A stretch of DNA of 24,265 nt from a virus. Location: positions 1-24,265 of IMG/VR virus record IMGVR_UViG_3300013372_003612; one strand, written 5' to 3'. The translations under genes and the position numbers were made by a program. Within the stretch, counting starts at the first letter, position 1, and each line of letters starts with the position of its first letter. Shown piece by piece: positions 1 through 24,265 of this stretch. Below the pieces are notes generated by a model. The model did no database searches. It was not told the DNA's origin and saw only the letters and a program-made list of their open reading frames with translations.

Positions 1-1
1 A

Positions 2-169
2 AACAAATGGGCAAGGGTTTGTTTAGATTTAGACATCTGCACCCAGGAACCACTATTAGACCCATTAATAAACCTCAAGGCAGGCTATTTGCTTTACCAA
101 TACTCAGGCTGGGGTCCATGGGACCCGTGCACTTGGGATAAAACAAGGTGTCCTAAAAAGAAACCATAA
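2..169 (+). CDS. C-terminal fragment of a lysozyme/lytic transglycosylase-like protein
   Basis: This is the 3' end of a gene that enters from the left edge. Frame 2 stays open for 55 codons and stops with TAA at 167-169. The visible peptide includes DPLINLKAGYLLYQYSG followed by WGPWDPCTW. Alternating small and aromatic residues followed by SGWxPW is typical of the C-terminal helix of phage lysozyme or soluble transglycosylase-like domains, which often sit on tail or tape-measure proteins. The catalytic region lies outside the window, so the enzyme class is inferred from this tail alone. Frame 1 is also open here (1-141), but its translation resembles no protein I know. Confidence 0.5.
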   Translation, partial: NKWARVCLDLDICTQEPLLDPLINLKAGYLLYQYSGWGPWDPCTWDKTRCPKKKP

Positions 170-191
170 GGCGTCCGTATAAGATGTTCCT

Positions 192-656
192 GTGAGCGCA
201 CAATTTGACATTCCTGGTCGAAAATTTGATTTTAAAAAAGACTTGGCTTACGGTCAAGACGGCGAAATGCTTGTTGATGGTTTCATGGAAGCATTATCTG
301 GTGGCTCTGTTGAGGTCAAAAACGACCGATATCGAAATGGGACAATGGTCGTAGAAACAGACCAAAACCCCAAGGGAATCAGGGATGAACAGGGAAGCCA
401 AATATGGGTTAAAAGTGGCATAAATATAACTACCGCCAAATGGTGGGTTTATATATTCTCGCCAGAAGGCGGATTTGTGGTTGTTTCAACATCCAGGCTT
501 AAAAGATTCTTGCGGGCCAACCCTGAAAAATACAACAAAAACACCAAAACCAGCCTTGGTGGTCCTGATAACCCAGCAAAAGGATTTCTCGTCAAAGCGC
601 CAGATGTACTTGACCTCCTACGAAATACTGATTACGATGATGTAGGGAACCAGTAA
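192..656 (+). CDS. PD-(D/E)XK-like phage nuclease, putative
   Basis: This 154-aa protein begins at a GTG; the nearby ATG at 184 is out of frame and stops at once. Residues suggest a PD-(D/E)XK nuclease fold: GE at 24-25 in a first helix, E41-V-K43 as the ExK element, E55 in the next strand, and a later TTAKWWVYIF segment (80-89) before a strand-helix pair. Phage proteins with this order are usually Holliday-junction-resolvase-like or uncharacterised endonucleases. A clear separate aspartate of the motif is not obvious, so activity is inferred. The gene lies 22 nt after the fragment at the left edge and 4 nt before the next gene, in the same transcription direction. Confidence 0.5.
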   Translation: MSAQFDIPGRKFDFKKDLAYGQDGEMLVDGFMEALSGGSVEVKNDRYRNGTMVVETDQNPKGIRDEQGSQIWVKSGINITTAKWWVYIFSPEGGFVVVSTSRLKRFLRANPEKYNKNTKTSLGGPDNPAKGFLVKAPDVLDLLRNTDYDDVGNQ

Positions 657-660
657 AACT

Positions 661-1092
661 ATGAACGAACTACAACTTAAAATAGAAGCACTTAAAACGA
701 AAATACCTTCAACTTTTGGTAAGTACATCAACGTTGACGAGGGCTGGTATCAAATCGTGGTCGACTGCGACAAGGAATTGACTGCAATTGACCCGAATTA
801 TCAAATTTTACAAATTAAGGAAAAGTTTGGTGGATTGCGCTATTACATGACCCCGTCTAACGACACCACAAAAAAACAAAGAAACAAGATGTATAAAGTC
901 ATATCTAAATACGAAGTAAAAGCGGCTCAAACCTGTGAAGCAACGGGAAAATCTGGAGTTTTGATGCGCTCAATTGGTGGTTGGTTTAAAACATTGAATC
1001 CAGAATATGCAGCAAGCACACTACATTACGGCAAATATTCGGTCGTTGGCCTACCGCCATCTGACGCTGAGTGGTCCGAAGCAATTAAGTGA
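661..1092 (+). CDS. Conserved phage hypothetical protein (QIKEKFGGLRYY family)
   Basis: A 143-aa protein of a type often met in tailed phages, recognised by IDPNYQILQIKEKFGGLRYY at about residues 43-62. No biochemical role is known to me. Relatives, as I recall them, carry a CxxCG pair and a later zinc-binding site before the GWW/GWF segment. Here that region reads TCEATGKSGVLMRSIGGWF, with one cysteine (C92), so any zinc site appears lost. The start ATG lies 4 nt after the previous stop, which suggests co-transcription. The tRNA-Arg gene follows 8 nt after its stop. Confidence 0.65.
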   Translation: MNELQLKIEALKTKIPSTFGKYINVDEGWYQIVVDCDKELTAIDPNYQILQIKEKFGGLRYYMTPSNDTTKKQRNKMYKVISKYEVKAAQTCEATGKSGVLMRSIGGWFKTLNPEYAASTLHYGKYSVVGLPPSDAEWSEAIK

Positions 1093-1100
1093 TAAAAATT

Positions 1101-1174
1101 GCGTCGGTAGCTCAATTGGATAGAGCAACAGACTTCTAATCTGTAGGTTGTAGGTTCAATCCCTGCCCGACGCG
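1101..1174 (+). tRNA. tRNA-Arg (anticodon TCT)
   Basis: A full cloverleaf can be folded. The acceptor stem is GCGTCGG (1101-1107) with CCGACGC (1167-1173). The D stem is GCTC/GAGC (1110-1113, 1123-1126). The anticodon stem is ACAGA/TCTGT (1128-1132, 1140-1144), and the T stem is GTAGG/CCTGC (1150-1154, 1162-1166) with loop TTCAATC. The anticodon loop CTTCTAA puts TCT at 1135-1137 and reads AGA. The discriminator is G1174, and CCA is not encoded. Phage tRNAs of this kind usually supplement codons that are rarer in the host. It sits between two protein genes on the same strand. Confidence 0.96.
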
Positions 1175-1211
1175 CGTTGTAAGTCGCATTTACTTGAGGT
1201 AATGTCTGGTT

Positions 1212-1670
1212 ATGCAAAAAAAATCAGATAACTCAAAAAAAGAAACCCATGTAAGAGGAAAAATATTAATTGAAACAGCCGAGATTATTGACGGCGAACG
1301 AAACGTTGATTACGGCGAACCATACGACGACTTCACAACAACTGCGGCTTTTTGGCAGACATACATAGAAAGAATTGTTTTTCGCCGCGGCAAAATAATG
1401 ATTGAAGCCCACGATGTTGCCGCCATGATGATGTTGCTCAAGACTGCACGACTGACATGGACAGCAGACAACAAAGACCATTGGAAAGATGCAATTGGTT
1501 ACGCTGCTTGCGGTTGGGAATGTGTAGATAAAGAAGTTGAAGAATATAAAATTGCCGCCCAAGAGCGCCAAAAAAACACCCCAAAAGCCCAAACTAGAAA
1601 AGAAATTGCAAGCATGTATAAGCGATGGGGACTTGAAGCACAGGAGGTGGCTTTAGATGAAAAAAAATAA
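1212..1670 (+). CDS. DUF6378-type phage protein
   Basis: This 152-aa protein carries the signature I associate with DUF6378: an early ETAEIIDGERNVDYGEPYDDF segment split around residues 21-41, then HDVAAMMMLLKTARL (67-81) and a DHWKDAIGYAACG stretch (89-101). Such proteins are common in actinobacterial and proteobacterial phages and are mostly alpha-helical; their function is unknown to me. The C-terminal 45 residues are charged and probably flexible. Its 3' end overlaps the 52-aa gene at 1657 by 14 nt and carries that gene's Shine-Dalgarno sequence, so the two are probably translationally coupled. Confidence 0.75.
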   Translation: MQKKSDNSKKETHVRGKILIETAEIIDGERNVDYGEPYDDFTTTAAFWQTYIERIVFRRGKIMIEAHDVAAMMMLLKTARLTWTADNKDHWKDAIGYAACGWECVDKEVEEYKIAAQERQKNTPKAQTRKEIASMYKRWGLEAQEVALDEKK

Positions 1671-1815
1671 ATCGGCCACCAATGTCCAGATTCTTGATTT
1701 GGTTAAATTTATACAGCAATCAGAGCCTTGTTTATTTAATAATTCCGATAACAATTTAATGCCAGTAACTTACGGCCACATAAACATCCAAGAAATAGAG
1801 CAAACCGAACAATGA
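1657..1815 (+). CDS. Small 52-aa hypothetical protein
   Basis: An ATG at 1657 opens a 52-codon frame beginning MKKNKSATNVQILDLVKFIQ. An AGGAGG at 1642-1647 lies 9 nt upstream and is one of the best Shine-Dalgarno sequences in the window. The stop TGA (1813-1815) overlaps the next gene's ATG at 1812 as ATGA. These two features make translation likely despite the small size. The protein has no cysteine pair or membrane segment apart from a short hydrophobic helix near residues 11-20. No family is recognised. Confidence 0.7.
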   Translation: MKKNKSATNVQILDLVKFIQQSEPCLFNNSDNNLMPVTYGHINIQEIEQTEQ

Positions 1816-2330
1816 AATTAATACCGCAATTTTTTTCCCATGCACTAACGCCAGCAGAAGAAGCAATATGTGCAAAAATCGGATACGAAAGACAACTCCC
1901 CATGATGGGACAGCCAGAAAGAAACAGAAACTATTCAGAAGGCGACGTATGGGAAGTCTGGCAACACTCTGTTTGTGCGGGGGCAGAACTAGCCTTCGCG
2001 CGCATGCTTGGTTTACAAGATTTCGTCCCTCATGTCAATCGATTTAAGTCAATGGAAGATGTGCCTGGATATGAAGTCAGGTATTCTTTTGGTAATCAAA
2101 AGCTACGGCTGTCTGATTGGGACGACAAAGACGCGACTTACGTACTTCTTATTGATGGGCTTAGTCACAAAACACGACGCCAAGCCAGCGACGGTTGGTT
2201 AGGTAAGCCCTATAGGGCAATCTGCTGGGCAACAGGGCATCACATTATGGAGCACGGCGAACGATTTGGCAATTCCTGGAGTATCCCTAGCACCAAAGCC
2301 TTTCCGATGAAAGAGCTAACAGCCGTCTAA
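1812..2330 (+). CDS. Conserved phage protein, possible PD-(D/E)XK-like fold
   Basis: A 172-aa protein that starts inside the previous stop codon (ATGA). It shows EVWQHSVCAGAELAFARMLGL (split around residues 48-68), GYEVR (86-90), a DWDDKD acidic turn (102-107), the strand TYVLLIDG, and a late AICWATGHH. I recall this order (helix with AELA, strand with YEVR, acidic turn, hydrophobic strand, I/CGW.TGH) from uncharacterised phage proteins thought to have a restriction-endonuclease-like fold. E59 and the D/E cluster could bind metal, but this is inference. It may act in phage DNA processing; its position between small unknown genes and an oxygenase adds nothing firm. Confidence 0.55.
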   Translation: MKLIPQFFSHALTPAEEAICAKIGYERQLPMMGQPERNRNYSEGDVWEVWQHSVCAGAELAFARMLGLQDFVPHVNRFKSMEDVPGYEVRYSFGNQKLRLSDWDDKDATYVLLIDGLSHKTRRQASDGWLGKPYRAICWATGHHIMEHGERFGNSWSIPSTKAFPMKELTAV

Positions 2331-2341
2331 TATTGCCTTCT

Positions 2342-3148
2342 ATGGCAATCAAGGTCTACAACAATCTAAGAGTCGGAGAAGTCCCACCAACTCCAAACAG
2401 GGCTGACTACGATTCGCCATATCTTGATTCGTCCACGGCTCAACTTATAGAAATCGCCGAACAATATGGTTTTCCAATTTCTTATGCCCAAGAAAGCAAT
2501 GGGCGGTTAATTCAAAACATATTGCCAATCAAAAATACTGAAAATAAACAAATCAGCACTTCATCAATTATTGATTTAGATTTACACACCGAAACTGCCT
2601 TCCACCCATACAAGCCTGACTACGTTTTATTGTTCTGCTTAAGAGGCGACCCCGCAGCTGTCACGACCTACGCCCATGTGCTCGACATTGTCGCCCAGCT
2701 TGATGAAGAAACCCTAGATGTACTACAGCAGCGCCTTTTCAAAACATCGCTTGATTTAAGTTTTCGCATGAACGGCGAAAATGATGTCGAATTCATGTTG
2801 CCAATTTTGAAAAAATACTCAATTTCAGAAACTATCAGGCAGGCTCGGATTTCCCCAATAACTTTTTGGACCATGACTTACGACAAAGCACTTATGGTGG
2901 GTACGAATGAAATCGCGCGCAATGCACTCATTACGTTTCAAAAAGCAGTTGAGAAATCCATTAAGGAAGTAACACTTAAAACAGGGGACTTACTAGTGTT
3001 GAATAACGAATATATAGTGCATGGTCGAAGACACTTTAAACCAAGATATGACGGCACCGACAGATGGGTGAGAAGAGTTATGGTTAGAAAACAATTACCG
3101 CCATCAAACGAAATTTCTGGTCATGTAATTTCTACTAAATTTATCTAA
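2342..3148 (+). CDS. Fe(II)/2-oxoglutarate-dependent oxygenase, clavaminate-synthase/TauD-like
   Basis: The product should bind Fe(II) and 2-oxoglutarate and hydroxylate or otherwise oxidise a small molecule or side chain. Numbered from the ATG at 2342, the metal triad is H82-T-E84 (in DLHTETAFHPY) with H227 (YIVHGR). The 2-oxoglutarate-binding arginine is expected in DGTDRWVRRVMV, probably R244 or R245. The HTE motif, the HGR...F.PRYDG.DRW tail and a length near 270 aa match the clavaminate synthase-like branch, which includes asparagine and arginine hydroxylases. The substrate cannot be read from sequence. A TTG at 2333 is in frame and would add three residues. It follows the previous gene closely and is a candidate auxiliary metabolic or modification gene. 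Confidence 0.85.
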   Translation: MAIKVYNNLRVGEVPPTPNRADYDSPYLDSSTAQLIEIAEQYGFPISYAQESNGRLIQNILPIKNTENKQISTSSIIDLDLHTETAFHPYKPDYVLLFCLRGDPAAVTTYAHVLDIVAQLDEETLDVLQQRLFKTSLDLSFRMNGENDVEFMLPILKKYSISETIRQARISPITFWTMTYDKALMVGTNEIARNALITFQKAVEKSIKEVTLKTGDLLVLNNEYIVHGRRHFKPRYDGTDRWVRRVMVRKQLPPSNEISGHVISTKFI

Positions 3149-3218
3149 AGTGCTAATCCTTTATATATATTAATAGTAAACTAAAAACCTTGCCCCCTTG
3201 GATTTGTGCGAGGTCATC

Positions 3219-3296
3219 ATGGTGTTCATCATTTGCTTACTGTTTTTATTGGGTCCCATTACGCTTGCTGCTTTGTTCGAAGACGAAGATAAATAA
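3219..3296 (+). CDS. Possible 25-aa single-membrane-span peptide
   Basis: An ATG at 3219 opens MVFIICLLFLLGPITLAALF followed by EDEDK and TAA. The first 20 residues are almost wholly hydrophobic and end in an acidic tail, as in small membrane peptides or signal anchors. GAGGT (3210-3214) lies 4 nt before the ATG and could serve as ribosome-binding site. It occupies the otherwise empty gap between the oxygenase gene and the zinc-ribbon gene. The short length makes chance occurrence possible; the membrane-like composition is the main argument. Confidence 0.4.
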   Translation: MVFIICLLFLLGPITLAALFEDEDK

Positions 3297-3341
3297 CTTT
3301 AGATAAATCAAACAGAAAATTGAACGGATAAGTGATATTAA

Positions 3342-3533
3342 ATGAGCTATGGTGCATCAAATACAGCAAACGAAAATGAGTCAAACAAAAAACCTATATG
3401 CAAACATTGTGGATGGCCTATTCATCAAGAGCCATACAATGAATTCACCGTCTGGTGCGATTATCAGTCAGATGGAGTATTTTGTGGAAGAAGAAATAAG
3501 GGCTTACCACACGAACCAAAAGACATTGGATAA
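3342..3533 (+). CDS. Small zinc-ribbon protein (63 aa)
   Basis: The protein has CKHCGWPI (C20, C23) and, further on, C39 and C48 in WCDYQSDGVFCGRR. The four cysteines fit a treble-clef or zinc-ribbon knuckle. Such small phage proteins are numerous and their roles are mostly unknown; nucleic-acid or protein binding is the usual guess. A nearby alternative frame (3349-3543) lacks this spacing and was not chosen. The Shine-Dalgarno sequence before the ATG is weak. It is the last gene before the 424-bp non-coding region. Confidence 0.6.
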   Translation: MSYGASNTANENESNKKPICKHCGWPIHQEPYNEFTVWCDYQSDGVFCGRRNKGLPHEPKDIG

Positions 3534-3646
3534 ATCTATTTAAGGTTTCGTCGGCTTCATATATTGTCGTGCGCGCCCCCACACACACATACGCATTTCC
3601 AAAAAGTTCGGGGCTCTTTTCATACCTCACGACTACCTCTCAAAAG

Positions 3647-3655
3647 TTATCCACA
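3647..3655 (+). promoter_or_regulatory. DnaA-box-like site TTATCCACA
   Basis: An exact TTATCCACA, the classical DnaA-box consensus, lies 24 bp from a second copy in the same orientation. Four further copies, on the opposite strand, lie in the three cassettes on the right. Confidence 0.5.
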
Positions 3656-3670
3656 AGGTTGGTCGTACAG

Positions 3671-3679
3671 TTATCCACA
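3671..3679 (+). promoter_or_regulatory. DnaA-box-like site TTATCCACA (second)
   Basis: A second exact TTATCCACA in the same non-coding region, followed by the small inverted repeat CAAAC-GCTT-GTTTG (3682-3695). Confidence 0.5.
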
Positions 3680-3716
3680 AGCAAACGCTTGTTTGTATGT
3701 GAGTAATATCAAGTTA

Positions 3717-3754
3717 TGGATAGTGAAGACCTGACGCTCACCCTTCATTATCCA
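3717..3754. repeat. Inverted repeat, 12-bp arms
   Basis: TGGATAGTGAAG (3717-3728) pairs with CTTCATTATCCA (3743-3754) over 12 positions with one G-T wobble and a 14-nt loop. No T-run follows it on the + strand, so it is not an ordinary terminator. Confidence 0.6.
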
Positions 3755-3819
3755 AACAAACACCTGTTCGCGCGCACGGGAGTGCGGGTGCGTGAAAATA
3801 AATAATTTTAGTTAATGAC

Positions 3820-3848
3820 TTGACAAACTAAAAAATATCGTGTAGGTT
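3820..3848 (+). promoter_or_regulatory. Sigma-70-type promoter before the 65-aa gene
   Basis: A perfect -35 TTGACA (3820-3825) is followed after 17 bp by TAGGTT (3843-3848). It would start transcription near 3855 and leave a leader of about 100 nt before the gene at 3958. It is the clearest consensus -35 in the window. Confidence 0.65.
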
Positions 3849-3897
3849 GTTTGTATAAGGCATAACGAATAAGAAAGCGATAAGGATAGTAAGCAAA

Positions 3898-3921
3898 AAG
3901 TAAGTAAGTAAGTAAGTAAGT
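3898..3921 (+). repeat. Six tandem AAGT repeats in a 5' leader
   Basis: AAGT is repeated six times without a mismatch between the promoter at 3820 and the start codon at 3958. Tetranucleotide tracts can change length by slippage. Here that would change leader length or structure, not reading frame. Confidence 0.85.
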
Positions 3922-3957
3922 GAAACCAAAACAACAACACAGAAAGAAACCAACACA

Positions 3958-4155
3958 ATGATTAGGCAACTCAAAGAGATTACAAAGACAAAAGGACTAC
4001 CACAAGCAGTGGTCCGTAATGGAAGTACCGTAGATGTGTGGCTATCTAGCCCGACAGGCGATAGTTCAGACAGCATTATCGTGTCTATCGGTTGCGGTAC
4101 AGATGAGCAAGCAACACAAGTGATGAACGCTTGGCTTGAACTTATCTTAGACTGA
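3958..4155 (+). CDS. Small hypothetical protein (65 aa)
   Basis: The ATG at 3958 follows a leader of about 100 nt driven by a strong promoter and containing the AAGT tract. The 65-aa product (MIRQLKEITKTKGLPQAVVR...) has an N-terminal basic helix, then strands with DVWLSSPTGD and a short C-terminal helix EQATQVMNAWLEL. No family is recognised. Its own strong promoter and its isolation between two non-coding stretches suggest independent regulation. A reverse frame through the same region is less plausible because it lacks a promoter and has low-complexity composition. Confidence 0.55.
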   Translation: MIRQLKEITKTKGLPQAVVRNGSTVDVWLSSPTGDSSDSIIVSIGCGTDEQATQVMNAWLELILD

Positions 4156-4178
4156 CGCTAAGTAGATAAAATTTCGCA

Positions 4179-4235
4179 GACCACACGGGTGAGCATACGG
4201 GTAAACCCCCCTATCCGTATGCCACTTGTGTGGTC
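4179..4235. repeat. Large intergenic hairpin
   Basis: GACCACAC (4179-4186) pairs with GTGTGGTC (4228-4235), and GCATACGG (4193-4200) pairs with CCGTATGC (4215-4222). The intervening GGGTGA and CACTT pair with two G-U pairs and one bulged A. The result is about 21 bp with a 14-nt C-rich loop. No U-tract follows on the + strand; on the - strand AAATTTTAT follows. It could be a terminator, a regulatory RNA structure or a protein site ahead of the giant gene. Confidence 0.7.
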
Positions 4236-4352
4236 GCATATGCTTAGCCCATATACCTATCTGATGTGTATATAAATATGTAGGAATATATGCCATAATC
4301 TTTACTGACCTTCCTAATCGTGGCGTAGCCCTAGCAGTAGATAGAAGCCTAA

Positions 4353-7300
4353 ATGACGACATTTGAGTTTGACACTAAAGCAGGCAACCGTGCTATGCGA
4401 CGCTTAGGCAATAAACTCAAGAACTCCATAGGTCGCACGGGTGGCATAAATGCCAATGTCAGATTTGACCCCAATGCTTTTGATGGCGACGATGATGGTC
4501 TAGTCCAAGACGCTACCCCTTTTGAGCGACCTGCCCTACCTACTGCTAAGCCACCTGCTAGTTCTGACCCACGCTCAATACCACGACCACGAATACCTTT
4601 GACTACAGGCTCACCAAAGAAGCGCCCACTCATATCGTTAGGTAGAAACAGAAACAACCCGATACTTTCTTTACGCCGAAAAGGTAATAGACCTGCTGGC
4701 TATCCTGACCACCTATCGCATAGTTCATTAAGCGACATAGTGAATTATGCCGTTGCTAAAAACAGAGACGAACTTTTTATTAGTTTTTCTGATTTTCGTG
4801 CTGGTACACCAGAACAGTGGGATACACCAAACGACACAAATGGCTATATGTATCACTTAATTGAATCAGAATTAGCCAAAAAAATGGCGGAACTAGCATT
4901 ACAGAACTTGAGCATAAAAAAAAGCCCTGATGACACACCACTAGAGCCAGATTTCTCCCCAGAGGCACAAGCAATAGCAAGAGAATTTGTAGAAAACGGA
5001 TTAAAAAATCCTTTGATGCTTGAGATTGTCAAAAAATTTGGTATCCCTAAAGTGGTGGTCAATAAAAACAAAGACCCACGATATGCCGCTTACTATGTCA
5101 ATCACTTAAACACTATTTTTATTGACGCAGACGCATTTCAAACACTTAAATCGCTTAGTGGTAGAGAACAAAACGAATTTGATATTTTACAAACTAGAGA
5201 TGGCAGAAAAATACTCACACGGGCGATAATTAACCCAACCAACGAAGGTACTTTTGCTCACGAATATGGTCATTACATTAAAGAACTATTGCGCCTTGAA
5301 GATAAATACCACGCTAAGTCCCCAAGCACTAGTGACGACCGTAAATCAACCACCATTCGCAATCGTTTTCTTTACCCTAAGGGGGATGAAGACAGTCATC
5401 CGTTATCTCTACCTGAAATTAGACAATTCTGGGGGCACTCGTTAAACACATCCATCGGAGCGGGGCGCCGCAGCGAAGCAAAGACGAAAGACCGTATATA
5501 CGCAGACAGCATATACGCCGAAGAAAATGATGACGAATTGTTTGCTGAAGCGTTCTCAGCCCTAATGCGACCAGACAATGAAGGATTGGTCAATGATTTT
5601 ACGGTTCAATACTTTTCCGACCTGCTTGGACTGCCGACACGACCAAGCAAGGGGCATAATTCAATAAAACTACAACTACCCTCTCAACAACTAATGCCAG
5701 ACGGCAGACCTTTGTTGCCGTTGTTGCCACGCAATAGACCAAATGTTGGGGTAAGAAGCAACAACCGTCTACACGATAAAAACAATCCAATTACCGTCTC
5801 TCACGGCAGAGCCAGACAAGGTTTATTCAGTATCGGTAATCATAGGTTTTACGACCAAGACCGACAATCTTTATATTTAGTCGGTGATAACCAAACACTA
5901 AGAGACGCCGTTGTCGCAGGTAGTCGCTTTTTAGGTGATGATACTCACGGCAATATCGTAAGAAATATATCTCGTGTCCAACTAGGTTTCCCCTTAAACG
6001 ATATGCCACTAACGGGCAATGAGAACGACGAAGATATGGATATTTATCGCGCACTCATCACGGGGGATATTGCTCAACTACCATACAGCGAGCGTCGTGC
6101 TATAGAAAAAGCAGTCAAAGATGCTAACGACATATTTGTAGGTATTCAAGACAGCCCCAAGACAGATAAGCCTCTTTATCGTGTTCTAGATACAGACTTA
6201 AACACTTTTTTGAACTCTTTCAGTGAAGGCGATGAGTTGCCTCTACCTATAACGAGTTTTACTGAAGACTTTGACGACGAAGCACCAATTGTTCTCAAGA
6301 TTAACAAAGACGCACGGGCGCTCTCGCTTGGAGAAGATTACCTAACACAAGGTACATTCCGTGTATCACGGCTCACGAGAGACAAAGACAGAGCAATAGC
6401 CGAGTTAGACCACGTAGAAACCTTTGACCCAAGACACGACGCTATGCGTGCTGTCGTCGGTGATGATGTCCCACAGACAATGCGAAGTCGGGGCCTCGCT
6501 AGTAGACGCTACACAGACGCAGAGGCTCAAGCAATAGTCGCAGACAGGGATGAACGAGCAGACCTTACAACAAGTGAATACGACGTTGATTTAGACACCA
6601 ACGAAGCGCTTGACACTCTCATACAAGAAGAAATGCCAGACGATACTTTGCTTACTAGAATTAAAAACACCGTTGAGCGTTTTGTCCAACAGAAAATAGA
6701 TGCCCGTCTAGCCAAGCACCAAGCATTTATGACGGAAAGATACTCTATTGAGAAACCTTACGTTCAAGATGCGGAAGTGTTGAAGAGGTGGACCACACCA
6801 GAAGTTGGCAGATTAATCCTCAGTGTTAATAAGAAAATTGATTTCGCCAATAAAGCAGCGGGGAACAAATATTCCATAGTCAGTAGTCTTGACGCAGACG
6901 GAATTAGAAAACTTATTGAAACTTCTAAATACACCTACACTAGGTCTGACCCTGAATGGGATGGTACTGACAGAAGCCTTGAATTGAATTTGACACCAGA
7001 AGAAAAAGATGCCCTACAAACAATGGCTGACGCTCTAGAGGCGACAGAACGTGCGTATCTAAATAAAGTTAAATTACCAATTGAGAAAAGTCATATAGTC
7101 GTTCAGGGACAGGCGATAATGCGGATAGGTCGTCACAGTTCGGGCGACACGATTGAGTTCAACGCACAGATATTTGATTACGCCGCTCCATTTAATCAAG
7201 GAGTAGAACCAATACGGGTTGGCAGAATGAACCGAATCATAATGAAGCCATCAAGCCCTGATGCTTTGTTCCCGTCTAGCCGTGAAACAGCAGAAGTCCA

Positions 7301-10300
7301 TCACGCATCACTATTTATCTCCGAGCAAGAATATAAAGGCTTAGGCATCGCTGGGTTGCTCAATACCCACTCATATGCTTGGTGGCAAAGGGCAGGATTT
7401 GGTCGGGTCCATCTCGAACCAGCAGCAGACGGTCCATTCGTTTGGCAGTTGCTTGGATTTGTCCACGCAGAAGACGAAGTTGTGCCATTGCGTGTTTACG
7501 CAAAAGATGCGATTGGTCCTCTACAAAGAGAATTAAAAAATTATCTCAAAGGCAAGCCAGACACAATTATCGCAAACGACGCCACAGCGGCACGGGTTGC
7601 TTGGTGGATACGAGCAACCGAACGCGACCCAGAACTTGCGAGTTTTGTAACTCTTGCCAACTTGTTTGACCTTACGCCCAAGAATAAATCGCTTCTGTCA
7701 AACTTCTTCAAGTACGAAATCGGGGCTGGCGGAGGTTTTGGCACCACCCTAGAAATGTCTTTGGCTGATAAGCCTACTGTCTATATGCCGTATCATATCC
7801 TACCGAAAGACCCACTTAAGTTCGTACAGCAATCAGCCAACTTGGGTGTGCGCTCAAGTTCAGGCAACTTAATGGTTAGTAAATATCATTTGATTAACAA
7901 TGATGATGATTCAATCCCTATCACTCAAGAACAGGCTTCGTTTTGGGCACAAACAATAAAAGATGCTGAAGCCTTTAGGGAGAGCAACCCTGGGCGAATC
8001 AACACAGCGTCGCAACAAGATTATGTTATTAATTCTTTATTTGAATCAGCTGGATATAACCTCCCACCAATTTTAATAACAAGAGCAAACGTCGCATCCC
8101 TGATAAATAAAAAGGATAGCGCATTCGGGGGTGTGGGGAGGCAGGGGAACAATAGATTTTACCCATACACAGTTATAGCAAGAGGCAATGGGATTAGAGC
8201 AGCGTCTTTAGGGATGGATGCTGATGTTGCGACACGTCAGTATATGACAGGGCCCCGCTTTATTGAGACAATGAACTCTGGTTTCCTACACGGTGGTGGC
8301 GATTATTTCACCGCACATCCTCTTACGTGGGCGCATCATTTTGCGACCTTAGATAAAGATGGTAATTTTATTTCTGCGTTAGATGACAACAATAAATCAG
8401 CCACGCTTGCCTTAATCCCGCCGTCTTCTCGTGTGGGGAGTTATGAAGAATACACGCGAACTCAAAACGAGTTATTCCAACTATTAGACTTAGACGGAAT
8501 AGCGACAACCCAACATCAATGGCAAGAAGATACCTTTCAAGGAGATAATCTCCCCCAAAGCATCTTGTGGCTATACAACCCAGCAACGTCAGTTGAGGCA
8601 CAACGGGCTAGACGAGCAAAGATAATGTCTCTTGATAGCGAGAACCTGTCACCATCGGTTAAATCAATTCTTAATCTAATTTACGAACTAGAAGATGCTA
8701 AAACTGAAGGCAATAAGGAAGACATAACACGGGTTCAAAGGTTGTTTGCGTATCCAAGCGAAGCAGTTTATGGCGTACTACACGGGTATGACGTGATGAC
8801 GAGAAAAGTTACGGGTTCACACAATAACGATTCTAGGACATACGAAGGTTCGGTTATGACCGTCTTGAATCGCTCAGCGTTAATGGTTGTTGATGAACCA
8901 ATGTCCTTACTTGAATCCCACAGTTTTGTTACCAATCTCAGAAGAGGCATCACCACATATCTTGGTAAAGATACGACTTTTCAAGATGGAGAGTCAACTC
9001 CAGATTGGATACAGTTTTTTGGGAAGGGCAGTGGTCAAATTGCCGTCGCGAAAAGAGAAGAAGCAAAAAGAAAAATAGACACACAAGCGGCACTCGCCGT
9101 TAGAGATTATGTCCGACAGGGACAATTAAGACAGAGCGCGCTAAGAAGGCAAGAAGATTCTACTGCTGGGGCTAAACCTTACGGGCTCAGAAGTCGCACG
9201 GATAAAAACTTATACAACACTTTATATAAGAGACTCCGAGATGCGGTTGAGGGTAATTCAAGACCGTTGACAGCCTTGTTTTTTATTGCTTCACCAGAAA
9301 ACATAGAAGCATATGCCAGAAAACTCGCAGAAGAATACAATCTATATACAGAGCAAATCAACGCATTGCGTCTCAAACTAGACAACGCAGAGATTGATGC
9401 TTTGACCGACACGGAAATCTCCGACCTTGAACGACAGCTAGAGAATCTCACGGGTCGTCTTGAGACAACAATCAACTCATGGGGGAGTTATGTCGGGACT
9501 GCCAACCAACTAAGCCGAGAAAGAATTGCTGTTCAAGGAAGAAAGAAAGCGATTCTTGCTATCTTGAGAAAAATTGAATCTCATCTGGGTGATGATTATG
9601 GTAACAACAAATTGGTCATTAAACTTCGCAATGAATTAGAACGAATAGCTAAACGAGAAAAATTACTATCAAGAGATTCGGTTTATAAGGACAATGGGGT
9701 AAACATTGCTGACGCAGGAGATTACTCAAGAAGACTTCGCGACGTTTTGACCCAAACAGGTGGTCCCGCTCTTGGCGACCTTGATTTCCCAGAGTATGAA
9801 GATGATGACGACACCCTCAATTACGATTTTGAAAACGAATTTCAGTCATTAATGATTGATGCTGAAGATGCCAAAGCCATTCCTTCCAATGAGCCTTGGG
9901 ATGACGCAGACCAAGATAACCCACGGGTGTCTATGACGGGCATTCCTGTTGACGTTCTTAGAAAAATTAAAGCAATGATGGCACGCGCGCGACACAAGAA
10001 CACACCAAAACCAGAAGCTGAGGTTGCTGAAAGAAAAGCCAAAGAACTGATGGCTAAACACCGACCAGACCTTGCTAACGAGTCGTTTTTACGGGGCCTG
10101 CGGTCATCTTCACAAGGTCTACAGTCGCGGGTGTACCGAATGGTTGGAGGCGAAGAAGACCAAGAAATTTTATTAATGCTTGATTCAGGAATGTCAGTAG
10201 AAGAAATAGCGAAAACACTAAATAAATCAACTACTGGGATAAACCTCAGAATGAACATGATGAAAAAAGCAGGGATAAATGTCCCAACGCCAAACAACCC

Positions 10301-11156
10301 TAAAAAAAATTCATTGGATGAAGCACGAAGTCTTCGGCGGGAATTACGGTTAAATAAGTTTCTTGAATTCAGGGACGAAGCCGTAGTCAGCCCTGGACAA
10401 GTCAGCAGGTTGCTTGCTGACTTGAGAAGAATCGATAACAATAAAAAAATTAAAAAACATATGAAACGCCTTGAAAAAGAAAATTCTGGCACTTTTAGTG
10501 ACTACGTTAAAGACTTTTTTAAGCTAAACCTTGACTACACAGCTGATTTTATAAAATTAGCCCAGTTGTTAAGATTAACCCCTCCTAGCGACCGAAACCC
10601 AAATAGACGAGGTCCTGAAATTGACAAGCCACTCTATGTAACAGTAAACTTAATGTTACTTGCTGGCTTTAGTACCAGAGAAATAGCAAGCGGGCTAGAT
10701 ATATCAACTGGTACAGTGTCAAAATATAGAAAAGAATTCACAGATGTTATTAAAACAAATTTGCCTCGAGATGTAAAATCTTTAAATTCATCTACTCCAC
10801 TATGGGTAGATTTGGCTGTCGATTCATTTGAACACGAAATATTGGGTGAATCGTACGCAATTAAGGGCGTATACACGAAGCCGACATTGCGTAATCGTCT
10901 AAAATCGGAGATTCTTAGAAGCAGCAGAGGCGGGGCCCCTGGCCAATGGAGCGCACGGAAAGCTCAACTACTTGCCAATGACTATCGTAAAGCGGGTGGT
11001 GGCTACAGAACTAACCGCCCATCTCGCAAACAAATGGCTCTAAAGAAGTGGAACAAGAAGTCCTACAAAAAGAAACTAGGCGAAGAAATTGGTCGCAAGT
11101 ATGTTCGTGTGTCCAAAACAATCAAGGAACGCCAAAAAGAAAAGACTAAACGATAA
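4353..11156 (+). CDS. Giant polyvalent phage protein: peptidase-like, two ADP-ribosyltransferase-like, GNAT-like and HTH regions
   Basis: This 2,267-aa product is probably packed in the virion and delivered to the host. From the N-terminus: a DxDxDG peptide at 44-53 before TPFERP; a metallopeptidase-like motif HEYGH (303-307) with a possible third ligand in FAEAF (E399); and an ADP-ribosyltransferase-like region with YR (609-610), SFT (635-637) and GEDYL-QGTF (660-669). A GNAT-like fold lies around 910-1050, with YKGLGIAGLL as its acetyl-CoA loop (994-1003). A second ADP-ribosyltransferase-like region has ARG (1276-1278), GGGDYFTAH (1314-1322), GYD (1478-1480) and VLNRSAL (1504-1510). Long charged helices follow (about 1550-1830), then two helix-turn-helix motifs near 1938-1967 and 2095-2126, and a Lys/Arg-rich tail. 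The first transferase's ExE glutamates are not clear. Domain calls rest on motif reading only. I found no frameshift. Confidence 0.8.
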   Translation: MTTFEFDTKAGNRAMRRLGNKLKNSIGRTGGINANVRFDPNAFDGDDDGLVQDATPFERPALPTAKPPASSDPRSIPRPRIPLTTGSPKKRPLISLGRNRNNPILSLRRKGNRPAGYPDHLSHSSLSDIVNYAVAKNRDELFISFSDFRAGTPEQWDTPNDTNGYMYHLIESELAKKMAELALQNLSIKKSPDDTPLEPDFSPEAQAIAREFVENGLKNPLMLEIVKKFGIPKVVVNKNKDPRYAAYYVNHLNTIFIDADAFQTLKSLSGREQNEFDILQTRDGRKILTRAIINPTNEGTFAHEYGHYIKELLRLEDKYHAKSPSTSDDRKSTTIRNRFLYPKGDEDSHPLSLPEIRQFWGHSLNTSIGAGRRSEAKTKDRIYADSIYAEENDDELFAEAFSALMRPDNEGLVNDFTVQYFSDLLGLPTRPSKGHNSIKLQLPSQQLMPDGRPLLPLLPRNRPNVGVRSNNRLHDKNNPITVSHGRARQGLFSIGNHRFYDQDRQSLYLVGDNQTLRDAVVAGSRFLGDDTHGNIVRNISRVQLGFPLNDMPLTGNENDEDMDIYRALITGDIAQLPYSERRAIEKAVKDANDIFVGIQDSPKTDKPLYRVLDTDLNTFLNSFSEGDELPLPITSFTEDFDDEAPIVLKINKDARALSLGEDYLTQGTFRVSRLTRDKDRAIAELDHVETFDPRHDAMRAVVGDDVPQTMRSRGLASRRYTDAEAQAIVADRDERADLTTSEYDVDLDTNEALDTLIQEEMPDDTLLTRIKNTVERFVQQKIDARLAKHQAFMTERYSIEKPYVQDAEVLKRWTTPEVGRLILSVNKKIDFANKAAGNKYSIVSSLDADGIRKLIETSKYTYTRSDPEWDGTDRSLELNLTPEEKDALQTMADALEATERAYLNKVKLPIEKSHIVVQGQAIMRIGRHSSGDTIEFNAQIFDYAAPFNQGVEPIRVGRMNRIIMKPSSPDALFPSSRETAEVHHASLFISEQEYKGLGIAGLLNTHSYAWWQRAGFGRVHLEPAADGPFVWQLLGFVHAEDEVVPLRVYAKDAIGPLQRELKNYLKGKPDTIIANDATAARVAWWIRATERDPELASFVTLANLFDLTPKNKSLLSNFFKYEIGAGGGFGTTLEMSLADKPTVYMPYHILPKDPLKFVQQSANLGVRSSSGNLMVSKYHLINNDDDSIPITQEQASFWAQTIKDAEAFRESNPGRINTASQQDYVINSLFESAGYNLPPILITRANVASLINKKDSAFGGVGRQGNNRFYPYTVIARGNGIRAASLGMDADVATRQYMTGPRFIETMNSGFLHGGGDYFTAHPLTWAHHFATLDKDGNFISALDDNNKSATLALIPPSSRVGSYEEYTRTQNELFQLLDLDGIATTQHQWQEDTFQGDNLPQSILWLYNPATSVEAQRARRAKIMSLDSENLSPSVKSILNLIYELEDAKTEGNKEDITRVQRLFAYPSEAVYGVLHGYDVMTRKVTGSHNNDSRTYEGSVMTVLNRSALMVVDEPMSLLESHSFVTNLRRGITTYLGKDTTFQDGESTPDWIQFFGKGSGQIAVAKREEAKRKIDTQAALAVRDYVRQGQLRQSALRRQEDSTAGAKPYGLRSRTDKNLYNTLYKRLRDAVEGNSRPLTALFFIASPENIEAYARKLAEEYNLYTEQINALRLKLDNAEIDALTDTEISDLERQLENLTGRLETTINSWGSYVGTANQLSRERIAVQGRKKAILAILRKIESHLGDDYGNNKLVIKLRNELERIAKREKLLSRDSVYKDNGVNIADAGDYSRRLRDVLTQTGGPALGDLDFPEYEDDDDTLNYDFENEFQSLMIDAEDAKAIPSNEPWDDADQDNPRVSMTGIPVDVLRKIKAMMARARHKNTPKPEAEVAERKAKELMAKHRPDLANESFLRGLRSSSQGLQSRVYRMVGGEEDQEILLMLDSGMSVEEIAKTLNKSTTGINLRMNMMKKAGINVPTPNNPKKNSLDEARSLRRELRLNKFLEFRDEAVVSPGQVSRLLADLRRIDNNKKIKKHMKRLEKENSGTFSDYVKDFFKLNLDYTADFIKLAQLLRLTPPSDRNPNRRGPEIDKPLYVTVNLMLLAGFSTREIASGLDISTGTVSKYRKEFTDVIKTNLPRDVKSLNSSTPLWVDLAVDSFEHEILGESYAIKGVYTKPTLRNRLKSEILRSSRGGAPGQWSARKAQLLANDYRKAGGGYRTNRPSRKQMALKKWNKKSYKKKLGEEIGRKYVRVSKTIKERQKEKTKR

Positions 11157-11416
11157 TGAATCAAAATCAAAAATGGGAATTACTCGGCGAATTAGCCTCA
11201 TACCCACCACTTACCAACCTAGAAATAGCCGAAGAATACCGTGGGTTGGTTTATGCTCTACTCATAGATAGAGCGGAACAAAAGTTTAGTAAAGAGATTC
11301 AAGAAGCCCAAGAATACAGAATAAACTCTTCACGAAACCCGATTAAGGCATTAGAGAATTACCTTCGCGATAACCCTAAAATGAAATTAAATCAATTTAA
11401 AAGAAACTTACCGTAA
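11156..11416 (+). CDS. Small hypothetical protein downstream of the giant gene (86 aa)
   Basis: The start codon shares one base with the giant gene's stop (TAATG at 11154-11158), a typical translational coupling. The 86-aa product is helical and charged, with LTNLEIAEEYRGLVYALLID in the first half and a basic C-terminus (MKLNQFKRNLP). No family is recognised. It may be an accessory or chaperone for the giant protein, judging only from the coupling. Its last 9 nt overlap the end of the ribbon-helix-helix gene on the other strand. Confidence 0.6.
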   Translation: MNQNQKWELLGELASYPPLTNLEIAEEYRGLVYALLIDRAEQKFSKEIQEAQEYRINSSRNPIKALENYLRDNPKMKLNQFKRNLP

Positions 11417-11728
11417 TCTAGTATCGCATTTAAGACAAAACTCAGACCACGGGAAAGACTTGCGATGTTCTATCGGGTGAGCACAGTCAAGAATTTCTGT
11501 TGCTCTTTTGTTCATCGTCTCCCTAAATAACTGAGACAATGTAACCCCTTCTTTTTCTGCCGCTCGCTTCCATCTGTCTTTTTCTTCAGGGGTCGTGCGT
11601 ATGAGCACCTGCGCGCCCGCGGGGCCGTCGTCTTGTTTGTTGGCGATTGGAGAAACTCCCATAGAGATAGTCTCAACTACCTTGTCCATCGCCGCTTTCA
11701 AGTTGTCGTTGATTGTCTTCTTCTCCAT
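11408..11728 (-). CDS. Ribbon-helix-helix DNA-binding protein with C-terminal zinc knuckle
   Basis: Residues VLIRTTPEEKDRWKRAAEKE followed by GVTLSQLFRETMNKRA match the strand-helix-helix pattern of Arc/CopG-type regulators. After it come DCAHPIEHR and FCLKCDTRLR, whose Cys and His residues could bind zinc. The ATG at 11728 is preferred to the TTG at 11734 because GAGGTG lies 7 nt before it. The gene overlaps the preceding HTH gene by 56 nt and is last in the block of - strand genes. It is probably an autoregulator or an accessory DNA-binding factor. Confidence 0.65.
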   Translation of the reverse strand: MEKKTINDNLKAAMDKVVETISMGVSPIANKQDDGPAGAQVLIRTTPEEKDRWKRAAEKEGVTLSQLFRETMNKRATEILDCAHPIEHRKSFPWSEFCLKCDTRLR

Positions 11729-12326
11729 TTTCAATCACCTCAGCATCCACAATACCTTTTTTACCCAGTAGTTCGGCGACAGTATCTAGTGGTAACACGC
11801 CAGAAACACCCATTATCCTCAGCAATTCGCGAGCTTCTGTTTCTGCATCAAAAGAAACCCTCTGTGGACCCATGCCTTCTTGCCCCGCTAAAGTTGCACG
11901 GATTGGCTGGGTATCACGGGCACTAATATCCATCTGGACATTTACGTTGTTTTGCTCCATACCTAATAGTTTTGACCTTCTATCCATGATTCCAAGCACC
12001 TGTTGGATTGCTTTGAGGTCTGGTTCAACTTGTACTTCAGTGCCATCATCAAGAGTTACTTTCCTATGTTGAGTTAAGGGCCAAATAGCTGCTTGTAAGC
12101 CATCAAGTCTTTCTAATTCCATTCTCAACACTTCAGGGTACGCCATCTGTGTCTCACGGTTAAGTTTCTCTAGCGTTCTATTTATTGCGCTTGAAACTAT
12201 TCGCGATGATACGCCAAATCTTCTGCCAATCTCTGCGACCGACATACCTGCTTGACGCATTTTAAATATGCGCGAGTCTCTTTCAGCCAGAAACTCTTTT
12301 GAAATCATCTTGTTGTTATCGCTCAC
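11673..12326 (-). CDS. HTH protein, small-terminase-like
   Basis: The 217-aa product begins with a GTG that overlaps the primase stop as GTGA. A helix-turn-helix is seen near residues 18-45 (FKMRQAGMSVAEIGRRFGVS then SRIVSSAINRTL). Then come MELERLDGLQAAIWPL and, further on, QQVLGIMDRRSKLLGM, a pattern I associate with phage small-terminase-like or related DNA-binding proteins. No large terminase is in the window, so that role is tentative. The N-terminus also resembles resolvase or transposase HTH domains. Its tail is acidic and overlaps the next gene. Confidence 0.5.
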   Translation of the reverse strand: MSDNNKMISKEFLAERDSRIFKMRQAGMSVAEIGRRFGVSSRIVSSAINRTLEKLNRETQMAYPEVLRMELERLDGLQAAIWPLTQHRKVTLDDGTEVQVEPDLKAIQQVLGIMDRRSKLLGMEQNNVNVQMDISARDTQPIRATLAGQEGMGPQRVSFDAETEARELLRIMGVSGVLPLDTVAELLGKKGIVDAEVIENGEEDNQRQLESGDGQGS

Positions 12327-14029
12327 ATTGATGTTGTAGCAAATTCAACAACTTCAAACGGGAATCGTTTACCACGTTTAATAATTGTTGGCCACTGCCT
12401 TTCGTCACGAGCTCCTCTAAAATGTCGCACATCATAATGATAGGGTAAACCTGTTGGGTCGGGTTGCAAGGCGATGCCAAACTCTGGCCAGCGGGACCAC
12501 ACAGCCGAACCAAATGGACGCAACTCTCGCGAAGTCATTGAAGTGCCAAGTGGTGCGTGGTGTTCTAGCCATAAAGCACACTTGTATACGTCGCGAATAA
12601 CATCAAGATATCTAGCAATCTCAATTGCGACTGCCTCTGAAGTTCTACCACCTGGGTCTATAAAAGCCTTGTACAAAGGACCCATAATTAGAATGTCGGG
12701 CTTTATCTTGTCCATATGTTCCTCAAACACAGCTCTGTCGTCAGCACGGAGCAAGTCAAAACCTTGAGGTTTAATTAATAAGTGAGACTGATGGTGTGGG
12801 AGTTTGCCAACTGCAGCGGCGGCCCCGTAAATTGAACGTGATGTTCTACGAATAATTCGTTCAGGGTTTTCTAGGTCAATTGAAAGTGTTGTCATTGGCT
12901 TGATTGGCTGGAAAGTAAATGGGTGGACACCTGCGCCAACACAGATTGATACCTGACGTGCAAGCATTGTCTTGCCCACACCTTCAGCCGCGACCACAAT
13001 CACTCGTTCGCCACGCTCGAGCAATCCAGGAATAACCCAATCATAACTGTCATTATCTGATTCTTGAATAAAAGTAGACCAATCAACAAGACGACCCATA
13101 TCAATTGGTTTCGTTGATTGAGACTTAGCAATGGTTAATTCTGCCTTAAGCAATTTTTGAGTATCCGACAAGTCGTCTCGCGACAACAAAGCAATCACAT
13201 CAGAAACTGCTTTTTGTTCTGCAGTTTGAATCGGGACTACGGCCTCTGGTTCAGTTACTTCTTCAACAGAGTTGATATCAAATACTTCCAACTGCTCAAT
13301 AGTGCCACCGTTATTAAGGTGGTCAGTTACATCTTTACCTTTGGCGCACTTCCAGACTTGAACATCACAACCAACTTCCTGTAAAGCTTGGTAAACCTCA
13401 ACAGCATGTTGTTGACCAGGTAAGTCATTATCAATAATGATGTCAACAGTTGCGCCAGCAAGAACCGAAGTATGGATTTCATTCCAAGTGCCCGCACCGT
13501 TAGGCATTGTGGTTGCGACGATTGACATTTTAGTGAGTGTGTCAACATCTTTTTCTCCTTCTACTACGAATACTGGTTTGCCTTGCTTGACAGCATTAAC
13601 TACTGCTGGCAAGTTGTACAGTACACGAGGGGTGTCTGCCAGTTTGTAATCCCAACCACTACGACCATCAGGTTTGCGCTGTCTAAATGTTTTCTTACCA
13701 GAAGAATCAACGAATCTAAGTTTCTGGAACAGCAGAGTCCCGTCTTCTGAGTAGTAGTTGTAAGTTGCTGTAAGTTTTAATTCTTCTTTTGGTTTGGGTG
13801 GGTAAAGGTCAGACAAAGTCAAGCCCATACTTTGACAAGCCTTTTCGGTATCACACCTTCCTGCGTGGCAGTAAACAACAACCTTGCCGTCTTTGCCTTC
13901 TGATACAGAGAAAGATGGGTTATCATCGTCGTCGCGACACGGGCACTTTGCTTGGAAACCACCGTTGACAGTTACAACCCCCTCGAGACGGGACAACACG
14001 CGCTGTAGTTGAGGAGATTGATTTGGCAT
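12323..14029 (-). CDS. Bifunctional TOPRIM primase / RecA-like (RepA/DnaB-type) helicase
   Basis: This 568-aa protein should prime and unwind DNA at the phage replication fork. An N-terminal zinc site is formed by C29, C31, C54 and C59 (KCPCRDDDDNPSF, YCHAGRC). The TOPRIM domain shows VVEGEKD (E158) and IIIDNDLPG (D200, D202). The C-terminal ATPase has a Walker A AEGVGKT (348-354), a hydrophobic Walker B DILIMGP (445-451) and an HH pair at 490-491. The order is that of phage primase-helicases, and the ATPase resembles RepA/KaiC-like hexameric helicases. The start overlaps the WhiB-like gene's stop (TAATG), so the two are co-expressed. Confidence 0.9.
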   Translation of the reverse strand: MPNQSPQLQRVLSRLEGVVTVNGGFQAKCPCRDDDDNPSFSVSEGKDGKVVVYCHAGRCDTEKACQSMGLTLSDLYPPKPKEELKLTATYNYYSEDGTLLFQKLRFVDSSGKKTFRQRKPDGRSGWDYKLADTPRVLYNLPAVVNAVKQGKPVFVVEGEKDVDTLTKMSIVATTMPNGAGTWNEIHTSVLAGATVDIIIDNDLPGQQHAVEVYQALQEVGCDVQVWKCAKGKDVTDHLNNGGTIEQLEVFDINSVEEVTEPEAVVPIQTAEQKAVSDVIALLSRDDLSDTQKLLKAELTIAKSQSTKPIDMGRLVDWSTFIQESDNDSYDWVIPGLLERGERVIVVAAEGVGKTMLARQVSICVGAGVHPFTFQPIKPMTTLSIDLENPERIIRRTSRSIYGAAAAVGKLPHHQSHLLIKPQGFDLLRADDRAVFEEHMDKIKPDILIMGPLYKAFIDPGGRTSEAVAIEIARYLDVIRDVYKCALWLEHHAPLGTSMTSRELRPFGSAVWSRWPEFGIALQPDPTGLPYHYDVRHFRGARDERQWPTIIKRGKRFPFEVVEFATTSM

Positions 14030-14625
14030 TATTTGCTCGCTGCGATGAATCTGGTAATTATTGGATTTGTGAACAAATGCTCTACTCGTTCTGGGTCTCT
14101 AGACATCATTTGCATTACTGGACGACTAATACCACGCAAACTGTGACCCAAACCGCCTTCGCGAGCACAATGAATATTTAATTTTTTTCTAATATACATT
14201 CGTTCGGCCTCGTTAGTCCCGCCCCAGATGCCATAAGGTTCTGCTTTCACCCCATATTCAAGACACTCTAGTTGATTGTCGCAACTGGAGCAAATTTTCA
14301 AAGCCAAATCGCCATTGATTTTGGCTTCTTTGCGCTGTAGAGATGACGCATTGGGTGGCAAAATAGTAAACCACATTTTAGGATTATGCCCCCTACACGC
14401 TGGGTTGGAGAATTTAGGTAATGGGACAGAACATGGTTCTACTTCTGGGACATAATCCCTAATTTTGGTTGATTGTGCTTCGCCCAAAATATCAACACAG
14501 AATTTTTTTACTCTGCTTTTAGAAACACCCATCATGAACGCTATGTTTTCGTAACTGTAATTCTCGTCGCGTAACTCTTTTATCTTTTCAATCTGTTCTT
14601 CGGAAAATTCTTTCTTGCTTGCCAT
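14029..14625 (-). CDS. WhiB-family iron-sulphur regulator with N-terminal HTH
   Basis: The C-terminal part is WhiB-like: C77 in PACRGHNPKMWF, CSSC (112-115) and C121 give the four cysteines that hold a [4Fe-4S] cluster, and GIWGGTNEAER (132-142) is the family's turn. The first 45 residues add a helix-turn-helix (IKELRDENYSYENIAFMMG followed by VSKSRVKKF), which is unusual because typical WhiB proteins are near 80-120 aa without one. Phage WhiB proteins can repress host whiB genes or bind the main sigma factor. A GGAGG lies 5 nt before the ATG. It heads the primase operon and may control early-to-late switching. Confidence 0.92.
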   Translation of the reverse strand: MASKKEFSEEQIEKIKELRDENYSYENIAFMMGVSKSRVKKFCVDILGEAQSTKIRDYVPEVEPCSVPLPKFSNPACRGHNPKMWFTILPPNASSLQRKEAKINGDLALKICSSCDNQLECLEYGVKAEPYGIWGGTNEAERMYIRKKLNIHCAREGGLGHSLRGISRPVMQMMSRDPERVEHLFTNPIITRFIAASK

Positions 14626-14646
14626 TTTTCCTCCAGAAATTCGGGA

Positions 14647-15057
14647 CTAAGTAGCGGTTATTCTACGCACATCTGCTGAAGAAAGAAAGACTTTTACAAA
14701 ATTTATTTTTGTAATTCCATTTTCGTCAGTAGCGACAACATCAACTTGTTCAAGTGGGACTTTAAACTCGTGTGCAATCTGCGCTCTAATCCGACCAATT
14801 TCTGTTTCTGTTTTTAAGAACGATTCGTCGTGATTATCGTCAACCGAGATGGGTGTGGCTAACGCTTTGATTTCTAAATCCTTGGTTTTTGACCTCAAAC
14901 ACCACGCACAAGCAATCTTTGGTGCGGTTGATGCACGGGGACGAATTTCTGTGTGCCCACATTCCAGCACGTGTTCATACTTGACTTTGCCCCAAGCCCC
15001 GCTGCGGCGGATTTCGGTGACAGTCTTGCGAGGTGCTTTTCTGTGCTCTGTAGTCAT
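14647..15057 (-). CDS. Small zinc-knuckle protein (136 aa)
   Basis: A C-G-H and a CxxC pair (ECGHTEIRPR with C33, IACAWC with C50 and C53) form a putative zinc knuckle of the kind seen in many actinophage small proteins. The C-terminal half has a helix (ETEIGRIRAQIAHEF) and strands with no known match. TAGGAACAA directly before the ATG can act as ribosome-binding site. The + strand promoter of the gene at 15086 overlaps its first codons. It lies 21 nt upstream of the WhiB-like gene and likely shares its transcript. Confidence 0.6.
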   Translation of the reverse strand: MTTEHRKAPRKTVTEIRRSGAWGKVKYEHVLECGHTEIRPRASTAPKIACAWCLRSKTKDLEIKALATPISVDDNHDESFLKTETEIGRIRAQIAHEFKVPLEQVDVVATDENGITKINFVKVFLSSADVRRITAT

Positions 15058-15079
15058 TTGTTCCTATTACGGATACCCT
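15051..15079 (+). promoter_or_regulatory. TATTACGGA-type promoter for the gene at 15086
   Basis: -35 TAGTCA (15051-15056), 17 bp, -10 TACCCT (15074-15079), with CTATTACGGA filling the end of the spacer (15064-15073). Exactly 6 nt separate the -10 from ATG 15086. A second TATAGT (15092-15097) lies 6 nt before the in-frame ATG at 15104. Confidence 0.5.
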
Positions 15080-15085
15080 TAAATT

Positions 15086-15247
15086 ATGGGATATAGTGGC
15101 TCTATGCCAGTAAAACAAACTTACTACAAAGGTCGAGGAAAAACAGAAAACCCACGAGGATTTAAAATCGCCGTGGGTTTCTATTTGACAATGTGCGTGA
15201 TTTCTTTTGCCACATTGATTTACTTTTTGTTGGACTTAATTTTTTAA
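15086..15247 (+). CDS. Small membrane protein (53 aa), probably leaderless
   Basis: The 53-aa frame reads MGYSGSMPVKQTYYKGRG, then a basic segment, a hydrophobic span of about 20 residues (VGFYLTMCVISFATLIYFLL) and DLIF. One transmembrane helix with a positive N-terminal side is predicted. ATG 15086 and the in-frame ATG 15104 each lie 6 nt after a -10-like hexamer, so two leaderless starts are possible; I prefer 15086 because its promoter carries the shared TATTACGG motif. The function is unknown. The gene runs divergently from the zinc-knuckle gene and towards ssb. Confidence 0.6.
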   Translation: MGYSGSMPVKQTYYKGRGKTENPRGFKIAVGFYLTMCVISFATLIYFLLDLIF

Positions 15248-15287
15248 CCCGTATCAAACTCTCAGGATTGACTTAACGGGCAAAAAC

Positions 15288-15752
15288 CTAGAACGGTTCG
15301 TCTGAGTCTGCGCCTACCGCAACAGCGGGACGTGTGCGAGGTGAAGCCGCAACCTTATTGGTTGATTTAGCCGCAGTATTGCCTTGTGGGCTATCTGTTT
15401 TGACACGACGCTGTACTGTTTCCAAAGAACGGGTAGCGATACCAATCTCTTCGGCAATCAAATCAACGACTGAACGCTTATTGCCTTCTTTGTCGTCGTA
15501 TGTGCGCTGCTCAAGGCGACCAGTCACAACGACACCAATGCCCTTTTCAAGCACACGGGCTGTATTCTCTGCAAGATAACGCCAAGCAGTCACGTTAAAG
15601 AATGAAGTCTTTTCAACTTTCTCACCTTGGGCATCTGTATATCCTTGATTGACTGCAACTCCGAACGAAAGCCGTGCAGCCCCGTTGCTTGCAAATGTCA
15701 ATTCTGGTTCTTGGGTGACATTCCCACTAATTGTTATCGCTGATGTGGACAT
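15288..15752 (-). CDS. ssb: Single-stranded DNA-binding protein
   Basis: The 154-aa protein binds and protects single-stranded DNA during replication. An OB fold spans about residues 1-110, with ITISGNVTQEPELTF, FFNVTAWRYLAENTARVLEK and GVVVTGRLEQRTY. A Gly/Pro/Ser-rich linker follows, ending in the acidic tip DSDEPF, which in bacterial SSB recruits partner proteins. Keeping DEPF suggests it still binds host SSB partners or phage equivalents. The leader has GAAAGG before the ATG, and the promoter has TAGAGT at 15783-15788. The promoter is divergent from that of the gene at 15839. Confidence 0.95.
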   Translation of the reverse strand: MSTSAITISGNVTQEPELTFASNGAARLSFGVAVNQGYTDAQGEKVEKTSFFNVTAWRYLAENTARVLEKGIGVVVTGRLEQRTYDDKEGNKRSVVDLIAEEIGIATRSLETVQRRVKTDSPQGNTAAKSTNKVAASPRTRPAVAVGADSDEPF

Positions 15753-15782
15753 ATTAACCTTTCTGAGTTAAGTGATAACGAC

Positions 15783-15832
15783 ACTCTACACCAAGCACCT
15801 GTGTTGCGCAACCTTATTATTACGGCTAATAT
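15783..15832. promoter_or_regulatory. Divergent promoters sharing a palindromic TTGCGCAA -35
   Basis: TTGCGCAA (15804-15811) supplies a -35 TTGCGC to both strands. On + it is followed after 17 bp by TAATAT (15827-15832). On - it is followed after 17 bp by TAGAGT (15788-15783). The two polymerases cannot bind together, so ssb and the 15839 genes should compete. The + arm also carries TTATTACGGC (15817-15826). Confidence 0.65.
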
Positions 15833-15838
15833 GGACAC

Positions 15839-16084
15839 ATGAAGAAAAAAACCCCAGAGGAACTTCAACTACTTGTCCATAAGCATCTAAAGAAAATGAT
15901 ATTACTTATGGTTGAAGGGGAAGAACCCACCAAGGAAGACGAATTAGACGCTGAAGACTTTGCATCGCTAGTCATTGGCACTTTAGGACTCAAGGTCGGA
16001 GAAGAACAGTCTGACGGAAGCATTGCGTGTTCAATTAGTCTTGGCTTTATAGACAGCAATCTGGTTAATCAAACCCCTGAATGA
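15839..16084 (+). CDS. Hypothetical acidic protein (81 aa), leaderless
   Basis: The ATG lies exactly 6 nt after TAATAT, so transcription should begin at or next to the start codon and no Shine-Dalgarno is present. The product begins MKKKTPEELQLLVHKHLKKM, continues with an acidic helix (EGEEPTKEDELDAEDFASLV) and ends in two short strands. No family is recognised. Its stop overlaps the next gene's start (ATGA at 16081), so the two form an operon. Confidence 0.6.
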   Translation: MKKKTPEELQLLVHKHLKKMILLMVEGEEPTKEDELDAEDFASLVIGTLGLKVGEEQSDGSIACSISLGFIDSNLVNQTPE

Positions 16085-16416
16085 AAAGTTTAGCAACAAT
16101 GGAAGACTCATTTAAATTCAAAACCCTACACGAATTCGGGACTGAGCAAAACGACCAAGCCAAAGATATTTTGAAATTGGCTGGCTGGAAGATACACCGA
16201 GATGAATCACAGAAGATTTACTATCTAATCCACAATAGTTCGGGTCAGATTATTCATTTTCGATGGCTTGAAGAGACTGATTATCAGTTGTACTCGCACG
16301 CTTTATCACTATTGGCGACAAGAATACATAAGAACGTATTTGAGAACTTTGAAAACTATTGGGACACTACTTTGCCCTCTTCACACAACCAAGGCGATAA
16401 CCCAATTTATTGCTAA
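16081..16416 (+). CDS. Hypothetical protein (111 aa)
   Basis: The start overlaps the preceding stop as ATGA. The 111-aa product contains AKDILKLAGWKIHRDESQKI, a strand pair (YYLIHNSSGQIIHFRW) and a long helix (YQLYSHALSLLATRIHKNVF). The layout suggests a small alpha/beta protein. No family is recognised. An internal ATG at residue 7 is an alternative start. Its last 4 nt overlap the end of the deacetylase-like gene on the other strand. Confidence 0.55.
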   Translation: MKSLATMEDSFKFKTLHEFGTEQNDQAKDILKLAGWKIHRDESQKIYYLIHNSSGQIIHFRWLEETDYQLYSHALSLLATRIHKNVFENFENYWDTTLPSSHNQGDNPIYC

Positions 16417-17327
16417 TTAGCCAGTTGCGCCCAAATTGTTTTTTGCGGTGAATTGCGACCACTAAACAACTCGATTGTTGTCTTATGTAATTCAACCAAC
16501 TCGCTCATATTGCCATACCCGCCCGCCATGACAACAACTGTTGGAATGTCTTTAAGCAATTGAGAAACATACATTTCTCGCATTTTGACTGTTAATGCCG
16601 AAAGTTGTGGATAAATATCTACTCCAGCATTGTATAAAACAATGTCAGTGTTGTCAAGTGAAATATTTTCGTCAATTACTTTCACACAAGCGTTCAGATA
16701 GTCGTTGCTGTTCAAAGTAAGCCAATCATTAAATACGTGCAAGATGTCGGTCGGGGCTTCTGGTTCATAAGTATCAAACGGTTCAATGGATACATCTATT
16801 TGTCTAATCTTGTCATTGCCTTTTTTGCGTTGGTCTTTAATAAACTCGTAAGTTCCACCACCGCAATGTGCATCTAAATCAAGGATAGTTACACGCTTCT
16901 CGTGATATCTAGACGCGTAAATAGCCCCGAGAGCCAGCGAGTTGATTGTACAAAACCCTTTGCCTTTTTGGGGAGTTGCGTGATGTAGCCCGCTTGATAA
17001 TGAACAAGAGACATTGTTCCCACCTATAGCGTCATCTATAGCTTGAAGCACCCCAGCAGTTGAGTTAGCGACCATTTCGTAGATGCCGTAATCCCAATTA
17101 AAACCATTGGTTTGTGCGAGTTTTCTATCAACGCCAGTCTTGATTGCGTCTAGGTAGTCTTTGTTTGTGTAGGCCCCGATAATCGTATTTGCTTTCTCAA
17201 GCATTTCTTTCGGGTCAGATATTTCATATCCGTCTTTTTTTAACGCCTCAACAATGTGTTTGGCTTTTTTAAGCGTCTCAAACTCGTAAATTGGAGCAAC
17301 ATAGTAATCGTTATAGTAAATATTCAT
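16413..17327 (-). CDS. Histone-deacetylase/AcuC-like zinc hydrolase
   Basis: The 304-aa product belongs to the arginase/deacetylase superfamily, which removes acyl groups from lysine or polyamine nitrogens. The active-site elements are present: the HH dyad in SGLHHATPQKGKGFC (H115, H116), zinc ligands D152 and H154 in LDLDAHCGGGT, D237 in NAGVDIYP, and GGY (269-271) for the catalytic tyrosine. The usual HHGNGT is here HCGGGT, a small departure. Length matches single-domain bacterial members (about 300-375 aa). The substrate is unknown; a deacylase that reverses acetylation or acts on acetyl-polyamines is possible. The start ATG lies 6 nt after TATATT. A phage deacetylase next to SNF2 and SSB suggests host reprogramming. 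Confidence 0.85.
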   Translation of the reverse strand: MNIYYNDYYVAPIYEFETLKKAKHIVEALKKDGYEISDPKEMLEKANTIIGAYTNKDYLDAIKTGVDRKLAQTNGFNWDYGIYEMVANSTAGVLQAIDDAIGGNNVSCSLSSGLHHATPQKGKGFCTINSLALGAIYASRYHEKRVTILDLDAHCGGGTYEFIKDQRKKGNDKIRQIDVSIEPFDTYEPEAPTDILHVFNDWLTLNSNDYLNACVKVIDENISLDNTDIVLYNAGVDIYPQLSALTVKMREMYVSQLLKDIPTVVVMAGGYGNMSELVELHKTTIELFSGRNSPQKTIWAQLAN

Positions 17328-17333
17328 ACCTGC

Positions 17334-17348
17334 AATATACAGGTATAT
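17334..17348 (-). promoter_or_regulatory. Palindromic operator over the -10 of the deacetylase gene
   Basis: ATATAC-AG-GTATAT (17335-17348) is a palindrome with 6-bp arms. On the - strand TATATT (17339-17334) is the -10, 6 nt before ATG 17327. A regulator bound to the palindrome would cover the -10 hexamer. No strong -35 is seen (TTGGGG at 17 bp). Confidence 0.45.
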
Positions 17349-17352
17349 GCAA

Positions 17353-17392
17353 CAACCCCCAACTCGGTTTGGAGACGCCGAATTGGGGGTTG
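17353..17392 (-). terminator. 15-bp hairpin between membrane and deacetylase genes
   Basis: CAACCCCCAACTCGG (17353-17367) pairs with CCGAATTGGGGGTTG (17378-17392) around a 10-nt loop. Read as - strand RNA, the single mismatch becomes a G-U pair; read as + strand RNA it is C-A. This argues that it acts in the - strand transcript. There is no U-run, so it is either an actinobacterial-style terminator or an attenuator. Confidence 0.5.
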
Positions 17393-17404
17393 AAACCTTG
17401 GAAT

Positions 17405-17572
17405 CTACTTAAACCACTCCAACGGGGCAGGTTCTCTATTTGCTTCCATTGAGAAGTCGTTTAACTGTTTATTCCTTCGTTGTTTAGCAAACAAATTGGT
17501 CGTGTGCCAAAAAAGCAACGCTCCAATAATTGCAAAAACAATATTTGGTTCTATTCCTAGTTGTATGTCCAT
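17405..17572 (-). CDS. Small membrane protein (55 aa)
   Basis: I start the gene at ATG 17572, which has AGGAT 8 nt upstream; a longer frame to 17608 would need a non-ATG start and has no ribosome-binding site. The protein is MDIQLGIEPN, a hydrophobic span (IVFAIIGALLFWHTTNLF), then a basic segment (AKQRRNKQ) and a polar tail. One transmembrane helix with a cytoplasmic basic side is predicted. The function is unknown. It is followed by the 15-bp hairpin. Confidence 0.55.
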   Translation of the reverse strand: MDIQLGIEPNIVFAIIGALLFWHTTNLFAKQRRNKQLNDFSMEANREPAPLEWFK

Positions 17573-17608
17573 AAATTTAATCCTAACGGTTATAAGGGGT
17601 AATAACAA

Positions 17609-17621
17609 CCCCGATTTGGGG
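17609..17621 (-). terminator. Weak hairpin CCCC-N5-GGGG
   Basis: On the - strand CCCC, AAATC and GGGG precede TTGTTATT, a short stem with a T-rich tail just after the 52-aa coiled-coil gene. Confidence 0.4.
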
Positions 17622-17626
17622 TCTGT

Positions 17627-17785
17627 TTAAGATGCTATGTAATTTGCGAGTTCTAGTTTGATTCGCAACTCGGCTATTGTGTGATTCAATTCTTTTATTT
17701 CGTTCCTAAGCGAGTCAGCGACTAAGCGCACTTCGTTGTAGTGATTCTTAAGTGAATCAAATTCTGCTTGTGTTACTTTTCCCAT
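17627..17785 (-). CDS. Small coiled-coil protein (52 aa)
   Basis: The frame begins at the second of two close ATGs; the first (17791) meets a stop after five codons. GGAG lies 7 nt upstream. The product MGKVTQAEFDSLKNHYNEVR continues with ADSLRNEIKELNHTIAELRI, in which Leu and Ile recur every seven residues, so a parallel coiled coil is likely. Its promoter (TTGTGA, 17 bp, TAGTGT) overlaps the SNF2 stop codon. The function is unknown; a small binding partner or inhibitor would fit. Confidence 0.6.
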   Translation of the reverse strand: MGKVTQAEFDSLKNHYNEVRLVADSLRNEIKELNHTIAELRIKLELANYIAS

Positions 17786-17809
17786 TTCATTTCTCCTTTG
17801 GTACTTATT

Positions 17810-17838
17810 ACACTACCCGTAATAACAACCAATCACAA
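17810..17838 (-). promoter_or_regulatory. TTATTACGGG-type promoter for the coiled-coil gene
   Basis: - strand: -35 TTGTGA (17838-17833, overlapping the SNF2 stop), 17-bp spacer ending in TTATTACGGG, -10 TAGTGT (17815-17810). A 24-nt leader with GGAG follows, so this transcript is not leaderless. Confidence 0.6.
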
Positions 17839-19773
17839 CTGCTTGGAATACAACCCCAACACCAACTGAGCGCCCAGTTCTAGTTCGTTTTCGGGGCTAC
17901 CACCATCAACGGCAGAGTTGACGACTGAGCGTTTTGACGAGATAAGTGAATATATTTCTTCATCAATCGTGTCAGCGCACAACGCATAGGTCGCAGTTAC
18001 TGAGCCCCGCTGCCCCATGCGATGCAAACGAGAGTAAGTCTGGTCAATATCAGCAGGAGTCCATGGCAGTTCCACAAACAAGATATCTTGAGCAGCTGTA
18101 AGAGTGTGCCCTGTTTTTGCAGCCTGAATACTTAAAACGATTACGGTGGCGGAAGAGTCCTCTTGGAATTTTTTCTTTACAGCCTCGACCTCATCTACCG
18201 TCATCCCGCCTTGTATTTTTAGTCCACCAAAACGATTGGCTAAAATATCAACAACATCTCTATGGTGTGCCGCGACAACTACTTTTGCTCCCCCTGAAGT
18301 TCGGGACTCAACCCACTCAACAATTGATTCCATCTTTGCATGCGCAGCCAATCGTCTAAGAACTGACAACTTAATTAAATTTTGTGCTGACTCTGCCTTC
18401 ATGCGCGCGCGTACACCCGCGGAGTGTGGTGACTGTCCCAGCTCTATGGCTATCTGTTTTGCTCGTTCTACCAAGAACTCAACTATGTCGGCTTCTGCTT
18501 TCTTGTATTCGGCCATTGGCCCCGCTGCGCCGCCCAGAATCAAACGCTGGTGGAAGACTGGAGGTAAATCGTGTAATACTTGGTCTTTTGTACGTCTGAT
18601 ATAACACACACTGCGAAGTTTTTCATTTAACTCCTCTAAGTTAGATGAACCTTCCAAATGCCACTGACCATACCTGTCTTGGAACGCCGCGCAGTATCTA
18701 CGATAAAACCCCCAAGTACCACCAAAGTCTTTTATTTTTCCAAGAATGTCTAATTGCGCAACATATTCTGCTGGTCTGTTGGTTACTGGCGTTCCAGTTA
18801 AAAGAAGCACGGGCGCGCCGCTCGGGGCTGAATGGATAATCTTTTTTGCTGACTTAGAACGCTTGGCGGTTAGCGTCTTGCAATAATGACTTTCATCCAA
18901 TACGTATGAGTTGTGGTTTTTTAATTCATTTTCCCAAAAAGTTATGTTTGAGTAACCAATCACCAGAACGTCGTAGGTCCCGCGCTGCGGGAATGGATTT
19001 TTCTCCCCTTTCCCACCCTTAATGATTTGCACTTGTCTTTTCGGTAGCCATTTGTTATACTCGGCTTTCCAGTTAAGAACCAAATTGGGTGGACAAACAA
19101 CAACTGCTGGGTAACTAATATCTTTTAGATGTTCCAATGTCGCAATCGCTTGCAGTGTTTTCCCTAATCCCATTTCATCTGCGATAAAAGTGCGCTTTGC
19201 TTTAGAGGCATAAACAACTCCTGCTTTTTGATATGGCAATAACGCATCGTTGAGCCCCGCGTCTTCCAGAATGATGTCGTCACTGACTGCTCGAGAAGCC
19301 TCTTTCAACTCAGATAATTGGCTGTTAATCCGAGTTGCCTCTACTTTGAGGTCTGCCGATATGGGCATATTGAATGTTTCTCCCCACCGCATTGCTTCGT
19401 TGATGGCCGTCAACGGGGCTCGCCACGCACGGGTCTTGCTATCCCAAGTAATTGACGGGATTTGCTTGACTGAACGCACCATAACGGGGTCGTAGGTGAA
19501 AGACAGGTAGATAACCCCATCTTTGATAAACACGCCTGAATGTTCTGCGCCACTCCTCTTGGGAATAGTGAACGTCAATACATCGTTATCTATTTCAAAT
19601 AAGTGTTTCTGAGCGAAGCCCCGAACCTCTGTCACGCTGTCCATTGGCGCACGCCAGACACGGCTAACTTTGTCCCATTTTGCGCCGTTAATTCGTTTGA
19701 TTTCCGCTACCTGATTAGAGTCGTAAGGGAAGTCTAATACGAGGTGATTATTGTCAAGATAGAGGCGAGACAC
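17833..19773 (-). CDS. SNF2-family DNA translocase/helicase with two HARP-like repeats
   Basis: This 646-aa SF2 ATPase would translocate on duplex DNA and remodel or anneal forks. The helicase motifs are DEMGLGKT (199-206, Walker A), DESH (293-296), LLLTGTP (323-329) and QTYSRLHRMGQ (578-588, motif VI). Two N-terminal repeats, KWDKVSRVWRAP (32-43) and TWDSKTRAWRAP (109-120), resemble the HARP elements of SMARCAL1, an annealing helicase that restarts stalled forks. Length is normal for phage SNF2 proteins. The start is GTG at 19773, exactly 6 nt after a perfect TATAAT, so the mRNA is probably leaderless. It lies in the same region as SSB and the primase-helicase and likely serves replication or recombination. 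Confidence 0.92.
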   Translation of the reverse strand: MSRLYLDNNHLVLDFPYDSNQVAEIKRINGAKWDKVSRVWRAPMDSVTEVRGFAQKHLFEIDNDVLTFTIPKRSGAEHSGVFIKDGVIYLSFTYDPVMVRSVKQIPSITWDSKTRAWRAPLTAINEAMRWGETFNMPISADLKVEATRINSQLSELKEASRAVSDDIILEDAGLNDALLPYQKAGVVYASKAKRTFIADEMGLGKTLQAIATLEHLKDISYPAVVVCPPNLVLNWKAEYNKWLPKRQVQIIKGGKGEKNPFPQRGTYDVLVIGYSNITFWENELKNHNSYVLDESHYCKTLTAKRSKSAKKIIHSAPSGAPVLLLTGTPVTNRPAEYVAQLDILGKIKDFGGTWGFYRRYCAAFQDRYGQWHLEGSSNLEELNEKLRSVCYIRRTKDQVLHDLPPVFHQRLILGGAAGPMAEYKKAEADIVEFLVERAKQIAIELGQSPHSAGVRARMKAESAQNLIKLSVLRRLAAHAKMESIVEWVESRTSGGAKVVVAAHHRDVVDILANRFGGLKIQGGMTVDEVEAVKKKFQEDSSATVIVLSIQAAKTGHTLTAAQDILFVELPWTPADIDQTYSRLHRMGQRGSVTATYALCADTIDEEIYSLISSKRSVVNSAVDGGSPENELELGAQLVLGLYSKQL

Positions 19774-19779
19774 ATAGCG

Positions 19780-19785
19780 ATTATA
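19780..19785 (-). promoter_or_regulatory. -10 TATAAT of the SNF2 gene
   Basis: A consensus TATAAT on the - strand lies 6 nt before the GTG start; the preceding bases are CGGGAC. An out-of-frame ATG lies 2 nt upstream of the GTG. No good -35 is seen. Confidence 0.6.
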
Positions 19786-19843
19786 GTCCCGACTTTTAGT
19801 ATAAAAACAGTTGTTGGTTTATGGTTTGATAAATACACAGTGC

Positions 19844-19863
19844 GCCCCCACTCATCTGGGGGC
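19844..19863. terminator. Hairpin after the 40-aa zinc gene
   Basis: GCCCCCA (19844-19850) pairs with TGGGGGC (19857-19863). It lies 19 nt past the stop of the 19883 gene and ahead of the SNF2 promoter, as expected of a - strand terminator without a long U-run. Confidence 0.5.
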
Positions 19864-19882
19864 TCTGTACGGGCTTGTCGCC

Positions 19883-20005
19883 CTACTCTTGCGAGTCAGG
19901 GTTGGCGCAGATGCGCGCGTCGTGTTTCGGGAAGTACTCCCCGCACGATTTGCAACACAGCCAAGCGTCATAGCGACCGCTCTCAATGGCTTCATCTGGT
20001 GTCAT
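19883..20005 (-). CDS. Small cysteine-rich protein (40 aa)
   Basis: The 40-aa frame (MTPDEAIESGRYDAWLCCKS, then CGEYFPKHDARIC) carries CCxxC and a later C33, with H28 close by, a plausible single zinc knuckle. AGGAGAC lies just before the ATG, and a TTATTACGGG-type promoter (20033-20061) stands 27 nt upstream of the start. The composition and signals make it a real gene although it is short. The function is unknown. Confidence 0.6.
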   Translation of the reverse strand: MTPDEAIESGRYDAWLCCKSCGEYFPKHDARICANPDSQE

Positions 20006-20032
20006 CAGGTGTCTCCTTTCTCTGATACTTCT

Positions 20033-20061
20033 ACTCTACCCGTAATAGGGCACAATGCAAA
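20033..20061 (-). promoter_or_regulatory. CTATTACGGG-type promoter
   Basis: - strand: TTTGCA (20061-20056), 17 bp ending in CTATTACGGG, TAGAGT (20038-20033). The leader contains AGTATC and AAAGGAGA, similar to that of the neighbouring gene at 20218. Confidence 0.55.
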
Positions 20062-20063
20062 AC

Positions 20064-20084
20064 GCAGGGGGTTATACCCCCTGC
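20064..20084. terminator. Perfect 8-bp hairpin containing a stop codon
   Basis: GCAGGGGG-TTATA-CCCCCTGC. The stop codon of the 48-aa gene (20074-20072) lies in the loop, and GTTTT follows on the - strand, directly before the next promoter. It probably terminates that gene's transcript. Confidence 0.6.
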
Positions 20085-20218
20085 ATCTCTTGCTCTGTGA
20101 GTGTCTCACCACAGAATAGGCACGTCTCACCTGCAAGCAGGCTTGCGTGGCGGGCAAGGCTTCTGACTTCTATATAGTCCAGACAGCCATTCTCGCAGTG
20201 CCAGTATGACTCAATCAC
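20072..20218 (-). CDS. Small zinc-ribbon protein (48 aa)
   Basis: The frame starts at GTG 20218 with AAGGAG 5-6 nt before it. The product has HCENGCLDY (C8, C12) and ETCLFCGETL (C33, C36), four cysteines with the spacing of a zinc ribbon. A TTATTACGGG-type promoter lies 27 nt upstream. Its stop lies inside the hairpin at 20064-20084. It is a small regulator or adaptor of unknown role. Confidence 0.6.
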   Translation of the reverse strand: MIESYWHCENGCLDYIEVRSLARHASLLAGETCLFCGETLTEQEMQGV

Positions 20219-20245
20219 GATATCTCCTTTCTCGTTGATACTTCC

Positions 20246-20410
20246 ATATTACCCGTAATAAGACACAATGACACCCTGTGGATAACTTAACCAGAATATG
20301 TGTCAGAGCCCCGAGACTTCTAATCTAAAAATCAAAATCAAAACCATCGCGCGGGGCCGCTCAGCGGCAAGATTTTACAGCAAGTTCTTACGGTGGCGGA
20401 AAGGAACTGT
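20246..20410 (-). repeat. Intergenic cassette A (promoter, DnaA box, core repeat)
   Basis: In - strand order: core CAGTTCC...AACTTGC (20410-20380), GGGGCC (20357-20352 region), A/T-rich DNA, TTATCCACA (20285-20277), GTGTCA (20274-20269), 17 bp ending in TTATTACGGG, TAATAT (20251-20246). Cassettes B and C repeat this order. The first 25 bp of the core are identical in A and B. Confidence 0.7.
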
Positions 20411-20579
20411 ATTTCTTTTGTGAGGTTGTATGTGAACTGAACAATAAGGGCTCAGCAGTATTGCTCTGCGTTTACACGGGTTATTATTCCATGTGCGAGA
20501 CTGACATTTTCTACGAGAGATAATTACAGTTTATCCGCAATAAGATTCAACTACAACGTAGTGGGTGTATAGTTAGATA
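20266..20579. other. Non-coding region with an orphan promoter
   Basis: About 310 bp without a gene between the 48-aa gene's promoter and the gene at 20580. It holds most of cassette A, a GCCGC-TGA-GCGGC hairpin near 20357-20369, and a - strand TTATTGCGGA-TAAACT (20543-20528) resembling the shared promoter but followed by no usable start codon. A short RNA reading from about 20521 into cassette A is possible. Confidence 0.4.
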
Positions 20580-20720
20580 ATGAAACCTGAGCAAGAAGAC
20601 GAAGTCGGGGCTCCCGAGCCATCAGACGAAGTTATACCTCAAGTTATACTTTCAAGCACTGCGAATTCTAGGTTCATCCAACAACTGCCTCGTCAATTGG
20701 GCTGTTGTCCTAAGAACTAG
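20580..20720 (+). CDS. Small hypothetical protein (46 aa), leaderless
   Basis: TATAGT (20568-20573) is followed by exactly 6 nt and ATG 20580. The product MKPEQEDEVGAPEPSDEVIP continues to a basic segment (SRFIQQLPRQLG) and ends CCPKN. The N-terminal half is acidic and Pro-rich, probably unstructured. No ribosome-binding site is visible, as expected of a leaderless gene. The stop overlaps the end of the opposite gene by 4 nt. The function is unknown. Confidence 0.5.
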   Translation: MKPEQEDEVGAPEPSDEVIPQVILSSTANSRFIQQLPRQLGCCPKN

Positions 20721-21088
20721 TTTGAGTTAGGTTTATCAACCCATTGCCCTAATTGAGCAATCTGAATTACGCCAGTCTCAGGATGTGTTCTCCACGCAAA
20801 CTGGCAACAAGGGGTGTCGTTTTCGCACGGGTGTTGCCCCGCTTGAATGGACTTCGCTAAGGCTGGGAAGACATAAAGGAATTTCATAACACAATCATGA
20901 CAAAGCACCCAGCGTTGAAACACCGTAATCCCAAACTCGGCTTCTAGGTCGTCGGAGAACCCTCCGTAATATCCAAAACTTTGGAATGGGAGCGACCATC
21001 CACTATCAGGCAAACCAGATTGGTAGGTAGACGGGGCTCCCTCACCGCAAGCAGAACAAATAACTTGTTCGGCAGTAGTGATATCCAT
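20717..21088 (-). CDS. Cysteine-rich protein (123 aa), leaderless
   Basis: Three cysteine pairs are present: CSAC (11-14), CHDC (63-66) and C88 with C94-C95. Aromatic Gly-rich text (GWSLPFQSFGYYGGF) lies between the first two. One or two zinc sites are likely. The ATG lies 6 nt after TATAGT, with GTTACGGA before it and TTGTTA at the -35 position. I do not recognise the family; a zinc-binding adaptor or nucleic-acid-binding role would be a guess. Confidence 0.65.
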   Translation of the reverse strand: MDITTAEQVICSACGEGAPSTYQSGLPDSGWSLPFQSFGYYGGFSDDLEAEFGITVFQRWVLCHDCVMKFLYVFPALAKSIQAGQHPCENDTPCCQFAWRTHPETGVIQIAQLGQWVDKPNSN

Positions 21089-21094
21089 AATTAA

Positions 21095-21138
21095 ACTATA
21101 TCCGTAACAGTGCGCATTAACAACATAGGTGATAATCT
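21095..21138. promoter_or_regulatory. Second divergent promoter pair
   Basis: - strand: TTGTTA (21123-21118), 17 bp ending in TGTTACGGA, TATAGT (21100-21095). + strand: GTGCGC (21110-21115), 17 bp, TAATCT (21133-21138). Each -10 is 6 nt from a start codon (21088 and 21145), and the two promoters interlock as at ssb. Confidence 0.5.
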
Positions 21139-21144
21139 ATGTAT

Positions 21145-21381
21145 ATGGAAAACAATGAAAAAACTGAACTAGAAATTAGACTTGAAAATTTGGAAGCCAA
21201 GTTTGATGAGGTCGCCCAGAAAATCGCGGAACTTCAGTCCCGCATCAAAGCTGACAAAGAAGCGAGAAACAAAGAAGTAAAGAACGATTTAATTGACAAT
21301 CGTCTTAACGCAATTAACTTGAAACTCCCAAAGTCCATCAGTGAATCTTTTGGGACTATTAACTCTCCTCGTAATAAGTAA
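21145..21381 (+). CDS. Coiled-coil protein (78 aa)
   Basis: The protein MENNEKTELEIRLENLEAKF has a heptad pattern through about residue 45 (ENLEAKFDEVAQKIAELQSR), then a basic stretch and a polar tail. A coiled-coil dimer is likely. ATG 21145 lies 6 nt after TAATCT; ATG 21139, two codons upstream, has AGGTGA 6 nt before it, so either start is possible. The function is unknown. Its 3' end overlaps the 36-aa gene on the other strand. Confidence 0.6.
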   Translation: MENNEKTELEIRLENLEAKFDEVAQKIAELQSRIKADKEARNKEVKNDLIDNRLNAINLKLPKSISESFGTINSPRNK

Positions 21382-21469
21382 TTTCGGGGCTCACCCACGC
21401 CCAACCCATAGGTATCTGATACCCATCGATGTCGTGGTCGTCTGACTGTGTTTCGTTTTCGTTTTCCAT
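21359..21469 (-). CDS. Possible 36-aa acidic protein
   Basis: ATG 21469 opens MENENETQSDDHDIDGYQIP followed by MGWAWVSPEITYYEES. The composition (acidic start, aromatic core) looks more like a real small phage protein than the longer frame that also covers this region. The ribosome-binding site is weak. It overlaps the coiled-coil gene by 23 nt at its end. Confidence 0.35.
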   Translation of the reverse strand: MENENETQSDDHDIDGYQIPMGWAWVSPEITYYEES

Positions 21470-21502
21470 AAATTTTGCTCGTTTGCCTTTACGAACGGCC
21501 CC

Positions 21503-21520
21503 GCCCAGCGGGGGCTGGGC
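21503..21520. terminator. Hairpin GCCCAGC-GGGG-GCTGGGC
   Basis: A perfect 7-bp G/C stem with a 4-nt loop, 16 nt past the stop of the 79-aa gene on the - strand. It is a likely terminator without a U-run. Confidence 0.5.
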
Positions 21521-21535
21521 AAGACAAGCCGTGCG

Positions 21536-21775
21536 TTAGTGGAACTTCTCAACTCCTTCAATATTGGCTGGCTCTGACATAAGTTCGTATGCCAACTCTG
21601 ATGCGAGTTTCGTGACGACCAAGAACAAGTCTTTAGCCGATACACTCGTCTCGGCACAATACTGCTCAAAGGCATTTGTGTCTCGGTAATCAGTCCATAG
21701 GGCTTTAAGCGCATCGCCTGCGATGTAGCCAACGCCCATATACTCGTCTCGGAAGACCTTCTCTAAAGTGTCCAT
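21536..21775 (-). CDS. Hypothetical protein (79 aa) with structured leader
   Basis: I start at ATG 21775, which has AGGAG 7 nt upstream; a longer frame to 21802 would run into the leader hairpin. The product is MDTLEKVFRDEYMGVGYIAG then helices ending ELMSEPANIEGVEKFH. It is helical and acidic, with no known family. The 60-nt leader contains a conserved segment and hairpin shared with the gene at 23367, which suggests common post-transcriptional control. Confidence 0.6.
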   Translation of the reverse strand: MDTLEKVFRDEYMGVGYIAGDALKALWTDYRDTNAFEQYCAETSVSAKDLFLVVTKLASELAYELMSEPANIEGVEKFH

Positions 21776-21835
21776 CGTGGTACTCCTGCCCCCGACCAGC
21801 ACGGGGGACTTTTTGTTTGGTTTGCTGATAGTTAC
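21776..21835 (-). promoter_or_regulatory. Conserved 5' leader with hairpin (copy 1)
   Basis: The - strand leader reads TAACTATCAGCAAACCAAAC, then AAAAAGT, CCCCC, a 9-nt loop and GGGGG (stem 21789-21807), then AGGAG. It matches the leader at 23368-23424 at about 28 of 31 positions before the hairpin, while the loops differ. Confidence 0.65.
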
Positions 21836-22001
21836 ACTCTACCCGTAATAAGACCTAATGACAATCTGTGGATAACCTGTGGATAACTCTGTGAGACAAA
21901 AATAAGAAATTGTCTCAGATAATTTTTTTAGGAGTTTTTAAGTCGGGGGCCCCGCCGCACGCGGGCGCGCGTATGCGCAAGTTCTTACGGTGGCGGAAAG
22001 G
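21836..22001 (-). repeat. Intergenic cassette B (promoter, two DnaA boxes, core repeat)
   Basis: - strand order: core ending GCAAG (22001-21977), GGGGCC (about 21946-21952), A/T-rich DNA, two TTATCCACA in tandem (21886-21878, 21875-21867), TTGTCA (21864-21859), 17 bp ending in TTATTACGGG, TAGAGT (21841-21836). The core differs from A only beyond its first 25 bp. Confidence 0.7.
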
Positions 22002-22007
22002 GATTAC

Positions 22008-22244
22008 TTACAGAGGAGACTTGAGTGATGTAAGTTCTTGTTCAAGTCCTGAACCATCGCAGTTGTCTAGGAGTTCATATAAGTTTTCTACCCATTTAGC
22101 AACGACCACAGGTACTCTTGCTGTGCTGAAATAATCTTGATAAGAACTTATCACCGACTCAACGGTGCTCGGGAGTCCCGAACCTTCACAATTTTTGGAA
22201 GCATTTAGAACCTCGTCAATAAAGGTTTTGTAATTTTTAGACAT
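22008..22244 (-). CDS. Hypothetical protein (78 aa) with an internal repeat
   Basis: I start at ATG 22244, which overlaps the upstream gene's stop by 8 nt; a longer frame to 22388 is only antisense extension through that gene. The product begins MSKNYKTFIDEVLNASKNCE. NCEGSGL (18-24) recurs as NCDGSGL (61-67), each after a helix, so the protein may be a duplicated helix-turn unit. The two cysteines could bind metal or form a disulphide. No family is recognised. Confidence 0.55.
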   Translation of the reverse strand: MSKNYKTFIDEVLNASKNCEGSGLPSTVESVISSYQDYFSTARVPVVVAKWVENLYELLDNCDGSGLEQELTSLKSPL

Positions 22245-22440
22245 CTCCAGCCTTCCCGAGTTTACGCACTTGTACTTCTTGGAAGTATTCACGCAACGTA
22301 CGTGCTTCTCGTTCTGCATCGTGTAAAGCGTTGTCTCCTTTAAAGATTGCCCACTCTTTATATGAGTAGTGTCCCTCGGTGAACGCAACGTCTGTTACAT
22401 CTTTGGGGTCATTGGCTATGACGATATATGTTTTTTCCAT
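22237..22440 (-). CDS. Hypothetical protein (67 aa), leaderless
   Basis: TAAAGT, 6 nt, then ATG 22440, with TTATTACGGA before the -10 and TTGTTA at the -35, the best-ordered example of the leaderless arrangement. The product begins MEKTYIVIANDPKDVTDVAF with strand-like text, then a charged helix (AEREARTLREYFQEVQVRKL). An alpha/beta small protein is likely; the function is unknown. Its stop overlaps the start of the next gene. Confidence 0.6.
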   Translation of the reverse strand: MEKTYIVIANDPKDVTDVAFTEGHYSYKEWAIFKGDNALHDAEREARTLREYFQEVQVRKLGKAGDV

Positions 22441-22446
22441 ATTTTT

Positions 22447-22475
22447 ACTTTATCCGTAATAACAAATAATAACAA
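22447..22475 (-). promoter_or_regulatory. TTATTACGGA-type leaderless promoter
   Basis: TTGTTA (22475-22470), 17 bp ending in TTATTACGGA, TAAAGT (22452-22447), 6 nt, ATG 22440. Confidence 0.65.
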
Positions 22476-22476
22476 C

Positions 22477-22674
22477 TTACAGTGAGCGGAGACCCGAAGA
22501 CGGGTGTCCGTGATTAAAGTATTCGGCACGTGACAAATCTTTGTATTCCCAGTTCGCCCACGCATCATACTCATCTTCTGTCATTTGTTCAAGTTGCTCG
22601 TCAGTTGGAACGTAACCTCGGGGCCACTTCTGCCACTCAGATACGGGCGCAACAAGTTTTAATTTATTTCGCAT
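22477..22674 (-). CDS. Hypothetical protein (65 aa)
   Basis: The start overlaps the preceding gene's end. The product MRNKLKLVAPVSEWQKWPRG continues YVPTDEQLEQMTEDEYDAWA, with Trp- and acid-rich helices. It is probably soluble, small and translationally coupled to the gene before it. No family is recognised, and no own promoter is seen. Confidence 0.55.
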   Translation of the reverse strand: MRNKLKLVAPVSEWQKWPRGYVPTDEQLEQMTEDEYDAWANWEYKDLSRAEYFNHGHPSSGLRSL

Positions 22675-23188
22675 TTATAAAGTCCAAGAAATTATGAGTT
22701 GCTTCAGCCACTGAACCACCAATGTCGTCAGCGTGGACTATCTCGTCAAACTGCGGGAGCCCCGAGTCGTCGTATCTGTAAGGCACTACGCTGTGTTTGA
22801 TAAGCCCTTCTTTACTGAAAGACATTATCGTGATACATTCGCTCACATCAGGGTTAATCCCTAGTTCTTTTTTAGCCTCTCCCTTAGTGAACTTAGGTAT
22901 TTCACCTTCTCTGTAGGTTTTTACATAAGCTTCAGAAACTAGAGCCCCGCGAAGCGGTGTCCCTAGTTCTGCCCATACTTCTTTGTAGATATTAGTTATT
23001 ATGTCAGCCATTGTGAAGTCGTCATTTGGGGTTGGAAGCGGTACGATATGCGTTTGCTCATCAGTTCGCCAAATCAGTATAGGCATTCCATCGGCGGGGC
23101 CGTTTGCGAAGTCGCACAAGGCTCGTTTTGCTTTTAATGTTGTCTGAATTACAGTTTCAACCCATTCGGGCATTTCTTGGTTATCCAT
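22664..23188 (-). CDS. Hypothetical protein (174 aa)
   Basis: I start at ATG 23188, whose A is shared with the previous stop (TAATG); the frame extended to 23227 would overlap that gene more. The product begins MDNQEMPEWVETVIQTTLKA and contains FTMADIITNIYKEVWAEL, an ECITIMSFSKEGLI strand and a C-terminal helix. It looks like an alpha/beta phage protein of unknown function. It is the middle gene of a three-gene run (23367 to 22477). Confidence 0.6.
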   Translation of the reverse strand: MDNQEMPEWVETVIQTTLKAKRALCDFANGPADGMPILIWRTDEQTHIVPLPTPNDDFTMADIITNIYKEVWAELGTPLRGALVSEAYVKTYREGEIPKFTKGEAKKELGINPDVSECITIMSFSKEGLIKHSVVPYRYDDSGLPQFDEIVHADDIGGSVAEATHNFLDFINAK

Positions 23189-23367
23189 TACGCAACTTCT
23201 AAAACTACGACATCTATCGCATTCCACTTAAGGTCTTTGGTGTCTATGCCGTAGTTATCCTTAATGACCCAACTTGCGACCTCAATAGCACCGTCTTCGT
23301 CTTTCTCGGTGTCTACAGTAGTGCTTAACACCATAAAGTCGGCAATAAATCTAATTTCGTATTTCAT
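23188..23367 (-). CDS. Hypothetical protein (59 aa) with structured leader
   Basis: ATG 23367 has AAGGA 4-5 nt upstream. The product MKYEIRFIADFMVLSTTVDT has two strands and an acidic turn (EKDEDGAIEVASWVIKDNYG), then a last strand VVVLEVA. It is a small alpha/beta protein, perhaps ferredoxin-like in topology. The leader shares the conserved segment and hairpin with the gene at 21775, and translation of the next gene is coupled by TAATG. Confidence 0.6.
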   Translation of the reverse strand: MKYEIRFIADFMVLSTTVDTEKDEDGAIEVASWVIKDNYGIDTKDLKWNAIDVVVLEVA

Positions 23368-23424
23368 AGTTTCCTTTGCCCCCAATCGGCTGGGGGACTT
23401 TGTGTTTGGTTTGCCGATACTTAA
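23368..23424 (-). promoter_or_regulatory. Conserved 5' leader with hairpin (copy 2)
   Basis: The leader reads TTAAGTATCGGCAAACCAAA then CACAAAGT, CCCCC, an 8-nt loop and GGGGG (stem 23379-23396), then AAGGAAAC. The segment before the hairpin is nearly the same as in copy 1. The promoter -10 is TAGTAT (23430-23425) after TTATTACGGG; the -35 position (GGGGAT) is poor. Confidence 0.65.
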
Positions 23425-23443
23425 ATACTACCCGTAATAAGAG

Positions 23444-23662
23444 TCAATCCCCACTCGGCTCTTGCAACGAACGGCAAGGCTCGTTATAGCAGTATTCAAC
23501 GCTACGACCCGTGACATAGGTGTCGCCTGCGTAGTACCATTCTTTGCAGTTGTCGCACTGGTACAGGGTTATCTCGTCAGTGCCATTGTGATTGAGCGTG
23601 ACCATATCGCCACACTCGCTTCTATAACGGTCAGAGACCGCAATTGCTTGTGAATTAGTCAT
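23444..23662 (-). CDS. Small zinc-ribbon protein (72 aa), leaderless
   Basis: TAATAT, 6 nt, ATG 23662 gives the leaderless arrangement, with TTATTACGGG before the -10 and TTGGAG at the -35. The product has CDNCKEWYYAGDTYV (C36, C39) and CYNEPC (C58, C63), a likely zinc ribbon. The middle resembles small phage proteins that bind zinc and nucleic acid, but the family is not recognised. Cassette C lies directly upstream. Confidence 0.65.
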   Translation of the reverse strand: MTNSQAIAVSDRYRSECGDMVTLNHNGTDEITLYQCDNCKEWYYAGDTYVTGRSVEYCYNEPCRSLQEPSGD

Positions 23663-23668
23663 ATTTCA

Positions 23669-23832
23669 ATATTACCCGTAATAAGCCATAACTCCAACTC
23701 TGTGGATAACTTGTGGGTAGACGACATTTTCGGCCCCGATAAAAAATTACAAAATTAAAATAAAAATAAAACGCGGGGCCCATGGCCAGTTAAGTGTTTG
23801 CGCAAGGGTTCACGGTGGCGGAAAGGAACTGT
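23669..23832 (-). repeat. Intergenic cassette C (promoter, DnaA box, core repeat)
   Basis: - strand order: core (23832-23802), GGGGCC (about 23775-23780), A/T-rich DNA, TTATCCACA (23709-23701), TTGGAG (23697-23692), 17 bp ending in TTATTACGGG, TAATAT (23674-23669). The core shares CACGGTGGCGGAAAGGAACT with cassette A apart from one base. Confidence 0.7.
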
Positions 23833-23847
23833 GATGGCCTGCGGCCC

Positions 23848-23864
23848 CGTCATCTGGAATGACG
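23848..23864. terminator. Hairpin CGTCAT-CTGGA-ATGACG
   Basis: A perfect 6-bp stem next to GGGGCC, just past the stop of the gene at 23875 on the - strand. It is a likely terminator, separating that gene from cassette C. Confidence 0.5.
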
Positions 23865-23874
23865 GTGTTGATGT

Positions 23875-24265
23875 TTATCGTTCAGTAATTCCTTTTATGA
23901 ACTTTTCTTTTTCCTCTTTGGGCAACGAACGCAACACTTCTTGAGCATTCGTTAGTGTCGCAACCCACTCATCTAATTGCTGTCGTTTCTCTGCGTCTAA
24001 TGACCGTAGCCACCTATCCTCTTGGATTCGTGCGCCGATTGTCCAATAGATACCCAAGAGCGTGGTATTTACCCCCTGACCTAGCGCAATTTTTTTCTCA
24101 TCGCAACCAGTGAGTTCAACAAGCATTTCCCACGAGTTATCCTCTGTGTCGTTCTTTAACGCTTCGTCTGAGTAGATTTCACCAAGTTCAAATAGATTTA
24201 CGAAGTCATCTACTCCCAAGCCACCCAATAGTTCGTCAAACGATTTGGCTGACCAGTCTTTACTG
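23875..24265 (-). CDS. Hypothetical protein, 5' end outside the window
   Basis: The frame is open to the right edge; the visible 129 codons begin SKDWSAKSFDELLGGLGVDD. No ATG is seen inside that would suit as a start, so the gene begins beyond the edge. The text is helical and acidic (VNLFELGEIYSDEALKN, then SLDAEKRQQLDEWVATLTNA), with a polar C-terminus (EEKEKFIKGITER). No family is recognised. It precedes the terminator-like hairpin and cassette C. Confidence 0.6.
   Translation of the reverse strand, partial: SKDWSAKSFDELLGGLGVDDFVNLFELGEIYSDEALKNDTEDNSWEMLVELTGCDEKKIALGQGVNTTLLGIYWTIGARIQEDRWLRSLDAEKRQQLDEWVATLTNAQEVLRSLPKEEKEKFIKGITER

Follow-up and report, generated by a model that had tools for sequence, protein, structure and literature searches.

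What kind of element is repeated in the intergenic gaps of this virus genome, and what might it do there? The window, a 24,265-bp virus fragment in IMG/VR and the whole stretch of DNA analyzed here, had been described in a sequence-only reading as carrying three cassettes of five elements in constant order (core, GGGGCC, A/T-rich DNA, DnaA boxes, and promoter), with the layout of an origin module or of a series of mycobacteriophage-like stoperators. All of the elements that it named are present in the three cassettes, at the positions given below. In relatives, however, the order is not kept and the core alone is; among the five elements, the core is the sole real, transferable part.

Cassettes of the window and the family of their core

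The core, ACGGTGGCGGAAAGG, occurs three times in the window, against 0.00 expected from shuffling: at 20390-20404 in cassette A, at 21987-22001 in B, where the stop codon of a leftward gene (22008-22388) is 6 bp away, and at 23812-23826 in C, always on the plus strand; this recurrence is far beyond chance. The 25-bp GCAAGTTCTTACGGTGGCGGAAAGG is, as had been noted, identical in A and B, and C reads CACGGTGGCGGAAAGGAACT. On the same strand lies an upstream half, TACAGCAA at 20376-20383 in A, its counterpart at 21973-21980 in B, and TTGCGCAA at 23798-23805 in C, which appears as TT.CTcAA at positions -14 to -7 of a logo of 186 copies. A fourth copy with a variant 3' end, ACGGTGGCGGAAGAG, lies at 18143-18157 (plus strand) within the SNF2 helicase gene and antisense to it; its variant end is that of a second clade of relatives (clade 2, below). 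All four copies point in the same direction on the plus strand, with the surrounding genes on the minus strand, an arrangement on which the earlier reading had not remarked.

Each cassette ends in a leftward sigma70-like early promoter on the minus strand, as read from sequence and repeat families: GTGTCA-17-TAATAT in A (20246-20274; its spacer ends in TTATTACGGG), TTGTCA-17-TAGAGT in B (21836-21864), and TTGGAG-17-TAATAT in C (23669-23697). Adjoining each promoter on the same strand is the DnaA-box-type TTATCCACA, an optional neighbour of the core, at 20277-20285 in A, at 21867-21875 and 21878-21886 in B (two copies, 11 bp apart), and at 23701-23709 in C. Between TTATCCACA and the core of each cassette lie A/T-rich DNA and GGGGCC (20353-20358, 21946-21951, and 23775-23780, plus strand), the copy in A standing in a GC-rich hairpin that probably terminates the leftward unit before it. 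Against phage records, the window gave no megablast match, and Rfam recovered nothing besides tRNAs in the window and seven loci.

The sequence-only reading was right to see in the core a recurring phage element of a kind not yet described and to look to relatives for it: a search of related genomes, which it had itself proposed, returned abundant further copies. For the letters of the motif in the literature, the matches listed were chance matches alone, and no description was found. A scan with the 15-letter core matched at least 119 stretches, many on contigs with several copies; the 15-mer also matches by chance in the scanned collection, so that counts rest on multi-copy genomes. The main set comprises 29 multi-copy records, fetched whole, and the window (30 in total), scanned with a weight matrix. 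IMG/VR near-duplicates were partly removed from the sets, all records are classed as linear and many are fragments, and gene contexts derive from a simple home-made gene caller. The records represent one phage lineage: an SNF2-type helicase and WhiB are common to 27 of the 30, and SSB, a primase/helicase, and a DUF932 protein to 23-24, while early gene content is highly mosaic. The isolates nearest to the window primase are Arthrobacter phages, at ~30% protein identity, and the motif-bearing uncultured phages are probably actinobacterial. Tank, an isolate relative, has no motif copy (top score 7.7 bits).

The motif is asymmetric and two-part, TTnCTcAA-N4-TtACGGTGGYGGAWRRS (as a logo, T T. C T c A A.... 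T t A C G G T G G [C/T] G G A A A G [G/C]), with no base conservation downstream of it in the logo. GGAAGAS or GGATGAS replaces the GGAAAGS form in loci without the latter, and the general motif across forms is ACGGTGGYGGAWRRS. The 15-letter core occurs in roughly 4-17 copies per genome, in the early/replication region. That this motif family is real is near certain.

The neighbours of the core vary among relatives, and the five elements do not form a single unit. DnaA boxes stand near 60 of 202 sites in relatives and at no site of five genomes; in the window's clade GGGGC/GCCCC words accompany 65% of the minus-arm sites, against 24% and 11% elsewhere; A-tracts lie beside 26-42% of sites; and in clade 2 the promoter is on the opposite side of the core and faces the opposite direction. 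The GGGGC words, hairpins, and A/T-rich tracts belong to the gaps of the window's clade, not to the motif. An origin module, with DnaA boxes beside A/T-rich DNA joined to a promoter, would accord with the ~28-fold excess of TTATCCACA-type boxes (106 vs. ~4) at distances of 50-150 bp upstream of the sites and with their being 4.6-fold commoner near sites than in other gaps. However, the majority of sites have no box, gaps without the motif carry boxes too, and the A/T-rich DNA is not constant, making this interpretation barely credible. On our reading, the DnaA boxes, hairpins, and promoters near the motif are the ordinary contents of gaps between early transcription units.

Orientation of the motif along the genome axis

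The orientation of the motif follows the genome axis: it keeps a constant relation to portal, terminase, and replication genes, but not to early genes. By weight matrix, 235 copies in the 30 genomes share a strand and 1 lies opposite. The corresponding counts are 432 and 1 for the motif family [AT]CGGTGGNGGA in 78 loci chosen solely by a protein designated c16 (the 432 lying opposite c16, the 1 on its strand), 84 and 0 in 12 further genomes of 46-172 kb, for which controls gave zero, and 18 and 0 in loci chosen by primase. Wherever both landmarks are present (13 of 13 genomes, drawn from both clades), the motif strand is the portal strand, opposite to terminase. In clade 1, the window's clade, 147 of 202 sites lie in leftward genes, as judged by the left-hand gene, and most sites are antisense; in clade 2, 53 of 57 are sense (47 +/+ and 6 within + genes). 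Thirty early-gene families run against the motif in clade 1 but with it in clade 2. The relation is kept in both clades for c9, c12, c13, c17, c18, and c23 (sense) and c16 (antisense), and sites near replication genes are likewise sense in both. Since the early genes have flipped while the motif strand is unchanged, orientation is not set by transcription; this natural inversion of early genes is the strongest single result of the analysis.

The inversion also decides the comparison with stoperators, at which, in cluster A mycobacteriophages, a monomeric two-domain immunity repressor stops elongation. Like the stoperators of L5 and TipsytheTRex, the motif is asymmetric, present in many copies, and intergenic, and it has a candidate monomeric binder with two DNA-binding domains; its first bases, GGTGG, resemble the stoperator sequence, GGTGGMTGTCAAG. 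But the orientation of stoperators must match transcription, and reversed ones fail (PMC9283540), whereas here it is the genome axis that sets direction; an L5-type stoperator is refuted by orientation for the clade-1 early arm. Further, there is no sign of lysogeny or of the integration functions of a temperate phage, as tyrosine and serine integrase domains (PF00589, PF00239) were found in none of the 30 records, many of them fragments, and the candidate binder, with a helicase-associated (HA) domain and a helix-turn-helix (HTH), is unrelated in sequence to that of stoperators. We consider an immunity-repressor role highly improbable.

Sites lie mostly in gaps, at gene borders. Many are 1-26 bp ahead of rightward starts, and in clade 1 they often follow the stop codon of a leftward gene by 1-2 bp, about a quarter being within 2 bp. 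Actinobacteriophages have start-associated and other repeated intergenic motifs, and the known ones follow gene starts. The motif is similarly repeated and intergenic in phages of probable actinobacterial hosts, but its sequence appears to differ from theirs. Proximity to leftward stop codons could reflect a polar roadblock, at which a c16-bound site would halt a replication fork, or RNA polymerase moving leftward, from one side and let traffic from the other side through, as at Tus-Ter or the Reb1/TTF-I barriers, where an asymmetric site likewise has a direction-dependent effect. The polarity fixed along the genome and the predicted two-domain DNA-binding character of c16 are consistent with this. 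A transcription stop, however, would be senseless beside the rightward genes of clade 2 and ahead of rightward starts, and the spacing of fork barriers at 2 kb, confined to the early region, lacks an explanation; the copy number and spread are unlike those of Tus-Ter and Reb1/TTF-I, and no sequence or protein similarity to them is shown. A roadblock appears rather unlikely and ranks third among the readings. It is also conceivable that the copies, being exclusively direct repeats at unit borders within a mosaic early region, are recombination or cassette borders for the exchange of early units, like integron attC sites or the boundary sequences conserved in phages. Neither a tyrosine nor a serine recombinase was found in the 30 records, and the polarity between gene and site would persist in exchanged cassettes, yet it is opposite between clades for the 30 families; such a role seems very unlikely.

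A candidate binding protein and the question of transcription

The c16 protein, whose gene lies outside the window fragment, has 123 aa, comprising the helicase-associated domain and a sigma70-r4-like HTH, and is among the better-conserved small proteins of the lineage. A domain search identified no nuclease domain in it, Foldseek with a c16 model gave weak HTH or helicase-associated matches at most, and c16 was absent from the 50,697 phage records searched. Search by c16 alone recovered about 310 loci; the 78 loci counted above are those that were new among the best 80 of these matches, and every one of the 78 IMG/VR loci has at least two motif copies. Four full-length homologues from metagenome bins (48-54% identity) are accompanied by 4-9 copies each, all opposite c16, bringing the full-length c16 loci with the motif on the opposite strand to 82 of 82. 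Four HTH-only matches, by contrast, have zero copies of the core motif. This association holds at the level of the lineage, in which other shared genes co-occur with the motif as well; what sets c16 apart is that it is predicted to bind DNA and that its full-length homologues, unlike the HTH-only matches, occur with the motif. We infer that c16 binds the motif, possibly as a monomer whose two domains would read the two halves.

Such a protein could serve transcription. In this reading the motif would act for replication genes as a rightward, phage-specific promoter or operator, and c16 would be a partial sigma-like factor or an activator of transcription, with convergent antisense RNA additionally silencing the leftward early genes of the window's clade. 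The resemblance of the c16 HTH to sigma70 region 4, the many sites shortly ahead of rightward starts, and the placing of the motif between c16 and c23, seen in almost every clade-1 genome, argue for this, as does one orthologous clade-2 site upstream of RepO-like and helicase-loader genes, where the motif overlaps the -35/spacer of a good sigma70-like promoter and its TTGACG is followed, after 17 bp, by an extended -10. However, a -10 at 15-19 bp from the -35-like part of the motif occurs at 3 minus-arm sites against 5.3 expected, no base 3' of the motif is conserved, the motif is found at 1 of 20 lone rightward genes within the leftward arm, structural genes are without it, and clade-2 early genes possess their own promoters beside it. 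Early promoters have their own phage-specific repeated spacer element, whose direction is that of transcription: TTATTACGGG in the window, and GTAAATCTGATA in the genome G030, with 23 forward copies and 1 reverse. We regard the c16-dependent reading as doubtful, though the foremost of the alternatives. A sigma70 promoter at each motif is not supported, as most sites have no fitting -10. No single-subunit RNA polymerase of the kind that a T7-like promoter would require was recognized by eye among the shared gene families, and RNA downstream of one class of sites (26 sequences) has no consensus fold.

Strand-specific processing as a possible role

We tentatively favor, at a probability of about 0.35, a role for the motif as a c16-bound, nick-like site of strand-specific DNA processing or replication polarity. 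The figure is kept low on purpose, in contrast to the pattern itself, which is certain. The reading is preferred because the one-strand pattern matches, best among published patterns, the nick motifs of phages tf and Rembedalsseter. Those motifs, TACTRTGMC/WACTRTGAC, lie on one strand, are unevenly spread, and have clade-specific variants, with 88% of the tf-group motifs within coding DNA (PMC3517423, PMC11780129); phage nicks have been known for ~50 years, and their function is still lacking (PMC11780129). The comparison extends to the phiKMV-like phages (CGAC-N5-CCTACTCCGG) and T5. Like nick motifs, of which there are 5-14 copies, the motif described here is asymmetric, confined to one strand irrespective of gene direction, unevenly spread, and conserved within a group of phages, with variants by clade. 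Unlike them, it is longer, unrelated in sequence, mostly intergenic where those of tf are mainly coding, and tied to a predicted DNA-binding protein.

Several observations sit less comfortably with nicking. No nickase was picked out, c16 itself being without a nuclease domain, and the sites show no excess of contig ends (1 of ~60 ends, vs. 0.6 expected). The sense orientation of sites near replication genes and the promoter-overlapping orthologous copy are better explained by a role in transcription.

If strand-specific processing is nevertheless the role, the core in each cassette would represent a polar DNA site that belongs to a phage-encoded system. Bound c16 would mark one DNA strand, and the mark, judging by the pattern, would most likely serve DNA processing rather than transcription; the processing could be a site-specific single-strand nick, or an equivalent strand-specific step of replication or packaging, in the early region. 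We propose that sites stand at the borders of transcription units because a processed site within a transcribed gene would do harm.

Among the puzzles of phage DNA, repeated motifs confined to one strand are some of the oldest still to be solved. The large, independent lineage described here adds an instance in which the motif is longer, a protein is a candidate for binding it, and the genes beside it have undergone a natural inversion. This inversion separates roles in transcription from roles tied to the genome axis, and a single protein and a single read set would suffice for a direct test of what the motif does. More speculatively still, these phages may possess a phage-wide polarity code, in which an HA-HTH protein would read one-way sites that direct a DNA process (nicking, fork movement, or packaging) in the early region. 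Such a code would have outlived at least one inversion of the early genes against the genome axis, in a large uncultured lineage with no isolate among the phage records searched.

Early promoter spacer element and other repeats

The early promoters of the window share a spacer element, TTATTACGGGTA, which lies directly upstream of the -10 or overlaps it. This element is found on the minus strand at 17805, 20023, 20236, 21826, 22437, 23415 and 23659, with inverted copies at 15064 and 15817, and its orientation tracks the direction of transcription. Other phages of the lineage have counterparts, each phage with its own version in 20-30 copies; the element may function as an operator.

Outside the three intergenic cassettes, exact TTATCCACA occurs three more times in the window, at 3647 and 3671 (24 bp spacing) and at 16606. 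A second strongly one-way repeat, CTAATAGATAACT, occurs at loci L278, L280, L282, L284, L285 and L288, with as many as 13 copies within 12 kb.

Proteins and tRNA of the window

The plus strand encodes tRNA-Arg (tct; 1101-1175) and a 2267-aa protein (4353-11156); related proteins in this lineage are up to 3627 aa long. On the minus strand, a ribbon-helix-helix protein (11408-11734) has a homologue in lineage genome G015 that weakly matches a NikA-like Pfam entry (E 4e-4), and the product of 16413-17327, judged by eye (GLHHA, DLDAHCGGGT), reads like a histone-deacetylase family enzyme, which is uncommon for a phage.

Conserved non-coding stretch at one motif copy

One copy of the lineage's asymmetric core motif (in genomes G030, G034 and G014, at 27525, 30766 and 19201, and orthologues) lies upstream of RepO-like and helicase-loader genes and is followed by a conserved non-coding stretch. 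Associated with this stretch are a promoter (TTGACG-17-extended -10) in clade 2, where early genes are sense to the motif, and a loop containing CCACCTGC in part of clade 1, the window's own. It has no match in Rfam, and may represent a replication origin or a new RNA.
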